From: Myceligenerans salitolerans
Lineage (GTDB): Bacteria; Actinomycetota; Actinomycetes; Actinomycetales; Cellulomonadaceae
NCBI RefSeq assembly: GCF_017349295.1
Contig: NZ_JAFMPK010000047.1
Location: 547,295-611,294 of the forward strand
Direction of reading: 5' to 3'
Length of the DNA: 64,000 bases
In this document: in pieces, positions 1 to 64,000 of the stretch
How positions within the stretch are numbered: the first letter of the stretch is position 1
Layout: each line of letters begins with the position of its first letter
Made by a program: the position numbers and the translations under genes
Notes under the pieces: model-generated
Databases searched by the model: none
What the model was told of the DNA's origin: nothing
Seen by the model: only the letters and a program-made list of their open reading frames with translations

Positions 1-20
1 CGGGATGTCAGCCTGGCTCC

Positions 21-725
21 ATGAACGACGACGACCCCACCGCCCCGGGCCCCGGCCGCACCATGTCGCGGATGCTGTGCGACCAGCTGGACTGGCACTG
101 GCGGCACCATCTGCGCCCACGGTTCCGTGGACTGCCCGGCCACCACGAGCCGCTCACCGACGCCGAGTACCTCTGGGAGCCGGTTCCCGACACCTGGAGC
201 GTCCGTCCGCGCGGCACCTCCACCGCGCCGGTCCAGGCCGGGTCCGGGGACTTCACCATCGACTTCGCGTTCCCCGAGCCCACGCCGGCGCCGCTGACGA
301 CCATCGCGTGGCGGCTCGGGCACGTGATCGTCGGCTGCCTCGCCGTCCGGAACGCCGCCCACTTCGGCGCGCCCGCGGCGTCGTACGAGTCCTGGGAGTA
401 CGCCGGGGACGCCGCCAGTGCGCTCGACCAGCTCGACGAACAGATCGCCGTCTGGCTCGCCGGGGTCCGGGGGCTCGACGACGATGGGCTGGCACGCCCC
501 GTCGGCCCGGCCGAGCCGTTCCCCGACGCGCCCATGACCGAACTCGTCCTGCACATCAACCGTGAGCTGATCCACCACCTGTCCGAGGTCTGCCTGCTGC
601 GCGACCTCCACCGGCACACCCACTCGCCGTCGCACCCGGGCCCGCTCCTCGGCTCGGACGCCGGCCCCGCCGTCCCCGACCCGACCACCCCCGCGACCAC
701 GACCACGGAAGGAGTGCAGCGATGA
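21..725 (+). CDS. DinB-superfamily protein
   Basis: A 234-residue soluble protein with the helical, histidine-bearing pattern of the DinB/DUF664 four-helix-bundle family. WRLGHVIVG at residues 97-105 and HINRELIHHLSEV at 178-190 supply histidines placed like the metal ligands of DinB proteins. In actinobacteria such proteins include mycothiol-dependent thiol transferases, but no substrate can be read here. The C-terminal 35 residues are rich in Pro and Thr and probably disordered. The gene overlaps the following VOC gene by 4 bases (ATGA), so the two are translationally coupled. The family call is fairly secure; the function is not known. Confidence 0.75.
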   Translation: MNDDDPTAPGPGRTMSRMLCDQLDWHWRHHLRPRFRGLPGHHEPLTDAEYLWEPVPDTWSVRPRGTSTAPVQAGSGDFTIDFAFPEPTPAPLTTIAWRLGHVIVGCLAVRNAAHFGAPAASYESWEYAGDAASALDQLDEQIAVWLAGVRGLDDDGLARPVGPAEPFPDAPMTELVLHINRELIHHLSEVCLLRDLHRHTHSPSHPGPLLGSDAGPAVPDPTTPATTTTEGVQR

Positions 726-1183
726 GCCGCACCGTCCAGATCACCTTCGACGCCCACGACCCGAAAGCCCTGTCGACGTTCTGGCGGGACGTGCTCGGCT
801 ACGTCCACCCGTTCCCGCCCGGCGTCGAGCCGGAGCCCGGGGCGGACCCGCTCGCCGCGTGGGACGACTTCCTGGAACGCACCGGCGTCCCCGTGGAGCA
901 GCGCAACAGCGCCTCCGCCCTCGAGGACCCCGACGGGAAGGGGCCGCGCCTGTACTTCCAGCAGGTCCCCGAGGACAAGGTCGCCAAGAACCGCGTCCAC
1001 CTCGACGTGCGCACGGCGTCGGACCTCCGCGGCGACGAACGCATGGCCGCGCTGGAGAAGGAGTGCGACCGCCTGGTCGACCTGGGCGCGACCCGCCTGA
1101 AGCGCTTCGAGCCGGACGCACCGATGAGTATCGGGTTCATCGTGATGCAGGATCCGGAGGGCAACGAGTTCTGTCTCGACTGA
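722..1183 (+). CDS. VOC (glyoxalase-like) family protein
   Basis: A 153-residue protein of the vicinal-oxygen-chelate fold. The opening strand VQITFDAHDPKALSTFW and the closing FIVMQDPEGNEFCLD are the typical beginning and end of Glyoxalase_6-type domains, and H94 in NRVHLDV lies where a metal ligand usually sits. Family members include glyoxalases, dioxygenases and drug-binding resistance proteins; nothing here separates these. The start codon overlaps the stop of the DinB-like gene, so the pair probably forms one small operon, perhaps in thiol or xenobiotic detoxification (inference from the two families). Confidence 0.8.
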   Translation: MSRTVQITFDAHDPKALSTFWRDVLGYVHPFPPGVEPEPGADPLAAWDDFLERTGVPVEQRNSASALEDPDGKGPRLYFQQVPEDKVAKNRVHLDVRTASDLRGDERMAALEKECDRLVDLGATRLKRFEPDAPMSIGFIVMQDPEGNEFCLD

Positions 1184-1279
1184 GTCCTGCGGGACGGATG
1201 CGACCGGGCGCCCGGAGCCGGCCGCCGTCGGCCGGCCGCAGGTGCCGTCCCACACGGCAGGGAAGCTTCCGCCCTGTGT

Positions 1280-2443
1280 TCAAGGAGCCTCGCCGCGCGA
1301 CGTCGTCGTCAGGAGTTCGCAGCCGTCCTCCGTGACGAGCACGGTGTCGCACACCACGTGGTCGCCGACCTGTTGCTTGATCACCCAGGACTGGATGTAG
1401 AAGGTCATGCCCGGCCGAAGGACCGTCGTGTTGCCAGGGCGGAGACCGAGCACGGCGTTCCCTCCCACCCAGGAGGGAGGGAAGCCGATGCCGATGAGGT
1501 AGCCGCAGTGGTGGCGGTCGTTGGGCGCGCCGAGGTCCGCGTCGACGGTGTCCCGCCATGCCCGGTAGATGTCCTCGGCAGTGCGTCCCGGCCGGATCGC
1601 CGCGCGGATGGCGGCGTGTCCGACGAGGGCGATCTCGGCGGCCGCCGGGCTGCGGGGAGGTCCTGCGACGGCGACGGTGCGGGTCAGCGGTGCGTGGTAG
1701 CGGGCGACGGCCGCGGACAGCTCGAGGAACACGGTGTCGGTGTCGCGCAGCCGGCGCGTGGACCAGGCGAGGTGTTCCTGGTCAACCCGGTCCATGGTGC
1801 GCACGAGCGGCACGAAGCCCGGATAGTCGCTGCCGGAGCGGATCATCGCGTGCAGACCGGCGGCTGCCACCTCGGCCTCCGGGACACCGGCTCCGACGGC
1901 GTCGAGCGCCGCCTGCATGCCCAGGTCGGAGAGCCGTGCCGCCGCCTCGATGCAGGCCAGCTCCCGGTCCGAGTGCACCGCGCGCAGGCCGACCAGCAGG
2001 TCCGTGCAGTCGATCCAAGCCTGTGCGGGCACGCTGTCGCGAACCCGGTTCCACACGGCGATCGGGAACGTCATCGAGTGCCCCTGGTACCCGACCGCTT
2101 CCTGAGGGCCGCCGGCCTGCTTGATCGTGGAGGAGAGGACCGCCGCCGGGTCGGCGTCGTCGCCGTAACCGTCGAACGCGCAGTCCGGCACCTGGGCTGC
2201 CGCCGTGGGCGCCTCCATGGCGCGGGCGACGAGCACCGGCTCACCGTCTGCGGCCACGACGAGCGCGGTGAAGGCGAAGTGGCCCTGGTTGTTGTAGCCG
2301 GTCAGGTAGTAGATGTCCTCCGGAGCGGTGACCACGAGCACGGGGAGCTCACGCTCGGCCATGGCGGCCAGGAGATTCCGCCTGCGCTGCCGAAACTCCT
2401 CCGGTGGGAATGCCGGTCCGGTGAGGGACACGTCGTCGGACAT
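1280..2443 (-). CDS. M24 (creatinase/aminopeptidase P) fold protein, EutD/DoeA-like, metal ligands altered
   Basis: A 387-residue protein with the creatinase-type N-terminal domain (YYLTGYNNQGHF near 45-55) and a pita-bread C-terminal domain. In metal-dependent M24 enzymes the core reads D...YhsDiTRT, H, E, E. Here the region is LELSAAVARYHAPLTRT, giving Glu241 and Pro252 where the two Asp are expected; the Glu of the MxFxIEP element is Gln351, and the last Glu aligns with Cys365. Ectoine hydrolases (EutD/DoeA) are M24-fold enzymes reported to work without metal, and the VARAME and GFPPSW elements here resemble them. Function could thus be hydrolysis of an amide-like osmolyte, but this is inference. 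The ATG at 2443 has GGAGG upstream; an in-frame extension to 2539 lacks one. Confidence 0.7.
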   Translation of the reverse strand: MSDDVSLTGPAFPPEEFRQRRRNLLAAMAERELPVLVVTAPEDIYYLTGYNNQGHFAFTALVVAADGEPVLVARAMEAPTAAAQVPDCAFDGYGDDADPAAVLSSTIKQAGGPQEAVGYQGHSMTFPIAVWNRVRDSVPAQAWIDCTDLLVGLRAVHSDRELACIEAAARLSDLGMQAALDAVGAGVPEAEVAAAGLHAMIRSGSDYPGFVPLVRTMDRVDQEHLAWSTRRLRDTDTVFLELSAAVARYHAPLTRTVAVAGPPRSPAAAEIALVGHAAIRAAIRPGRTAEDIYRAWRDTVDADLGAPNDRHHCGYLIGIGFPPSWVGGNAVLGLRPGNTTVLRPGMTFYIQSWVIKQQVGDHVVCDTVLVTEDGCELLTTTSRGEAP

Positions 2444-2569
2444 GTGGGGTGACACCTCCCCTTCGTCGCACCCACCCACCACGCTATGGGACGGACCGCC
2501 CACTGGCCCGTCCGCCCTCGCGGCCGGCCGTCGTGCCATCTCTACGGATCACGTCGCCGCGCCGTCGCG

Positions 2570-2607
2570 AAAAAGCCGTGGCGTTCCCGGGCTCCAGTGC
2601 GTACGGT
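2570..2607 (+). promoter_or_regulatory. Putative WhiB7-type promoter of the erm leader transcript
   Basis: An AAAAA tract (2570-2574) lies 3 bases upstream of GTGGCG (2578-2583), followed after 18 bases by TACGGT (2602-2607). WhiB7/WblC-dependent promoters have an A/T tract three bases upstream of the -35. The same A-tract and GTGGCG-N-TCCCG string occurs in the promoter of the abc-F gene near 30.46 kb. Assignment to WhiB7 is inference. Confidence 0.5.
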
Positions 2608-2617
2608 CGGGACCGCC

Positions 2618-2659
2618 ATGAGTATGAACGCGATGATCAGGCTCCGTTCCGCCCGCTAG
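2618..2659 (+). CDS. ermL: Erm leader peptide (RLR class)
   Basis: A 13-codon open frame encoding MSMNAMIRLRSAR, ending in TAG, begins about ten bases after the predicted -10. It carries Arg-Leu-Arg, the macrolide-dependent stalling motif known from leader peptides such as ErmDL (MRLR). The frame sits 115 bases before the erm start and its last codons lie inside the first arm of the attenuator. A drug-stalled ribosome at RLR would cover bases 2640-2660 and break that hairpin. The peptide call rests on position, motif and RNA context together. Confidence 0.75.
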   Translation: MSMNAMIRLRSAR

Positions 2660-2772
2660 CGGCGCGGAACGCAGACCACCACCCAGTGCGTGCTCCGCGC
2701 CGCCGGCTTCCGCCGGGCGGCGCGCTCTGTGCTGCCCGGATTCCAGGTCCGAACGACTCTTCCGGAGCACGC
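2646..2772 (+). promoter_or_regulatory. Translational attenuator of erm
   Basis: Two hairpins follow the leader. The first pairs GTTCCGC (2646-2652) and CCGC (2653-2656) with GCGG (2659-2662) and GCGGAAC (2664-2670). The second pairs GCGTGCTCCG (2688-2697) with CGGAGCACGC (2763-2772), a perfect 10-bp match that buries the GGAG ribosome-binding site of erm at 2764-2767. This is the arrangement expected of inducible erm genes: ribosome stalling on the leader rearranges the RNA and frees the site. Which alternative pairings form was not computed. Confidence 0.7.
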
Positions 2773-2773
2773 C

Positions 2774-3586
2774 ATGCCGCGCAACCATCCCTCTCGTCAC
2801 CCCGCACGCCCGACCGCCGCACGGGACCCACGTCATCCCGGCGGCGCCCACGAACTGGGCCAGAACCTTCTCGTCGACTCCCGCGTCATCGACCGCGTCG
2901 TCGGCCTCGTCCGTGACGCCGACCGGCCCCTGGTCGAGTGGGCCGCCGGGCGCGGGGCGTTGACCCTGCCGATGGCACGCCTGGGCCGCCCGGTCGAGGC
3001 CGTCGAGATCGACCCGCGCTCGGTCGACCACCTGGTCCGTATCGCGCCGGGAAACGTCACCGTGACGCGGGGCGACATCCTGCGCCACACCCCGCCGTCG
3101 GCCAGCCACGACCTCGTGTGCAACGTGCCGTTCCACCTGACGACCCCCGTCCTGCGGCGCGTCGTCACCCTCGGCGGCTGGCGGCGTGCCGTGCTGCTGA
3201 CGCAGTGGGAGGTCGCGCGCAAACGCGCCGCCGTCGGCGGCACCACCCTGCTGACCGCCCAGTGGTGGCCCTGGTACACGTTCCGGCTGGACCGACGCGT
3301 GCCCGCGGCCGCCTTCCGGCCCCGGCCGAGCGTGGACGCGGGGATCCTGGTGATCGACCGCCGTCCGCAGCCCCTCCTCCCCGTGACCGACGCCGACCGC
3401 TACCAGCGATTCACCGCGGCCGTCTTCCACGGTCCCGGCCGCGGCGTGCGGGACGTCCTCGCACGGCAAGGTCTGCCCCGGGGCGAGGTCCGACGGTGGG
3501 CACGGCAGCATCACGTCGGACCCGGCACGCTACCCCGCGACCTGAGTGCCGGTGCGTGGGCGGAGGCGTTCGCCATCGGCCGCTGA
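2774..3586 (+). CDS. erm: 23S rRNA (adenine-N6)-methyltransferase, Erm family
   Basis: A 270-residue Rossmann-fold methyltransferase that should methylate A2058 of 23S rRNA and give macrolide, lincosamide and streptogramin B resistance. Visible motifs are HELGQNLL (27-33, motif X), EWAAGRGALT (55-64, SAM-binding motif I), VEIDPR (77-82), GDIL (100-103) and the catalytic NVPF (117-120, motif IV). Paralogous KsgA enzymes carry NLPY and share conserved flanks not seen here; the short basic C-terminus and the RLR leader favour Erm. ATG 2774 was chosen because GGAG lies 6 bases upstream; an in-frame GTG at 2690 lies inside the attenuator. It resembles actinobacterial Erm(X)/Erm(37)-type enzymes in general character, but the class is not assigned. 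Confidence 0.9.
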   Translation: MPRNHPSRHPARPTAARDPRHPGGAHELGQNLLVDSRVIDRVVGLVRDADRPLVEWAAGRGALTLPMARLGRPVEAVEIDPRSVDHLVRIAPGNVTVTRGDILRHTPPSASHDLVCNVPFHLTTPVLRRVVTLGGWRRAVLLTQWEVARKRAAVGGTTLLTAQWWPWYTFRLDRRVPAAAFRPRPSVDAGILVIDRRPQPLLPVTDADRYQRFTAAVFHGPGRGVRDVLARQGLPRGEVRRWARQHHVGPGTLPRDLSAGAWAEAFAIGR

Positions 3587-3692
3587 GGACTCCGGATACG
3601 GCCGCGCGACATCGTGCGGCCGTACCCTCCGCGACACCACAAGGACGCCCCCACCACGGAAGGTGCAGTGTTCCGGCTTCTCCGACCGTCGG

Positions 3693-3728
3693 CTAGTTGA
3701 CATATCTCCTATGCGACTTGTCTACTAG
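3693..3728 (+). promoter_or_regulatory. Promoter and inverted-repeat operator of the PadR gene
   Basis: CTAGTTGACA (3693-3702) and TGTCTACTAG (3719-3728) are inverted repeats with one mismatch, separated by 16 bases. The left arm contains a consensus -35 TTGACA (3697-3702); the right arm covers the -10 region just before the GTG start at 3733. Such placement fits autorepression by the PadR product. Confidence 0.65.
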
Positions 3729-3732
3729 TCTC

Positions 3733-4254
3733 GTGATCCTCGCGCGCATCATCCTCGGGCTGCTCGACCTCGCCCCCATGTCCGGGTACGACCTCAAGCG
3801 CCATTTCGACACGACGATCAACCACTTCTGGTCGGCCGACCGGGCGCAGATCTACCGGACGCTCGCACGGCTCGTCGACGACGGGCTCGCGACCGTGGAG
3901 ACCGTCGCGGGCGCGAAGGCTCCCGACCGCCACGAGCACCGCATCACGGAGCGGGGCCGCGCGGCGTTGCGGGAGTGGCTCACCTCCGAGCTCGACCGGC
4001 AGCCCGAGCGGGACGCGTTCCTCGCGCGGCTGTTCTTCGCGGGGAGCCTGGACGACGCCGAGCTCGCCGGTCTTCTGGCCAGGCACCGGGCGGCGGCGCG
4101 GGAACAACTCGACGCGCTCGAGGCGATCCGTGCCTCGACTCCCCCGCCGGCCGACCGGCGCGCCCGGCTCCGGATCACCACTCTCAACTGCGGGCTGGCC
4201 CGCGCCCGCGCCGAGCTCGACTGGCTCGACGAGATCACCGAGGAGCTCACGTGA
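3733..4254 (+). CDS. PadR-family transcriptional regulator
   Basis: A 173-residue regulator beginning VILARIILGLLDLAPMSGYDL, the standard PadR winged-helix opening, followed by the recognition region IYRTLARLVDDGL and the wing around DRHEHRITERG. The C-terminal half is helical with many Glu and Arg, matching the Vir_act_alpha_C dimerisation domain. GTG 3733 is preferred over an upstream TTG at 3697 because that TTG is part of the -35 box, so the mRNA is probably leaderless. The stop overlaps the hydrolase start by 4 bases (GTGA). It probably represses itself and the hydrolase through the flanking inverted repeat; the ligand is unknown. Confidence 0.85.
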   Translation: MILARIILGLLDLAPMSGYDLKRHFDTTINHFWSADRAQIYRTLARLVDDGLATVETVAGAKAPDRHEHRITERGRAALREWLTSELDRQPERDAFLARLFFAGSLDDAELAGLLARHRAAAREQLDALEAIRASTPPPADRRARLRITTLNCGLARARAELDWLDEITEELT

Positions 4255-5027
4255 CCGACTATCCCGAACTGCATCACGAGCAGGCCGGGTCCGCGCACCC
4301 ACCGCTGCTCTTCCTGCACGGCGGCACCGTCGCCGGCTGGTCGTGGCAGGAGCAGGTCGACGCCTTCACCGACCGGCAGGTGGTGACGCCCGACCTGCCG
4401 GGCTTCGGCCGGCGTGCCCGCGACGACTGGCCCGGACTCCACGGCACCGCCGACGCCGTCGCGGAGCAGCTCGCCGCGCTCGGCGTCGGGGGCCCGGTCG
4501 ACGTGGTCGGGCTGTCGTTCGGCGGGATCGTCGGACTCCACGTCGCGGCACGGCATCCCGGCCTCGTGCGCACGCTCCTGGTCAGCGGGCCGATGCTGGT
4601 GCCCGCCGGGATCGCCCTGCGGACCGCGGGCAGGCTGCAGCTGAGCGCGTGGAACGCACCCTGGTTCTGGAAGGCGCAGGCGGCGGCCATGGGCCTACCG
4701 GCTGACGCCCGCGACGTGTTCGTCCGACACGGCCTGACGATCCGCCGCGACACCATGCAGCGGATCACCTCCGAGATCTACCCGCGTGGCGCTCTCCCGG
4801 CGGACATCTCGCGCTACACCGGCCCTCTGCTCGGTCTTGCCGGCGAGCGCGAGTCCGCCTACTTCCGCCGCTCGCTCGAGGCGCTGCGGCGGGCCGTCCC
4901 CCGGGCCGAGATCCGCCTCGCGCCCGGGATGCACCACATGTGGAGCATCGAGGACACGGGCCTCTTCAACGACGTCACAGCCTCGTGGCTGGCGGGCCGG
5001 GTCGACCCGCGCCTGCTGCCGGTCTGA
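4251..5027 (+). CDS. Alpha/beta hydrolase
   Basis: A 258-residue alpha/beta-hydrolase. LLFLHGG (19-25) forms the oxyanion region, GLSFGG (87-92) is the nucleophile elbow with Ser89, and HH in PGMHHMW near the C-terminus supplies the catalytic histidine. A cap region around residues 120-180 is rich in aromatic and hydrophobic residues, as in esterases and haloperoxidase-like enzymes. It overlaps the PadR gene by 4 bases, so its substrate or product may be the effector of the regulator. No signal peptide is present. Substrate cannot be predicted. Confidence 0.85.
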   Translation: MTDYPELHHEQAGSAHPPLLFLHGGTVAGWSWQEQVDAFTDRQVVTPDLPGFGRRARDDWPGLHGTADAVAEQLAALGVGGPVDVVGLSFGGIVGLHVAARHPGLVRTLLVSGPMLVPAGIALRTAGRLQLSAWNAPWFWKAQAAAMGLPADARDVFVRHGLTIRRDTMQRITSEIYPRGALPADISRYTGPLLGLAGERESAYFRRSLEALRRAVPRAEIRLAPGMHHMWSIEDTGLFNDVTASWLAGRVDPRLLPV

Positions 5028-5081
5028 CGACGGCGCCCGGCCCAGAACATCACGCCGGACGGATCGAACGGGTCGGAGCCG

Positions 5082-5849
5082 TCATCGCCGGGCCCGGAAG
5101 GCCAGACCGGCCGCCACCGCGAAGGTCACGCCGAGCACCAGGCACCAGACGACGGCGAGCGCCGCCGCACCACCCGGGTCGGCAGCCGGCACGACGTCGC
5201 CGGCCAGAAGCCCGCGCACGGTCTCGATCACGGGCGTGACGGGCTGATGCTCGGCGAACCCGCGCATCCAGCTCGGCAGGGTGTCGACGGGCACGAACGC
5301 GCTCGACACGTAGGGCAGGAACATCACGACGAACGAGAATCCCCCGGCGGCGTCGGGCGACCGGACCAGGACGCCCACGAGGGCCGCGAGCCAGGTGATC
5401 CAGCCGACGAAGAGCAGGATCATGCCGACCACGGCGAGCCATTCCAGGGCCGTCGCGTCGGGCCGGAATCCCATGAGGATCGACACCCCGAACACGATGG
5501 CGGTCGTGACCAGGTTCTTCACCAGGCTCGCCGCCACATGTCCCGACAGCACGGTCCATGCGGTGACGGGCATCGAGCGAAGTCGCTCGACCATGCCGCT
5601 CGACATGTCGTGCTCCACGGCCAGCGCGGTGTTCGCCGCGCCGAACCCGGCCGCCAGGAGGATCACGCCCGGTGTCACGTAGTTGATGTAGTCGGTCCCC
5701 ACGTCGAGGGCGCCGCCGAACACGAGCACGAACATCAGCAGGATGACCACGGGCAGCAGCACGGCGGTGATCACGGCGTCCACGTCTCGCGAGACGAGGC
5801 GCAGGCCGCGCACCGTCATGGTCGAGACGTCCCTGAACAGGGAGGTCAT
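5082..5849 (-). CDS. ABC-2 type drug exporter permease (DrrB-like)
   Basis: A 255-residue ABC2_membrane permease with about six hydrophobic segments, including AVITAVLLPVVILLMFVLVF near the N-terminus and a C-terminal AALAVVWCLVLGVTFAVAAG. The MSSGMVERLRSMP stretch is the conserved cytoplasmic loop of DrrB/NodJ-type permeases. The start overlaps the ATPase stop by 4 bases. Together they form an exporter, probably for a hydrophobic drug or lipid. The divergent TetR gene is the likely controller. Confidence 0.9.
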   Translation of the reverse strand: MTSLFRDVSTMTVRGLRLVSRDVDAVITAVLLPVVILLMFVLVFGGALDVGTDYINYVTPGVILLAAGFGAANTALAVEHDMSSGMVERLRSMPVTAWTVLSGHVAASLVKNLVTTAIVFGVSILMGFRPDATALEWLAVVGMILLFVGWITWLAALVGVLVRSPDAAGGFSFVVMFLPYVSSAFVPVDTLPSWMRGFAEHQPVTPVIETVRGLLAGDVVPAADPGGAAALAVVWCLVLGVTFAVAAGLAFRARR

Positions 5850-6814
5850 GCCGCCACCTCCGCCGTCCGGGCCGTACGGGTCTGACCGACGTGCCCGGTC
5901 AGGGTCAGGAAGACGTCGTCGAGGGTGGGCGTGCGCATCTCCCAGTGCTCGGGCGTGACCCCCACGGCCTCGACCGTGGAGAGCACGGACCGGACGTGCG
6001 CGACCGACCCGTCGGTCGGCACACGCACCCGGGCGCCGTCGACCGTCGCGGCGTCCAGCGCCGGAGCGAGCCGGGCGGCGTCGGACGGGGAGGGGAGCGT
6101 GAGCTCCACGCCTGCCTCTCCCACCTGGCTCTTGAGCTGCGCGGGTGTGCCCTCGGCGACCACACGGCCGCCGTCCACGAGCGCGACCCGCCGGGCCAGC
6201 CGGTCGGCCTCCTCCAGGTACTGGGTGGTGAGGAAGACGCTGGTACCTTGCTCGACCACGTCGCGGACGACATCCCACAGCGCTTGCCGGGAGCGGGGGT
6301 CGAGGCCGGTGGTGGGCTCGTCGAGGAACATGATCCGAGGCCGGGTCAGGAGGCCCGCCGCCAGGTCGAGGCGACGACGCATGCCGCCCGAGTACGTGTC
6401 GACGCGTCGGCTCGCGGCGTCGCCGAGGTCGAACGCCGTGAGCAGCTCGGCCACGCGGTCGGGCACCACCCGGCGCGGGAGGTGCGCGAGGTGGCCCATC
6501 ATCGTGAGGTTCTCGGCACCCGTCTGCCTGGCGTCGACGGCGACCTGCTGCCCCGTGAGGCTGATGATCTCGCGGACCCGGCGCGCGTCGCGCACGACGT
6601 CGAGCCCTGCCACCGTCGCGCGTCCCGCGTCGGGCCGCAGCAGCGTGGCCAGGATGCGGACGGTGGTCGTCTTGCCCGCACCGTTGGGGCCGAGCAGCGC
6701 GAGGACCGATCCCTCCTCGAGCTCCAGGTCCAGCCCGTCCAGCACGGGCGGGCTGGTGGCCCCTCGTTTCGCGAAGGACTTGCGCAGCCCTTCGGCGGTG
6801 ACTATCGCGCCCAT
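5846..6814 (-). CDS. ABC transporter ATP-binding protein (DrrA-like)
   Basis: A 322-residue ATPase of the daunorubicin-resistance DrrA type. Walker A is GPNGAGKTTT, the signature is YSGGMRRRLDL, Walker B is IMFLDEP, and a C-terminal accessory region (from about residue 225) ends in TPTLDDVFLTLTG, the DrrA C-terminal motif. ATG 6814 follows AGAGAGGAAGACC, a good ribosome-binding site; the open frame continues upstream without stops only because of high GC content. It energises the coupled permease. Induction probably occurs when a ligand releases the TetR protein from the intergenic region. Confidence 0.9.
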   Translation of the reverse strand: MGAIVTAEGLRKSFAKRGATSPPVLDGLDLELEEGSVLALLGPNGAGKTTTVRILATLLRPDAGRATVAGLDVVRDARRVREIISLTGQQVAVDARQTGAENLTMMGHLAHLPRRVVPDRVAELLTAFDLGDAASRRVDTYSGGMRRRLDLAAGLLTRPRIMFLDEPTTGLDPRSRQALWDVVRDVVEQGTSVFLTTQYLEEADRLARRVALVDGGRVVAEGTPAQLKSQVGEAGVELTLPSPSDAARLAPALDAATVDGARVRVPTDGSVAHVRSVLSTVEAVGVTPEHWEMRTPTLDDVFLTLTGHVGQTRTARTAEVAA

Positions 6815-6836
6815 GGTCTTCCTCTCTCGAACACTT

Positions 6837-6888
6837 ACTGTGTACTCCCTACACGAAACAGTGTGTACCGTAAACAGTATGCGGTCAA
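6837..6888. promoter_or_regulatory. Divergent promoter/operator between drrA-like and tetR genes
   Basis: This short AT-richer stretch holds direct repeats AAACAGT at 6856-6862 and 6872-6878, an inverted half ACTGT at 6837-6841, and GTGTA/TACAC arms at 6840-6844 and 6850-6854. On the minus strand TTGACC (6888-6883) is a good -35 for the exporter. The repeats would let a TetR dimer block both promoters. The exact operator is not resolved. Confidence 0.5.
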
Positions 6889-6936
6889 GACAGTTTTCGG
6901 CCACGGTGCCCGGGCCGGCAAGGCAGGATGGGACCG

Positions 6937-7824
6937 ATGAGCACCGACACGACGCCCGAGCCCACCGGACAGCCGCAGGACCCGGCCGAGCAGCCGTGGG
7001 ACGGCGCGGTGGCCGGTGAACCGCCGGCCACCCTGCAACGGCTGTGGGGCACCACCGCACCGCGACGCCGCGGCCCCAAGCCGGCGCTGTCCGTCGGACG
7101 GATCGTGCGGGCCGCGATGGAGCTGGCCGACGCCGAGGGCCTCGCCGCCGTCTCGATGGCCCGCATCGCGGAGGCGGTCGGGTACACGCCGATGGCCCTG
7201 TACCGGTACGTGGCCGGCAAGGAGGAGCTACTGGTCCTGATGGCGGACGCCGTGGCCGCCGACCTGCCCGACCTTCCCGCCGACACCGGCTGGCGCGCGG
7301 GCCTGGAGGCCTGGACGCGAGCCCAGATCGACATGGGGCTGGCCCGCCCGTGGTTCCTGGACCTGCCGCTGTCCGCCGCGGTGCCGGGGCCCCACCGCGT
7401 ACGCTGGCTCGACCAGGCTTTCGGGATCCTGCGCGAGGTCGACCTGCCGGCCGACGAGAAGCTGGCCCTCGTCGGTCTGCTCGCCCAGCACGTCCTGGGC
7501 GAGACCCGCGTGCAGGTCGAGTCCCGCCGCGCGGCGGTCGAGCGGGTGCGTCGCGAGGCCGGGCTGCCCGACGGGACGCCCGAGGCCGAGCTCGACCCCG
7601 CCGCGATCGACGCGGCCCACCCCTACGCCGGCTTCGAGGCCATGCTCGGCCGGTATGCCTCGCCGGCCACCTACCCGCATCTGTTCGAGGCGTTCGCGGC
7701 ATGGGACGGGACGACGACGGACGCGCCGCCCGAGGACGACATCGGCTTCGGGATCACGATCGTGCTCGACGGCGTCGAGGCCTACCTCCGGCGCCGCGGC
7801 GCCCTGCCCGCCGGCGAGGGGTAG
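6937..7824 (+). CDS. TetR-family regulator with TetR_C tetracycline-type C-terminal domain
   Basis: A 295-residue TetR protein with a long Pro/Glu-rich N-terminal tail (1-48), the helix-turn-helix at about 70-93 (VSMARIAEAVGYTPMALYRY), and a large C-terminal ligand domain of the type found in TetR-like regulators of drug exporters. The length well above 200 residues and RVRWLDQAFGIL support that. It is divergent from the DrrAB-like exporter across a 120-base region with repeats, so it is the probable repressor. ATG 6937 is preferred; an in-frame alternative lies 9 bases upstream at 6928. Confidence 0.88.
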   Translation: MSTDTTPEPTGQPQDPAEQPWDGAVAGEPPATLQRLWGTTAPRRRGPKPALSVGRIVRAAMELADAEGLAAVSMARIAEAVGYTPMALYRYVAGKEELLVLMADAVAADLPDLPADTGWRAGLEAWTRAQIDMGLARPWFLDLPLSAAVPGPHRVRWLDQAFGILREVDLPADEKLALVGLLAQHVLGETRVQVESRRAAVERVRREAGLPDGTPEAELDPAAIDAAHPYAGFEAMLGRYASPATYPHLFEAFAAWDGTTTDAPPEDDIGFGITIVLDGVEAYLRRRGALPAGEG

Positions 7825-7825
7825 G

Positions 7826-7966
7826 TCCGCGTCGCCGAGGGCGACCGCGAGCCCGGTCGCCGACGCGGAACCGGTGAGGTTGCCGGTACGTTGGTACCGG
7901 CGGTACCCGTGGCGGGTGCCGCCTTTGGCCATCCGATCCCCGAGGTCGCTCGGGTTCGGCGACCTC
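7826..7966 (+). promoter_or_regulatory. Highly structured 5' leader upstream of the CNNM gene pair
   Basis: Four consecutive stems occupy most of the gap before the CNNM genes: TCCGCGTCG (7826-7834) with CGACGCGGA (7861-7869), enclosing GCGACCG/CGGTCGC; GCCGGTAC (7882-7889) with GTACCGGC (7894-7901); GGTACCCG (7902-7909) with CGGGTGCC (7913-7920); and GAGGTCGC (7942-7949) with GCGACCTC (7959-7966). GGTGAGG at 7873-7879 recalls a conserved string of the M-box magnesium riboswitch, but the rest does not match it. The first stem could alternatively terminate tetR. A metal-sensing leader is a hypothesis. Confidence 0.4.
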
Positions 7967-8039
7967 CCGGAAGGACCATGGACGACAGTCGAAGTACGAG
8001 GACCCAGGCACGCGCGCGACTCTTCGGGAGGTGCGCCCG

Positions 8040-9449
8040 ATGACCTGGGTGCTCTCCCTCCTTCTCGGAGTTGTCGTCATCCTCGCGATCACCGCGCTCA
8101 CCGGCTACTTCGTGGCCCAGGAGTTCGCCTACATGGCGGTGGACCGTTCCCGCCTGGCGGCCCGCGCCGAGGCCGGTGACGCCGCCGCCCGTCGCGCCCT
8201 GTCCGTCACGCACCGCACCTCCTTCATGCTCTCGGGCGCCCAGCTCGGCATCACCGTGACCGGTCTCCTGGTCGGATACGTCGCCGAACCCCTGGTCGGC
8301 GCCGCGCTGGGTGATGGTCTGGACGACCTCGGGGTACCCACCGCGACGGGGATCGGGATCGGTACGGTCGCGGCACTCGCGCTGTCGACGGTGGTGCAGA
8401 TGGTGTTCGGCGAGTTGTTCCCGAAGAACCTCGCCATCGCCCGCCCCGAGGGCGTGTCGTTGTGGCTGGCGCGGTCCACCACCGTGTACCTGGCCGCGTT
8501 CGGCTGGCTGGTGCGGGTCTTCGACGCCGCGTCCAACGGCCTGCTGCGGCTCCTGCGTATCGAACCGGTGCACGACGTCGAGCACTCGGCGACCGCACGA
8601 GACCTGGAGCACATCGTGGCCGACTCGCGCGAGAGCGGCGACCTGCCGCCCGACCTGTCGAACCTGCTGGACCGCATCCTGGACTTCCCGCGCCAGGACG
8701 TGGGACACGCCATGGTCCCCCGCTCCCGGGTGGACACCGTGCCACCGGATCTGACGGTCGGCGAGGTCAAGGCGCTGATGGCGCGCAGCCACTCCCGCTT
8801 CCCCGTCGTGACGCGGGACGAGGCGGTCGGCGTCGTCCACCTGACCGACCTGCTCTCGGGTGACGCACCGAACGACGCCCTCGTGACGGGCGTCGCACGC
8901 CCGCCGCTGGTGCTCCCGACCGCGATGGCGCTGCCCGACGCCCTGCGGGAGCTGTCCACGAGCCGCAACGAGATGGCGTGCGTGATCGACGAGTACGGCG
9001 GTTTCGCCGGCGTCCTGACACTGGAGGACCTGGCCGAGGAGCTCGTCGGCGAGATCACCGACGAGCACGACGAACCGGTGGACCAGCCGTTGGTGACCGA
9101 TTCCGACGGCGTGTGGGTGATGGCCGGCGACGTGCATCTGGACGAGGTGGAGCGCGCCATCGGGTACGACCTGCCCGCCACGGAGCACGAGACCATCGCC
9201 GGTCTGGCGGTCGCCACCCACGGGTCGTTGCTGGACGCCGGGGAATCGGTGGACATCGATCTGCCCGACGACCCTGCCGACCTGGCCACCCTGGAACCAC
9301 CACCGGACCGGGTGCTGCACGTGCGGGTCCTGGAGGTCTCGCGGCACGTGCCCGCCCAGGTCCGGGTCTCCGTGGAGGAACGTCCACGCCGTGCGCGCCG
9401 GGGCCACATCCACGAGGAACACCCGGCACCCGAGGAGGCGGCCCGATGA
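8040..9449 (+). CDS. CNNM/CBS/CorC-HlyC domain membrane protein
   Basis: A 469-residue protein of the HlyC/CorC (CNNM) family, linked to magnesium or cobalt efflux. The N-terminal CNNM domain has about four membrane segments (first: WVLSLLLGVVVILAITALTGYF) and the conserved SGAQLGITVTGLLVGY and FGELFPKN motifs. Two CBS domains lie around residues 215-345, including ACVIDEYGGFAGVLTLEDLAEE, and a CorC_HlyC domain (from about 355) ends the protein. ATG 8040 is chosen because GGGAGG lies 8 bases upstream; the GTG at 8031 overlaps that site. It overlaps the next gene by 4 bases. Confidence 0.9.
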   Translation: MTWVLSLLLGVVVILAITALTGYFVAQEFAYMAVDRSRLAARAEAGDAAARRALSVTHRTSFMLSGAQLGITVTGLLVGYVAEPLVGAALGDGLDDLGVPTATGIGIGTVAALALSTVVQMVFGELFPKNLAIARPEGVSLWLARSTTVYLAAFGWLVRVFDAASNGLLRLLRIEPVHDVEHSATARDLEHIVADSRESGDLPPDLSNLLDRILDFPRQDVGHAMVPRSRVDTVPPDLTVGEVKALMARSHSRFPVVTRDEAVGVVHLTDLLSGDAPNDALVTGVARPPLVLPTAMALPDALRELSTSRNEMACVIDEYGGFAGVLTLEDLAEELVGEITDEHDEPVDQPLVTDSDGVWVMAGDVHLDEVERAIGYDLPATEHETIAGLAVATHGSLLDAGESVDIDLPDDPADLATLEPPPDRVLHVRVLEVSRHVPAQVRVSVEERPRRARRGHIHEEHPAPEEAAR

Positions 9450-10459
9450 GCGACCCCGTGATGGTGGCCGTTGCCACCGTCCTGATCATCACCGCCAGCG
9501 CGTTCTTCGTCGCGATCGAGTTCGCCGTCCTGGCGGCGAAGCGGCATCGTCTCGAGGACGTCGCGGTGTCCAGCCGGTCGGCGCGCGCGGCGCTGCGCTC
9601 CTCGAACGAACTCACGGTACTGCTGGCCGGGTCCCAGCTCGGCATCACCATCGCCACCCTGGCCCTGGGCGCCATCACCAAGCCGGCCGTGCACCACTGG
9701 ATCACACCGCTCCTGGAGACGTGGGGTTCGCCCCGCTGGGTCGCCGACGTCGCCGGGTTCGTCCTGGCACTGATCCTGGTCACGTTCCTGCACCTGGTGG
9801 TCGGCGAGATGGCGCCGAAGTCGTGGGCGATCGCCCACCCCGAGACGTCGGCGACCCTCCTGGCACTACCGATGCGCGCGTTCATGTGGCTGACACGTCC
9901 CGCGCTGACGGCGCTGAACGAGGCCGCGAACTGGTGCCTGCGCAAGGTCGGCGTGGAGCCCACCGGTCAGGTGGCCTCGGGCCGCAGCCCGGAAGACCTG
10001 CGACACCTGGTGGAGCACTCGGCCAACGTGGGCGCGCTGGATGCCGTCTACTCCGACCAGCTCGCCGGCGCCCTGGACCTGCGTCGCCTGACGGTGGCAG
10101 ACCTCGTCGCCGGCCACGCCCCGCTCGTCGCGGTCCCCGACACCGCCACGGCCGGCGACGTGCGTGCCGCCGCCGACCGGTCCGGCCACCTGCGCATCCT
10201 GATCCAGGACGGCGACGGCAACCCGACGCGCGTCGTGCACGTGCGCGACGTGCTGCTCGAACCGGACGACCGGACGGTCACCGACGTGGCACGGCCCGCC
10301 TACACGCTGGACCCGGCCACGCCGCTGCACACCGCCCTCGCATCGATGCGTGAGACGCGCAACCACCTCGCCGTCGTGTCGACCGGGGACGGCCACGGCG
10401 TGGTCACCCTGGCGGACGTGCTCGCCCGGATCTTCCCGCGCACCGTCGCCGCCACCTGA
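9446..10459 (+). CDS. CNNM/CBS domain membrane protein, short paralogue
   Basis: A 337-residue paralogue of the preceding gene. The CNNM membrane domain is intact, with FFVAIEFAVLAAKRHRLE, GSQLGITIATLALG and VGEMAPKSWAIAHPE. The CBS pair is shorter and divergent, and the C-terminal CorC_HlyC domain is absent: the protein stops after GVVTLADVLARIFP. Such long/short CNNM pairs are common in actinobacteria and may form heterodimers. Coupled translation (ATGA overlap) supports a joint complex. The role in divalent cation homeostasis is known for the family and only inferred here. Confidence 0.88.
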   Translation: MSDPVMVAVATVLIITASAFFVAIEFAVLAAKRHRLEDVAVSSRSARAALRSSNELTVLLAGSQLGITIATLALGAITKPAVHHWITPLLETWGSPRWVADVAGFVLALILVTFLHLVVGEMAPKSWAIAHPETSATLLALPMRAFMWLTRPALTALNEAANWCLRKVGVEPTGQVASGRSPEDLRHLVEHSANVGALDAVYSDQLAGALDLRRLTVADLVAGHAPLVAVPDTATAGDVRAAADRSGHLRILIQDGDGNPTRVVHVRDVLLEPDDRTVTDVARPAYTLDPATPLHTALASMRETRNHLAVVSTGDGHGVVTLADVLARIFPRTVAAT

Positions 10460-10478
10460 GGCGTTCGCGCAAGTACGC

Positions 10479-11135
10479 CTACGGCCGGTGCGCCTGCCCG
10501 AGTGCCGCGAACACCGCGCGGTTCAGACGGAAGGCGCGCCGCGCCTCGGCCAGCGCCGCGGCGGCCTCCGCCTCGTCGAGCAGGAGCGCGTCGAGGCGCT
10601 CCCGGTAGGCGTCCTTGAAGACCTTGGCCCGGGGGATCTCGGGGAACGCGTAGAAGGCCAGTCCGGCACCGTCGAGACCGTAGTGGCGCTCCATCATGCG
10701 CCGGACGATCTGGCCGCCCGACAGATCCCCGAGGTATCTCGTGTACGCGTGCGCCGCGTAGTGCGGCACGCTCGGTGCGGTCTCACGGATCCGTGCGGCG
10801 TACTCGCGTGCGGCGGGCAGGATCCGTATCCGGTCGCGCCAGTCCTCGCCGTACAGGAACGCCAGGTCCCGTTCGATCGCCGGGACGCGGGTCAGCTCGT
10901 CGAACACGAGCGGTCCCCCGCGCGCGTCGTCGCGCATCGCCGCGCCGACCTCCTCGAGCGCCTGGTAGACCACGAGTTGCTGGGCCGCGAGGTCCGCGTA
11001 GGCGGACCGGTCCAGGGCGCCCGACATCAGGTGCTCGACGAACGGCTCGGTCTCGGCGGCCGTGTGGTCGGCCCGGGTGCCTTCACGAAGCAGGGCGGAC
11101 AGAGCGGGCGCGGGGTCGGCGGGAAGGGCACTCAT
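10479..11135 (-). CDS. Biliverdin-producing heme oxygenase
   Basis: A 218-residue heme oxygenase, cleaving heme to biliverdin, CO and Fe2+. The proximal heme ligand lies in REGTRADHTAAE near residue 23, and YTRYLGDLSGGQ gives the distal-helix glycines of the HmuO/HO-1 family. Length and lack of a signal peptide fit a cytosolic HmuO-like enzyme for iron release from imported heme. Start at MSALP (11135) is preferred over an upstream in-frame codon at 11186 that lies within a palindromic operator-like site. A near-consensus iron box upstream indicates control by IdeR/DtxR. Confidence 0.92.
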   Translation of the reverse strand: MSALPADPAPALSALLREGTRADHTAAETEPFVEHLMSGALDRSAYADLAAQQLVVYQALEEVGAAMRDDARGGPLVFDELTRVPAIERDLAFLYGEDWRDRIRILPAAREYAARIRETAPSVPHYAAHAYTRYLGDLSGGQIVRRMMERHYGLDGAGLAFYAFPEIPRAKVFKDAYRERLDALLLDEAEAAAALAEARRAFRLNRAVFAALGQAHRP

Positions 11136-11185
11136 GAGGTCTCCGATGGTGCGGGGCGCCGCCGGGCGGCGGCACGGGGCCAGCA

Positions 11186-11204
11186 TGATGACAACATGTC
11201 ATCA
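11186..11204 (-). promoter_or_regulatory. Perfect palindrome at the heme oxygenase transcription start
   Basis: TGATGAC (11186-11192) and GTCATCA (11198-11204) are perfect inverted arms around a 5-base centre. The site lies just downstream of the predicted minus-strand -10 TAGGAT (11219-11214), so it would overlap positions near +1 to +20. A repressor other than the iron regulator, for example a heme-responsive one, could bind here. Confidence 0.45.
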
Positions 11205-11229
11205 CGTTGCCGCATCCTAGCAACCATGG

Positions 11230-11248
11230 TTAGGTAAACCTACCCTTA
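11230..11248 (-). promoter_or_regulatory. IdeR/DtxR iron box
   Basis: TTAGGTAAACCTACCCTTA matches the 19-base DtxR/IdeR consensus (TWAGGTWAGSCTWACCTWA) at 17 of 19 positions. It covers the predicted minus-strand -35 of the heme oxygenase promoter, with the -10 (TAGGAT) 17 bases further on. Iron-loaded IdeR should therefore repress the gene. Confidence 0.75.
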
Positions 11249-11380
11249 TCCCGGAACGGGTCGGCGAGCGCCCGTGAAACTCCGCGCTCGTGCCGCGGAG
11301 CATGTAGCCGGGATGTAGGTCCCGCGTAGCCGCCCCGGGCATCCTCGCTCGTGACAGTCCCCACGAACGAGGAGTCAGCC

Positions 11381-12238
11381 ATGGAACTGACGAGAAGCCG
11401 TGCCGGCAAGGCCTTCGTGATGGTCCTGGCGCTGCTCGGCAGCCTGCTGGTCACCACCATCAGCGCACCGGCAGCCCAGGCCGCGACCGCCCGCAACGGC
11501 GTCTGCGAGAGCGGTGAGATCTGCTTCTACTACAACAGCAACAACGCCGGGTCCATCTCGGACCACGCCGCCACGGACCTCGGCAACTACGGCACGGATC
11601 CCGCCAGCTGCTACGTGTTCCGCACGGCCGGCCGCAACGGCTACAACCAGTGCATCAAGAACAACGTGGCCTCGGTCTGGAACCGCACCGGCAAGACCGT
11701 GCGGGTCCACTACAACTCCTACTACGGGGGCAGGTACGACGCCGTGGCCGCCGGCGCGAAGCGGAACCTGTCCGCCGCGCTGAAGAACGAGAACGCCTCG
11801 CACGACGTCAAGCCGTTCCGCTCGTCGGCCGGCTGCAAGAACAGCTTCGGCAACCCGCGCACGTGTGCCGGCGCGGTCTCCTGGGCGAAGGGCAAGATCG
11901 GCGCGACCGGCTGGGGCGGACTGTGCGACCGGTTCGTGGCGAACGCCTACGGATGGTCCAACAGCGGCTCGCACACGGCCTACATCCACTGGACCCAGAT
12001 CCCCTCCACCCACAAGCACGGCGGCGACCGGTCCGTCCCGGCCGGCGGCCTGGCCTTCTTCAGCGGGGGCAGCAGCGGCGCCGGGCACGTGATGATCTCC
12101 ATCGGCGGCGGCGAGTTCGTCTCGAACGACATCGACGGATACAACCGCATCTCCAAGGCGACCATCGCCGAGGTCGAGAGCGAGTGGGGCCAGCGCTACC
12201 TCGGCTGGGCACAGCCCTGGTTCAAGGTCAACCACTGA
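11381..12238 (+). CDS. Secreted I36-like / NlpC-P60-like two-domain protein
   Basis: A 285-residue exported protein. The signal peptide is followed by an AQA-AT cleavage site near residue 34. Residues 38-145 form a Cys-rich domain (CESGEICFYYNSNNAGS, SVWNRTGKTVRVHY) resembling peptidase inhibitor family I36. Residues 160-285 resemble a papain-like NlpC/P60 or CHAP fold: Cys182 in GLCDRFVANAYG and His236 in GAGHVMISIGGG are the likely catalytic pair. Known relatives cleave peptidoglycan peptides or other substrates. The join of inhibitor-like and peptidase-like domains suggests self-control or wall targeting (inference). ATG 11381 follows GAGGAG. Confidence 0.7.
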   Translation: MELTRSRAGKAFVMVLALLGSLLVTTISAPAAQAATARNGVCESGEICFYYNSNNAGSISDHAATDLGNYGTDPASCYVFRTAGRNGYNQCIKNNVASVWNRTGKTVRVHYNSYYGGRYDAVAAGAKRNLSAALKNENASHDVKPFRSSAGCKNSFGNPRTCAGAVSWAKGKIGATGWGGLCDRFVANAYGWSNSGSHTAYIHWTQIPSTHKHGGDRSVPAGGLAFFSGGSSGAGHVMISIGGGEFVSNDIDGYNRISKATIAEVESEWGQRYLGWAQPWFKVNH

Positions 12239-12247
12239 GGTCGACGA

Positions 12248-12283
12248 GGGCTGCCCGGCGGGCAGCCGCCCGCCGGGCAGCCC
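12248..12283. terminator. Bidirectional terminator-type hairpin
   Basis: GGGCTGCCCGGCGGGC (12248-12263) and GCCCGCCGGGCAGCCC (12268-12283) form a perfect 16-bp stem with a 4-base loop between the convergent secreted-protein and AfsR-type genes. No U-tract follows, as is usual at this GC content. Confidence 0.8.
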
Positions 12284-15124
12284 TCACGTGACCATGTGCG
12301 GGTGCGGCGACGGCGACCGGCCGGCCGGCAGGGTCGCGAGGAGGTCGCGGCATCGGGTCTCCCCGTCCCAGCGGCCGATCGCGTGGAAGATCGCCGCGGC
12401 TTCCGTGAGGGCGGCGCGGGCCCGGCCGATGTCGCCGGACTCGCGCAGGACCGGGCCCGACCGCAGCAACGCCATGGCCGTGCAGTGCTCGTCGCGCAGG
12501 CCGCGGAACAGGCCGAGCGCCCGTTCGAGGTGCTCCGTCGCCGGGCGCAGCCGCCCACGTGCGTGCTCCAGCAGCCCGAGGTCCCGCAGCGTGACCGCCT
12601 CGCGGTGCCGGTCACCGCTGCCCCGGGCCAGCCGAAGCGCGTCGTCGTACCACGGGCGCGCCTGGGCGGGGCGGCCGCGGGCGACCAGCACCCGTCCGAC
12701 GGAACCGCGCAGCAACGCCTCGCGCGGCGCGTCGCCCGCCTCCACCACCGGGCCCAGCGCGCGCAACAGGCACTCCTCCGCCTCCGCGTACCGACCGCGG
12801 AAGCGGTGCACGGTGGCCAGCCCGGCCAGCGCCATCGCCGCGCCGAGGCGGTGCCCCCGCGACTCGTACACCGAGCGGGAGGCACGCAGTCGCGCGGTGG
12901 CCTCCTCGAACTCGTTGGCGTAGATCAGGACCTGGCCCAGACCGCGTAGGAGCGCGGCCCGGGCCAGCGGATCCGGGCCGGGCAGGGCCAGCATCAACTC
13001 CGCCCCGGTCCGCCAGTCGTCGTGGAGCGCCTTCTGGTCGTACAAGGGCGCGAGGGAGTCGACGAGCCGCGGCCCGCAGACCACGAGCTCCCACGTGCGA
13101 GCCAGCCGCACGGCACCGAGCAGTGCATGCCGCTCGGCGGCGAGCCACGCGGGGGCGTCGCGGACCACGGGCTCCGCCGATCGCACGACGGCACCGAGGG
13201 CGCCGTCGGCCGGATCGGCGGGCGGACCGCCGAGCGGGTCGAACAGGCTCGGCGGCCGTCCGCTCCGGGTGCGGTCCGCCAGGAGGCCCCAGGCACGCAC
13301 CACCCGCTCGGCGGCCGCGCGGCAGACCGCCGCACCGCGCCGCAGCGCGCGTTCACGGGCGTGCACGCGGATCAGGTCGTGCATGCGGTAGCGGGCCTGG
13401 CCCACGGCGTCGTGGCGCACCAGCTGGACCAGTCCGGCGTCGAGAAGATGGTCCATGACGGGTTCGTGATCGTCCCGGTCCGTCAGGGCGCCGAGCACCC
13501 ATCCCGGCTGGTCGTCCGGCCCCAGCAGACCGAGCAGGTCGAAGGCCAGGGCCGCCTCGCCCGGCAGCGACCGGGTCGAGAGGTCCACGCTGGCCCGCAC
13601 GTCGAGGTCGCCGAGGCTCAGTTCGGCCAGGCGACGCGACTCGTCGGTGAGCCGGTCCAGCATCTCCCGCAGCGGCCAGGACGGCCGCCCCAGGAGCTTC
13701 CCTCCGGCGATGCGGACGGACAACGGCAGGTAGCCGCACAGCCGCACGATCCCACGGGCCTCGGCGGGCTCCCGCGCCACACGTTCCGGACCGACGATCC
13801 TCGCCAGGAGCGCCTCGGCGTCGTCCGGCCGCAGCGCACCGAGCTGGAGATGGCGGGCGCCCGGCAGGTCGGTGAGACCGTTCCGGCTCGTGACGACGAC
13901 GGCCGAGTCCCCGTTCGGCGGCAGGAGGGCACGCACCTGGCCGGCATGGGCGGCGTCGTCCAGCACCAGCAGAGTCCGCCGATCGGCGACCATCGAGCGG
14001 AACAGCGCGGCACGGGCCTCGGCGGACTCGGGCAGGGGATGCCCGAACCTGCCCAGCCCGTGCAGCAGGGTGGCGAGCAGCTCTCCGGGCTCCCTCGGGG
14101 ACGGCGACGTGCCCCCCAGATCGAGATGGAGCTGGGCGTCCGGGTAGCGGTCGCCGACCAGCCGGGCGAGGCGCAGCACCAGTGTCGACTTCCCGGTCCC
14201 CGGCGCCCCGCTCACGACCACGACGGCCGGGGCGTCGGCGCAGTCGTGCTCCCGGACGTAGGACTCGAGGACCGCGAGCTCGCCGGCCCGCCCCGCGAAG
14301 TCCGGGACGCCCGGGGGCAGCTGGCGCACCGGGCGCACGGGGACCCGCTGCGGCTCCTCGGCGACCCTCCGCACCCGGGGCAGGGTCCGGTGCAGGATCT
14401 GTTCGTAGACGGCACGTGTCTCCTGGCTCGGGTCCGTACCCAGCTCGTCGGCCAGCGTCTGGCGCAGCCGGTCGTACTCCAGCAGCGCCTCGGCCTCACG
14501 GCCGCTGCGGTACAGCGCGACCAGGAGCTGACGGCGCAACTGCTCACGGAAGGGGTGCCGGCGAGCCTGGTCCTGCAACTCGTCGACGACCGCTTCGTGC
14601 TCGCCGCGCTCGATCCGTGCCTGCAACAGGTGCTCGACGGCGGTCATCCGCAGGTTCTCGAGACGGACGGCCAACGTCTGGGCGGCGGGCCCCGGCGACG
14701 ACCCGTCGAACGGGTCACCTCGCCACAGGGCCAGGGCGCCGCTCAGCACCTCGCGCGCCTCCGTCAGCCCGCCGGCACGGAACGTCTCCAGGCCCGACCG
14801 GACCCCGGCCTCGAACCGCAGGGCGTCCACACCGGCGTCCTGCGCCGACAACAGGTAGCCGGGGCCACGTCGCCGGATGACGTCCGCACCGGAACCGCCG
14901 AGCAGGCGGCGCAGCTTGCTGACGTAGCCGTAGACCTGGGTGGTCGCGGAGTCCGGTGCCTCGTGCGACCAGACGTCGTCGATGATCTCGCCCACGGTCG
15001 CCGGGTGCGGCGCGTGCGCCACGAGGCTGCCCAGCACCGACCGGGCCTTGCCCGTCACCGGATGCCAGGCCTGACCGTCGCTGATCTCCGGGGATCCGAG
15101 GATCCTGACCCGTATCGTGAGCAT
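12284..15124 (-). CDS. AfsR/SARP-family regulator with NTPase and TPR domains
   Basis: A 946-residue regulator. Residues 1-95 form an OmpR-like winged helix (LTIRVRILGSPEI...VYGYVSKLRRLLG) and 100-245 the bacterial transcriptional activation domain, together the SARP module. An NB-ARC-type NTPase follows, with Walker A GAPGTGKST (306-314) and Walker B RRTLLVLDDA. The C-terminal 350 residues are helical repeats of TPR type (AMALAGLATVHRFRGRYAEAEECLLRAL). This is the AfsR layout. Such proteins activate secondary metabolism or stress genes. No biosynthetic cluster lies next to it, so its target is unknown. The start at 15124 matches the usual SARP opening. Confidence 0.92.
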   Translation of the reverse strand: MLTIRVRILGSPEISDGQAWHPVTGKARSVLGSLVAHAPHPATVGEIIDDVWSHEAPDSATTQVYGYVSKLRRLLGGSGADVIRRRGPGYLLSAQDAGVDALRFEAGVRSGLETFRAGGLTEAREVLSGALALWRGDPFDGSSPGPAAQTLAVRLENLRMTAVEHLLQARIERGEHEAVVDELQDQARRHPFREQLRRQLLVALYRSGREAEALLEYDRLRQTLADELGTDPSQETRAVYEQILHRTLPRVRRVAEEPQRVPVRPVRQLPPGVPDFAGRAGELAVLESYVREHDCADAPAVVVVSGAPGTGKSTLVLRLARLVGDRYPDAQLHLDLGGTSPSPREPGELLATLLHGLGRFGHPLPESAEARAALFRSMVADRRTLLVLDDAAHAGQVRALLPPNGDSAVVVTSRNGLTDLPGARHLQLGALRPDDAEALLARIVGPERVAREPAEARGIVRLCGYLPLSVRIAGGKLLGRPSWPLREMLDRLTDESRRLAELSLGDLDVRASVDLSTRSLPGEAALAFDLLGLLGPDDQPGWVLGALTDRDDHEPVMDHLLDAGLVQLVRHDAVGQARYRMHDLIRVHARERALRRGAAVCRAAAERVVRAWGLLADRTRSGRPPSLFDPLGGPPADPADGALGAVVRSAEPVVRDAPAWLAAERHALLGAVRLARTWELVVCGPRLVDSLAPLYDQKALHDDWRTGAELMLALPGPDPLARAALLRGLGQVLIYANEFEEATARLRASRSVYESRGHRLGAAMALAGLATVHRFRGRYAEAEECLLRALGPVVEAGDAPREALLRGSVGRVLVARGRPAQARPWYDDALRLARGSGDRHREAVTLRDLGLLEHARGRLRPATEHLERALGLFRGLRDEHCTAMALLRSGPVLRESGDIGRARAALTEAAAIFHAIGRWDGETRCRDLLATLPAGRSPSPHPHMVT

Positions 15125-15247
15125 CGACGCGCCCCCTAGCCCGGGGCCGGCCCCCGGCACGACGTGATGGCGAAAGCACTCGACCCTGGTCCGGGCCGAC
15201 ACACACAGTGGCCACCGCGCAATCCGAAGTCAAGGGGAGTTCTCCCC

Positions 15248-15271
15248 CGCACCGCCCGTCGGAGCGGTGCG
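15248..15271 (-). terminator. Hairpin downstream of uppP
   Basis: CGCACCG (15248-15254) pairs with CGGTGCG (15265-15271) 16 bases past the uppP stop. It is short and has no U-tract, so its role as terminator is tentative. Confidence 0.45.
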
Positions 15272-15286
15272 GCCCGGCGCCTGGTC

Positions 15287-16210
15287 TCAGCCGACCCCGC
15301 CGGTCGCGTCGATCGTGCCGGTGACGAGCAGCACGGCGACGACGGCCGCGAGCGCGAAGCGGTAGTAGACGAACGGCGCGAAGGAGTAGCGCTTGACGAT
15401 CCGGAGGAACGCCACGATCACGAAGTAGCCGACGACGCCCGCCACGACCGTCGCGATGAGCGTCGCGCTCCAGCCCGGAGCACCGTCGGGAATCGGCTCG
15501 CCGACGGTCTTCAGCAGCTGGTAGAAGCCCGACCCGAACACGGCGGGAAGTGCCAGCAGGAACGAGTAGTCGGCGGCGGCGCCGCGCTTGAAGCCCATGA
15601 AGAGTCCTGCGGCGATGGTGCCACCGGAGCGCGACACCCCCGGGACGAGCGCGAGGGACTGCGCGATCCCGTAGGTGATCGCGCTGCGCGGGGTGAGCGT
15701 GTCGAGCTCCCGCTCCTGGCGCGCCGTCCGGTCGGCCCACAGGATGACGGCCCCGAACCCGGCGAGCATGGCCACGGTCAGCCACAGGTTGCGCAGGCTG
15801 GTCTCGATGTAGTCCTCGAACAGGAGGCCGAGCACGACGATCGGGATCGAGCCGAGGATGATGTACCAGCCCATCGCGGCGTCCGGGTCCGCGACGCTGA
15901 TCCCGGGCCGGGCGTGGCGCACGTCGACCGACCCGGCGGCGGGGCCCAGGCCGAGGCGCGATCGCCAGTCCGGGCCGTTCGCCCCCGTCAGGGCGCGGAA
16001 CCACGCGACGAGGATCTGGCCGATCTTCCTGCGGTAGTAGATGACGACGGCCGTCTCCGTGCCGAGCTGGGTGATCGCGGTGAACGCCGCCCCGGCGTCA
16101 CCGGCACCGATCAGCTCGCTGGTGATACGCAGGTGCGCGCTCGAGGAGATCGGGAGGAACTCGGTCAGACCCTGGATCAGGCCCAGGAAGATGGCTTGCC
16201 ACGACGTCAC
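15287..16210 (-). CDS. uppP: Undecaprenyl-diphosphatase
   Basis: A 307-residue integral membrane enzyme that dephosphorylates undecaprenyl pyrophosphate to recycle the cell-wall lipid carrier, and confers bacitracin tolerance when abundant. Both family motifs are clear: GLIQGLTEFLPISSSAHL near the N-terminus and PGVSRSGGT in the middle. Some eight hydrophobic segments are visible. An extra hydrophilic stretch at about 75-110 is longer than in E. coli BacA but usual in actinobacteria. It is divergent from the aldo/keto reductase gene, 38 bases apart. Confidence 0.96.
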   Translation of the reverse strand: MTSWQAIFLGLIQGLTEFLPISSSAHLRITSELIGAGDAGAAFTAITQLGTETAVVIYYRRKIGQILVAWFRALTGANGPDWRSRLGLGPAAGSVDVRHARPGISVADPDAAMGWYIILGSIPIVVLGLLFEDYIETSLRNLWLTVAMLAGFGAVILWADRTARQERELDTLTPRSAITYGIAQSLALVPGVSRSGGTIAAGLFMGFKRGAAADYSFLLALPAVFGSGFYQLLKTVGEPIPDGAPGWSATLIATVVAGVVGYFVIVAFLRIVKRYSFAPFVYYRFALAAVVAVLLVTGTIDATGGVG

Positions 16211-16248
16211 GGGCGGTAACCCTACCCGCTGCCGGGTAGCCTGCGAGC

Positions 16249-17190
16249 ATGGAACACCGCAGGGTGGGGGCCTCCGGGCTGCGCGTCTCGGAGCTCGGGC
16301 TGGGGACGATGACCTGGGGCCGGGACACCGACGAGCTCGACGCCGCCGAGCAGGTGCGCGATTTCCTCGATGCCGGGGGCACCCTGATCGACACCGCGGC
16401 CGCCTACGGCGAGGGCGAGGCCGAGACCGTCATCGGCACGCTCCTGTCCGGCAAGGTGGCGCGGGACGACGTCGTGCTGGCGACCAAGGCCGGGACCCGC
16501 CGTGACGCGTCGCGCGGGGCGCTCCTGGACTCCCTGGACGCCTCGTTGCGCCGGATGGGTACCGACCATGTCGACCTGTTCCTCGTGGCGTGCCCGGACG
16601 GTGCCACGCCGCTGACGGAGACCTGCTCGGCGCTGCGGCTCGCCGTCACGTCCGGCCGCGCCCGCTACGCCGGGTTGTGCAACCACCCGGGCTGGGCGAC
16701 CGCCAGGGCCGCCTCGCTCCTGAGCGACGACATCGGCCTGCCCGCCGTGTCCCTCGAGTACTCCCTGGTGCAGCGGGGCGCCGAGCGGGAGGCGCTGCCC
16801 GCCGCCGACGCGCTCGGCATGGGGCTGCTCGCCTGGTCGCCGCTGGGCCGCGGGGTGCTCACCGGCAAGTACCGTCACGGTGTCCCCGCCGACTCGCGAG
16901 CGGCGTCGAACCATCTGGCCGGCTTCGTCGCGCCCTACCTGGAGGGCGAGGCCACGTCGGTGGTCGACGCCGTCGGCATCGCCGCGGACGGCCTGGGCCG
17001 GGCACCCGCCGAGGTCGCGCTGTCGTGGCTGCTGGAGCGGCCGCGGCTCGCATCGGCGATCGTGGGAGCACGCACCCCCGCCCAGCTGCGCACGAGTCTC
17101 GGTGCCACGGACCTCCGGCTCCCGGCGGAGGTGCTGTCCGCGCTCGACGACGTGTCCGCGCCGCCGGTCGGCTACCCGGAACGCTGGTAG
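16249..17190 (+). CDS. Aldo/keto reductase family protein, catalytic His replaced
   Basis: A 313-residue TIM-barrel protein of the AKR family with Asp48, Tyr53 (IDTAAAYGEGEAE) and Lys80 (VLATKAG) of the catalytic tetrad. The fourth residue, normally His in DLYLVHWPD, is Ala114 in DLFLVACPDG. The C-terminal SAIVGARTPAQL is the usual cofactor-phosphate loop. It may be an altered-specificity reductase or a K+-channel-beta-like binding protein. A TAGCCT -10 sits 7 bases before the ATG, implying a leaderless transcript. Neighbouring uppP and the convergent acidic protein give no functional clue. Confidence 0.88.
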   Translation: MEHRRVGASGLRVSELGLGTMTWGRDTDELDAAEQVRDFLDAGGTLIDTAAAYGEGEAETVIGTLLSGKVARDDVVLATKAGTRRDASRGALLDSLDASLRRMGTDHVDLFLVACPDGATPLTETCSALRLAVTSGRARYAGLCNHPGWATARAASLLSDDIGLPAVSLEYSLVQRGAEREALPAADALGMGLLAWSPLGRGVLTGKYRHGVPADSRAASNHLAGFVAPYLEGEATSVVDAVGIAADGLGRAPAEVALSWLLERPRLASAIVGARTPAQLRTSLGATDLRLPAEVLSALDDVSAPPVGYPERW

Positions 17191-17197
17191 GCGGGCC

Positions 17198-17521
17198 TCA
17201 GCGCGCCGGTTCGCCGGCCGGCGCCGCCGCGTCGTCGACGTCCGCGAGTTCGTCCTCGAAGTCGTAGTCGAGGTCGTCATCGTCGTCGTCGCTGCCGTCG
17301 TCGTCCTCGTCGTCGTCGAGGTCCTCGGCCAGGTAGAACGGAGTGACCTCGCCGAAGCGCGTGGCCAGGGCGTCCTCGTACACCTCGTAGGCGTCGGCGA
17401 GGACGTCGTAGGCGTCGTCGACGGCGGGGTCGTCGTCGCTCCGTCTCGTGGCGACCGCGTTGTAGTGGGCCTCGAGTGCGGCCACGAGGCGGTCGAGTGC
17501 GGCGCGCGGGTCAACGGTCAT
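17198..17521 (-). CDS. Conserved acidic hypothetical protein (often labelled primosomal protein)
   Basis: A 107-residue protein with a helical N-terminal half (RAALDRLVAALEAHYNAVATRR, then DDAYDVLADAYEVYEDALATRFGEVTPF) and a strongly acidic C-terminal tail with long runs of Asp and Glu from about residue 75. Similar actinobacterial proteins are found beside uppP and mshC and are sometimes called primosomal protein without evidence. No enzymatic motif is visible; a nucleic-acid mimic or protein-binding tail is possible. It is convergent with the reductase, with 7 bases between the stops. Confidence 0.7.
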   Translation of the reverse strand: MTVDPRAALDRLVAALEAHYNAVATRRSDDDPAVDDAYDVLADAYEVYEDALATRFGEVTPFYLAEDLDDDEDDDGSDDDDDDLDYDFEDELADVDDAAAPAGEPAR

Positions 17522-17666
17522 GCATCGAACTCTACTGCCGCGCGCTGGCCTGCGGTATCGGTCAGCGCTATCCGTGTCCGCCGACACGGGCCCGAACCCT
17601 TGATCCCGGCAACGGATGAGCCACAATGGACGGACGAATTGTCGTCTGTGACGGGGACGGTGACAC

Positions 17667-17882
17667 ATGGCGGGTAACGGCTCCACGTGGCGCAAGCACG
17701 GCCAGTACGAGTACCGGGTCGTGACCATCGACAGATCCACGAGCGTGCCCGACGCTCGCAAACTGCTCACCGACGAGGCCGAGTACGGACGCTGGGAGCT
17801 GGCCCGCACGCGGCTCTACCTGGGCGGCGAGCGCCGGGTGTGGCTCCGGCGCAAGATCATCCGCGTCCAGCCGACGCTGTGA
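17667..17882 (+). CDS. DUF5703 family protein
   Basis: A 71-residue basic protein matching DUF5703: YEYRVVTIDRSTS, LLTDEAEYGRWELARTRLY and the closing RRVWLRRKIIRV are characteristic. Function is unknown. It is a short actinobacterial core protein usually found between uppP and mshC, as here. GGGGACGG lies upstream of the ATG. A hairpin follows the stop, separating it from mshC. Confidence 0.85.
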   Translation: MAGNGSTWRKHGQYEYRVVTIDRSTSVPDARKLLTDEAEYGRWELARTRLYLGGERRVWLRRKIIRVQPTL

Positions 17883-17888
17883 ACCCGT

Positions 17889-17928
17889 CCGGTGCGCCTG
17901 CCTCCGGTGACGGGGGCGGGCGCACCGG
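17889..17928 (+). terminator. Hairpin between DUF5703 gene and mshC
   Basis: CCGGTGCGCC (17889-17898) pairs perfectly with GGCGCACCGG (17919-17928), 6 bases after the DUF5703 stop. The 20-base loop is long; terminator function is likely but not certain. Confidence 0.55.
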
Positions 17929-17998
17929 GCGGTGTGACCTGCGCCCGGAACGGCGCCCGGGGCCCGGACGTGCCGGAGGGACCGTCTAGGCTGTGCGC

Positions 17999-19270
17999 GT
18001 GCATTCCTGGCCCGTTCCGCAGATCCCCGCGATCCCTGGCAGCTCCGACAAGATCCAGGTGCACGACACCTCGACCGGTGGCCTGGTGGAGGCCGCGCCC
18101 GGCGCCACGGCCGGCCTGTACGTCTGCGGCATCACGCCGTACGACGCCACGCACATCGGCCATGCGAACACGTATGTGACGTTCGATCTGCTGGTTCGCG
18201 CTCTGCGTGACGCCGGCAAGCAGGTCACGTACGTGTCCAACGTGACCGACGTCGACGACCCGCTGCTGGAGCGCGCGGCCGCGACGGGCGTGGACTGGGC
18301 CCAGCTCGCCCGGGACCAGGTCGCCTTGTTCGCCGAGGACATGACGGCCCTCGGCGTGGTCCCGCCGGACGTCTACTGCGGCGTCGTGGAGTCCGTGCCG
18401 GACGTGGCCGCGGCCGTGACCGCGATGCTGGAGGCCGGGACGGCCTACCGTGTGCCGTCGTCCGAGGACGGCGGGACCGGTGACGACGTCTACGCCGACC
18501 TGTCGGCGGACGCCGGGTTCGGCAGCGTGTCGCTCCTCGACCGGGCCGCGATGGGTGCCGTGTTCGCCGAGCGCGGCGGCGATCCCGGCCGGCCCGGCAA
18601 GCGCGACCCGCTCGACCCCCTGCTGTGGCGGGCCGAACGTCCCGGCGAGCCCGCGTGGGACGGCGGGACGCTGGGGCGCGGACGGCCGGGCTGGCACATC
18701 GAGTGCGCGGTGATCGCCCGCGCGGGACTCGGGCTGTCCCGAGGGGGTACGTTCGACGTCCAGGGCGGAGGCGCCGATCTGGTGTTCCCGCACCACGAGA
18801 TGTCGATCTCCCATCTGCGCGCGCTCGGTGCCGAGCCGGCCGCCACGCACGTGCACGCCGCCCTCATCGCCTATCAGGGCGAGAAGATGAGCAAGTCTCG
18901 CGGGAACCTCGTGCTGGTCTCCCGGCTTCGCGCCGACGGCGCCGACCCGATGGCGATCCGCCTCGCGCTGCTCGCCCACCACTACCGCACCGCGTGGGAA
19001 TGGTCGGACGCCGACCTGGCCGCCGGCACGGCACGTCTGGAGCACTGGCGGGCAGCGCTCTCGGGCAACGGCGGTCCGCCCGCCGACGACGCCCTCGCCG
19101 CTCTCCGCACGGCGCTGGCCCGGGATCTCGACGCGCCCGCTGCGCTCGCCGCGGTGGACGCCTGGGCGGACGAGGCGCTGGACCCGTCGCGCGACACGGC
19201 CACCGACGAGGAGGGCGCCCCGGGTGTCCTGTCGCGCGCGGTCAACGCCCTCCTGGGCGTCCGTCTCTGA
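17999..19270 (+). CDS. mshC: Cysteine--1-D-myo-inosityl 2-amino-2-deoxy-alpha-D-glucopyranoside ligase
   Basis: MshC of mycothiol biosynthesis joins cysteine to GlcN-Ins using ATP. The 423-residue protein has the Cys zinc ligand in YVCGITPYDATHIGHANTY (CysRS-like HIGH at 52-55), NVTDVDDPLLERA, the zinc/substrate region FPHHEMSISH, and KMSKSRGNL. The VCGITPYDATH string separates MshC from cysteinyl-tRNA synthetase. GTG 17999 gives VHSWPVP, matching the MxSW start of mycobacterial MshC; TAGGCT (17987-17992) just upstream implies a leaderless mRNA. An alternative GTG at 17993 overlaps that box. It is the cell's main thiol pathway. Confidence 0.95.
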   Translation: MHSWPVPQIPAIPGSSDKIQVHDTSTGGLVEAAPGATAGLYVCGITPYDATHIGHANTYVTFDLLVRALRDAGKQVTYVSNVTDVDDPLLERAAATGVDWAQLARDQVALFAEDMTALGVVPPDVYCGVVESVPDVAAAVTAMLEAGTAYRVPSSEDGGTGDDVYADLSADAGFGSVSLLDRAAMGAVFAERGGDPGRPGKRDPLDPLLWRAERPGEPAWDGGTLGRGRPGWHIECAVIARAGLGLSRGGTFDVQGGGADLVFPHHEMSISHLRALGAEPAATHVHAALIAYQGEKMSKSRGNLVLVSRLRADGADPMAIRLALLAHHYRTAWEWSDADLAAGTARLEHWRAALSGNGGPPADDALAALRTALARDLDAPAALAAVDAWADEALDPSRDTATDEEGAPGVLSRAVNALLGVRL

Positions 19271-19278
19271 CGCGCGCG

Positions 19279-21504
19279 GTGCCCGGGAACCTCGGCGTGC
19301 ACGCGGGCTCCGCCGTGCGCGGGAACGCCGCACCACCTGGTCCGACAGGGACACGTCCTGCGACCGCGGCGGGACGGATCGCGGAGATCGACGGTCTGCG
19401 CGGGGTGGCTCTGGCCCTGGTCGTGCTGTTCCACGTGTTCGGTGCCGGGCGCGTGTCGGGCGGGGTCGACGTGTTCCTGGTGATCTCCGGGTTCCTCACC
19501 ACGCGTGCCGTGCTGCGCCGGGCGACCACGGGGCGTCTCACCGCACCCGAGGCCTGGTCCCGTGACCTCCTCCGGCTCGCGCCGACCGCGCTCGTCGTGC
19601 TGCTCGCCGTGGTCGGCGGCACGCTGGCGATCCTGCCCGCCGGGCGGTGGGAGGGGGTGCTACGCGAGGTCGCGGCGTCGACCACGAGCTGGGAGAACTG
19701 GCGTCTCATCGGTGCCGAGCTGGCCTACGGCGCGGCCGGTCCGGCCGCGAGTCCGCTGCAGCACTTCTGGTCGCTCGCGGTCCAGGTGCAGTACCTCGCG
19801 GCGCTGCCGGTGGTCGCGCTCGGCTGCGTGATGCTCGCGGCACGGGTCCGCCGGTTCCGGGGCCGCCGGATCACGGCGGAACGCCTGTTCGCCGCCCTGC
19901 TCGGCACGGTGACGGTGGCGTCCTTCGGGTACGCGATCTGGCTCACGACCACCGCCCAGCAGGTCGCCTACTTCCACACCTTCGCGCGGATCTGGGAGAT
20001 CGGGGCGGGTGGTCTGCTGGCGCTCGCCGTGCGCCGGGTGTGCCTGTCCGCCGTGCTGCGTGGCGTGGCCGGATGGGCCGGGCTGCTCGCGGTCGTGAGC
20101 TGCGGGTTCCTGTTCGACGGCGGCCGGCTCTTCCCGGGGCCCGCGACGCTCTTCCCGGTGGTGGGTGCCCTGCTGGTCCTCCTGGCCGCCGATGCGGGGG
20201 CGCCGCGCGCCGCCGACCACGCCGAACCGGCCGGCGGCGCGCGGGCCCGCCTGTTCACGCGTGTCCTGGCGGGCCCCCTCCCGCGCCGGCTGGCGACGAT
20301 CTCGTACGCGCTCTACCTGTGGCACTGGCCGCTCCTGATCGCGTGGCTCGCCGTCTCCGGGCGGTCCCGGACGGGCGTCCTTGACGGTGCCGCCGTCGTC
20401 GCCGTCTCCGTGGCACTGGCCTGGGCGACCGTGCGCTGGATCGCGGGCCCGGTGGAACGGTGGACCGCACGGCCCCGGTCCCGCCACCGGCTCCCCGTCC
20501 GGGCCGGCGCGCTCCTCGGTGCCGTCTGCGTGGTGGTCGCCGGCGGTGCGTGGGCCGCCGCGGACGGTCTCCAGCGCGGACGAGTCGCGCAGCTCGCGGC
20601 GCTCACGGAGCCGTCGGCCGCCCATCCGGGCGCCGCGGTGCTGCGTCCCGGCTGGCCGGGTGACGCCGGCCTCGCGGAGGAGGTCCCGTTCCGGCCGTCC
20701 ACGACGATCGCCGGCAGCGACGGACGCCACCTGACCGACTGCGCCAACAGCGACAAGAAGTCCGGCGAGGTGGTCACCTGTGTGATCGCCGCACCCGAAT
20801 CGGGTGAACCGACCCGGCGGGTCTACCTGGTCGGCGGATCCCACACCCAGCACTGGGAGGATGCCTGGGTGCAGGTCGCGGACGACGCCGGCTGGGAGGT
20901 GACGGCGGTCATCAAGCACGGTTGCCGTCTGACGGTCGGTCCGCAGGCCTCGCACCGGTACTGCGTGGAGTGGTCGGCCGGCGCGCTCGACCGGGTGCTG
21001 GCCGACCGGCCCGACGTCGTGGTGGTGGAGAGCACGAAGACCTCCACCGAGGGCAGGGACGTCGTCGTCCCCGAGCAGGCCGCGGCCTGGACGCAGATCG
21101 CGGACGCCGGCATCCAGGTGATCGGCGTGCGGGACACGCCGCGCTTCACCGAGCGCGTGCCCGCCTGCCTCGAGCGCCACGAGGCCCTGCCCCGCGAGGA
21201 GGCCTCGGCCGCCTGCTCGGCGCCCCGGGACGACCTGTTCGGCGGCACGTTCCCCGCCGCGGCGGCGGCCGGCGACCCGACCGGGGCCGGGATCGTGCAC
21301 CTGGACCTCACCGACGCGGTCTGCGGGCCGGAGACGTGCGACGTGGTGGTGGGCAACGTGGTGGTCTACCGGGACGCCGACCATCTGACCGGTACGTACG
21401 CCGAGACGCTCGGCCCGGACCTGGACGCCGCCGTACGCGCCGCCGCACCGTGGCTGTTCGAGGACGCGCCCGCCCGGACCGGCGCCGGGGCGCCGCGGCC
21501 GTGA
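19279..21504 (+). CDS. Acyltransferase-3 / SGNH two-domain membrane protein (OatA-like)
   Basis: About 741 residues. An N-terminal acyltransferase-3 domain begins [32 protein letters not shown] (residues about 34-66), with ten or so membrane segments through residue 420. An extracellular SGNH domain follows, with Ser in [13 protein letters not shown] and [13 protein letters not shown] as the Asp-His block. The usual GDSH is GGSH here. Such proteins O-acetylate cell-wall or exopolysaccharide sugars. The start is uncertain: GTG 19279 is the first plausible codon after mshC, and GTG 19297 is possible. It lies 8 bases after mshC and may be co-transcribed. Confidence 0.85.
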
Positions 21505-21508
21505 CCGC

Positions 21509-22411
21509 TCACAAGGATCCGGTGCCGCCCGGGTCCTTGCCGTCCTTGCCGCCGCCGTCGCGGCGGCGCAGGTAGCGCTCGAACTCTCGCGCGATCGCGT
21601 CACCGGACGCCTCGGGCAGTTCGGCGGTGTCCTTCGCCTCCTCCAGCTGGGCCACGTACTCGGAGATCTCGGAGTCCTCGCTCGCGAGCTCGTCGACGCC
21701 CTGCTGCCAGGCCGCCGCGTCGTCGGGCAGGTCGCCCATGTCGATGGACTCGCCGAGCAGTTCCTCGATGCGCGTCAGGATCGCGAGCGCCGCCTTGGGC
21801 GAGGGCGGGTTCGCGACGTAGTGCGGCACCGCGGCCCACAGGGACACCGACTGCAGTCCGCGGGCGGCGGCCTCGTGCTGCATCACTCCGACGATCCCGG
21901 TCGGCCCGGTGTACGTGTTGGGCTCGATGTCCAGGACGGCCTGCACGCCGACGCTGTCGGACGTCGCCGTCATGGGGATGGGCCGGGTGTGCGGCACGTC
22001 GGCCAGGAGTGCGCCGAGGGTCACGAACGTCTCGACGCCGAGGTCGCCGGCCAGGCCGAGCAGTTCGGCGCAGTACTTGCGCCAGCGCATCGACGGCTCG
22101 ATGCCGTGGACCAGCACGACCGTGCGCTCCGGCAGGTGGGCCACCCAGACCGACGTCGTCGGCCAGGTGATGTGCTGCTTGCCGTCGTCGTCGAACGCGA
22201 CGGTGGGGCGGTTCACCTGGAAGTCGTGGTACTCGTCGGGGTCGAGCTCGGCCACCTTCTCCGCGCCCCACACCTCGCACAGGTGCGTGAGCGCGCTGGT
22301 CGCCGCGCCCCCGGCGTCGTTCCAGCCTTCGAAGGCAGCCAGGAGCACGGTCTTGCGGACCGTGCGGGGGGTCGGGGCCTGCTCGTTCGGCTCGGACTGG
22401 GCGTCGGTCAT
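21509..22411 (-). CDS. PAC2 family protein
   Basis: A 300-residue PAC2 protein, the fold of proteasome-assembly chaperone 2. The start [24 protein letters not shown] and [12 protein letters not shown]-like [21 protein letters not shown] are typical. Residues 235-300 form an acidic then basic tail ([14 protein letters not shown]..., [11 protein letters not shown]). In M. tuberculosis PAC2 homologues have been linked to the proteasome, but no proteasome genes lie in this window. Part of the conserved uppP-mshC-PAC2 neighbourhood. Divergent from the F420-type oxidoreductase. Confidence 0.88.
21512..21539. terminator. Hairpin between convergent acyltransferase and PAC2 genes
   Basis: CAAGGATCCGG (21512-21522) pairs with CCGGGTCCTTG (21529-21539), 11 pairs with one G-T. 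It overlaps the last codons of the PAC2 gene and lies 8 bases past the acyltransferase stop. Confidence 0.6.
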
Positions 22412-22534
22412 CCTCCCACCCTATGGGGTATGCCTGGCGGTCCGGGGTGCGTTCGCCCGTGGCGTGGCGCGGTGTGTCCGGGCTCGTCAGGGGCGTGTCA
22501 GGAATATCCGTGCAGCTGGGTGGTTGGCATCACC

Positions 22535-22981
22535 ATGACAGAACTCGAGGGCGAATACGTGCCGAGCACCGCCGGATGGGTGCGCGACCAGGTGGAGGCG
22601 TTCGAGGCGTCGGGGGGCAGGGAGGCTAACACCCTCCGAGGCGGCGACGACCCGATCGTCGTGATCACCAACCGGGGCGCGAAGACCGGCAAGATCCGCA
22701 AGACCCCGTTGATGCGCGTCGAGAGGGACGGCCGGTACCTGGCGGTGGGATCGCGCGGCGGGGCACCGACGAACCCGGTCTGGGTCCACAACTTCCGCGC
22801 CAACCCTCGCGTCGAGCTCCAGGACGGCCCGGTGAAGAAGGCGTACGTGGCGCGGGAGCTGTCGGGCGACGAGCGGGCCGAGTGGTGGCAGTACGCGGTG
22901 GCCACGTGGTCGACGTACGGCGAGTACCAGAAGAAGACGGACCGGCAGATCCCGCTGTTCCTCCTGGAGCCGGTGGACTGA
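22535..22981 (+). CDS. Nitroreductase/deazaflavin (F420)-dependent oxidoreductase family protein
   Basis: A 148-residue split-barrel protein of the DDN family (DUF385). Diagnostic segments are [57 protein letters not shown], where the GAKTG-KxR-TP stretch binds the F420 phosphate in characterised members, and [34 protein letters not shown] at the end. Members reduce nitro-compounds, quinones or enones with F420H2. No signal sequence is visible. It stands alone, convergent with the M20 peptidase gene. Confidence 0.88.
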
Positions 22982-22992
22982 GACGCCCCCTG

Positions 22993-24360
22993 TCAGCAGG
23001 TGGCCAGGAGCCGGTCGAGGACGCGGGTGCCGAACTTGAGGGCATCGGTCGGCACGCGCTCGTCCACGCCGTGGAACATTCCGGCGAAGTCGAGGTCGGC
23101 GGGCAGCCGCAGCGGCGCGAAGCCGTAGCCGGTGATGCCGAGCCGGGACATCCACTTGTTGTCCGTACCGCCCGAGAGTGTGTACGGCAGCACGCTGGCG
23201 CCCGGGTCCTCGGCGGAGATCGCGTCGACCATCGCGTCCACGAGGGAGCCGGTGAACGGCACCTCGAGGGACACGTCCTGATGGATCGGCTCGACGCGCA
23301 CGCCGGGCCCGGCCAGTTCCTTGAGCGTCTCGACGCCCTCGGCCTCGTGACCCGGTAGGAGCCGCACGTCGACGGCCGCCGAGGCCGAGCCCGGGATGAC
23401 GTTCGCCTTGTAGCCGGCCTCCAGCTGGGTGGGGTTGGAGGTGTTGCGCACGGTGGCGCCGACGAACTTGGCCGCGGGCCCGAGCGCGGCGACCAGGTCG
23501 TCGACCATGCCCGGGTCCTCCGTGAAGCGGGCGGCGTCGTAGGGCAGGCCGGTCAGGTCGGCGACTCCGCGCAACAGCGCGTCCACCGTGGGCGTGGGCG
23601 TGTACGGCCACGCGTACCGCCCGATGCGGGCCACGGCCTCGGCGAGCGCCGTGACCGCGTTGTCGTGGTTGACCTGGGAGCCGTGGCCCGCCCGGCCGTC
23701 GGCGACCAGCCGCATCCAGGACAGGCTCTTCTCCGCGGTCTGCAGCAGGTAGGCACGGTGACCACCGACGTCCACGGAGAACCCACCGACCTCGCTGACG
23801 GCCTCGGTCGCACCCTCGAAGAGCTCCGCGTGCTCACCGGTCATGTGGCCCGCGCCGAGCCGTCCGCCGTTCTCCTCGTCGGCGAAGAACGCGACGACGA
23901 CGTCGCGCGCGGGCTTGCGGCCCTCGCGCGCCATCTGCCGCACGACGGACAGGATCATGGCGTCCATGTCCTTCATGTCCACGGCGCCGCGGCCCCAGAT
24001 GAGACCTTCCGTCTCCTCGGCGGCGAACGGGTCCACGCTCCAGTCGCCGGCCGCTGCCGGTACGACGTCGAGGTGGCCGTGCAGCACGAGGGCGGGCCGC
24101 GACGGGTCCCTTCCCTCCAGCCGTACGACGACGGACGCCCGGCCGGGTTCGGACTCGAAGATCTCGGGCGCGAGGCCGACCTCGGTCAGCAGTTCCATGA
24201 CGTACTCGGCGGCGGCCCGCTCCCCCGGCCCGTCGCCGGTGCCGTAGTTCGAGGTGTCGAACCGGATGAGGTCGCGGCAGATGCCGACCACCTCGTCCTC
24301 GGCGGCGGGGACGGGTGAAGCGGGGGAAGCGGGTCGCGCAGTCTCGGTCACGTCGGACAC
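22993..24360 (-). CDS. M20/M25/M40 family metallopeptidase
   Basis: A 455-residue zinc peptidase of the ArgE/DapE/carboxypeptidase family. Metal ligands are visible in LVLHGHLDVVP, GRGAVDMKDMDA, FADEENGG and the C-terminal FHGVDERVP; the dimerisation lid lies between. It probably cleaves dipeptides or N-acyl amino acids; its place near uppP, mshC and PAC2 matches Rv2141c of M. tuberculosis. The GTG start at 24360 lies just after a hairpin that includes its upstream purines, so translation after read-through from the chitinase gene may be weak. Confidence 0.92.
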   Translation of the reverse strand: MSDVTETARPASPASPVPAAEDEVVGICRDLIRFDTSNYGTGDGPGERAAAEYVMELLTEVGLAPEIFESEPGRASVVVRLEGRDPSRPALVLHGHLDVVPAAAGDWSVDPFAAEETEGLIWGRGAVDMKDMDAMILSVVRQMAREGRKPARDVVVAFFADEENGGRLGAGHMTGEHAELFEGATEAVSEVGGFSVDVGGHRAYLLQTAEKSLSWMRLVADGRAGHGSQVNHDNAVTALAEAVARIGRYAWPYTPTPTVDALLRGVADLTGLPYDAARFTEDPGMVDDLVAALGPAAKFVGATVRNTSNPTQLEAGYKANVIPGSASAAVDVRLLPGHEAEGVETLKELAGPGVRVEPIHQDVSLEVPFTGSLVDAMVDAISAEDPGASVLPYTLSGGTDNKWMSRLGITGYGFAPLRLPADLDFAGMFHGVDERVPTDALKFGTRVLDRLLATC

Positions 24361-24363
24361 GGT

Positions 24364-24401
24364 ACCCGCTCCGTCCGCGCGGCCGCGTGGACGGAGCGGG
24401 T
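24364..24401 (-). terminator. Terminator-type hairpin downstream of the GH18 gene
   Basis: ACCCGCTCCGTCC (24364-24376) and GGACGGAGCGGGT (24389-24401) form a perfect 13-bp stem with a 12-base loop, 16 bases past the chitinase stop on the minus strand. It also touches the initiation region of the M20 gene. Confidence 0.7.
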
Positions 24402-24416
24402 CTGCCGGTGGCCTTC

Positions 24417-25793
24417 TCAGAAGCCCGCCGTGATCCTAGTGAACTCCAGGTCACCCTGGGCGATACCGCTGCAGTTGCTGGTGACGCCGCCGCCCGGGCA
24501 CGGGCGGTCCCGGTTGACGGACCAGAACGCGAACCGTCCCACGCCCTGGGCGCGCGCCCAGTCGCGGATCGCCGTCCACTGCGCGGGGGTGGTGGTCTCG
24601 CCCTGGTCGGAGAGCCCGTTCATGCCGGAGATCCCGACGTGGGCGTACGCCTCGGCCTCGGACCAGCCGTGCGCCGCCATGAGCTGGTCCTTCAGGCCCT
24701 GCGCGGCGCTGATCGTGTCGGCCCGCATGTCCCCGCCGCCGAAGTTGAAGGGCATGATCGTGTAGTTGTCGATCGGCGTGCCGAACTCGGCGGCCCGGTT
24801 GATCAGGCGCGTCCCCCACCAGGTGGGGCCGTTCACGCCGGTACCGAAGGTGACCACGATCTTCGTGTTCGGGTTGTTCTGCTTGACGATGGCCAGCCCG
24901 CGCAGGATGCGGTCCTGGACCACCTCGTTCTCGAACTCGTCGGAGTTCTCGATGTCGAAGTCGACGACGTGGGGGTGGTGCGCGTCGATCACCCGCTGCA
25001 CCGCGCCGGCGAAGGCCTCCGGCGTCGCGCAGTTCGGGCCGAGCTTGTTCCCGGACCAGCCGCCGAACGAGATCTGCACCTGTCCGCCCGCCGCCTTGAT
25101 CGCGTTGATGGTCTGCTCGTCGACGCCGCCCGTCAGCGGGCGCTGGCCGTCCCAGGCGGGATTGCAGCCGCCCGACGAGAGCATGAACGCCATGGTGAAC
25201 CCGCGAACGCCGGTCTGGTTCATGACGTCGACGGCGTTCTGCGGGTTGCCCCAGCCGAGATACAGGTAGGGCGCTCCGGCCATGCGGCCGGGCAGCGGGT
25301 CGCCACCCCCGCCGCCCGTCGGCAGCGTCCACTGCTGGTTGGCGCCGCCGTGGCAGTCCCAGATGATCAGCGGTGTCCGGTCGGCGCTGTTCCAGCCGTC
25401 GACGTCGAGGCACTTGCCCAGCGCCCGCAGCGTGCCGTCCGCGTGGTGCGTCCACTGCTGTGCGGCGTTGCCGTTGCAGCCGACGATCTGCACCCTGGTG
25501 CCGTTCGTCGGGTCCGCCCAGGCGACGTCGAGGCACTTGCCGAGCGCGCGGATCGTTCCGTCGGAGCGGACGTCCCAGGTCTGCGCGGCCGTGCCGTTGC
25601 ACGTGTACAGCTGCACCGGGGTGCCGTCCGCACTGTTCGCGCCGTCGACGTCGACGCATTTGTCGGCGAAGCCGACGATGGCACCGGTGGCGGCCTGGGC
25701 CGGCACGATCCCGCCGAGCCCGGCGACGGCGACGAGTGCGACGAACAACGAGGTGATGGCGGCGCTGGTGCGCCGCCGGAGCCGTGTGCGCAT
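24417..25793 (-). CDS. Secreted GH18 chitinase with ricin-type (CBM13) lectin domain
   Basis: A 458-residue exported protein. The signal peptide ends at AQA-AT near residue 35. Residues 38-155 form a beta-trefoil with three repeats sharing KCLDV and QQWT elements (CBM13/ricin B). A Gly-rich linker precedes the GH18 barrel (from about 168), whose active-site strand reads HVVDFDIE: the central Asp pair and catalytic Glu are present while the first Asp of DxxDxDxE is His. It should hydrolyse chitin. RBS GGGAGAAG precedes ATG 25793. Together with the beta-glucanases further on it suggests fungal cell-wall degradation. Confidence 0.9.
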   Translation of the reverse strand: MRTRLRRRTSAAITSLFVALVAVAGLGGIVPAQAATGAIVGFADKCVDVDGANSADGTPVQLYTCNGTAAQTWDVRSDGTIRALGKCLDVAWADPTNGTRVQIVGCNGNAAQQWTHHADGTLRALGKCLDVDGWNSADRTPLIIWDCHGGANQQWTLPTGGGGGDPLPGRMAGAPYLYLGWGNPQNAVDVMNQTGVRGFTMAFMLSSGGCNPAWDGQRPLTGGVDEQTINAIKAAGGQVQISFGGWSGNKLGPNCATPEAFAGAVQRVIDAHHPHVVDFDIENSDEFENEVVQDRILRGLAIVKQNNPNTKIVVTFGTGVNGPTWWGTRLINRAAEFGTPIDNYTIMPFNFGGGDMRADTISAAQGLKDQLMAAHGWSEAEAYAHVGISGMNGLSDQGETTTPAQWTAIRDWARAQGVGRFAFWSVNRDRPCPGGGVTSNCSGIAQGDLEFTRITAGF

Positions 25794-25893
25794 GGTCTTC
25801 TCCCACCATCCAACGAGTTAGTAAGGAGACCGTACGACCGGGGGCTCCGGCGACACATCAGTGCTTTCCCGTACCCGCGCCGCGCGGCTCCCG

Positions 25894-27984
25894 TCAGTCG
25901 CCGAGTCCGAGGCGGGCCAGCAGCGGGGCGATCTCCGGGTCGCGCCCGCGCAGGTCCCGGAAGGACTGCGACGGGTCCTGCGATCCGCCGCGCGCCAGGA
26001 GCCGCCGCCGGAACGCCTCACCGTTCTCCCGGGTCAGGCCTCCGCTCTCGCGGTACCACTCGACGGTGTCGGCGTCGAGGACCTGGGACCAGATGTACGA
26101 GTAGTACGCGGCCGAGTAGCCGCCGCCGAAGATGTGGTTGAAGTAGGTGGTGCGGTAGCGCGGCGGAACGGGCCCGAAGTCGGCGCCCGCCGCGGCGAGC
26201 GCCGCCCGCTCGAACCCGGCGACGTCGCCGGGCGTGGCCGGCACGTCCTCCGGGGCGAGCTGGTGCCACGCCTGGTCCAGCAGGGCGGCACCGAGGTACT
26301 CGGTGGTGGAGAAGCCCTCGCCGTACTGGCGGGAGGCGAGCATCGTGTCGATCCACTCGCGCGGCATCGGCTCGCCGGTCTCGTGGTGCACGGCGAAGTG
26401 GCCGAGGATCTCAGGCTCCCACGCCCACATCTCGTTGACCTGGGACGGGTACTCGACGAAGTCGCGCGGGACGCTGGTGCCGGACTGCGACGGGTAGCGC
26501 ACGTCGGACAACAGGCCGTGCAGCGCGTGACCGAACTCGTGGAACATCGTGGTGACCTCGTCCCAGGAGAGCAGGGTGGGCTCACCGGCGGGCGCGCGGA
26601 CGATGTTGAGGTTGTTCACGACGACGGCCCGCTGGCCCAGCAGGCGGTTCTGGTCCACGAGATTGCTCATCCAAGCACCTCCGCGCTTCGCTTCACGGGT
26701 GAACCAGTCGGCGACGAACAGGCCCAGACCCTGGTTCCGCTCCCCCGGCTCCGGCTGGTCGAACACCTCGAAGATCCGCACGTCGGGGTGGTAGCCGGTC
26801 AGGTCGTGGCGCTCGGTGAAGGACAGGCCGAACAGCAGGTTCGCGGCCCGGAACACGCCGTCGTGCGCGACGCGCTCCAGCTCCAGGTAGGGACGCAGCA
26901 GCGCGTCGTCGAGGGAGAACCGCTCCTTGCGTACGGCCTCCGCGTGGTAGGACCAGTCCGCCGCCGTGACGGGAGCGCCCGCGAGCGCCTCCAGGTCCGC
27001 GTGCTCGGCGCGGGCGTTGGCGACGGCGGGCGGGGTGAGACGGGCGAGCATCGCGTCGACGGCCTGGGTCGTGCCGGCGCACGCGTCCTCGGCGACGTAG
27101 GCCGCGTGGTGGTCGTAGCCGAGCAGGCGGGCGCGCTCGGCGCGCAGGCGGGCCATCTCGAGGAGGGTCGTGCGGGTGTCGTGCGCGGAACCGTCGCGGC
27201 CACGGTTCTCGGAGGCGGTCTGGACGCGCGCGCGGACGTCGGCGCGCGTGAGAGAGGCGAGGACGTGCTGGTGGCTGAAGAGCTGCATCTCGAGCAGCCA
27301 GCCCTCGCGGCCGCGGGACTCGGCGGCCGCCCGCGCACCGGCGCGGGCGGCGTCGGACAGGCCGTCGAGCTCTGCCTCGTCCGTGATCAGGACGCTCGCG
27401 GCGTTGGCGCCCGCCAGGAGTTTGCGGCCGAACTCGGCCTGCAGTGTGGTGAGCCGCGCGTTGAGGCCCCGGAGGGTGTCCTGGTCGGCGCCGGACAGCT
27501 CGATGCCGGAGCGGCGGATGCGGACCAGGAGCTTCTCGAGCAGGTAGGCGGTGTCGGGTTCCAGGGCGAGCGTGCCGGCGTCGGCCTGTTCCTGGAGGAC
27601 CAGGGCCCGCTGATAGAGGCGGGCGTCCAGGTAGATGGCGTCCTCGTGCGCGGCCAGCTGCGGGGCGACGCGCGCCTCGATGTCCTCGAGCCCGGGCGTG
27701 GCGTCCGCGGCCAGCTGGTTCCAGAACACCCGCAGCGCCCGGCCGAGGAGTGCGCCGGACCGTTCGAGCGCCTCGAGGGTGTTCTCCACGGTGGGCGGCG
27801 CGGGGTTGGTGACGACGTCCTCGATCTCGGCGCGCTGGGCGGCCATCCCGGCCATGATCGCGGGCTCGTGGTGCTCCTCGCGGATCGCCGTGTGGTCGGG
27901 CAGCTCGTACGGGAGGGTGGACGGCGCGGCGTACGGGTTCGCGGGGTCGAGGGTGGCCGCGGTGGCGGCGTCGGGGATCGTCAT
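25894..27984 (-). CDS. dcp: M3 family peptidyl-dipeptidase / oligopeptidase
   Basis: A 696-residue cytosolic zinc peptidase of the thimet/oligopeptidase family. The zinc motif FHEFGHALH lies at about 480-488, and the distal Glu and substrate loops follow in YPSQVNEMWAWEP and GGYSAAYYSYIWSQVLDADTVEWY. Length and the opening NPYAAPSTLPYELPDHTAIREEHHEPAI match Dcp rather than shorter PepF. It trims short peptides released by protein turnover. It precedes the chitinase gene on the same strand with 100 bases between and is divergent from the DUF6314 gene. Confidence 0.93.
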   Translation of the reverse strand: MTIPDAATAATLDPANPYAAPSTLPYELPDHTAIREEHHEPAIMAGMAAQRAEIEDVVTNPAPPTVENTLEALERSGALLGRALRVFWNQLAADATPGLEDIEARVAPQLAAHEDAIYLDARLYQRALVLQEQADAGTLALEPDTAYLLEKLLVRIRRSGIELSGADQDTLRGLNARLTTLQAEFGRKLLAGANAASVLITDEAELDGLSDAARAGARAAAESRGREGWLLEMQLFSHQHVLASLTRADVRARVQTASENRGRDGSAHDTRTTLLEMARLRAERARLLGYDHHAAYVAEDACAGTTQAVDAMLARLTPPAVANARAEHADLEALAGAPVTAADWSYHAEAVRKERFSLDDALLRPYLELERVAHDGVFRAANLLFGLSFTERHDLTGYHPDVRIFEVFDQPEPGERNQGLGLFVADWFTREAKRGGAWMSNLVDQNRLLGQRAVVVNNLNIVRAPAGEPTLLSWDEVTTMFHEFGHALHGLLSDVRYPSQSGTSVPRDFVEYPSQVNEMWAWEPEILGHFAVHHETGEPMPREWIDTMLASRQYGEGFSTTEYLGAALLDQAWHQLAPEDVPATPGDVAGFERAALAAAGADFGPVPPRYRTTYFNHIFGGGYSAAYYSYIWSQVLDADTVEWYRESGGLTRENGEAFRRRLLARGGSQDPSQSFRDLRGRDPEIAPLLARLGLGD

Positions 27985-28123
27985 GGCCTCATTCTCGCCC
28001 GGTCGTCGTCCGGCGGGGACGGCCTCTCCAGGTGGGCGAGGTGGGTGAGGAACCAGTCGAGCCGGCGCAGCCGAGACAACGCCATCCCGCCCGGCACCCG
28101 GGCACGACCTCTACGCTGGGCCC

Positions 28124-28546
28124 GTGGATCCGTCACGACTCCTCGGCACCTGGGACTTCCACCGCGAGGTCCGTGACCACCGCGACGGCACGGAATACGA
28201 CGCCTCCGGCAAGGCCATGTTCACGCCGGAGGGGGACGGCCGGATCCGGTGGGCGGAGGAGGGCACACTGCGCTGGGCGGACCGGAGCACGCCCGTGAAC
28301 CGCACGCTGTTCCTGGTGCGGGGCCCCTCCGCCGCCGCCGCACCCCCGAGCGGCTGGCGGGTGACCTTCGAGGACGGCCGGGACTTCCACCCCTGGACGG
28401 CCCGGCCCGTCGAGCACGCGTGCGGACGTGACCTCTACGAAGGCATGGTCGCGCCCGGCTCCGGGTCCATCTGGACGATCCGCTGGCAGGTCACCGGCCC
28501 CGCCAAGGACTACACGATGGTGACGCGGTACTCGCGCGCCGAGTAG
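28124..28546 (+). CDS. DUF6314 family protein
   Basis: A 140-residue protein of a small beta-barrel family (DUF6314). The opening LLGTWDFHREVRDHRDG, central EEGTLRWADRSTPVNRTLFLVR and closing SIWTIRWQVTGPAKDYTMVTRYSR are typical. Function is unknown; the fold resembles lipocalin-like ligand binders. GTG 28124 follows TACGCT (28112-28117) by 6 bases, so it is likely leaderless. It is convergent with the abc-F gene, 25 bases apart. Confidence 0.75.
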   Translation: MDPSRLLGTWDFHREVRDHRDGTEYDASGKAMFTPEGDGRIRWAEEGTLRWADRSTPVNRTLFLVRGPSAAAAPPSGWRVTFEDGRDFHPWTARPVEHACGRDLYEGMVAPGSGSIWTIRWQVTGPAKDYTMVTRYSRAE

Positions 28547-28571
28547 TCACCGGCCGGCCTCCTCCCTGCGG

Positions 28572-30239
28572 CTACGCCTCCGTCAGCACGCCCCCGCGAT
28601 CCAGGCGGAGCTCGCGGTCCGGGCCCAGGCGTTCCAGGAACGGCCGGTCGTGGCTCACCAGCAAGAGCGCTCCCCGGTACGACGCCAGCGCCTCCACGAG
28701 ACGGTCGGTGCTCTCGATGTCGAGGCTGTTGGTCGGCTCGTCCAGGATCAGGAGCTGCGCCGGCGGATCCGCCAGCAGCAGCCGCGCGAGCGCCACCCGG
28801 AACCGCTCCCCGCCCGACAGCGTCCCCACCGGCTGATGCACCGCGGCACCGCGCACCAGGAACCGCGCCAGCCGGTTGCGCAGCTGCCCCGGTGGCACCT
28901 GCGGCGCCCCGGCCCGGACTGCGTCGAGCACCGTGGCCGCGTCGTCCAGGACGTCGATCCGCTGCGGCAGGTACCCCACGCGATCCGTCAACAGCCTGCC
29001 CGACGCCGCGACCGGCGTCGCGTCCGAGCCGTCGCACGCCCCGGCGCCACCGCTGCGGCCGCCCGTACCAGCGGCGTCCGCACCTGCCGCCCGCCCCGGC
29101 AACAGACGCTCCAGCAGCGTCGTCTTCCCCACCCCGTTCGGCCCGGTCAGCGCGACGCGCTCCGGGCCCTGGAGCACGTGCTCACGGCCGTCCGCGCCGG
29201 TCAGCACCGCGATCCGGCGACCGGCCGGAACATCCGGATCCGGCAGGTCCACGACGATCCGGTCGCCGTCGCGAACCGCCCGCTCCGCGGCGTCCACCGC
29301 CGCCCGCGCCTCGGCCACCCGATCATCCGCCAGGCCACGCCGTGTGCCCTGTGACCGCTCCGCCTTGTTCTTCCGCTCCCGGATCACCGCCGGGACGTAC
29401 CGGCGGTTCGCCCGATCCTTCCGCGCCTGCCGCTCGCTGTGCGCGACCTTCTCCTCCAGCGCGATCCGCTGGCGCCGCTCCCGGCGCAACGTGTGCTCCG
29501 CCGTCCGCAACGCCTGCTCGGCAGCCTCCTGCTGCACGTCCAGCCAGGCGCGATACTCGCTGTACGGCCCGCCGAACGTCGTCAGCGACCCGGCCCGCAG
29601 CTCCGCCGTCTCGTCCATCAGCTCCAGCAGGGCCCGGTCGTGCGACACCACGACCAGCGCCCCGCGCCAGCCGCGCACCAGGTCGTAGAGGCGCTCGCGG
29701 GCGTCGCCGTCGAGGTTGTTCGTGGGCTCGTCGAGCAGCGCGACGTCTGCCCCGCGCAGCCGCAGCCCGACGACGGCCGTCAGCATCGCCTCACCGCCGG
29801 ACAGCGTGCCGACGGTCCGGTCGAGATCGGCGGGAAGACCGGCTGCCGACAGCGCGGCGACCGACCGTTCGGCGACGTCCCAGTCGTCGCCGACGACGTC
29901 GAACAGTTCGGCGCGCACGTCGCCGCCGACGATGGCGCGGACGGCGTCCACGACGGGACGGACTCCGAGGAGGTCGGCCACGGTCGCACCGACGTCGAGC
30001 GTGAGCCGCTGCGGCAGGTGGTCCGCCGTGCCCGAGACGACAACGGATCCCGACGACGGGCGCAGACCGCCGGCGATCAGCCGGAGCAGGGTGGACTTCC
30101 CCGCTCCGTTGAGCCCGGTCAGCCCGGTGCGGCCACGACCGAACGCACCGGAGACGCCCTGGAGCGCGGCGCTTCCGTCGGGCCAGGCGAAGGACAGGTG
30201 ATGGAGAACGACAGCAGGATCTGAGGCAAAAGAGGGCAA
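28572..30239 (-). CDS. ABC-F family ribosome-protection protein
   Basis: A 555-residue protein with two ATPase domains and no membrane segments. Domain 1 has GLNGAGKST, LSGGEAML and VALLDEPTNNLD; domain 2 has GPNGVGKTT, LSGGERFR and LLILDEPTNSLD. The helical linker between them (about 235-310) is highly charged and includes RRYVPAVIRERKNK, as expected for the P-tRNA interaction motif that reaches the peptidyl-transferase centre in antibiotic-resistance ABC-F proteins. A Gly/Ala-rich insert (AAGADAAGTGG) lies in domain 2. TTG 30239 is preferred since GGGAG lies 8 bases upstream; GTG 30275 is possible. The leader peptide upstream suggests drug-induced expression. Confidence 0.88.
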   Translation of the reverse strand: MPSFASDPAVVLHHLSFAWPDGSAALQGVSGAFGRGRTGLTGLNGAGKSTLLRLIAGGLRPSSGSVVVSGTADHLPQRLTLDVGATVADLLGVRPVVDAVRAIVGGDVRAELFDVVGDDWDVAERSVAALSAAGLPADLDRTVGTLSGGEAMLTAVVGLRLRGADVALLDEPTNNLDGDARERLYDLVRGWRGALVVVSHDRALLELMDETAELRAGSLTTFGGPYSEYRAWLDVQQEAAEQALRTAEHTLRRERRQRIALEEKVAHSERQARKDRANRRYVPAVIRERKNKAERSQGTRRGLADDRVAEARAAVDAAERAVRDGDRIVVDLPDPDVPAGRRIAVLTGADGREHVLQGPERVALTGPNGVGKTTLLERLLPGRAAGADAAGTGGRSGGAGACDGSDATPVAASGRLLTDRVGYLPQRIDVLDDAATVLDAVRAGAPQVPPGQLRNRLARFLVRGAAVHQPVGTLSGGERFRVALARLLLADPPAQLLILDEPTNSLDIESTDRLVEALASYRGALLLVSHDRPFLERLGPDRELRLDRGGVLTEA

Positions 30240-30270
30240 GGTGAGAACTCCCGGGTTGGCGTGACACGCC

Positions 30271-30316
30271 GGCACCGGTGCCCCCGTGCCCGCTCCGTCC
30301 GGCCGTCAGCGGCCGG
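30271..30316 (-). promoter_or_regulatory. Hairpins between leader peptide and abc-F (candidate attenuator)
   Basis: CCGGCCG/CGGCCGG arms at 30299-30316 (4-base loop) and the palindrome GGCACCGGTGCC (30271-30282) lie between the leader stop and the abc-F start. They could form a terminator or RBS-blocking structure released by ribosome stalling on the leader. Alternative pairings were not computed. Confidence 0.45.
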
Positions 30317-30343
30317 TGGTTGCGGACAGGGAAAGAGACGGCG

Positions 30344-30379
30344 TCAGCGCAGGTGGGCAACTACCGGAAAAGTCCTCAT
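30344..30379 (-). CDS. Leader peptide of the abc-F gene
   Basis: An 11-codon open frame, MRTFPVVAHLR, with AGAAGGA about 7 bases upstream of its ATG, ends 104 bases before the abc-F start. It sits downstream of a WhiB7-like promoter and upstream of hairpins, the layout known for ribosome-mediated attenuation of actinobacterial and Firmicute abc-F genes. The peptide itself matches no leader I know. Confidence 0.6.
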   Translation of the reverse strand: MRTFPVVAHLR

Positions 30380-30436
30380 TCTCGATCCTTCTGCTCGCCC
30401 CGCCTCACACGCGGACCTGCCCGCCGGGACGGCCGC

Positions 30437-30473
30437 ACCTTCCCACAGCCACGGGAGCGCCACAAGCCTTTTT
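30437..30473 (-). promoter_or_regulatory. Putative WhiB7-type promoter of the abc-F transcript
   Basis: On the minus strand AAAAA (30473-30469) lies 3 bases before TTGTGG (30465-30460); GAAGGT (30442-30437) follows after 17 bases. The A-tract spacing fits WhiB7-dependent promoters, and GTGGCG-N-TCCCG is shared with the erm promoter near 2.58 kb. Confidence 0.5.
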
Positions 30474-30526
30474 CCTCCCCGGCGGTCCGGCGGGTGAAAT
30501 CGAGGGGAATCCGGCGGGCACGATGT

Positions 30527-30664
30527 GCCGGAAAGCCGGCCGTCGTCGACCAGGACGTTGCCCGGCCACAGGTCGAAGTGGACCAGCACCGGCGTCGTCA
30601 CCTGGTCGAGCGCGGGGACGTGCGCCGCGAACAGGGAGCGCAGACGCGGCACCGGGCCCGCACC
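30527..30664 (-). pseudogene. Remnant of an aminoglycoside phosphotransferase-like gene
   Basis: About 45 codons on the minus strand read LRSLFAAHVPALDQVTT followed by LVHFDLWPGNVLVDDGRLSG. HFDLWPGN is the HxDxxxxN catalytic motif of the APH/choline kinase family, with the expected LRxLF helix before it. No start, no N-lobe and no DFD-type metal motif are present; the frame becomes unrelated on both sides. It lies between the monooxygenase stop and the abc-F promoter, so it is a fossil of a larger kinase gene cut by rearrangement. Confidence 0.65.
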
Positions 30665-30689
30665 GTGGCCGTCCCGCGTCCGTCCGGAG

Positions 30690-32147
30690 TCACGCCGCCC
30701 AGGCGATGTACCCGTCGGGCCGGACAAGGACGGTGGTCGGCTCGCCGTCGGCACGCCGCACCTCGACGGCGCCCTCCGCCCACCTCGCGTACTGGCTTCG
30801 CGCCGGCGGGTCCACGGGGGCGGCACCCGCGCCGGCCCCGCCGTCGTCCGCGCCGCGGACGACGACGAAACCGCCCGACCGCAGCGCCTCGTAGAGGCGC
30901 GTCGTGCCGCCGGACTCCTCCGGGACGAGCGGGAGGTCCGGTGCCCGGCGGCCGACCAGCCGGTGCGCGCCGCGGGGACGCTCGTACGAGATCCCGACGC
31001 CGGAGATCATGCCCATCGCGCGCCGCCGGGCCGGTGGAAGATTCCCGATCACGCCCACGACGAGGACGCCCAGCGCGCGCGAGACGACACCCTTGCCGCG
31101 CGCGGCCCGGACGAGCGCACCGCTCGCACGCAGCACCATCGTGCCCACGGGATGGCGCTCGGACTCGTAGGAGTCGAGGAGCGCTTCGGCGGCCTCGCCG
31201 CTCACCTGCCCCGACACCGCCTGCGCGAGCTTCCACGACAGGTTCGCAGCGTCCTGCAGGCCCGTGTTCATGCCCTGACCCCCGGCGGGCGAGTGCACGT
31301 GGGCGGCATCACCGGCGACGAACACCCGGCCCACGCGGTAGTGCGGCGCCTGCCGCTCGTCCGAGTGGAAGCGCGACGTCCAGCGGGCGTCGATCATGCC
31401 GAAGTCGGTGCCGAAGGCCGCACGCATGGTCTCGCGCACCTCGTCCAGGTCGAGCGGCGTGTCCTCGGGGACGTCACGGCCGTACCGCCAGCCGATGACA
31501 CGGTGGTAGCCGTCACCGAACGGTGCGATGAAGCAGAACGACTCGTCCCGGACGGCGACCGTGAGGACGTCCGACGGCGGCTCCGCCAGCCGGACGTCGG
31601 CCAGGAGCATCGACCTGATCACGGCTTTGCCGGGGAACGGCAGCCCGACGGCGTCACGGACGGCGGAACGATGCCCGTCACAGCCCACGACGTAGCCGGC
31701 GCGCAGCCTCCCGTCGCCGTCCGGTCCGGTGACGCGCACGGTGACGCCGTCGGCGTCCTGGGCGATGCCGACGAACTCGGTGTCGTGGACGAACCGGACG
31801 CCCGCGCCCTCGGCGCGCTCCAGGAGCACCCTCTCCACCTCGTACTGCGGCACGACCACGACCTGCGGGAAGCGGCTGGGCAGGACGCTCAGGTCGAGCG
31901 CGAACCGGTTCAGCAGCCGCAGGTCCTGGATCACCTGGCCCGCGGCGACGACCGGTTCGGCGATCGCGCGTGCGTCGAACTGCTCCAGGGCGCGCGCATG
32001 CACGGCGAAAGCCCTCGACAGGTTGCTGATCCGCCGGGGTCGCCGCTCGACGAGCACGGTACGCACCCCGGCGGCGGCGAGATCTCCCGCCAGCAGGAGC
32101 CCGGTCGGCCCCGCCCCGACGACGACGACGTCCGCATCAGTGGTCAT
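30690..32147 (-). CDS. FAD-dependent aromatic-ring hydroxylase / drug monooxygenase family
   Basis: A 485-residue class A flavoprotein monooxygenase. GAGPTGLLLAGDL (11-23) binds FAD, GCDGHRSAVRDAVG is the DG motif, and VFVAGDAAHVHSPAGGQGMNTGLQDA is the second FAD motif. The C-terminal thioredoxin-like domain ends with VLVRPDGYIAWAA, as in PheA/TfdB, rifampicin (Rox) and polyketide hydroxylases. It hydroxylates an aromatic substrate using NAD(P)H and O2. Placement beside an abc-F gene and a phosphotransferase remnant suggests antibiotic inactivation, but catabolic or biosynthetic roles are equally possible for the family. Confidence 0.85.
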   Translation of the reverse strand: MTTDADVVVVGAGPTGLLLAGDLAAAGVRTVLVERRPRRISNLSRAFAVHARALEQFDARAIAEPVVAAGQVIQDLRLLNRFALDLSVLPSRFPQVVVVPQYEVERVLLERAEGAGVRFVHDTEFVGIAQDADGVTVRVTGPDGDGRLRAGYVVGCDGHRSAVRDAVGLPFPGKAVIRSMLLADVRLAEPPSDVLTVAVRDESFCFIAPFGDGYHRVIGWRYGRDVPEDTPLDLDEVRETMRAAFGTDFGMIDARWTSRFHSDERQAPHYRVGRVFVAGDAAHVHSPAGGQGMNTGLQDAANLSWKLAQAVSGQVSGEAAEALLDSYESERHPVGTMVLRASGALVRAARGKGVVSRALGVLVVGVIGNLPPARRRAMGMISGVGISYERPRGAHRLVGRRAPDLPLVPEESGGTTRLYEALRSGGFVVVRGADDGGAGAGAAPVDPPARSQYARWAEGAVEVRRADGEPTTVLVRPDGYIAWAA

Positions 32148-32286
32148 GACGACATCGTGCCTGGTTACGGGCGGCAGCGAAAGGGCTCGAACTCACCGGC
32201 CGGCCGTACGGCGGTGCCGGACGCCCGGCCGGGGACGGAGCCGGACCACCCCGCCTCGACGTCGACATCGCGGCGCCGTCCTGGCC

Positions 32287-32802
32287 TCAGTACGAGTAGG
32301 ACGAGGAGGAGTCGAACCCGCCGCTGACGCCGATCACGATGATGATCGTGTAGAAGACGACGACGAGGATGCTGATCGCCGTACCGATCCAGCCGGTGAT
32401 GATGCCGGCGAGCGCCATGCCGTCGTTGTCCGCCTCGCCGTTGCGGACGGCCTGGCGCGCCTTGTTGCCGACGATGATCGCGGGGATGCCGGCGAAGAAC
32501 CCGCACATCACGATGCTGACGATGCCGAGGACGAGCGACCACACGCCCAGATCGTTCTTGGGGAACGGCTGGCCCCCGTACTGTGCGGGGTAGCCGGGAG
32601 CGGCGGGGTACGGCGTCGCACCCGGCTGCTGCCCGTAGGGTGACTGCTGGTAGGGGGACGCCGGCTGCGGCGTCTGCCCCGGCTGCTGGTAGGGCGACGC
32701 CGGCTGCTGAGGTGCGCGGCCGGGCTCGTACGGCGACGGCTGCTGCCCGCTCCCCGACGGGTCGTACGGGGACGGCGGGCCGTCGGGGGTGTTCGTCGAC
32801 AT
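32287..32802 (-). CDS. DUF4190 membrane protein with Pro/Gln/Tyr-rich N-terminus
   Basis: A 171-residue protein. Residues 1-78 are low-complexity, with repeated SPYxQ and QPASPYQQ units; residues 85-165 hold two membrane segments ([20 protein letters not shown] and ISILVVVFYTIIIVIG) separated by GNKARQAVRNGEADNDGMALAG, the DUF4190 hallmark. The disordered tail faces the cytoplasm in related proteins (inference). It is a tandem paralogue of the next upstream gene. Function unknown. Confidence 0.8.
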   Translation of the reverse strand: MSTNTPDGPPSPYDPSGSGQQPSPYEPGRAPQQPASPYQQPGQTPQPASPYQQSPYGQQPGATPYPAAPGYPAQYGGQPFPKNDLGVWSLVLGIVSIVMCGFFAGIPAIIVGNKARQAVRNGEADNDGMALAGIITGWIGTAISILVVVFYTIIIVIGVSGGFDSSSSYSY

Positions 32803-32947
32803 CGTTGCGGTGCTCTCTTTCAGAGTCAGAAGTATCCGTGTGAAGCAGTCTGAACCCTACCGAACTGGACCGGACGCGGTCGAAGTTTTCGGGGCACCGA
32901 CGCGACCTCGGCGTCGGGCGCAGCCCGACGCGTCCGGGTGCTGCGGG

Positions 32948-33499
32948 TCAGTAGTCGGAGTTCATCGTGGACCAGCTGGACGGGTCGTTGAGGAAGTCCT
33001 GGAAGGCCGGGTCGTTCATCGCGGCACCGAACGCCACGACGAAGATGATGATGGCGGCGACCGAGAGGATCAGCGAGGCCCAGCCCAGGATGAGGCCTGC
33101 GAGTCCGAGGCCGCCGTTGTCCGCCTGCCCCTCGCGTGCCGCACGCCGTGACATGTGTCCCGTGACGATCGCGGCGATGCTCGCGATGATCGGGCAGAGG
33201 AAGAAGCTGAGGATGCCGAGGACGAGCGACCACACGCCCAGGCCGTTCTTCGGGTACGGCTGTCCCGGGTACTGCATCCCGGGCGCCGGCGGCGGATACG
33301 CCGACGACGGCACTCCGCCCGAGGCGTACGGCGACGGCTGCTCCGGCCCCGGGGACGGCGACGACCCCTGTCGGTGGGTGGCGCCTCCGGTATCTTCCGG
33401 CGGCGGCGACCCGCCCGGCCGCCCTCGCGACGGGTCCGGCTCGTTGCCGCCGGACGGCGGGTCGTACGGGTTCTGTGCTCCCGGTTCGTTGGTCGACAT
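32948..33499 (-). CDS. DUF4190 membrane protein, tandem paralogue
   Basis: A 183-residue protein with a Pro/Gly/Ser-rich first half and two membrane segments in the second ([20 protein letters not shown] and [15 protein letters not shown]) around [22 protein letters not shown]. The second half aligns closely with the downstream DUF4190 protein while the first halves differ, so duplication was followed by rapid change of the disordered tail. No partner gene indicates its role. Confidence 0.8.
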
Positions 33500-33577
33500 G
33501 CGCGACAGCCTCTCGCTCGCAGTGTTCCGGCACTGACGACACTAATCACGAGCAGGGCACTCTGCCCGGCGGGGCAT

Positions 33578-33609
33578 CCGGCGTTTCGCCGGGCGCCCCT
33601 CAGGGGCGC
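33578..33609. terminator. Double hairpin downstream of the GNAT gene
   Basis: CCGGCG (33578-33583) with CGCCGG (33587-33592), and GCGCCCCT (33593-33600) with AGGGGCGC (33602-33609), are adjacent inverted repeats between the GNAT stop and the DUF4190 promoter region. Confidence 0.4.
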
Positions 33610-33683
33610 GGCACCGACGACGACCGGCCTCGGGCCCGGTCCCGGGCCGGCGCCCGGGCGGAGTCAGGACCCGACGTGCCAGG

Positions 33684-34577
33684 TCAGGACCCCGCGCCGC
33701 GCCGCCAGGTCTCGACCCGGTGGATCACGCGGAACCCCAGCCGCTCGTACACGGTGCGGGCTGCTGCGTTGTCGGCATACATGCCGAGCGTGGTGAGACC
33801 GTGCTCGGCGATGCCGTCGGCCGTGAGCCGGGCGGTCACGGCCGTGGCGAGGCCCCGGCCGCGCCGTGCGGGCCGGGTCGCGATGCCGCCGAGGTGGGCG
33901 AAGGACCCGTCGGGCCCCGTGCGGAGCAGGGACGCACCGACCGCGGAGAGTGTGCCGTCGGCGTCGCGAACCCCGTACCACGTGTGCCCTGGTTGGTCGG
34001 CGCCGTGCTCCGTGGTGGGACTCGCGACGGCGAGCAGGTCCGCGATGTCGTCGCGGTCGCGGCTCGGGTCGAGACGTTCGACGAGCGCTCCGGGAGGGAG
34101 GTGCGGCGCCTGGGTGGTCGCCAGGCGATCCCACTCGCTGACCTTCACGAGCCCTCGGGCGTCGAGCGTCCGGCGGACGCAGTCACCGGTCCCCCGGGTG
34201 ACCGTGACGGCGTGGGGAGCACCGGCCAGGTCGTCGAGCGCGAGCCGGAGGACCACCGCCAGCCGGGCGGGCTCACCCACCGCGGCCAGGACGGAGCCGC
34301 CGGAGGGCCCGCCCAGCTCGAGCACCGCGGGCGTCCCGGGGTCGCCCCGGTGGCCGTCCGTCCCGTCGCGGGAAGCGGTGGCCTCGGTCCGGGGGCCGAC
34401 GGCGTGCTCCAGCCCGTCGCCCGGGAACGGCACCCGTCCCGCCTCGGTCCAGCACCCCACCACGGGCAGGCCACTGTCGAGCGACCGCAGGAAGGGGTGC
34501 GCGAGGCCGTCACCCAGGAGGCGGTCGTGGTGGAGTCGTTCGGCTCCGCCACGACCACCGCCGGACGGCGTCGTCAC
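33684..34577 (-). CDS. GNAT family N-acetyltransferase
   Basis: A 297-residue protein whose C-terminal 130 residues are a GNAT domain: [25 protein letters not shown] holds the acetyl-CoA loop (R-RGRG-A) and [19 protein letters not shown] the last helix and strand. The N-terminal half is a diverged second GNAT-like lobe with no clear CoA loop. The GTG start overlaps the aspS stop by 4 bases, so it is translated together with aspS, although no direct functional link to aspartyl-tRNA is known. Substrate unknown. Confidence 0.85.
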
Positions 34578-36376
34578 CTGACGGTGGCGACCGGCTGCGC
34601 CGTGGCTCCCTCACGGGGCTCGGGCACGGCGTCCACGCCGGCTTCCTTGCGCTGCTCGGGCGTGATCGGCGCGGGCGCGTCGGTCAGCGGGTCGTAGCCG
34701 CCGCCCGACTTCGGGAACGCGATGACGTCGCGGATCGACGGGACGCCCGCCAGCAGGCCGGCGATTCGGTCCCAGCCGAACGCGATGCCACCGTGCGGCG
34801 GGGCGCCGAACTTGAACGCCTCCAGCAGGAAGCCGAACTTCTCCTGGGCCTCCTCCGGGCCGATGCCCATGACGTCGAACACGCGCTCCTGCACGTCGCG
34901 ACGGTGGATACGGATCGACCCGCCACCGATCTCGTTGCCGTTGCACACGATGTCGTACGCGTAGGCGAGCGCGCCGCCCGGGTCCTGCTCGAACCGGTCG
35001 AGCCACTCCGGCTTGGGCGACGTGAACGCGTGGTGCACGGCGGTCCAGGCGGAGTGGCCGACGTCGATGTCGTCGTCCTCGCCGGCCGGCTTGAACAGCG
35101 GCGCGTCGACCACCCACACGAACGACCACGCGTTCTCGTCCAGCTCGCCCGTCTTCTTCGCGATCTCCAGGCGGGCCGCGCCCAGCAGCCCGCGGGAGGC
35201 GGCGGTCTTGCCCGCCGCGAAGAACACGGCGTCGCCCGGCTCGGCGCCGGTGACCTTCGCGAGGTGCTCGCGCTCCGTGTCCGACAGGTTCTTCGCGACG
35301 GGCCCCCCAAGCTCCCCCTCGTCGCTGAACGTCACGTACGCCAGGCCCTTGGCGCCGCGCTGCTTGGCCCACTCCTGCCAGGCGTCGAACTGTCGGCGCG
35401 GCTGGCCCGCTCCGCCCTTCATGACGACGGCGCCCACGTACTCGGCCTGGAAGACCCGGAACGGCGTGGCCCGGAAGTAGTCGGTGAGCTCCACGATCGG
35501 GTTGGCGAACCGCAGGTCCGGCTTGTCCGTGCCGTACAGGCGCATGGCCTCGGCGTAGGTGATGCGCTCGATCGGGCGCGGCACCTCGACGTCGACGAGC
35601 TTCCAGATCTCCGCGAGGAGCTCCTCGGTCAGCGCGATGACGTCGTCCTGGTCCACGAAGCTCATCTCGACGTCGAGCTGCGTGAACTCCGGCTGCCGGT
35701 CGGCACGGAAGTCCTCGTCGCGGTAGCAGCGCGCGATCTGGTAGTACCGCTCCAGCCCGCCGACCATGAGGAGCTGCTTGAACAGCTGCGGCGACTGCGG
35801 CAGCGCGTACCAGGAGCCGGGCGCCAGGCGCGCGGGGACGAGGAAGTCGCGCGCGCCCTCCGGCGTGGACCGCGTCAGGGTCGGGGTCTCGACCTCGGTG
35901 AAGTCGTGGGCCTCCAGCACACGGCGCGCGGCGCGGCTGAGCTCGGAGCGCAGCTTCAGGGCGTGCGCCTGCGCCGGGCGGCGCATGTCGAGGTAGCGGT
36001 GCCTGAGACGCGCCTCCTCGCCGATCTGCTCCGAGTCCGCGATCGCCGTCGAGACCTGGAAGGGCAGCGGCGCCGACTCGTTGAGGGTGACGACCTCGCT
36101 CGCGATCACCTCGATCTCACCGGTGGCGAGGTTCGGGTTCGTGTTGCCCTCCGGGCGCTGCGCGACCTCGCCGGTCACCTGCAGCACGTACTCGGAGCGG
36201 AGCGGGTGCGCCACCTCCTCGTCGCGGATGACGACCTGGGCGATGCCGGACGCGTCCCGCAGGTCGATGAAGGCCACTCCCCCGTGATCACGACGGCGAT
36301 CGACCCAGCCCGTGAGGGTGACGGTCGATGCGATGTGCTCGGCCCGCAGTGAGCCGGCCGTGTGAGTGCGGAGCAC
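34574..36376 (-). CDS. aspS: Aspartate--tRNA ligase
   Basis: A 600-residue class II synthetase of bacterial size. The OB-fold anticodon domain opens [41 protein letters not shown]; motif 2 is in [30 protein letters not shown]; the bacterial GAD insert is present; motif 3 is [18 protein letters not shown] 36376 is chosen because AAGGA lies 8 bases upstream and the protein then begins like known AspRS; the open frame reaches 36466. Actinobacterial AspRS is often non-discriminating, charging tRNA-Asn as well, which cannot be decided here. Confidence 0.97.
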
Positions 36377-36624
36377 GGAGGAAGTCCTTTCGTCCAGGAG
36401 ATGTATGGCGTCGACGCCCCGGTACTGCACGGCGTCCGACGGCGGCCCGGGCGTACTCGCGCCCACGCGAAGGCGAGTCTAGTCGCTGCGGACGACACGG
36501 AGCCTCTCGTTTTGCCCGGGCGCACCGGTGTCCCGGCGGTGACCGGCCGACACCCGGCGCCGGCGGGTCCCGCGACGGGCCGAGCGACGTTCGGTCGGAC
36601 ACACCCGCGACGTACGCTGCACCC

Positions 36625-37095
36625 ATGCCTCGCACCATCGCCACGAACACCAGGGTCAGCCGTGAGGAGCTCCTCGAGGTGCTCCGCGCCCGGCACAACG
36701 GCGTCCTCGTCACCACTCGCGCCGACGGCCGGCCCCAGCTGTCGCCCGTCACGTTCGGAGTGGACGGTGAGGGACGCGTCGTCGTCTCCACCTACCCCGA
36801 CCGGGCCAAGGTGGCGAACCTGCGGCGACGGCCCGAGGCATCCTTCCTCGCCCTCGGCGACGACTTCGGCGACGCCTGGGTACAGGTGGACGGCACCGCC
36901 GAGGTGCTGGACGTCCCCGAGTCCGTGGAGCCGCTCGTCGAGTACTTCCGCGTCGCGGCCGGCAAGGAGCACCCGGACTGGGACGAGTACCGCGACGCCA
37001 TGGTGAAGCAGGGCAAGTCCCTCGTCCGCCTCACCATCGACCGCTGGGGCCCGGTCGCCACCGGGGGCTTCCCGGCCCGCCTCGCGGACGTCTGA
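36625..37095 (+). CDS. PPOX-class F420-dependent oxidoreductase family protein
   Basis: A 156-residue split beta-barrel protein of the pyridoxamine-phosphate-oxidase-like superfamily. HNGVLVTTRADGRPQLSPVTFGVDGEGRVVVSTYPDRAKVANLRRRPEASFLALGDDFGDAWVQVDGTAEVLD is the typical flavin/F420-binding core, and GPVATGGFPARL the usual end. Members reduce quinones, biliverdin or mycotoxins with F420. TACGCT (36613-36618) precedes ATG 36625 by 6 bases, so transcription is probably leaderless. Substrate unknown. Confidence 0.85.
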   Translation: MPRTIATNTRVSREELLEVLRARHNGVLVTTRADGRPQLSPVTFGVDGEGRVVVSTYPDRAKVANLRRRPEASFLALGDDFGDAWVQVDGTAEVLDVPESVEPLVEYFRVAAGKEHPDWDEYRDAMVKQGKSLVRLTIDRWGPVATGGFPARLADV

Positions 37096-37280
37096 CACGG
37101 CAGCCGGCTGTCGCGACAGGAGGCCGGGAGGCGCGGGTGGACCGCAGCGACCTCGGCGGCGCGCCCTCGCCACGCGCTGAGGACCCGCGGCACGGCGTTA
37201 GGCTGCACGAACACCGCCATCGGCGCCCGAGCACCACGAGACAGCGACCATTCGCACCGGCCGAGCCGTAGGAGACCGCA

Positions 37281-38294
37281 TTGGATCTGTACGCCGACGT
37301 CGCCGCCCAGTACACCGAGTTCGCCGAGTACGCCGCCGCCTCCGCGTCCCCCTGCTTCGAGCAGTGGGCGTACGCCGTGGCCGCGGACGAGGAGGTCCTC
37401 GCCTGGATCTCGGCCCTGCCCGGAATCAAGAAGCAGCCCAACCTGGTGTTCGCGGCCGCCCGCTTCCACGGCGTCACGGCGCCGGGCCCGTACGAGGCGC
37501 TGCGCTCGGCGCTGCTCGACGACGACGGCACGATCCGCGCCACGATCCTGGAGCGCTCGACCCAGACCAACGAGGCCGGCAGGCTCGCGACCCTCACCCC
37601 CGTCTTCGCCCGGCTGGCGATCGAGGCCGGGCGCCGGCCGCTCGCGCTCGTCGAGGCGGGAGCGAGTGCGGGACTGTGCCTCTACCCGGACCGCTGGGGG
37701 TACGACTGGACGGCCCCCGGCACGCGGACGGCACGGACCACCCGCGCCGCGGTCCTCGGCCCGGAACCCCGGCTCGCGTGCCCGGTCACCGGGGACCTCG
37801 CACTCCCGACCGCCCTGCCGGAGATCACCTGGCGCGGCGGGCTCGACCTGAACCCGCTGGACGTACGCGACAAGGACCAGATGGCCTGGCTGGAGATCCT
37901 CGTCTGGCCCGAGCACGACGACCGCCGCGACCGCCTGCGTCACGCGATCGAGATCGCCCGGGCCGAACCACCGCACCTGGAGCAGGGTGACATCCTCGCG
38001 GACCTGCCCCTCATGGTCGCCGACGCGTCCCGGCACGGCGAGGTCGTGGTGTTCCACAGCGCCGTCGTCGCGTATCTGCCGGCAGAGGACCGCGCGCGCT
38101 TCGACACGATGATGCGCCGCCTGGTCGCCGACGGCGCCTGCCGCTGGGTGAGCAACGAGGGCCTGAACGTCGTCCCCAGCGTGCTCGACGGCGCGCCCGA
38201 GCCGCCGGACACCAAGACCCTTGCCCTCGCGGTGGACGGGCGCGCCGTCGCCTGGTCGCATCCCCACGGCCGCTCGATGCGCTGGTTCGGCTGA
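37281..38294 (+). CDS. DUF2332 family protein
   Basis: A 337-residue protein matching DUF2332: FAEYAAASASPCFEQWAYAVAADEEVLAWISALP at the start, RRPLALVEAGASAGLCLYPDRWGYDW in the middle and VVVFHSAVVAYLPAEDRARF near the end. The GASAGLCL and FHSAVVAY stretches resemble a SAM-methyltransferase-like fold, but activity has not been shown. The TTG start at 37281 follows AGGAGA by 5 bases. The gene is convergent with the GH3 gene and starts the 18-kb carbohydrate region. Confidence 0.85.
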   Translation: MDLYADVAAQYTEFAEYAAASASPCFEQWAYAVAADEEVLAWISALPGIKKQPNLVFAAARFHGVTAPGPYEALRSALLDDDGTIRATILERSTQTNEAGRLATLTPVFARLAIEAGRRPLALVEAGASAGLCLYPDRWGYDWTAPGTRTARTTRAAVLGPEPRLACPVTGDLALPTALPEITWRGGLDLNPLDVRDKDQMAWLEILVWPEHDDRRDRLRHAIEIARAEPPHLEQGDILADLPLMVADASRHGEVVVFHSAVVAYLPAEDRARFDTMMRRLVADGACRWVSNEGLNVVPSVLDGAPEPPDTKTLALAVDGRAVAWSHPHGRSMRWFG

Positions 38295-38407
38295 ACCCGG
38301 CGGGCGCCGCCTGGTACGAGCCGTTCATGCCGGCCGAGCACGTGGGCGGGAGCGACCCACCGCCGAGGACGGTCCCGGATCGCCCCCGGCGGCTCGGGGC
38401 AGCACGA

Positions 38408-40708
38408 TCAGCCCACGACCGTGAACCTCGCCGAGAGCTGGTCCTCGCGCCTGGACGAGCGGCCGACGCGCAGCTCGAAGTCGCCCGGCTCGACGACGCG
38501 CGCTCCCGCCGCGTCGACGATCGTGCAGTCCGCCGCCGCCAACTCCAGGTCCACGACGGTCTCCTCGCCCGGAGCCACCGTCACCTGACGGAACGCCTTG
38601 AGCTCCTGGTCCGCCCAGCTCGCCGACGTGACGAGGTCGCTGACGTACACCTGGACGGTCTCGAGCGCCGGTCGCGGGCCGGTGTTCCGGACCGTCACCG
38701 TCGCCCGCACCACGCCGTCCGCCCTCACCCGGGGCTCGGCCACGCGCAGACCGTCGTACTCGGTCGTGGTGTAGCCGAGCCCCTCGCCGAACGCGTACGC
38801 GGGCCGCTGCGTGAGGTCCGCGTACCGGTCGCCGTGCTGGCCCCGTACCTGGTTGTAGTACGTGGGCTGCTGCCCGACGTGCCGGGCGAACGAGATGGGC
38901 AGCCGCCCGGACGGCTCGATCTCGCCGAGCAGCAGCTCCGCGAGCGCCTGCCCGCCCCGCATGCCGGGATTCGCCGCCCAGACCAGCGCGGCGGCCTCGT
39001 CGACCACGGGCGGCAGCACCTGCGGCTTGGACGCCAGGAGCACCACGATCAGCGGCGTGCCGGTCGCGGCGACCGCTTCGAGCAGGGCACGCTGACCCCC
39101 CAGCAGTTCGAGGGTGGCGGTGGACCGGCCCTCGCCGATGAGTTCGATGTGATCGCCCACGACGGCGACCACGTAGTCCGCGTCGCGCGCGGCGGCGACC
39201 GCCTCGGCGAGCTGCGCCTCGTCCACGGGCGCGGGCGTGACGACCGGCGGGCGCGGCTGACCGTCGGGGAACGTGTCGCCCTCGGGGTCGGGGGCGAGTT
39301 CGAGGATCTCCGCGCCCCGTGCGTACGTGACCTCCCAGTCGTCGGGCGTCTCCGACCGGAGCCCGTCCAGCACCGTGCTGATGAGGTGGCGCGGGTGCCC
39401 GTCGGGGATCCAGCCGGCCTGCCCGGAGTTGCCGGCCCAGTCGCCGAGCTGGCCCTGGGCGTCGTCCGCGAGGGGGCCGACGACGGCGATGCGGCGCGCG
39501 GGAGCGTTCCCACCGGCCGTCTCCCGGGTGGGAGTGTCCGCCGTCGTCGTGCCCGTCGGCAGCGGCAGGGTGCCGTCGTTGCGCAGCAGCACGAGTGACC
39601 GGCGGGCGACCTCCAGGTTCAGGGCGGTGTGCTCGGCGGCTCCCACGACGGCCTCGATGCGCTCGGGCGCGGGCCGGCGCCGGTCCTCGAACAGGCCCAG
39701 CTCGAACTTCAGGGTGAGGATGCGCCGGACGGCCTCGTCGAGGTCCGCCGGCATCAGGTGGCCCTCCTCGATGGCGGCGAGCGCGCCCTCGAAGAACCCG
39801 GGCGTGGTCATCACCATGTCGTTCCCGGCGCGGACGGCGGCCGTGGCCGCGGCGGTGAGGTCGGGCTGCACCTTCTGCTCCCAGACCATGCGGCCCACGT
39901 TGTCCCAGTCGGTGACGAGGGTGCCGGTGTAGCCCCACTCGCCGCGCAGGACGTCGGACAGCAACCAGTCGTTGACCGTGATGGGCACGCCGTCGATGGT
40001 CTGGTACCCGAGCATGAAGGTGCGGCAGCCCTCACGGGCGACGCGCTCGAACGGCGGCAGGTGCCAGGCGCGCAGCTTCCGCCGCGAGAGGTCGGCCTCC
40101 GACGCGTCCCGGCCGCCCTGCGTCTCGGAGTATCCGGCGAAGTGCTTGGCCGCGGCGAGGATCGCCGTCGGATCGGTCAGGCCGTCGCCCTGGTAGCCCC
40201 GTACCGCCGCCGAGGCCAGCTCGCCGATCAGGTGCGGGTCCTCGCCGAACGTCTCGTTCACGCGTCCCCAGCGCAGGTCACGGGCGATGCACAGCACCGG
40301 CGAGAAGGTCCAGTGGATGCCGGTGGCGCTCACCTCCACGGCGGTGACCCGTGCCACCCGCTCGACGAGCCCGGGGTCCCAGGTGGCGGCCATGCCGAGC
40401 TGGGTGGGGAAGATCGTGGCCCCCTCGAAGAAGGAGTGGCCGTGGATGCAGTCCTCGGCGACCAGGAGCGGGATCCGCAGCCGCGTACGGTCGGTCAGCT
40501 CGTGCGCCGCACGGACCCGTTCGGGCGAGGCGTGCAGGATGGAGCCGGCCTGCCGCCGCAGCACATGGTCGGCGAGGTCGTCCCGCGCGTCGAGCTGCAG
40601 CATCTGCCCGACCTTCTCCTCGGGCGTCATGCGGGCGATCAGGTCCTCGACCCGCTCGGCGACGGTCAGGGCGGTGTCGAGATAGGGCAGGTCGATGACG
40701 CTGGTCAC
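38408..40708 (-). CDS. GH3 beta-glucosidase (beta-xylosidase-like)
   Basis: A 766-residue cytosolic glycosidase without signal peptide. The N-terminal barrel includes RIPLLVAEDCIHGHSF and the nucleophile strand LVTDWDNVGRM near residue 266; the second domain has KRIAVVGPLADDAQ-like RIAVVGPLADDAQ and AEILLGEIEPSGRLPISF-like LLLGEIEPSGRLPISF; a C-terminal fibronectin-III-like domain ends RVGRSSRREDQLSARF. GTG 40708 overlaps the upstream permease stop by 4 bases and has GAGGAG. As last gene of the importer operon it should split imported beta-linked oligosaccharides into monosaccharides. Confidence 0.92.
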   Translation of the reverse strand: MTSVIDLPYLDTALTVAERVEDLIARMTPEEKVGQMLQLDARDDLADHVLRRQAGSILHASPERVRAAHELTDRTRLRIPLLVAEDCIHGHSFFEGATIFPTQLGMAATWDPGLVERVARVTAVEVSATGIHWTFSPVLCIARDLRWGRVNETFGEDPHLIGELASAAVRGYQGDGLTDPTAILAAAKHFAGYSETQGGRDASEADLSRRKLRAWHLPPFERVAREGCRTFMLGYQTIDGVPITVNDWLLSDVLRGEWGYTGTLVTDWDNVGRMVWEQKVQPDLTAAATAAVRAGNDMVMTTPGFFEGALAAIEEGHLMPADLDEAVRRILTLKFELGLFEDRRRPAPERIEAVVGAAEHTALNLEVARRSLVLLRNDGTLPLPTGTTTADTPTRETAGGNAPARRIAVVGPLADDAQGQLGDWAGNSGQAGWIPDGHPRHLISTVLDGLRSETPDDWEVTYARGAEILELAPDPEGDTFPDGQPRPPVVTPAPVDEAQLAEAVAAARDADYVVAVVGDHIELIGEGRSTATLELLGGQRALLEAVAATGTPLIVVLLASKPQVLPPVVDEAAALVWAANPGMRGGQALAELLLGEIEPSGRLPISFARHVGQQPTYYNQVRGQHGDRYADLTQRPAYAFGEGLGYTTTEYDGLRVAEPRVRADGVVRATVTVRNTGPRPALETVQVYVSDLVTSASWADQELKAFRQVTVAPGEETVVDLELAAADCTIVDAAGARVVEPGDFELRVGRSSRREDQLSARFTVVG

Positions 40709-41583
40709 GCAGGACTCCTCTTCGTTCGCTTCTTCTGCAGCCGCTTCCTGGAGCGGGCACGTTCGCCGGCCGAGCGCAGGCGAGGGTTGACGTACTCGTC
40801 GATGCCGAAGCTGATCAGGCTGAGCGCGGCTCCGAGCAGCGCGATCGCGAGGCCCGCGGGGACGTACCACCACCAGAAGTCGGGGAACGCGCCGTTCTGC
40901 TGGGCCCAGTAGAGGATCGTGCCCCAGTTCAGGTTGGTGATCGGGATGACGCCGATGAACGCGAGCGTGGTCAGGCCCAGCACCGCGGCGGTGACCGTAC
41001 CGACGAAGCTGGAGGCGATCACCGCGGTCAGGTTGGGCAGCATCTCCACGGTGATGATCCGCCACAGCGGCTCACCGTTGGCGCGGGCCGCCTGCACGAA
41101 GTCCCTGCTCCGCAGGGACATCGTCTGCGCGCGGAGCACGCGCGCGCCCCACGCCCAGCCGGTGATCGCCAGAACGGCGGCCACGAGGAACAGGCTCGGG
41201 TCGTCGTACTGCGAGGCGACGATGATCATCAGCGGCAGCGCGGGCAGCACGAGGAACACGTTGGACAGGGCCGACAGGGACTCGCCGCGCCAGCCGCCGA
41301 GGAACCCGGCGCTCACGCCGACGACCACCGCGACCACGGTGGCGAGCACGCCGGCGGTCAGGCCGACGAGCAGCACGCCGCGGGTGCCGTAGGCGATCTG
41401 GCTGAAGATGTCCTCGCCCAGGTGGGTGGTCCCGAGCCAGTGGGTGGCCGACGGCGGCTGTTTGAGCGCCGTGTAGTCCTTCTCCAGGGGGCCGTACGGT
41501 GCGACGACGTCGGCCAGCGCGGCCAGCAGCGCGAACAGGCCCAGGACGACGAGGCCCGTGACGGACTTGCGGTTGGTCAGCAT
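40705..41583 (-). CDS. Opp/Dpp-type ABC permease (DppC-like)
   Basis: A 292-residue inner-membrane permease with an N-terminal membrane anchor (TGLVVLGLFALLAALADVVAPYG) and the binding-protein-dependent permease core; the EAA loop appears in DFVQAARANGEPLWRIITVEMLPN. WLGTTHLGEDIFSQIAYGTRGVLLVG is the usual DppC/OppC segment. The basic C-terminal tail (RARSRKRLQKKRTKR) is unusual. It pairs with the preceding permease. In cellulolytic bacteria importers of this family carry cello- or xylo-oligosaccharides rather than peptides, which the linked GH3 gene favours. Confidence 0.93.
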   Translation of the reverse strand: MLTNRKSVTGLVVLGLFALLAALADVVAPYGPLEKDYTALKQPPSATHWLGTTHLGEDIFSQIAYGTRGVLLVGLTAGVLATVVAVVVGVSAGFLGGWRGESLSALSNVFLVLPALPLMIIVASQYDDPSLFLVAAVLAITGWAWGARVLRAQTMSLRSRDFVQAARANGEPLWRIITVEMLPNLTAVIASSFVGTVTAAVLGLTTLAFIGVIPITNLNWGTILYWAQQNGAFPDFWWWYVPAGLAIALLGAALSLISFGIDEYVNPRLRSAGERARSRKRLQKKRTKRSPA

Positions 41584-41584
41584 G

Positions 41585-42568
41585 TCAGGACTCCCCCTGC
41601 CGGGTGCGCGGGTCGAGCGCGGCGTAGGCGACGTCGGCGCACAGGTTGGCGACGAGCACCGTCAACGTGATGACCAGGAACAGCCCTTGCATCAGCGGGT
41701 AGTCCTTGGCCGTGGTGGCGTCGAGCAGCAGCTTGCCCACGCCGGGATAGGAGAACACGAGCTCCATGACGAGCGTGCCGCCCACGATGAAGCCGAGGGC
41801 GAGGGCGAAGCTCGACAGCTGCGGCAGCACCGCGTTCCGGGCCGCGTAGGCGAACACGACGCGGCGCCGGCTCAGCCCCTTGGCCTGGGCCACCGTCACG
41901 TAGTCCTCGTCGAGGACGGTGATCATCATGTTCCGCATGCCCAGCACCCAGCCGCCGAGCGAGGCGAGCACGACGGTGAGGGCCGGGAGGGTGCCGTGCG
42001 CGATCACCTCGCCGATGAACTGCGCGCTCAGCTCGGGGCTGGTGCCCTTCCCGTAGGCGTGCGACGCCGGGAACCACCCGAGACCGGTGGCGAACACCGC
42101 GATGGCGATGAGGCCCATCCAGAAGTACGGGACGGCGGAGAAGAACGTGGCGACGGGCACGATGACGTCGCCACGGCCCCCGCGGAACCAGCCGACCAGC
42201 GTGCCCAGCGTGGTACCGAGCAGAAAGCTGAGCACGGTCGCGATACCGACGAGCCCGACCGTCCAGGGCAGGGCGGCGCCGATGACCTCGGTGACCGGGG
42301 CGAGGCCGTGGGAGAACGAGCGGCCCAGGTCGCCGCTGAACAGCAGGGCCCAGTAGTCCACGTACTGCTCGGCGAGCGACTTGCCGGTGTCGAGGCCGAA
42401 CAGGGTGCGCAGTGCGTCGGCCGCCTCGGGGCTGATGCGCCCCTGGTTCTTCTGCAGGTAGGCGCTCACGGGGTCGCCCTTGAGCATCCGGGGCAGGAAG
42501 AAGTTGATGGTGATCGCGGCCCAGGCGGTGAACAGGTAGAACGCCGCGCGGCGCAGGAGGAGTCTCAT
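41585..42568 (-). CDS. Opp/Dpp-type ABC permease (DppB-like)
   Basis: A 327-residue permease with six expected membrane segments, opening with RRAAFYLFTAWAAITINFFLPRMLKGDP, as in DppB/OppB. The EAA loop is DYVTVAQAKGLSRRRVVFAYAARNAVLPQ. It ends one base before the DppC-like start and overlaps the ATPase stop by 4 bases. Forms the channel with the DppC-like partner for the sugar oligomers delivered by the lipoprotein encoded first in the operon. Confidence 0.93.
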   Translation of the reverse strand: MRLLLRRAAFYLFTAWAAITINFFLPRMLKGDPVSAYLQKNQGRISPEAADALRTLFGLDTGKSLAEQYVDYWALLFSGDLGRSFSHGLAPVTEVIGAALPWTVGLVGIATVLSFLLGTTLGTLVGWFRGGRGDVIVPVATFFSAVPYFWMGLIAIAVFATGLGWFPASHAYGKGTSPELSAQFIGEVIAHGTLPALTVVLASLGGWVLGMRNMMITVLDEDYVTVAQAKGLSRRRVVFAYAARNAVLPQLSSFALALGFIVGGTLVMELVFSYPGVGKLLLDATTAKDYPLMQGLFLVITLTVLVANLCADVAYAALDPRTRQGES

Positions 42569-43377
42569 GAGCGGCTCCCGGTGGTCTCGGGTTCGCGGCC
42601 GCCGCCGAAGTGCCGCTCCGGGTCCGGCGAGGCGTCCCGGAGTGCGCGCGTGTACTCGTGCTGCGGGGTGAGGATGACGTCGTCGGCCGGGCCGCGTTCC
42701 ACCACCCGTCCGTGGTGCAGCACGACGATCTCGTCGCTGAAGTGGCGGGCGGTGGCCAGGTCGTGGGTGATGTACAGGACGCCGAGCCCGTCGGCCTCCT
42801 GGAGCTCGGCCAGCAGGTTGAGCACACCGAGGCGGATCGACACGTCGAGCATCGAGACGGGCTCGTCGGCCACCAGCAGCGCGGGCCGGGAGGCGAGCGC
42901 CCGCGCGATGGCGATGCGCTGGCGCTGCCCGCCGGACAGCTCGTGCGGCCGGCGGGAGGCGAGTTCGGGATCCAGCCGGACGCGGTCCAGGAGTCGTGCG
43001 ACCTCGGCGTCGACCTGGTCGCGGGGCACCACGCGGTCGAGCAGCAGGGGCCTGGCGATGTGGTGGTGCACCGTGTGGTACGGGTTCAGGGAGGCGAACG
43101 GGTCCTGGAAGACCATCCGCACCTGCTGGCGGTAGGAGCGCAGCGCCTTGCCGCGGCGCGGGATCGGGACGCCGTCCAGCAGCACCTGGCCCGAGGTCTC
43201 CCGTTCCAGCTGCGTGATGATCCTCGCGATGGTGGACTTTCCGCTGCCGCTCTGGCCGACGAGGGCGACGGTCCGGCCGGACGTGATCGACAGGTCGACG
43301 TCGTCGAGGGCGAGCATGTGGCCGGCTCCGCGCACGCGGTAGCGCTTGGTGAGTCCGGCCAGTTCGAGGGTGGTCAT
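42565..43377 (-). CDS. ABC transporter ATP-binding protein (DppF-like)
   Basis: A 270-residue ATPase: GQSGSGKST (Walker A), LSGGQRQRIAIARAL (signature), LLVADEPVSMLD (Walker B) and the switch His in YITHDLA. The final PQHEYTRALRDASPDPE is the oligopeptide/nickel-type C-terminal extension. Overlaps neighbours on both sides by 4 bases. With the DppD-like ATPase it makes a heterodimer that powers the importer. Confidence 0.93.
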   Translation of the reverse strand: MTTLELAGLTKRYRVRGAGHMLALDDVDLSITSGRTVALVGQSGSGKSTIARIITQLERETSGQVLLDGVPIPRRGKALRSYRQQVRMVFQDPFASLNPYHTVHHHIARPLLLDRVVPRDQVDAEVARLLDRVRLDPELASRRPHELSGGQRQRIAIARALASRPALLVADEPVSMLDVSIRLGVLNLLAELQEADGLGVLYITHDLATARHFSDEIVVLHHGRVVERGPADDVILTPQHEYTRALRDASPDPERHFGGGREPETTGSRS

Positions 43378-44219
43378 ACCGTCACCCCTCCCTTCCGGAC
43401 GAAGTCGCCGCGCTCACCCGTCAGGCTCGGGAACGAGCCCAGCAGACGCTTCGTGTACTCGTGCTGCGGGTGGCGGTAGAGGTCCGCCGCCGGGGCGGTC
43501 TCGACCACCCGGCCCGCGCGCATGACCGCGATGCGGTCGCTGATCTCGAGCAGGAGCGGCAGGTCGTGCGTGATGAACACGACGGAGAACCCGAGCTCCT
43601 CGCGCAGGCGCGAGATCTCCTGCAGGATCTCCCGCTGTACCAGCACGTCGAGCGCCGTCGTGGGCTCGTCCATGATGAGCAGGCGCGGACGCAGCGCGAG
43701 CGCCATCGCGATCATGACGCGCTGCCGCATGCCGCCGGAGAGCTCGTGGGGGTAGGACCGCAGCCGGTTCGCGCCGACCCCGACCATCTCGAGCAGCGCG
43801 CCGCACGTCTCGGTCCGTTCCGCGCGGCGCATGGCGGGCCGGTGCCTCGTGAACACGTCCGCGAGCTGGTCTCCCACGGAGAGCACGGGGTTGAGCGAGT
43901 TCATCGCGCCCTGGAACACCATGGCGATCTGGTCCCAGCGCAGCCGGTCCATCTCGGCCGCGGGGAGCACGGTGAGGTCGACGTCGGAGCCGCCGACGTC
44001 GTGCAGGACGACCTCGCCCCCGGTGATCTCGGCCGGGGGCCGCAGCAGCCGCTGCACGGCGTACGCGAGGGTGGACTTGCCGCAGCCCGACTCGCCCGCG
44101 AGACCGAGCACCTCGCCCTGGCCGACGGTCAGGGAGACGTCGCGCACGGCCTCGACCGGCGGGTCGACGTCGTAGGTCACGCTGAGCCCGGACACGCTCA
44201 GCACGGGATCACGGTTCAC
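43374..44219 (-). CDS. ABC transporter ATP-binding protein (DppD-like)
   Basis: A 281-residue ATPase with GESGCGKST, LSGGMRQRVMIAMAL, LLIMDEPTTALD and VFITHDLPL, the sequence style of DppD/OppD, including the closing HEYTKRLLGSFPSLTGERGDF that in relatives leads to an oligopeptide-transporter C-terminal domain, here short. It starts 97 bases after the binding-protein gene, across a strong hairpin, and overlaps the next gene by 4 bases. Confidence 0.93.
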   Translation of the reverse strand: MNRDPVLSVSGLSVTYDVDPPVEAVRDVSLTVGQGEVLGLAGESGCGKSTLAYAVQRLLRPPAEITGGEVVLHDVGGSDVDLTVLPAAEMDRLRWDQIAMVFQGAMNSLNPVLSVGDQLADVFTRHRPAMRRAERTETCGALLEMVGVGANRLRSYPHELSGGMRQRVMIAMALALRPRLLIMDEPTTALDVLVQREILQEISRLREELGFSVVFITHDLPLLLEISDRIAVMRAGRVVETAPAADLYRHPQHEYTKRLLGSFPSLTGERGDFVRKGGVTV

Positions 44220-44251
44220 GCACTTTCTCCTGTCTGCGTCCGCGACGCCCT

Positions 44252-44295
44252 GGCGTCGTGGGCGGTACCGCTGTCTCGGCAGCGCCCACGACGCC
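44252..44295 (-). terminator. Intra-operon hairpin after the binding-protein gene
   Basis: GGCGTCGTGGGCG (44252-44264) pairs perfectly with CGCCCACGACGCC (44283-44295). It lies between the binding-protein stop and the first ATPase gene and probably causes partial termination or protects the 3' end of the upstream mRNA, giving more binding protein than membrane parts. Confidence 0.65.
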
Positions 44296-44315
44296 GGGCG
44301 GGATCGGGATGAGGG

Positions 44316-46007
44316 TCAGCTCCTGGCCTCGAGCGAGGTCAGGATCAGCACTGCCGAGGGCTGCGTCGGGTCGGGGCTGGTGTAGGGGTCGTCCTCACCG
44401 GGCCAGCCGACGTAGCTGCGCGTGTTGTACTCCCCGATGAACGGGCGGTTGCCGACCGGCATGATCGGGACCTCCTCGACGAAGATCTCCTGGACCTGTG
44501 CCAGCGCCTCGGCACGGGCGGTGTCGTCCGTAGCGGTCAGGTAGGCGTCGAGCGCGTCGGTGGCCTCCGGGCTGTCGAAGCGGCCGAAGTTGTAGTCCGC
44601 GGCCTCACCGACCGGCTTCAGCCAGCGGCCGTCCATGGCGTCGCTGTACAGGTCGTAGGGCGTGGCGCCCGTGTCGGTCCAGTGCAGGATGGCCTGGAAG
44701 TCGCCCTCAGTCTTCGCCGCCCACCAGGAGTCGGCGTCGGGGGTGTCCAGGGTGGTGGTGACGCCGAGCTCCTTCGCGGCGTCGGAGATCAGGCTGATGC
44801 CGGTGACGTAGTCGCTCCAGCCCTGCGGGACGCTGAGCTCGAACTCGACGGGCTCGCCGTCGGGGTCGACCAGTGCGTCCCCCACGCCCGTGTAGCCGGC
44901 CTCCTCGAGGACCGCCTTCGCGGCCTCGACGTCGACCTCGTAGGTCTGGCCCGCGTACTGCGGGGCCACGAACTCGTCGCCGGCCGGGCTCGGGAGACCG
45001 GTCACGGACGTGAGGGCCGGCACGCCGCCCTCGCGCGCGATCTCGGCGTGCTTGTCGCGGTCGATCACCATGTTCATCGCCTGGCGGAAGGCGACGTCGT
45101 CGAACGGCTTCTCGGTGGTGTTGACGAACATCGCGTCGATGCCGAGGCCCGTGGCCGCCCAGTAGACGTTGTCCTCGTCCTTGTCGACGTAGGCCGACTG
45201 CACGTTGGGGATGAAGGCCTGTGCCCAGTCCGCCTCGCCGTTGGCCAGGGCTGTGGTCAGGGCGGTGTTGTCGTTGTACGACACGTAGTAGAGCGTCGGC
45301 ACGGCCGGTGCGCCGCCCCAGTAGTCGTCCCGGGCCGACAGCTCGACCGACTGCGTGGTGAACTCGGTCAGCGTGTAGGGGCCGGTGCCGACCGGCTCGG
45401 GGTTCTCGTAGGTGGTCGGGTCCTCGACGTCGGCCCACACGTGCTCCGGGACGATGTGCCGGTGCAGGACCTTGTCCTGCTTGGCGTACATCGAACCGGC
45501 GAACGTGATCGTCACCTGGTCGCCGTCCGTGGTGACCTCCTCGATGCCGAGCGCGGCGGTGTCCAGCTCGGGCTTCTCCTTGAGCAGACCGAACGTGAAG
45601 GCGATGTCGTCCGCACCGAACTCCTCGCCGTCGTTCCACGTCACGCCGTCGCGCGCGGTGACGGTCAGGGCGGTGTAGTCCTCGTTCCACTCGAGCTCGG
45701 AGGCGAGCCAGGGACGGACCTCGTCGGACGGGTTCACCATGTTGACGAACGCGAGGGGCTCGAGGATCGCGTTGACGTACCCGAGCGTGAGCGCCGACGA
45801 GTCGCCCACCCAGGGATTGTTGGATTCTGTCGTGATCGCGCCGTCGGGCTTCGCGATCGTGAGCGAGCCGTCACCGGGGGCGACGGACTCGTCGTCCCCG
45901 CCGGTGCCGCCCGCGCAAGCGCTGAGCAGGAGTGTTGCGGCCAGTGTCGCGGCTGCTACCGCGACGGAGCGTGAGGCGCTGCGCCTCGCACGGGACGTCG
46001 GTGTCAC
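44316..46007 (-). CDS. ABC transporter substrate-binding lipoprotein (SBP_bac_5)
   Basis: A 563-residue solute-binding lipoprotein. With GTG 46007 the signal is SVAVAAATLAATLLLSACAGG, with lipidated Cys31 in LSAC. The body is family 5 (oligopeptide/cello-oligosaccharide): EWNEDYTALTVTARDGVTWNDGEEFGADDIAFTF and FDDVAFRQAMNMVIDRDKHAEI are diagnostic. GTG 46007 is preferred over ATG 46025 because GAGGAG lies 7 bases upstream. It delivers an oligomer to the permeases encoded downstream; the GH3 gene in the operon suggests a beta-glucoside rather than peptide. Confidence 0.92.
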   Translation of the reverse strand: MTPTSRARRSASRSVAVAAATLAATLLLSACAGGTGGDDESVAPGDGSLTIAKPDGAITTESNNPWVGDSSALTLGYVNAILEPLAFVNMVNPSDEVRPWLASELEWNEDYTALTVTARDGVTWNDGEEFGADDIAFTFGLLKEKPELDTAALGIEEVTTDGDQVTITFAGSMYAKQDKVLHRHIVPEHVWADVEDPTTYENPEPVGTGPYTLTEFTTQSVELSARDDYWGGAPAVPTLYYVSYNDNTALTTALANGEADWAQAFIPNVQSAYVDKDEDNVYWAATGLGIDAMFVNTTEKPFDDVAFRQAMNMVIDRDKHAEIAREGGVPALTSVTGLPSPAGDEFVAPQYAGQTYEVDVEAAKAVLEEAGYTGVGDALVDPDGEPVEFELSVPQGWSDYVTGISLISDAAKELGVTTTLDTPDADSWWAAKTEGDFQAILHWTDTGATPYDLYSDAMDGRWLKPVGEAADYNFGRFDSPEATDALDAYLTATDDTARAEALAQVQEIFVEEVPIMPVGNRPFIGEYNTRSYVGWPGEDDPYTSPDPTQPSAVLILTSLEARS

Positions 46008-46045
46008 CTTCGTACTCCTCGTCATCGAGTTGCTGTCGGCGCTTA

Positions 46046-46063
46046 ACTTACTACGCTGTAAGT
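46046..46063. promoter_or_regulatory. TetR-type operator between importer operon and its regulator
   Basis: ACTTAC (46046-46051) and GTAAGT (46058-46063) are perfect inverted arms with 6 bases between, in an AT-rich island 39 bases upstream of the binding-protein start. Size and symmetry fit a TetR-family dimer site that could control the operon. Confidence 0.65.
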
Positions 46064-46186
46064 AACATTGTGAAATGCTGGGGTCACGGTGTCGTCACGA
46101 TCGCCGGGACCGGTGCACCGCTTACACTCGACGCACCACGACGCCGCAGGACAGACAGCCCAGGACAAAGGTGTGAACGACCCGCG

Positions 46187-46816
46187 ATGAACTCCACGAC
46201 GCGACAGCCCCGACGCTCACGGCCGGAGACCCTCGCCCGGCGAGAGCGGATCCTCGAGGCGGCCATGACGACCTTCGGCGCACGCGGGTACAACAAGGGC
46301 CCGCTGACCGAGATCGCGGACCAGGTCGGAATGACCCACGCCGGCGTCCTGCACCACTTCGGGTCCAAGGACCAGCTCCTGCTCGAGGTGCTGCGCTACC
46401 GCGACGAGAGTGACGTCAAGGACCTGGAGGGCCAGCACATCCCCGGCGGCGTCGACCTGTTCCGGCACCTCGTCCGGACCGCCCTGCTCAACGCCCGCCG
46501 TGCCGGGCTCGTGCAGGCGTACGTCGTGCTCTCGGCGGAGTCGGTCACGGAGGGGCACCCGGCCAGGGACTGGTTCGTGGAGCGCTACCGCACGCTGCGC
46601 CGCGAGGTCGGTGAGGCGTTCCGCGCCGTCTGCGCCGAACGGGGCATCGACGAGCCCGCCACCGTCGACCGGGCGGCCGCCTCGATCCTCGCCGTGATGG
46701 ACGGCCTCCAGGTCCAGTGGCTCCTGGATCCGGAACAGGTCGATCTCGCCGAGTCGAGCGCCTTCGCGATCGAGGCGATCGTGGCCCAGGTCCTGGACCC
46801 CCGCGAGGCCCTCTGA
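46187..46816 (+). CDS. TetR-family regulator of the oligosaccharide importer
   Basis: A 209-residue regulator with the TetR helix-turn-helix RILEAAMTTFGARGYNKGPLTEIADQVGMTHAGVLHHFGSKDQL (about 21-65) and a C-terminal domain containing HPARDWFVERYRTLRREV and a closing ILAVMDGLQVQWLLDPEQVDL, as in regulators of sugar or drug genes. It is divergent from the importer operon, which is unusual since such operons mostly have LacI regulators. ATG 46187 is the first start with the family's normal N-terminal length. Confidence 0.88.
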   Translation: MNSTTRQPRRSRPETLARRERILEAAMTTFGARGYNKGPLTEIADQVGMTHAGVLHHFGSKDQLLLEVLRYRDESDVKDLEGQHIPGGVDLFRHLVRTALLNARRAGLVQAYVVLSAESVTEGHPARDWFVERYRTLRREVGEAFRAVCAERGIDEPATVDRAAASILAVMDGLQVQWLLDPEQVDLAESSAFAIEAIVAQVLDPREAL

Positions 46817-46902
46817 GCCGGGCACGACGCGCGCCGAGCACGTCCCGACGCCGACACGACCGTGAGGCCGGGCCGACCACCGTCCCGCCCCGCGGCGGCA
46901 CG

Positions 46903-46944
46903 GACACGGCAGGTCCAGCCGCCGGAGGCCGGACCTGCCGTGTC
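46903..46944. terminator. Bidirectional terminator between tetR and DUF1996 genes
   Basis: GACACGGCAGGTCC (46903-46916) and GGACCTGCCGTGTC (46931-46944) form a perfect 14-bp stem with a 14-base loop between convergent genes. Confidence 0.75.
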
Positions 46945-46985
46945 ACGCCCGCCGGTCCGTCACGGACGGACCGGACCGGGTCAGG

Positions 46986-48332
46986 TCACGGATCGATCAG
47001 TTCGTAGTCCTCGTCCATGACCGCGCCCCGGTGCGGCTTGTACAGGTCGTAGCCCCGCGGGTCGCACTGGAGTCCACCGTTGATGCAGTGCTCCACCAGG
47101 CGGCGCAGCACCTCCGGGTCCCAGGCGTTCACGAAGTCGTAGTGCCACGACTGGTCGGACCCGCTGACCAGCGCCACGTCGGTCAGATCACCGTCCACGG
47201 GCCACGCGATCTTGAACTCCAGCATCGGCACCGCCACCGGGTGGCTCATCGGGCACTGACCGGCCACCGGGTACGCCATGTGAGCCGAACCGTCCGCGTA
47301 GAGGCGCTCGCCGTCCCAGCAGCTCGGCGCCTGGTACCGGATGTTCAGCTCGGTGCCCGGGGCGCAGTGGTCGGGGATCGACCAGTTGTGGGCGCTGTCG
47401 CCGCACTCCCAGCCCTCGACCGCGCCGGGAGCGTCCCGGAACTCGTCCGGCGTCGCCATCATGTCGCCGGCCACGAACCGCAGCCCCTCGGGGAACGGCA
47501 CCACCCGCGTGTAGTCGTCGATCCCCGACTTGTAGTACACCGTCATCGGGATGTCCGGTGCGACGGGCTCACCGCCCTCGGTGAGGGCCGGGTACCAGTA
47601 CGCCGACCGGTCGTGCGGCACCGTGCACGACGTGGCCGGGTTCGCGTCCAGGCTGTCCGGCGTCGTGAACGCGTCCGTGGAGCGGTTGCCGATGAACGTG
47701 TGCAGGTGGGACGCGCCGGGCTGTCCGGGGAAGACGATCGGGTCGTCCGCGCCGAAGTGCGAGAAGGTGCAGTTCGCCTGGAACTCGTGGTGGGTGACCT
47801 CGTCGTCGGGGTACTCCGGCGGGTCGCCGGGGTCGGCCGGCTCGCCGTCGCCGAAGACCTGGAACTCCCACAGCGAGTAGCCGTAGTGCGTCGCGCGCTC
47901 GCTCGCGACGAGCTGGACGTAGCGGCCCGTGGCGGTGACGGGGAACGACTGGTCGCCGCCGGCACCGTCCGTGACGTCGGCGACCGTCGTCCAGGTGGTG
48001 CCGTCCTGGGAGACCTGCAGCGTGAAGTCCGTCGCGTACGCGGCCTCCCAGTCCAGGTCGATCCGGTCCAGCGCGTACGACGCGCCGAGGTCGACCCTCA
48101 GCCACTCGTCGTCGGACGGCTCACTGGCCCAGCGCGTGGCGGGGTCGCCGTCGACGGCGAAGCGCGGCCCCAGGTTGGCGGCCTCCGAGCTGGACGCGGC
48201 GGTGAGGCCGCCCTGCGAGAGCAGGGTGCCCGGCTCCGCGGACGCACCGGTGCCGGCCGCCGCGACGGCGGCGCCCGCGATCAGGGAGCCGACGGCGGCC
48301 CCGGCGAGGGTTCTTCTGACACGTGATCTCAT
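46986..48332 (-). CDS. Secreted F5/8 (discoidin)-DUF1996 protein
   Basis: A 448-residue exported protein. The signal peptide ends at ASA-EP near residue 33. Residues 38-160 are an F5/8-type C (CBM32-like) domain with WASEPSDDEWLRVDLG and RYVQLVASERATHYGYSLWEFQVFG. Residues 180-440 are DUF1996: FQANCTFSHFGADDPIVFPGQPGASHLHTFIGN, TVYYKSG, CWDGERLYADGSAHMAYP and SWHYDFVNAWDP. DUF1996 occurs mainly in fungal and actinobacterial secreted proteins linked to polysaccharide. GGAGGAG precedes the ATG. Located 118 bases after the GH-A gene on the same strand and possibly co-transcribed. Confidence 0.88.
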   Translation of the reverse strand: MRSRVRRTLAGAAVGSLIAGAAVAAAGTGASAEPGTLLSQGGLTAASSSEAANLGPRFAVDGDPATRWASEPSDDEWLRVDLGASYALDRIDLDWEAAYATDFTLQVSQDGTTWTTVADVTDGAGGDQSFPVTATGRYVQLVASERATHYGYSLWEFQVFGDGEPADPGDPPEYPDDEVTHHEFQANCTFSHFGADDPIVFPGQPGASHLHTFIGNRSTDAFTTPDSLDANPATSCTVPHDRSAYWYPALTEGGEPVAPDIPMTVYYKSGIDDYTRVVPFPEGLRFVAGDMMATPDEFRDAPGAVEGWECGDSAHNWSIPDHCAPGTELNIRYQAPSCWDGERLYADGSAHMAYPVAGQCPMSHPVAVPMLEFKIAWPVDGDLTDVALVSGSDQSWHYDFVNAWDPEVLRRLVEHCINGGLQCDPRGYDLYKPHRGAVMDEDYELIDP

Positions 48333-48450
48333 GGTTTCTCCTCCGTGCGTCGTTGCGATGGAGTGGTGGATGGAGCAGTGCTTCGTACGGCCCCGGGTAG
48401 GGCCCGGTCGGTCCGGGCGGGTCCCGGTCCCGTTCCGGACCCAGCGGCGC

Positions 48451-50709
48451 TCAGTTCTGGTAGACGCCCAGCTCGTAGAGGGAGTAGCCCCACTCGGTGC
48501 CGCGCTCGGTGAGGTTCAGGCGCACGTACCGGCCCGTGCCGGAGACGTCGAGGTCGTCCACTCCCCCGTCGCCTCCGGTCACCGAACGGATCGTGGTCCA
48601 GGAGGCACCGTCGTCGGACACCTGCACGTCGTAGGCCGCGCCGTAGGCCGTCTCCCAGACGAGCTGGAGGTGCTGGAACGACCGCACCGATCCCAGGTCC
48701 ACCTGGAACCAGGCCGACGGGCCCCACTCGCTCGCCCAGCGCGTCGTCGTGTCGCCGTCGACGGCCTGACCGGGCGTGAAGTTCCCGTTGTACGGGTCGA
48801 ACGACGACGCCGACGCCTCCGCGCCCAGCGCGATGTTCTCGCCGTCGACGTGCGGCGCCACCACGCGGAACGACCGCGTCTCCACGCCGACGTTGCCCTG
48901 GCCATCCTCGGCGAACACGTAGACCTTCCAGACGCCGAGCGTGTCCGGTGCCGTCACCCGGTAGGTGCCCGGGGAGGTCTCGGTGAACTCCGCGGCCGCG
49001 ATCCCGCCCGCGCCGTTGACGTACTTGCTGTTCAGCATGACCACCGGCGTGATGTCGTCCCCGTCGGGATCGGTCATGTCGACGGACACCGTGAACTGGT
49101 CGCCCGCCTCGACGGACCCGGCATCCGCCACGTCCATGGCGGTGATCTCGGGCGGGGTGTTCCGGGCCGAGACGTCCACGCCCCAGGTGCGCGCGATCGA
49201 GTAGTAGCCCAGCCGCCTGTTGTCCCCCGGGATGACGTTGAACCAGACGCCGCCGAAGTCGCCCTCGATACCGAAGTGGAAGAACGTGGCCCCGAGGGCG
49301 ACACCGTCGTGCTCGCGCAGGCACTGCCAGGAGTTCACGTAGGCGTCCGCCTTCTCCAGGTCCGAGGGTTCGGCAGGCACGCCGTTGGCGTCGTCGGGCA
49401 CCTCCCACTCACCGGCCGCGCCGCCCTCGGTCAGCAGGTAGGGGCGGTCGTAGCCGCCGGATTCCCAGGCGGCGCGGATGTTGCACACGTCGCCGTAGGA
49501 GTTCACCGAGAGCAGGTCCAGGTCGGGTGCGCTCTCGGCGATGTAGGCCCACGCCCCGGTCCAGGCGTCCGTGTTCGTCGTGGGGTGGTGCGGGTCCGCG
49601 GCGTGGACGGCGACGCTGACCTCGTTCACGAAGGCCGCGTACGCATGCCGGACCTCCTCCAGGTCGGCACCCGAGAAGCAGTCCTGCAGCCCGAGGATCG
49701 ACTCGTTGCCGATGTTCCACATCAGCACGGCCGGGTGCTCCTTGTAGACGTCGACCCAGTGCAGGATGTCGGCCTTCGCCTCGGACTTGTAGGCGTCGTC
49801 GGACCGGTAGTCGATGCAGCCACCGGAGCCCGGGCCGCCGCCGGGCAGCAGCCAGAAGCCCATCACGACCCGCACGTCGTGCGCCGCCGCGGAGTCCAGC
49901 AGCGCGCGCGTGTCCTCGCCCGTGCCCCAGGTCCGCACGGTGTTGGCGTTCGTGGCCGTGAGCATCGGCAGGTAGTGGTCCGCCGTGTCGAACGACGGGC
50001 CCCAGGTGAAGCCGCGCACCGTGTACGGCCGGCCGTCCACGGTCAGGTCCCAGTCGCCGTTCCCGCCGGTCACCTCGACGTGGCTCGGACCGGAGCCCGG
50101 AACCGGGACGTTCGGATGTCCCGGGTCGACGAAGTCCGGGTCGCCCGGGTCTCCCGGATCACCCGGGTCGCCTGGGCCTCCCGGGTCGCTCCCGGCCACG
50201 CCGAAGACCCGCATCTCCCACAGCGAGACGCCGTAGCCGCTGTTCCGCGCGGTCGAGTGCAGCCGCACGTAGCGCCCGGTTCCCTCCACCTCGACCACGT
50301 CGTCGCCGCCGTCGCCCGCATCGGTCGACGCGAGGGTGCGCCAGTCCGCGCCGTCGTCGGAGACCTGGATGGAGTACGACGTCGAGTACGCCGACTCCCA
50401 GTCGAGCTCGACCCGGTCCAGGGTCGCGGTCCGCCCCAGATCGACCCTCAGCCACTGCGGGTCGCTGAACTCGCTCGACCAGCGGGTGGCCGCGTCGCCG
50501 TCGACGGCGGCGCCCGCAGGCGTGTAGTCCGGGTTCTCCTCCGAGGACGCGAGGGCCGGGCGCCCCTCGGAAAGCAGTTCGGGTGCGGCCTGGGCAGGAC
50601 CGGCCGGCACGAGGAACGCCGCCGCGACGAGGGTCGCCAGCACCGCCGCCGGCCGGCCGGCTCGTGCCCGGGGTCCGCCGGCGCGAGTGCCGGCGCGTTG
50701 GATGGTCAT
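48451..50709 (-). CDS. Secreted clan GH-A glycosidase flanked by two F5/8 (discoidin) domains
   Basis: A 752-residue exported enzyme with signal peptide cleaved at AQA-AP (about 41). Residues 50-165 form a first F5/8 domain, followed by a linker of PGDPGDPGDPGDP repeats. A TIM barrel (about 205-500) resembles GH2/GH72-type beta-glucanases or glucanosyltransferases; likely acid/base Glu336 is in MWNIGNES and nucleophile Glu428 in YLLTEGG. An Ig-like domain precedes the second F5/8 domain (about 635-752). It probably acts on beta-1,3-glucan in the wall or medium. An AGAGCGCTCT operator lies upstream, and a LacI gene is divergent. Confidence 0.85.
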   Translation of the reverse strand: MTIQRAGTRAGGPRARAGRPAAVLATLVAAAFLVPAGPAQAAPELLSEGRPALASSEENPDYTPAGAAVDGDAATRWSSEFSDPQWLRVDLGRTATLDRVELDWESAYSTSYSIQVSDDGADWRTLASTDAGDGGDDVVEVEGTGRYVRLHSTARNSGYGVSLWEMRVFGVAGSDPGGPGDPGDPGDPGDPDFVDPGHPNVPVPGSGPSHVEVTGGNGDWDLTVDGRPYTVRGFTWGPSFDTADHYLPMLTATNANTVRTWGTGEDTRALLDSAAAHDVRVVMGFWLLPGGGPGSGGCIDYRSDDAYKSEAKADILHWVDVYKEHPAVLMWNIGNESILGLQDCFSGADLEEVRHAYAAFVNEVSVAVHAADPHHPTTNTDAWTGAWAYIAESAPDLDLLSVNSYGDVCNIRAAWESGGYDRPYLLTEGGAAGEWEVPDDANGVPAEPSDLEKADAYVNSWQCLREHDGVALGATFFHFGIEGDFGGVWFNVIPGDNRRLGYYSIARTWGVDVSARNTPPEITAMDVADAGSVEAGDQFTVSVDMTDPDGDDITPVVMLNSKYVNGAGGIAAAEFTETSPGTYRVTAPDTLGVWKVYVFAEDGQGNVGVETRSFRVVAPHVDGENIALGAEASASSFDPYNGNFTPGQAVDGDTTTRWASEWGPSAWFQVDLGSVRSFQHLQLVWETAYGAAYDVQVSDDGASWTTIRSVTGGDGGVDDLDVSGTGRYVRLNLTERGTEWGYSLYELGVYQN

Positions 50710-50800
50710 GGTTGCTCCATCTCCTTCGGCCCGCGGCGTGCACGGGCTCTGGTTCGTCGTTGAGCCGTCGCCCGGCCGCATCGACACGGCCGGAACAGAG

Positions 50801-50818
50801 TGGGAGAGCGCTCTTACC
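50801..50818. promoter_or_regulatory. LacI-type operator upstream of the GH-A gene
   Basis: TGGGAGAGCGCTCTTACC contains the 10-base palindrome AGAGCGCTCT (50805-50814). The same core occurs upstream of the GH16 gene at 55061-55070. The 304-base region 50710-51013 otherwise holds only the divergent promoters. Confidence 0.65.
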
Positions 50819-50978
50819 GCCGTCGAGTCTGGCCGGGGACGGGGCCGGCGTCAAGGGCCCACGGGTCCGGACAGCATCTTGTCTTGTTGTCGGTTGCAGC
50901 CGTTGAATGCCTTTACATCGTCGGCGGTGACGCCGCTCGATCGTGTGGCAGGCTCGCGGAACCGTCCTCGCTCGCTCC

Positions 50979-51005
50979 TTGGGCAAACGCTCTCACCCTG
51001 TTATC
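50979..51005 (+). promoter_or_regulatory. Promoter and operator of the first lacI gene
   Basis: TTGGGC (50979-50984) and TTATCG (51000-51005) are spaced 15 bases and precede GTG 51014 by only 8 bases, so the transcript is nearly leaderless. AAACGCTCTC (50985-50994), an imperfect copy of the AGAGCGCTCT core, lies between the two boxes, which suggests autoregulation. Confidence 0.5.
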
Positions 51006-51013
51006 GTCGGGCC

Positions 51014-52060
51014 GTGACCGAGGACCTACGGCAACCCGTACCCACGCTCGAGGACGTCGCCCGGGTGGCGGGCGTCTCCCGCGCCACGGTCTCACGCGTC
51101 ATCAACGGCAAACGCAAGGTCGCCGCGGCCGTCCAGGAGACGGTGCTGGCAGCGGTCGCGGAGACGGGCTACGTCCCCAATCGCGCGGCGCGTTCGCTCG
51201 TGACCCGGCGTACCGGGATGGCGGCGGTCGTCGTGTCCGGCTCCGCCGCCGGGCCGGGCGAGGAGGCCGACCCGTCGCGCGCCCTGTCGGACCCGTTCTT
51301 CGGCCGGGTGGTGGGTGGTTTCGTCCGGGCGCTGCGGCGCCACGACGTGCATCCCGTCCTGCTGTTCGCCGACACCCCCGAGGCCGAGGACCAGGCCGTG
51401 AACTACCTGCGTCTCGGCAACGTCGACGGCACGCTGCTCGTGTCCACGCACGGCGACGACCCCCTGCCCGGCCGCCTGGTCGAGGCGGGCCGGCCCGTCG
51501 TGATGTTCTCGCGCCCGGCACGGCCAGTGCCCGTGAGCTATGTCGATCTCGCGAACTCCGACGGCGGTCGCCTGGCGGCCGAACACCTCGTCGCACGGGG
51601 CTGCACGTCGCTGGGGCTCGTGAGCGGGCCGCTCGACGTCCCCGCCGCACGTGACCGCGCCGACGGCTTCCGCGACCGCGCCGCGCGGCACGGCCACGCG
51701 TACGTGCCGGGTGCCGCCGACGACTTCACCTTCGCCGGCGGGGAGGCCGCGACCGAGCGGCTTCTGGCCGAGGTGCCCGGGATCGACGGCGTCTTCGCCG
51801 GGAACGACCTCATGGCGCAGGGAGCACTCCACGCGCTGCGCACGCACGGCCGACGAGTGCCCGACGACGTCGCCGTGGTCGGCTTCGACGACAGCCCGGT
51901 CGCCACGCAGACGAGACCACACCTGACCACGGTGCGCCAGCCTGCCGAGGAGATGGCCGCCACCATGGCGGACCTGCTCGTCGAGCGGATCGAGGACCCG
52001 GGGCTTCCGCCCCGCTCGGTCGTCTTCGATCCCGAACTGGTGCTCCGCGACTCGGCCTGA
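51014..52060 (+). CDS. LacI-family transcriptional regulator
   Basis: A 348-residue regulator with the LacI helix-turn-helix TLEDVARVAGVSRATVSRVINGKRKV (about 11-36), hinge region VPNRAARSLVTRRTG, and a periplasmic-binding-protein-like effector domain ending in the helper motif VPDDVAVVGFDDSPVATQTRPHLTTVRQP. It is divergent from the GH-A/DUF1996 genes and probably controls them with an oligosaccharide as inducer. Close in sequence to the convergent lacI gene that follows (shared EVPGIDGVFAGNDLMA-type stretch), so they are paralogues. Confidence 0.92.
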   Translation: MTEDLRQPVPTLEDVARVAGVSRATVSRVINGKRKVAAAVQETVLAAVAETGYVPNRAARSLVTRRTGMAAVVVSGSAAGPGEEADPSRALSDPFFGRVVGGFVRALRRHDVHPVLLFADTPEAEDQAVNYLRLGNVDGTLLVSTHGDDPLPGRLVEAGRPVVMFSRPARPVPVSYVDLANSDGGRLAAEHLVARGCTSLGLVSGPLDVPAARDRADGFRDRAARHGHAYVPGAADDFTFAGGEAATERLLAEVPGIDGVFAGNDLMAQGALHALRTHGRRVPDDVAVVGFDDSPVATQTRPHLTTVRQPAEEMAATMADLLVERIEDPGLPPRSVVFDPELVLRDSA

Positions 52061-52138
52061 GACGCCACCGCGCCGCGGGCGGGCCCCCGCACCACCGGGC
52101 CGGGCCGCAGGACCCCGGGCCCGCTCCCACGGGGCGGG

Positions 52139-53230
52139 TCACGCCGAGTCGCGGACCACGAGCTCCGGGGCGAAGGTGACCACGCCGCCCGGGCCCACGG
52201 CGTCGTCCGACGGGTCGGCTCCGGGGTCCCTGTCGGGCGCCGGCGCCCCCATGCCCTCCAGGAGGAGCTCGGCCATCCGCCGTGCCATGTTCTCGACCGG
52301 CTGGCGCACGGTGGTCAGTGGTGGATGCGCCTGTGCCGCGGCGCTCGAGTCGTCGAAGCCGACCACGGCGACGTCGCCGGGCACCCGGCGGCCCGCCGAC
52401 TGGAGCGCCGTGCTGACGCCGTCGGCCATGAGGTCGTTCCCCGCGAAGACGCCGTCGATGCCGGGTATCTCGGCCAGGAGCTGTCGTGCAGCGGCCTCGC
52501 CGCCGGGCCGGGTGAAGTCGGCGTCGGCCACGGCCGGCCGGTCGAGTCCGGCGGCGACGACGGTGTCGAGGAACGCGTCGAGCCGGGCCCGCATGAAGGG
52601 GGCGTCCGTCGGCCCGGTCACCACGGCGAGCCTCCGGCGGCCGGTCGCCAGCAGGTGTTCGGCCGCCAGCCGCCCGCCGGCCGCCTGGTCGAGGTCGACG
52701 GCGGGAACGCCGTCGGGCATCGCCCCGCCCGCGATCCGCGCCGACAGCACCACGGGCGTCCCGAGGCCCACCAGGCGCGCGGGTAGCGGGTCGTCCGCAC
52801 TGGAGGTGATGAGCAGCACACCGTCCACGTGCCCCTGCCGGACGTACCGCACCACCTGGTCGTGCGCGGGCGGGTCGGCGGGCATGATCGCCAGGTGGAC
52901 GTCGCGTGGCCGCAATGCCTCCTGGGCCCCCGCGGTGACACGCCCCAGGTACGGATCGGTGAAGATGCGCTCCAGGAACGGCAGCGGTGAGCGGTGTCCC
53001 GGCGGCTCGGACACGACGAGCGCGACCGAGCCGGTGCGTCGTGTCACGAGCGAGCGTGCCGCCAGGTTGGGGACGTATCCCGTCTGCTCGATGGCCCGGC
53101 GCACGACATGGGCGATCGCCGGGTCGACCGTCGGCACGCCGTTGATCACGCGGGACACCGTCGCCCGGGACACGCCGGCCACGGACGCGACGGCCTCGAG
53201 CGTGGGCCGGCCGGAACTCGCTGACGCCAT
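52139..53230 (-). CDS. LacI-family transcriptional regulator, paralogue
   Basis: A 363-residue LacI protein: TLEAVASVAGVSRATVSRVINGVPTV at the start and VPGDVAVVGFDDSSAAAQAHPPLTTVRQPVENMA near the end. A Pro/Asp-rich insert (APAPDRDPGADPSDDA) lies before the last strand. It follows the GH16 gene on the same strand, and TATAAC lies just before its start, so it may have its own leaderless promoter. Likely regulator of the GH16 beta-glucanase, perhaps with overlapping operators with the first LacI protein. Confidence 0.92.
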   Translation of the reverse strand: MASASSGRPTLEAVASVAGVSRATVSRVINGVPTVDPAIAHVVRRAIEQTGYVPNLAARSLVTRRTGSVALVVSEPPGHRSPLPFLERIFTDPYLGRVTAGAQEALRPRDVHLAIMPADPPAHDQVVRYVRQGHVDGVLLITSSADDPLPARLVGLGTPVVLSARIAGGAMPDGVPAVDLDQAAGGRLAAEHLLATGRRRLAVVTGPTDAPFMRARLDAFLDTVVAAGLDRPAVADADFTRPGGEAAARQLLAEIPGIDGVFAGNDLMADGVSTALQSAGRRVPGDVAVVGFDDSSAAAQAHPPLTTVRQPVENMARRMAELLLEGMGAPAPDRDPGADPSDDAVGPGGVVTFAPELVVRDSA

Positions 53231-53279
53231 GCGCCAGTTATACCGGCCGGCTCACACCGAGGTGCGACGACGTCGCCCC

Positions 53280-53313
53280 GCGGGACCGGTGGACGGTCGT
53301 CCGCCCGTCCCGC
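53280..53313 (-). terminator. Hairpin downstream of the GH16 gene
   Basis: GCGGGAC (53280-53286) pairs with GTCCCGC (53307-53313), enclosing further partial pairing, 10 bases past the GH16 stop. Moderate support only. Confidence 0.45.
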
Positions 53314-53322
53314 GGATGACGG

Positions 53323-55008
53323 CTACTGGTAGACGCGGACGTAGTCGATCACGTACCGCGACGGGAACGGCGTCGTACCGTCGGGCGGCCCGGGCCAGTC
53401 CCCGCCCACGGCGAGGTTGAGGATCATGTAGAACTCGTGATCGTAGATCCACGGGCCGCGGGTTGCCTCCACCGTCTCCTTGTCCGCGTAGAAGACCTCC
53501 TCGTCGTCGAGGAAGTACCGGATCCCCTGGCTGTCCCACTCGGCCGCGAACGTGTGGAACCCGTCGGAGATCTTCCCGCCGCCGGGCAGGCCGTAGCTGC
53601 CGCCGTACCCTCCGGCACCGTTGTAGGCGGGCGCGTGCAGGGTGGAGTGCGCCTCGTGCGGCTCCTGGCCGATGAACTCCATGATGTCCACCTCGCCGTT
53701 GTACGGCCAGGGACGGCCCTCCAGGAAGTCGGTGCCCATCATCCAGAACGCCGGCCACAGCCCGCGCCCCTCGGGGACCTGGACCCGCGCCTCGAACCGC
53801 CCGTACTGCGCGTGGAACCTGTTCGAGGTGTTCATGCGGTGGGACGTGTACTCGCGGCCTTCGTAGGCCTCGCGGCGCGCCTCGATGACGAAGTTGCCCT
53901 GACCGTCGTGGAAGCCGTTGCCCTCGGGGGTGTAGTACTGCTGCTCGTTGTTGTTGGGCAGGCCGGGATCGATCGTCCACCTCGACGGGTCGGCCGGTGT
54001 TCCGGCGGCGCCGTCGAACTCGTCGTTCCACACGAGCTCGAGGTCGTCGAAATCAGGGTCGGCGGGCTCGGCGGGCGGCGCCTGCGGCGCCCCGCCGGTG
54101 CCGTACACCTGGAACTCCCAGAGCGAGTAGCCGTACGGACCGCTGCGGTCGGTCATGTGGACGCGCACGTGCCGGCCGTCGGCGTCGAGCGGAATCGTCT
54201 CCTTGAAGCCGGAACCGCTCGTGGTGGAATGCACCGTGGTCCAGGTTGTTCCGTCCGCGGACACGTCGATGCTGTACGACGTCGCGAACGCCGGGTCCCA
54301 TTGCAGGACGACGCTCGTGACGTGCGCCGGGGCTCCGAGGTCGACGGCGATCCAGCCCTCGTCCGTCCAGCCCGTGTCCGTCGCCGTGGCCCACCGGCTG
54401 GCGGGGTCCAGGTCGAAGGCCTTGTCCGGCGAGCACTCCCAGCAGTTGGCGTCGTGCTGCTGGGACGAGGCGGAGCCGGTCCTGCCGTACGACAACAGGG
54501 ACTCGTCGGACGGGTCCGGCGTGGTTCCGTCATCCGGGCCGAAGACCTGGAACTCCCACAGTGACACGCCGTAGACGGTGGCGCGCTCGGTCACGAACAG
54601 CCGGACGAAGCGGCCGCTTCCGGTGACGGCGAGGGTCTCGTCGCCACCGGTCGAGTCGTCGGTCGAGTAGATCGAGGACCAGCCGGCACCGTCGTCGGAC
54701 ACCTCGATCCGGTAGCCGGAGGCGTAGGCGGCTTCCCAGTCGAGGGCGACGCCGTCGATCTCCTGGACGCTCCCGAGGTCGACGCTGATCCACTGGTCAT
54801 CCGACCAGGCGCTGGACCAGCGTGTGCCGGGGTCGCCGTCGACGGCCTCGTCCCCGGTGCTCCAGTCGAACTCGGTGCTGGAGGTGGTCACCGGTTGCCC
54901 CTGGGAAAGGGGCTCGGGCGCTGCCAGGGCTGGGGTCACGGTGATCGCTCCCGTGACGAGGGTCGCGGCCGCTGCTACGGCTGCGAGCAGGCGTGATGTT
55001 CGCCGCAT
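53323..55008 (-). CDS. Secreted GH16 beta-glucanase with two F5/8 (discoidin) domains
   Basis: A 561-residue exported enzyme. The signal peptide ends at ALA-AP (29/30). Two F5/8 domains (about 35-160 and 170-300) show RWSSAWSDDQWISVDLG, RFVRLFVTERATVYGVSLWEFQVFG and RHVRVHMTDRSGPYGYSLWEFQVYG. The C-terminal GH16 domain (about 310-561) has ELVWNDEFDG at its start and the catalytic GEVDIMEFIG with Glu439, Asp441 and Glu444. This family-16 pattern is that of laminarinases (endo-beta-1,3-glucanases). AAGGAG precedes ATG 55008. An AGAGCGCTCT operator lies 50 bases upstream, and a LacI gene follows. Confidence 0.93.
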   Translation of the reverse strand: MRRTSRLLAAVAAAATLVTGAITVTPALAAPEPLSQGQPVTTSSTEFDWSTGDEAVDGDPGTRWSSAWSDDQWISVDLGSVQEIDGVALDWEAAYASGYRIEVSDDGAGWSSIYSTDDSTGGDETLAVTGSGRFVRLFVTERATVYGVSLWEFQVFGPDDGTTPDPSDESLLSYGRTGSASSQQHDANCWECSPDKAFDLDPASRWATATDTGWTDEGWIAVDLGAPAHVTSVVLQWDPAFATSYSIDVSADGTTWTTVHSTTSGSGFKETIPLDADGRHVRVHMTDRSGPYGYSLWEFQVYGTGGAPQAPPAEPADPDFDDLELVWNDEFDGAAGTPADPSRWTIDPGLPNNNEQQYYTPEGNGFHDGQGNFVIEARREAYEGREYTSHRMNTSNRFHAQYGRFEARVQVPEGRGLWPAFWMMGTDFLEGRPWPYNGEVDIMEFIGQEPHEAHSTLHAPAYNGAGGYGGSYGLPGGGKISDGFHTFAAEWDSQGIRYFLDDEEVFYADKETVEATRGPWIYDHEFYMILNLAVGGDWPGPPDGTTPFPSRYVIDYVRVYQ

Positions 55009-55057
55009 GACGTGCTCCTTCGAACGTCGGACTGGTGCGGTGACGAGAGAGCGCCAT

Positions 55058-55073
55058 GAGAGAGCGCTCTCTC
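55058..55073. promoter_or_regulatory. LacI-type operator upstream of the GH16 gene
   Basis: GAGAGAGCGCTCTCTC is a perfect 16-base palindrome. Its core matches the site before the GH-A gene, and a second partial copy (CGAGAGAGCGCC, 55044-55055) lies beside it. Confidence 0.75.
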
Positions 55074-55120
55074 GGCATCCACCCTTGCGGACGGAAGTGG
55101 CGGGCGTCAAGGCTTGGCCG

Positions 55121-55148
55121 AAAACTCACTGACAGTTCAGTGAGTTTT
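55121..55148. terminator. Perfect AT-rich intrinsic terminator
   Basis: AAAACTCACTGA (55121-55132) and TCAGTGAGTTTT (55137-55148) form a 12-bp stem with loop CAGT, reading as A-tract, stem, U-tract on either strand. It lies 104 bases beyond the radical SAM stop. It is a classic intrinsic terminator, rare in such GC-rich sequence. Confidence 0.75.
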
Positions 55149-55251
55149 CCGGCGGTCGCCGTCGGACGGCTCGTGCTCGGCTGAGCTGGGTGAACGGCAT
55201 GGTCGGCGTCGAGCCCGGAGTTCTTGCCCGATCCGGTCCGTCCTGGCCTCC

Positions 55252-57057
55252 TCAGAAGAGGGCGTCCTGAGCGATGGCCTCGCTCGCGGCCCTTGCGCCC
55301 TGGGCGGGCTCGCTCGGTGCGGGTATCGCCCCCTCGGGGTAGGCGCCCTCCTCGTCGCGGCCGGAGCCGGAGCCGCCCGCCTCGGAGGACAGGGACGCCC
55401 CGGTGCCGCTGTCGACGTCGCCGGCGCCGTCCGCGCCGCCGTCGAACCGCAAGGCCGCGCGCCCCAGGCCGCGCTCCGCGAGCAGCGGTTCCGCCCGGGC
55501 CCACAGCCACTCCTGGTAACGGCGGTCGCTGTACGCGCGGTCCCCGAAGACGCGGTGGTATCCGGCCACGTGCTGGGGGAACTCACGGCGCAGCCACTCC
55601 AGGTACCACTCGCGGGCACCGGGGCGCAGATGCAGCGGAAGCACGGTCGCCCCGGTGGCTCCCGCCTCCGCCACGGCATCGAGCAGGCGGGCGAGGTGGT
55701 CGCGCGAGTCGGTGAGCCAGGGCAGCACGGGAGCGACCATGACGCCGCACGGCAGGCCGGCCTCGCGGATCGCGCGGATCAGCGCGAGCCGGGCGCGCGG
55801 CGTCGGCGTGCCGGGCTCGGCCCGCTGTTGCAGTTCCTCGTCGAGAAAGGCGAGGGAGACGCCCAGCCCGACCTCGACCCGCTCCGCCGCCTCCGTGAGC
55901 AGTGGCAGGTCGCGGCGCAGCAGGGTGCCCTTGGTGAGGATCGAGAACGGGGTGCCGGAACCAGCCAGCGCCGAGATGATGCCGGGCATCAGCCGGTACC
56001 GCCCTTCCACGCGCTGGTACGGGTCGGTGTTGGTGCCGAGCGCGACGGACTCACGGCCCCACGAGGGCCTCGCCAGTTCCGCACGGAGGACCTCGTCCAC
56101 GTTGACCTTGGCCACCACCTGCGAGTCGAAGTCGGCTCCGGCGTCGAGGTCGAGGTAGGTGTGGCTGCCCCGCGCGTAGCAGTTGTGGCTGATCACACCG
56201 TCGGCGACGAAGTCTCCCGTGCCCGTGGTGATGTCCACCATGCCGGTCTCATGACCCAGGTCCTCGATCGACACCACCCTCCGACCGGGCGAGGTCCGCA
56301 CGAGCCGGCCGACGACGTCGGCGCGGGACGCGACGCCGGCGGAAGACACGACGCCGGAGGACGGGCCATCGGTGCCCGGCGAGCCGGGCGCCGCGACGGG
56401 GCCGATCCCGGCGAGTCCGTCCCCGGGGCGCAGGACCGGCCGCGAGGCGCTTCCGATGCCCGGACCGGCCGGCGCGCGGCCGGAAGGGGCGGGGCCGGAC
56501 GGGGCAGGGCCGCCGAACGGAGCGGGGCCGGACACCGTGCGTCCGCCGGACGCCTCACCCTCGGCCGAGGCACTCGCCACGTACCGCCAGCCGTCGCCGG
56601 TGAGGAAGCGATGGTCGCCGCTGGCGACGAGCGTGGTGCCGTCGGCCGTCGTCACCCGGTACGCACGCTTGACGGTGCGCCAGGAGTCCCGGACGTCGGT
56701 CTCCACCAGAATGCGCCGGCCGTCGTCGGGCAGCGTGCCGATGACGCGGTCCCCCGGCACGAGATCGCCGATGGCGCGCCACGTACCGTCGCCGAGGAGT
56801 ACCGGCGTCTCCGGTGCCAGGCAGTAACGGCAGGCATGACTGCAGCCACGGTACGGATTGACGGTCCACCGGAACGGCATCCGGGACGCGGCAGGAACCT
56901 TCGACAGCGCACTCCTGGCCATGACCTCGTGAACGGTGACACCGTCGAACTCGGGACTCCGGACCGTACGGAGCAGCCCGGCCGTCCGCAGCGCGGGTAG
57001 TTCGAGTCCCGGCAGCGCACCGTCATCGCTCGTGAGTTCCTGGCTTGCCCATCGCAC
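55252..57057 (-). CDS. Rv2578c-like radical SAM protein containing an intein
   Basis: A 601-residue precursor. The host protein (387 residues after splicing) resembles Rv2578c: it opens VRWASQELTSDDGALPGLE, has the iron-sulfur motif GCSHACRY|CYARGSH once the intein is removed, and continues with RPSWGRESVALGTNTDPYQRVEGRYRL and PFSILTKGTLLRRDLPLL of SplB-like radical SAM proteins. The last 70 residues are disordered and acidic. The intein occupies residues 79-292, right before the third cluster Cys. GTG 57057 matches the family's start. A SOS box lies 9 bases upstream. The reaction is unknown; relatives are linked to DNA photoproduct repair or damage response by inference only. Confidence 0.9.
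   Translation of the reverse strand: MRWASQELTSDDGALPGLELPALRTAGLLRTVRSPEFDGVTVHEVMARSALSKVPAASRMPFRWTVNPYRGCSHACRYCLAPETPVLLGDGTWRAIGDLVPGDRVIGTLPDDGRRILVETDVRDSWRTVKRAYRVTTADGTTLVASGDHRFLTGDGWRYVASASAEGEASGGRTVSGPAPFGGPAPSGPAPSGRAPAGPGIGSASRPVLRPGDGLAGIGPVAAPGSPGTDGPSSGVVSSAGVASRADVVGRLVRTSPGRRVVSIEDLGHETGMVDITTGTGDFVADGVISHNCYARGSHTYLDLDAGADFDSQVVAKVNVDEVLRAELARPSWGRESVALGTNTDPYQRVEGRYRLMPGIISALAGSGTPFSILTKGTLLRRDLPLLTEAAERVEVGLGVSLAFLDEELQQRAEPGTPTPRARLALIRAIREAGLPCGVMVAPVLPWLTDSRDHLARLLDAVAEAGATGATVLPLHLRPGAREWYLEWLRREFPQHVAGYHRVFGDRAYSDRRYQEWLWARAEPLLAERGLGRAALRFDGGADGAGDVDSGTGASLSSEAGGSGSGRDEEGAYPEGAIPAPSEPAQGARAASEAIAQDALF
56182..56823 (-). other. Mini-intein within the radical SAM gene
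   Basis: A 214-residue intein. It starts with Cys in CLAPETPVLLGDGTWRAI (block A), has TTLVASGDHRFLTGDGW (block B with the conserved His), and ends with VVSIEDLGHETGMVDITTG (block F) and GVISHN followed by Cys (block G and +1 residue). The usual endonuclease is absent; in its place is an 85-residue Gly/Pro/Ala/Ser-rich linker with GPAPSG repeats. Insertion lies inside the CxxxCxxC motif, so unspliced precursor cannot bind the cluster properly. Confidence 0.92.
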
Positions 57058-57065
57058 ACAGAGAT

Positions 57066-57080
57066 TCGAACACACGTTCC
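57066..57080 (-). promoter_or_regulatory. LexA (SOS) box upstream of the radical SAM gene
   Basis: CGAACACACGTTCC (57067-57080) matches the Gram-positive LexA consensus CGAACRNRYGTTYC at every fixed position, and with the preceding T fits the TCGAAC-N4-GTTC mycobacterial form. It sits 9 bases before the start codon, where LexA would block transcription. Confidence 0.75.
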
Positions 57081-57137
57081 CATCGTTCGCAACTCTTCGG
57101 CCGTGATAGCGCGATCTACGCGAAGATGAGGGCAGGA

Positions 57138-57173
57138 CGACGGCGCGGAACCTCGTGAGGCTCCGCGCCGTCG
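57138..57173. terminator. Strong hairpin between hisS and the radical SAM gene
   Basis: CGACGGCGCGGA (57138-57149) pairs with TCCGCGCCGTCG (57162-57173), with CCTC/GAGG pairing inside. Probable terminator of the hisS transcript ahead of the SOS promoter. Confidence 0.6.
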
Positions 57174-57204
57174 CGTGCAGAAGTGCGGATGCGGCGCAGC
57201 CGTC

Positions 57205-57245
57205 GGCTCTCGGGCACCGGATGAACCGGCCGGTGCCCGGGAGCC
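57205..57245. repeat. 16-bp inverted repeat downstream of hisS
   Basis: GGCTCTCGGGCACCGG (57205-57220) pairs with CCGGTGCCCGGGAGCC (57230-57245) with one G-T pair. A related string, GGGCACCGGGTGAACC, recurs at about 57283-57298. Possibly a second terminator or a REP-like element in the 335-base gap between hisS and the radical SAM gene, which has no gene. Confidence 0.5.
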
Positions 57246-57320
57246 GCGGTGTGATCCGCGGGATCTTGCCCCGCAGGTCGCGGGCACCGGGTGAACCAGC
57301 CGGCACGCCGGCGGGCGCGT

Positions 57321-57350
57321 CGTCGGGCGTCGTCGGGCGTCGTCGGGCGT
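57321..57350. repeat. Tandem 10-base repeat
   Basis: CGTCGGGCGT occurs three times in direct succession. It lies in the noncoding gap after hisS and probably varies in copy number between strains by slippage. Confidence 0.8.
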
Positions 57351-57392
57351 CGCTCTTGCCGCTCGGTCCGGACGAACGCCGGCGAACGTCGG

Positions 57393-58811
57393 CTACTGTC
57401 CCGTCCCGCTCCCGGGTACGACGCGCGGGTGCAGGTCCTCGGCGGGCGGCTCCCACGTCGTCGCGTCGGCATCGAGCTGCTCACCCGAGCGGATGTCCTT
57501 GACGGAGCCCACGAGGGCGGTCCCGCTCGTGGCGGGCGCGTCGGCGGGCCCGTGGCCGGGCTCGCCCGGGAACCAGACGAACGGGATGCCACGGCGGTCG
57601 GCGTACTTGATCTGCTTGCCGAATTTCGCGGGCGCCGGTGCCACCTCGCACGGGATACCACGTCCACGCAGCGCCTCGGCGACGGCATCGGACACGGGGC
57701 GGGTCTCCTCCGTGGCGACGGCGACGAGCACGGCGGTCGGCACGCCTCGTGTCGCGGTGACGAGACCACCGGACAGGAGCCGTGACACGAGCCGGCTGAC
57801 GCCGACGGACAGGCCGACGCCCGGGTACGTGTTCTTGCCGTCCGACGCCAGCGTGTCGTAGCGGCCGCCGGAGCAGACCGATCCGAGCTGCTCGTGCCCC
57901 ACGAGCACCGTCTCGTAGACGGAGCCGGTGTAGTAGTCCAGACCGCGAGCGATCTTCAGGTCCGCGACGACGACACCCGGCGCTCTGCGGCCCGCCGCCA
58001 CCATGAGCGCCTCCAGCTCGGCGAGCCCGGTGGTGAGGAGCTCCGTCAGCGCACCGTAGGACTCGGCGAGCGCGCGCACCTCCGCGATCACGGACGTGTC
58101 GGATCCGCTGATGCCCGCGAGCGCCAGGCAGGCCTTGGCCTGGTCCTCGCTCGCCCCGCACTGGTCGACCAGGAGCGTGGCGACCTGCTCGTGGCCGATC
58201 TTGTCGAGTTTGTCGATCTGCCGCAGCACACCTTCGACGTCGGACAGGCCGATACCGCGGTAGAAACCCTCGGCCACCTTGCGGTTGTTGACCAGGATCC
58301 GGACCGGCGGCAGGCCGATCTCCCGCAGGGCGCCGAACGCCTCGGCCATGACGAGCGGGACCTCGACCTCGTAGTGGTACGGGAGGTCGCCGGAGCCGAC
58401 GACGTCGATGTCGGCCTGCGTGAACTCGCGGAACCTGCCCTCCTGCGGACGCTCACCGCGCCATACCTTCTGGATCTGGTACCGCTTGAAGGGAAAGGCG
58501 AGCTTGCCGGCGTTCTCGAGGACGTATCGCGCGAAGGGCACGGTGAGGTCGAAGTGAAGGCCGAGCTGCTTCTCGCCGCGGTCGCGCTGCCCGGCCGGGT
58601 CGGCGTCCTGGAGCCGGGAGAGCACGTAGACCTCCTTGGAGGTCTCGCCCTTGCGCAGCAACTGGTCGAGCGGTTCGACGGCCCGGGTCTCGATGCCGGC
58701 GAACCCGTGCAGCTCGAAGGTGTGACGCAGCACGTCGAGCACGTGCTGCTCGACGACACGACCTTGCGGGAGCCATTCGGGGAAACCGGAGAGTGGTGCG
58801 ATACGGGCCAT
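57393..58811 (-). CDS. hisS: Histidine--tRNA ligase
   Basis: A 472-residue class II synthetase. Motifs are LGLHFDLTVPFARYVLEN (motif region near 85-100), FPFKRYQIQKVWRGERPQEGRFREFTQADIDVVG (motif 2) and VVADLKIARGLDYYTGSVYETVLVG (HisA motif), with LSVGVSRLVSRLL as motif 3. The anticodon-binding domain (from about 365) includes PCEVAPAPAKFGKQIKYADRRGIPFVWFPG. ATG 58811 gives MARIAPLSGFPEWLP, the usual actinobacterial start. Neighbours match the hisS-ppi region of mycobacteria. Confidence 0.97.
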   Translation of the reverse strand: MARIAPLSGFPEWLPQGRVVEQHVLDVLRHTFELHGFAGIETRAVEPLDQLLRKGETSKEVYVLSRLQDADPAGQRDRGEKQLGLHFDLTVPFARYVLENAGKLAFPFKRYQIQKVWRGERPQEGRFREFTQADIDVVGSGDLPYHYEVEVPLVMAEAFGALREIGLPPVRILVNNRKVAEGFYRGIGLSDVEGVLRQIDKLDKIGHEQVATLLVDQCGASEDQAKACLALAGISGSDTSVIAEVRALAESYGALTELLTTGLAELEALMVAAGRRAPGVVVADLKIARGLDYYTGSVYETVLVGHEQLGSVCSGGRYDTLASDGKNTYPGVGLSVGVSRLVSRLLSGGLVTATRGVPTAVLVAVATEETRPVSDAVAEALRGRGIPCEVAPAPAKFGKQIKYADRRGIPFVWFPGEPGHGPADAPATSGTALVGSVKDIRSGEQLDADATTWEPPAEDLHPRVVPGSGTGQ

Positions 58812-59050
58812 GCGTCAGATCTTCCCACGGCGGCGGAAGATCCGGCCCGGGCTTTCCACAGGGCAACGGCCGGTCACGGCGCGGAGAAGGGCAGTTCACC
58901 CCTGTCCGGCGCGGCACAGGCAGAATGCCCTGGCCCGCGATGCCTACACTGTCCCCGCACGGACTGCAACGGCCCAGGGTCCCACGGGGCCTGCCCCACC
59001 GCGGGACCGTGCCCCTGGACGAGCAGTGAGCGGAGAGGAGCCCGGCGACG

Positions 59051-59818
59051 GTGTCGACCAGCAAGCAGCGTCAGCGTGCCCAGCAGGCCAGGAAGCAGCA
59101 GGCGAGGCAGCAGGAGCGCCAGGCCGCCCGGAGAGCGCGCCGGCGTCGCCTGACGGCGCTGGTCGCGGGTGTGGCGGCACTGGCCCTGGTAGCGACGTTC
59201 GTGGTCGCGGCGCTCGTGAACACCGGCCCGGCCGAGGCCGGGCAGTGCGAGCCGGGGACGACGGACGCCCGCGAGGGCCACGAGCTGCCCGGCCCCGAGG
59301 TCGCCGAGGGCCGCACCTGGACCGTCACGCTGCACGCCTGCGCCGGCGGTACGGACCAGGACATCACGCTCGAACTCGATGGCGAGGCCGCGCCTCAGGC
59401 CGTCGCCAGCTTCGTCACGCTCGCCCAAGCCGGCTACTTCGACGGCACCGGCTGCCACCGGCTCACCACGGCCGGGATCTACGTGCTGCAGTGCGGTGAC
59501 CCGACGTTCACCGGCGCGGGCGGGCCGGGATACGAGTTCGGACCCGTCGAGAACGCCCCCGAGGACGACGTCTACCCCGCCGGCACCGTCGCGATGGCGC
59601 GGCAAGGCGGCAATGGCGAGTCCATGGGCTCCCAGTTCTTCCTCGTGTACGAGGACTCCCAGATCCCATCTGACGAAGCCGGCGGATACACCGTCTTCGG
59701 GGAGATCACATCCGGCCTGGACGTCGTCCGGGCAGTCGCGGACGAGGGCGTGGTCAACAGTGCCACGGACGGCGAACCTGCCGGCCCCGTCACCATCGAA
59801 GGAGTTGAGACCCAGTGA
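59051..59818 (+). CDS. Membrane-anchored cyclophilin-type peptidyl-prolyl isomerase
   Basis: A 255-residue protein with a very basic, Gln/Arg-rich N-terminus (1-33), one membrane segment (LTALVAGVAALALVATFVVAALV) and an extracellular cyclophilin domain: APQAVASFVTLAQAGYFDGTGCHRL, GTVAMARQGGNGESMGSQFFLVY and GGYTVFGEITSGLDVV. Cys66, Cys96, Cys138 and Cys151 could form disulfides outside the cell. It speeds prolyl isomerisation of exported proteins. GAGGAG precedes GTG 59051. It overlaps the DUF349 gene by 4 bases, so the two are translationally coupled. Confidence 0.92.
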   Translation: MSTSKQRQRAQQARKQQARQQERQAARRARRRRLTALVAGVAALALVATFVVAALVNTGPAEAGQCEPGTTDAREGHELPGPEVAEGRTWTVTLHACAGGTDQDITLELDGEAAPQAVASFVTLAQAGYFDGTGCHRLTTAGIYVLQCGDPTFTGAGGPGYEFGPVENAPEDDVYPAGTVAMARQGGNGESMGSQFFLVYEDSQIPSDEAGGYTVFGEITSGLDVVRAVADEGVVNSATDGEPAGPVTIEGVETQ

Positions 59819-61767
59819 GCGAGAGCACCGAGCAGGGACGCGGACCCGTCGAGGACGTGGCCGCCACCGAGCCCGTGGCCGAAACTCCCGAGACGTCCGC
59901 GGCCGAGGAGACCTCGCCCTCGGAATCGGCACCTGAGGCCACGACGGCGGAGGAGACGACGGCGGAAGAGACGACGGCGGAGCAGGCCTCCGGGCACGCG
60001 GCGGTCACCGAGGACGCGGCGGACGACGGGTCCGCCACGGCAGACGGCGCTGTCGCATCCGGCGACGCTGCCGCGGAGCCCGCGCCTCAGGACACGACGG
60101 CCCAGGCCGTGGCGGAGCAGGGAGCCGACGCATCGGCGGGACCGGAGGCGCAGCCGGCCTCCGAAGCGGCGGACGAGGCGCAGCCCGCTGCCGACGCAGC
60201 GCCCGACGCGCAGCCGGCCACCGAAGCAGCCGACGACGAGCAGCCGGCCACCGAGGCAGCCGACGAGCCGGAGGGTACGAATCAGCAGCCGGAGGCGAAG
60301 CCGGCCGCTTCCTCTCCCGCGCCGTCGGCCAAGCCTGGCGTCCCGAAGCCCTCGGCGATCCCTTCGCCTGCCGCGCTGGCCAGGCCCCGTCCCCCGAGGC
60401 CCGGTGGCCCGAACCCGGCGGCTCCGGCCGGGCGGCCCGCGGCGGCCGCGCAGTCCGCGCCCTCCGCCCCGCCGGTGCCCGTGGTCCCCGTGGTGGATGA
60501 CGTCGCCGCGACCGCCGAGGCCGAGAAGCACGGCCGCGTGGCCGAGGACGGCACCGTGTACGTCATCGAGCGGTCCGGCGAGCGAGCCGTCGGCCAGTTC
60601 CCCGGGGTCGGCACGTCCGAGGCGCTGAGCCTCTACGTGCGGCGCTATCTCGACCTCGTCGCGAAGGTGTCGCTCTTCGAGACCCGGCTCGACAGCGCCG
60701 ACCTGTCGGTCAAGGAGATCGACCAGACCCTCGCCAAGCTCGCCGAGGAGACCGCCGAGCCGGCCGCCGTCGGCGACCTGGACGGCCTGCGGTCCCGGGT
60801 GGAGGGCCTGAAGGGCCGAGCCGCGGAACGCCGGGCCGCCCTGGAGAGCGAGCGCGCCGCCGCCAAGGCGGAGGCCGTCAAGGCGCGGGAGGCGATCGTC
60901 GAGGCCGCCGAGAAGATCGCCGGCACCGATCCGAACAAGATGCAGTGGCGACCCGCCGGGGAGGAACTGCGCGCGCTCCTGGACCGCTGGAAGGCCGCAC
61001 AGCGCGGTGGTCCGCGTATCGACCGGGGCACGGAGGAGTCTCTCTGGAAGCGGTTCAGCCACGCCCGGACCGCGTTCGACCGCGAACGACGCCACTTCTT
61101 CGCCGACCTGGAGCAGCGGAACAAGGAGGCCAAGGCCACCAAGGAACTGCTCGTCTCGGAGGCCGAGGCACTGTCCGACAGCACCGACTGGGGCTACACC
61201 GCGGGTGCCTACCGCGACCTCATGTCCCGGTGGAAGGCGGCCGGCCGGGCTTCGCGCAAGGACGACGACGCGCTGTGGGCGCGGTTCCGCGCGGCGCAGG
61301 ACAAGTTCTTCCAGGCGCGGGACGCCGCCAACGCGGCGATCGACGCCGAGTACGGGGAGAACCTCAAGGTGAAGGAGCAGCTTCTCCTCGAGGCCGAGAA
61401 GCTGGTCCCGGTCAAGGACCTCACGTCCGCCAAGCGGGCGCTCCGCGGAATCCAGGATCGCTGGGACGAGGCGGGCAAGGTGCCCCGTCGCGACATCCAG
61501 CGTGTGGAGAACCGGATGCGCGCCGTGGAGAACGCGATCCGCGACGCGGAGCAGGACCAGTGGCGTCGCAGCAATCCCGAGACGAAGGCCCGCGCGGAGG
61601 GCGCGGCCGCGCAGCTGGAGTCCGCGATCGCCGACCTCGAGTCCGACCTGGAGTCCGCGCGCGCCAAGGGGGACGACCGGAAGGTCTCGGAGCTGGAGTC
61701 CTCGCTCGCGGCGCGACGGTCCTGGCTCGAGCAGGTCGTGCGGGCCGCAGAGGACAGCACCGCCTGA
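59815..61767 (+). CDS. DUF349 domain protein with long acidic low-complexity N-terminus
   Basis: A 650-residue protein. Residues 1-235 are disordered, made of AEETTAEETTAEQ and QPATEAADDEQPATEAAD repeats followed by a Pro/Ala-rich stretch. Residues 240-640 hold several DUF349 helical repeats, each with a W-K/RA motif (LLDRWKAAQRGGPRIDRGTEESLWKRFSHAR, LMSRWKAAGRASRKDDDALWARFRAAQ, GIQDRWDEAGKVPRRDIQRVENRMRAVE). Coiled-coil propensity is high. DUF349 proteins have been tied to ribosome or stress functions in some bacteria, but the role is open. Coupled to the cyclophilin gene. Confidence 0.9.
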   Translation: MSESTEQGRGPVEDVAATEPVAETPETSAAEETSPSESAPEATTAEETTAEETTAEQASGHAAVTEDAADDGSATADGAVASGDAAAEPAPQDTTAQAVAEQGADASAGPEAQPASEAADEAQPAADAAPDAQPATEAADDEQPATEAADEPEGTNQQPEAKPAASSPAPSAKPGVPKPSAIPSPAALARPRPPRPGGPNPAAPAGRPAAAAQSAPSAPPVPVVPVVDDVAATAEAEKHGRVAEDGTVYVIERSGERAVGQFPGVGTSEALSLYVRRYLDLVAKVSLFETRLDSADLSVKEIDQTLAKLAEETAEPAAVGDLDGLRSRVEGLKGRAAERRAALESERAAAKAEAVKAREAIVEAAEKIAGTDPNKMQWRPAGEELRALLDRWKAAQRGGPRIDRGTEESLWKRFSHARTAFDRERRHFFADLEQRNKEAKATKELLVSEAEALSDSTDWGYTAGAYRDLMSRWKAAGRASRKDDDALWARFRAAQDKFFQARDAANAAIDAEYGENLKVKEQLLLEAEKLVPVKDLTSAKRALRGIQDRWDEAGKVPRRDIQRVENRMRAVENAIRDAEQDQWRRSNPETKARAEGAAAQLESAIADLESDLESARAKGDDRKVSELESSLAARRSWLEQVVRAAEDSTA

Positions 61768-61808
61768 TCCGGCGACGCCGGCCGGCCTCGGACGGCCGGC
61801 GCACGGGT

Positions 61809-61850
61809 CACGGCCCCGGCACCCTGTGGACAGCGGGTGCCGGGGCCGTG
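61809..61850. terminator. Strong terminator hairpin after the DUF349 gene
   Basis: CACGGCCCCGGCACCC (61809-61824) pairs perfectly with GGGTGCCGGGGCCGTG (61835-61850). A smaller GCCGGCC/GGCCGGC hairpin lies just upstream (61777-61800). Confidence 0.8.
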
Positions 61851-61868
61851 CCGTCCTAGGCTGGAACG

Positions 61869-62546
61869 GTGCGACTGGCCAGACTTCTCGACCCACGCCC
61901 GGCACCCCTGCCGCTGGTGGTGACACCGGAACAGGTGGGTGGCCCGGTGGCGTGGCAGGACCTGATGCGGTGTGGAGCGCTCACCGCCGTCCGGGACGCG
62001 TCCCTCGACACCACCGGCGCCGTGGCGGTGCCCGCCTCCGCCCACGTCACACCCGCTCATCGTGCCCTGGCCCTGATCGCCTCGACGGGGGCCGGCGCGC
62101 TTCCCGCGCGCGCCGTCCTGGCCGGCGTGTCCGCGGCGTGGATCCACACAGGTCTGCGCGACGGCCGACCCGCACCACGGCTTCCCGTCGGGGACAGTCG
62201 CCTCGAGGTGGCCCACGACGCCACGGTCCGCCGCCCGGACGTCTCCACCGGGACGATCGTGCGCTGCTCCCCCGGCCTGGCGAGCGACACCATGGCACTC
62301 GCCGGCGTTCCTGTCACGACGCCCGTACGCACCGCCGCGGACGTCGCCTGCCGGCTCCCGTTCGACCACGCGGTGCCCGTCCTGACCGCGCTGGCGGCGG
62401 GAAGCGCCGACCTGGCCGCGGTGGACCTGCGCGTCGTGGAGCGCCTCCTGGAGGCACGTCGCCGTGTCGTCGGCCGGCCCGCCGCCCGCCGTGCCCTCGC
62501 CGCGGCGCGTGCTCACGCGAACGGGACCGGCGCGTCAGGGCGCTGA
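61869..62546 (+). CDS. Uncharacterised protein, weakly AbiEi/endonuclease-N-domain-like
   Basis: A 225-residue protein that I do not recognise with certainty. The middle (ALPARAVLAGVSAAWIHTGL, GTIVRCSPGLASDTMALAGVPVTTPVRTAADVACRLPFDHAVPVLTAL) follows the layout of actinobacterial proteins with an AbiEi-type antitoxin-like domain that lack the DUF559 nuclease part: repeated-use of SLAGVPVTTPLRTAVDLA-like strand. The C-terminus is Ala/Arg-rich helix. No partner toxin is adjacent. TAGGCT (61857-61862) 6 bases before GTG 61869 indicates a leaderless transcript. Confidence 0.5.
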   Translation: MRLARLLDPRPAPLPLVVTPEQVGGPVAWQDLMRCGALTAVRDASLDTTGAVAVPASAHVTPAHRALALIASTGAGALPARAVLAGVSAAWIHTGLRDGRPAPRLPVGDSRLEVAHDATVRRPDVSTGTIVRCSPGLASDTMALAGVPVTTPVRTAADVACRLPFDHAVPVLTALAAGSADLAAVDLRVVERLLEARRRVVGRPAARRALAAARAHANGTGASGR

Positions 62547-62608
62547 CTCCTCACGACGGACGGCGCCTCGTCTCCGGTTTCGCCGTGTGCACCGGTTCGG
62601 CCGCGAGC

Positions 62609-63709
62609 TCAGCGCGCGCGATCCCTGTCGCGGCTCGGCTGAACCCGCTTCGGCTCCCCGGGCTGCTTGGGATACTCGGGCGGGTAGGGCAGGTCGCCGA
62701 GTCCGTCCGCCTCGTCCCGGTCGGCGAGGTCGAGCGCGGGACGCAGGTCGCAGTCGAGGCCGGGGTCCCGATCGGCACGCAGTGGCGCGAAGAGGTCGCC
62801 CACCTCGGCGAGCCGGCGCGGGGCCGTGCGCACGTCGAAGTCGTCAGGATGCACCTCACCTACCTCGTCCCAGTTCAGCGGCATGGAAACGGTGGCACGC
62901 GCGTTGGCGCGGATCGACCACGCGGACGCGATGGTTCGGTCCCGCGCCATCTGGTTGTAGTCCACGAAGACCTTCTGTCCGCGTTCCTCCTTCCACCACT
63001 TCGTGGTGACCCGGTCCGGGAGGCGCCGCTCCAGCTCCCGCCCCACGGCGATCGTGGCACGACGAGCCTGGGTGAACGTCCACTCCGGCGCGAGCGGCAC
63101 GAACACGTGCAGCCCGCGTCCGCCGGAGGTCTTCGGGTATCCGGTCATCCCGAGCTCGTCCAGGAGTTCACGCAGGTGCGGCGCGACGGCCGCGGCGTCC
63201 TCGTAGTCGGTGCCGGGCTGCGGGTCGAGATCGATGCGGAGCTGGTCGACCCGCTCGGTCGCGTCGTCTCCGGGCCCTCGCCGGACGGGCCACGGATGGA
63301 ACGTGAGGGTGCCGATCTGTGCCGCCCACACCGCGACGGCGGGCTCGGTCGGGCAGACCTCGTCGGCAGTGCGACCGGACGGGAAGGCGATCCGCGCGGT
63401 CTCGACCCAGTCCGGTGCGCCCTTGGGAATGCGCTTCTGGTAGAACGCGTCCCCGTGGCCGTCGGCCCGCGTCGCCATGACCGCGTCCGGTGACCAGCCC
63501 TTCGGCCAGCGTTCCAGCGTGGTGGGGCGGTGGAGCAGAGCGCCGGTGATGCCGTCCGCGACCTCGGCGAAGTACCGCACGACGTCGAGCTTGGTCAGCT
63601 CACCACCGGCGTCCGACGCGGGGAACACGACCCGGTCCGGCGACGAGACGCGCACGGTGCGCCCTGCGACCTCGACCTCGGCGGCCTGGGACTTCTTCGC
63701 TGGAGCCAT
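62609..63709 (-). CDS. LigD-type polymerase/primase (PolDom) protein of NHEJ
   Basis: A 366-residue archaeo-eukaryotic primase-family protein equal to the polymerase domain of LigD. The start VSSPDRVVFPASDAGGELTKLDVVRYF is the usual PolDom opening; the metal pair is in LRIDLDPQPG, and YPKTSGGRGLHVFVPL holds the nucleotide-binding Ser/His. The C-terminal 60 residues are charged and proline-rich. It fills and tailors broken DNA ends with ribo- or deoxynucleotides. It lies 195 bases downstream of an ATP-dependent ligase gene on the same strand, so ligase and polymerase are separate genes here. Confidence 0.92.
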   Translation of the reverse strand: MAPAKKSQAAEVEVAGRTVRVSSPDRVVFPASDAGGELTKLDVVRYFAEVADGITGALLHRPTTLERWPKGWSPDAVMATRADGHGDAFYQKRIPKGAPDWVETARIAFPSGRTADEVCPTEPAVAVWAAQIGTLTFHPWPVRRGPGDDATERVDQLRIDLDPQPGTDYEDAAAVAPHLRELLDELGMTGYPKTSGGRGLHVFVPLAPEWTFTQARRATIAVGRELERRLPDRVTTKWWKEERGQKVFVDYNQMARDRTIASAWSIRANARATVSMPLNWDEVGEVHPDDFDVRTAPRRLAEVGDLFAPLRADRDPGLDCDLRPALDLADRDEADGLGDLPYPPEYPKQPGEPKRVQPSRDRDRAR

Positions 63710-63815
63710 GGGCCCAACGTACGCCGGGTGGCCGACATCGACGAGGCGGACGCCACCGCGCGCCTCCGGAACCCACCGCCGCCGACGGGGCAGGACCGAG
63801 CGGGACGCGGTACCG

Positions 63816-63920
63816 CCTCAGCGCACGGGTGCCCGCTCAGCGCAGGAGCGCGGCCGGCGTACGGTGCCCGCTCACCACTTAGGCCGCTCACCACAGGGGC
63901 CCGCTCAGCGCATGGTGCCC
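63816..63920. repeat. Degenerate repeats around the ligase stop codon
   Basis: Variants of CCGCTCAGCGCA-GGTGCC occur at about 63816, 63834, 63870, 63884 and 63902. The last copy contains the stop codon and final codons of the ligase gene, so the others look like decayed tandem copies of its 3' end. Confidence 0.5.
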
Positions 63921-64000
63921 GGCGCGCCGGGCAGCAGCTCCGTGAGGTCGAAGCCGACCGGTTCGACCAGCTGGTCGTACGTGCACGAGGCGGGGTCCCG
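63905..64000 (-). CDS. ATP-dependent DNA ligase, C-terminal fragment (runs off the window)
   Basis: The last 31 codons of a minus-strand gene cut by the window edge. They read RDPASCTYDQLVEPVGFDLT, then ELLPGAPGTMR and stop. A C-terminal RDPxSCTxDQLxEPV followed by a DL-x-ELL tail is typical of actinobacterial ATP-dependent DNA ligases of the LigB/LigC/LigD-ligase type. It probably forms a functional unit with the PolDom gene downstream. The missing part lies beyond position 64000. Confidence 0.7.
   Translation of the reverse strand, partial: RDPASCTYDQLVEPVGFDLTELLPGAPGTMR

Follow-up and report, generated by a model that had tools for sequence, protein, structure and literature searches.

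A mini-intein at the iron–sulfur cysteine motif of an Rv2578c-type radical SAM protein of Myceligenerans salitolerans, probably the relic of a homing element

An intein that interrupts the cluster-binding cysteine motif of an iron–sulfur enzyme raises the question of whether its splicing controls the enzyme or whether its position reflects no more than the DNA once targeted by a mobile element. We analysed such a case in a stretch of 64,000 nucleotides from the soil actinobacterium Myceligenerans salitolerans, hereafter the window (contig NZ_JAFMPK010000047.1, positions 547,295 to 611,294). The whole gene of an Rv2578c-type radical SAM protein occupies positions 55252..57057 on the minus strand and encodes 601 aa with the intein and 387 aa when spliced. 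Host and intein form one uninterrupted minus-strand frame of 742 codons, in which the conserved MRW... N-terminus of related proteins points to the GTG at 57057 as the start.

Reading of this frame showed that the N-extein (56824..57057, minus strand) ends in CSHACRY, that an insert of 214 residues running from Cys to Asn follows, and that the host then resumes with CYARGSHTYL. The insert is a mini-intein (56182..56823, minus strand), as indicated by its sequence, by family models and by its fold, and Cys1 is its sole cysteine. Two Fe-S cysteine codons lie in the N-extein on the same strand, Cys-7 at 56842-56844 and Cys-3 at 56830-56832 (numbered from the intein). The C-extein (55252..56181, minus strand) contains what is left of the radical SAM domain, followed by a tail of low complexity, and the frame places Cys+1 at 56179..56181 (minus strand), immediately after the insert, as the third cysteine of the mature C-x3-C-x2-C motif; the only other cysteine of the spliced host is Cys223. 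The initial annotation had located the mini-intein correctly to the base, and its statement that the insertion falls directly before the third cysteine, which also serves as the +1 residue, was confirmed by the in-frame reading CSHACRY/C (here and below a slash marks a splice junction). In the precursor, Cys1 of the intein occupies the place of the third cysteine and CSHACRYC is complete.

The host scored above the cut-offs of the Rv2578c model NF038135 (498 vs 430 bits) and of Pfam Radical_SAM (49.2 vs 29.5), and the whole protein exceeded the curated cut-off of NCBIfam NF038136 (747 vs 700 bits), a model entitled "intein-containing Rv2578c family radical SAM protein". As the window protein belongs to NF038136, with which it shares the host family, the insertion in the Fe-S motif and the intein domain, this kind of insert is already catalogued. 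The neighbouring genes were identified by eye from their translations: positions 57393-58811, upstream, read as a histidyl-tRNA synthetase, while downstream on the minus strand 53323-55110 resembles a glycoside hydrolase that is secreted and carries discoidin-like repeats, and 52139-53230 a LacI-type regulator.

The mini-intein consists of three parts, all on the minus strand. The N-core (56578..56823, 82 aa) contains Cys1 (56821-56823) and the block-B Ser68-x-x-His71; the C-core (56182..56301, 40 aa), delimited by alignment, ends with His-Asn at 56182-56187; and alignment with relatives places between them a linker of 92 aa (56302..56577) that replaces the endonuclease and includes a P/G/A/S low-complexity expansion. 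An imperfect tandem repeat in the linker (56474..56532, minus strand, period 15, 3.7 copies) codes for a GPAPSG-like stretch, and there is a second repeat at 56312-56357 (minus strand, period 18, 2.6 copies). Cys1, SxxH, HN and Cys+1 were invariant across 45 aligned rows, the S-x-x-H of block B being present in all 45. A structure model of the window intein has the Hint (intein) fold, with a large part of the linker at pLDDT < 60. The model of the N-terminal splicing region, TIGR01445, was matched with 35.3 vs 24.5 bits; the C-terminal model TIGR01443 (24 positions) gave no match at E<=0.001 in the genome search, yet both HN/C and the C-core show conservation throughout the aligned rows. With PF14890 the window intein stayed below the cut-off (25.3 vs 35.8), as did three scanned relatives (30.6-32.1). 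Its best structure match was the Ssp DnaB mini-intein (1mi8) and its best sequence match that of M. smegmatis (6bs8, E 1.7e-5). These DnaB mini-inteins share its Hint fold but reside in a helicase, and 6bs8 is titled class 3, whereas the window intein has Cys1 as in class 1. Two further places in the window genome gave weak intein-profile matches, G000:C32:14127-14360 (E 6.4e-6, in a frame of 1743 aa), perhaps the Hint domain of a large protein, and G000:C30:26756-26983 (E 2.4e-5, in a frame of 2375 aa), perhaps also a Hint domain.

No LAGLIDADG match was found in the window intein or in that of locus L002, the two mini-inteins scanned, whereas PF14528 LAGLIDADG exceeded its cut-off in both full-length inteins scanned. 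Full-length relatives in the bacterial family measure 344-350 aa and have 222-228 aa between the cores, compared with the 92-aa low-complexity linker here. That the intein carries no endonuclease, as had been annotated at the outset, was thus upheld, the linker standing directly between N-core and C-core. The linker ends of the window genus can still be aligned to the endonuclease borders of the relatives (RPVLRPGDGL.. and ADVVGRLVRTS), and linker length differs in each of its four species (92, 74, 73 and 47). Taken together with the coding by tandem repeats, these observations suggest that the endonuclease was lost through an internal deletion, beside which the low-complexity text later expanded. 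The mini-inteins did not form one group on a tree of the intein cores (125 columns): two changes were counted, and 0% of 200 bootstrap trees had only one. A single loss of the endonuclease was rejected on this basis; because the mini-inteins are split on the core tree, more than one loss appears likely.

In class 1 inteins, as the classes are defined, Cys1 acts as the nucleophile. The conserved residues and the modelled fold, read through the textbook class 1 scheme, predict that the window intein splices. The precursor would be made first, after which Cys1 would attack the bond of Tyr-1 and the N-extein would be transferred to Cys+1; cyclisation of Asn214 would then release the intein and leave a ligated enzyme with an intact CSHACRYCYAR motif. 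It seems probable to us that the insert is a cis-splicing mini-intein of the ordinary kind, left behind by a LAGLIDADG homing element that targeted the conserved DNA of the radical SAM cysteine motif, and that no regulatory role is needed to account for it. Its position in the Fe-S motif would follow because the homing target is conserved DNA, and the splicing core would have been retained in the window genus after loss of the endonuclease because the host still has to be produced.

The host was matched in 75 of 121 genomes of the bacterial family, and 73 of these genes were readable (left out were G473, with the host in two fragments, and G479, with a broken frame): 47 were empty, 16 carried a mini-intein and 10 a full-length intein. 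The insertion lay before the third cysteine in all 26 occupied genes, every one of which retained C-x3-C-x2-C in the precursor. The same insertion point was seen in 27/27 parsed loci of the phylum and in 80/80 loci fetched from named genomes; the site patterns required the third-Cys position, and no locus submitted to them failed. Of 407 confirmed stretches, these 80 were the most similar to the window mini-intein, and their record titles name mostly Actinomycetota, with two proteobacterial MAGs. Because of this ranking, the proportion of mini-inteins among them (65/80) is biased. At E<=1e-30 the insert profile matched 37 of the 396 genomes sampled from the phylum, one match lying in a DUF5131 host and one in a QueE host.

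The states were mixed even within single genera. All three occurred in g257 (4 empty, 2 mini, 3 full), and empty genes stood beside occupied ones in g243 (7 empty, 3 full), g259 (5 empty, 1 full), g244 (1 empty, 9 mini) and g240 (1 empty, 1 full). This mixture fits a homing element and its relics. On the host tree we counted 13 state changes against a shuffled mean of 23.8 (by a quick method, with 23 of 70 inner branches open), and L040/L056 and L036/L041 were empty/full sister pairs. All four sampled genomes of the window genus carry the mini-intein, a constancy that neutrality allows and that selection could also explain. The excluded g259 gene (L105, G479:C5:42762-44981) holds the C-terminal part of an intein of the full-length type with the frame broken upstream, owing to a sequencing error or to decay.

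Related inteins were also found at the same motif in other enzymes. The host of L025, the one PA0069 host scanned, exceeded the PA0069 cut-off (420.7 vs 360) and has a related intein before its third cysteine. Locus L186 (G214:C135:1200-3484, minus strand) is a DUF5131 protein (318 bits vs a cut-off of 28.9), which we take to be of the Gp37/Gp68 type; its LAGLIDADG intein matched the window-intein profile at E 2.4e-53, begins with Cys1 and sits before the third cysteine of C-x6-C-x2-C, with the junctions TGCDQTSPGCDN/C...HN/CYAM. Similarly, locus L187 (G101:C4:83200-86800, minus strand) is a QueE (309.9 vs 206.1) whose intein matched the profile at E 9.2e-32 and again lies before the third cysteine, reading GCDYRCSW/SVTCNTP...RN/CDSKF. 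Residue 1 of this intein appears to be Ser, in which case its precursor would have no third motif cysteine; the residue was placed by the register of the block A motif. Both inteins thus resemble the window intein in profile and in the cut before the third cysteine of a triplet but differ in host family, and the QueE one also in its apparent initial Ser. Each was recognised, by match coordinates, in a single genome, among 33 of 276 genomes over the cut-off for DUF5131 and 7 of 396 for QueE (TIGR03365); four longer DUF5131 matches that we inspected had an intact motif and no insert.

MoaA is a radical SAM protein, and the intein that it carries in Pyrococcus abyssi is reportedly the subject of Callahan et al. 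2011. Two reviews describe a native Cys-3/Cys1 disulfide that controls the splicing of this intein (PMC3922620; PMC10663303). Like the window intein, it has a radical SAM host, a Cys at -3 and Cys1. Judging by its Cys-3, the MoaA insertion would also fall before the third cysteine. It differs in belonging to another host in a hyperthermophilic archaeon, and disulfide control is reported there, whereas the window pair is known by its sequence. Rv2578c, PA0069, DUF5131 and QueE, with MoaA in print, suggest a group of related inteins tied to the radical SAM cysteine motif, each Cys1 member having a C-x-x-C1 pair because the cut falls before the third cysteine. Within the collection of literature that we searched, no paper linked an intein with Rv2578c, QueE or spore photoproduct lyase. 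It is a further step, and to our mind a rather improbable one, to regard the cysteine triplet as a recurrent intein home where, in several members including the window one, oxidation or cluster binding gates the maturation of the enzyme.

We also searched for a phage vector. Viral scans with the window-derived query and with the DUF5131 intein gave no match, and a scan with the A3 profile gave one locus, L298 (IMGVR_UViG_3300048502_000088), a distant relative of the window intein in what reads, by its letters, as a DNA-methylase-like viral protein; it was rejected as a radical SAM vector since its host is methylase-like instead. Two tblastn searches of phages returned partial matches only. The 20 listed of the 100 records from the first were terminases, as were six of the seven from the second, the seventh lying in virus Rctr197k. 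This last locus (L299, KX853510.1:19211-22480) is annotated "radical SAM protein-like", but in its frame we read a helicase-like protein that contains an intein. This intein is similar to the one in radical SAM entries and may be the source of the label. The protein was discarded as a radical SAM host, as no radical SAM cysteine triplet precedes the insert.

Mobility was further examined by comparing the insert with its host. The amino acid identity of the intein was lower than that of the host in all between-species pairs compared, with one tie (L001-L004), and between genera it was lower in every compared pair; a recent jump of the intein between genera was not seen, the inteins being less alike than their hosts. 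Around the site, 13 of 60 bases distinguish the intein-bearing L056 from the empty L040, its sister, whereas none of 272 windows elsewhere shows more than 5 differences in 60. At 12 of these 13 positions L056 has the base of L055, an intein-bearing gene from another genus, and at 9 that of L052. This local tract looks like co-conversion. It is suggestive only, because empty-empty pairs diverge too (L040-L046 at 16 of 60 bases, the highest of all windows), four other genera compared showed no local divergence at the site, and intein identity is below host identity. A homing tract as a specific mark of intein-bearing genes was dismissed, as it was seen in g243 only, and there in empty genes too. 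Empty g243 alleles, such as L040 and L046, can themselves be unusually divergent at the site, possibly through past conversion or a change of the target site.

Among the four species of the window genus, host and splicing core both had a dN/dS of 0.11, and the linker one of 0.41. The core has been retained, which is what a need to splice the host would predict and which lends indirect support to self-excision; the host is constrained also without an insert. In g243 the host dN/dS was 0.13 for empty-empty, 0.15 for intein-intein and 0.13 for mixed pairs, and in g257 0.18, 0.18 and 0.16, respectively. Within genera of both states, constraint on the host is independent of the insert. Host dN/dS was higher in genera whose sampled genes were all empty (g242, 0.25; g245, 0.31; g252, 0.21; g256 left out), so that constraint on the host cannot be entirely separated from the history of the intein, though lineage could explain the difference.

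How well does a regulatory role fare against this evidence? The strongest of the alternatives is a redox switch of the MoaA type, in which oxidation would form a Cys-3/Cys1 disulfide that blocks the first step, and reduction would permit splicing and building of the cluster. The MoaA precedent makes it plausible: the C-x-x-C1 spacing in CRY/C is the same as in the P. abyssi intein, and the window model aligns over the relevant residues with the engineered redox-trap structure 3nzm. Cys-3 is, however, imposed by the insertion site, and its presence is therefore no evidence of selection for a switch. In the same phylum sample, 108 other inteins among the better-scoring rows of the list could be read, and none of them had a Cys at -3 (110 rows read, 30 + 80, minus one without context and one misplaced; rows not starting at model position 1 and at least one further row were left out, and the radical SAM inteins recognised in the list, G000 and G095, ranked below the rows read), and we therefore associate this arrangement with the radical SAM site. 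Also against the switch, 47 of the 73 readable family genes do without the intein, some of them sisters of occupied genes, the host in mixed genera is equally constrained with or without it, and the related QueE intein, if it starts with Ser, could form no Cys1 disulfide at the same point. In addition, according to a study of Streptomyces, phage Samy attaches at an Rv2578c-family gene, and the authors take the inactivation of this gene by the prophage in its native host as a sign that fitness is not significantly affected (PMC12924846). The initial annotation had proposed to follow the intein across strains and took its loss from close relatives without effect as evidence against the switch. 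Absence of the intein did prove common, while the absence of an effect was judged by sequence constraint only; the pattern appears to come near to refuting a switch that the enzyme needs. We thus regard the redox switch as an unlikely reading of this intein, and physiological redox control at this locus as equally unlikely.

Far less probable still is a precursor gated by its own cluster, in which a cluster bound by Cys-7, Cys-3 and Cys1 would shield the nucleophile, so that splicing would have to wait for a drop in cluster supply or for the apo-form to prevail. The claim that the unspliced protein cannot hold the cluster went too far, because Cys1 of the intein serves as third cysteine in the precursor, and the complete CSHACRYC here, like the C-x3-C-x2-C of all 26 occupied family genes, would at the level of sequence permit such binding. 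Steric hindrance by the adjoining Hint domain may nevertheless make such a cluster site impossible, and Ser1 of the QueE intein would break the precursor motif. Equally remote is a broken, non-splicing intein in a gene becoming a pseudogene, to which the long low-complexity linker and the broken frame of the g259 relative might point, but against which stand the conserved splicing residues, the single open frame across host and intein and the dN/dS of core and host in four species.

The mini-intein is real and, by our analysis, probably the relic of a homing element, with a redox switch as a possibility. If splicing were gated, the Fe-S enzyme would contain a ready-made post-translational sensor of oxygen or iron, and single genera that hold alleles without an intein alongside mini and full ones would offer a natural experiment on whether conditional splicing matters in cells. 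Even without gating, this is a clear example of an intein family that keeps to a single catalytic motif in several families of enzymes, and the stages of its homing cycle can be seen next to one another. The main interest of the locus lies in this recurrence at the cysteine motif and in the coexistence in nature of alleles that are empty or hold a mini or full-length intein.
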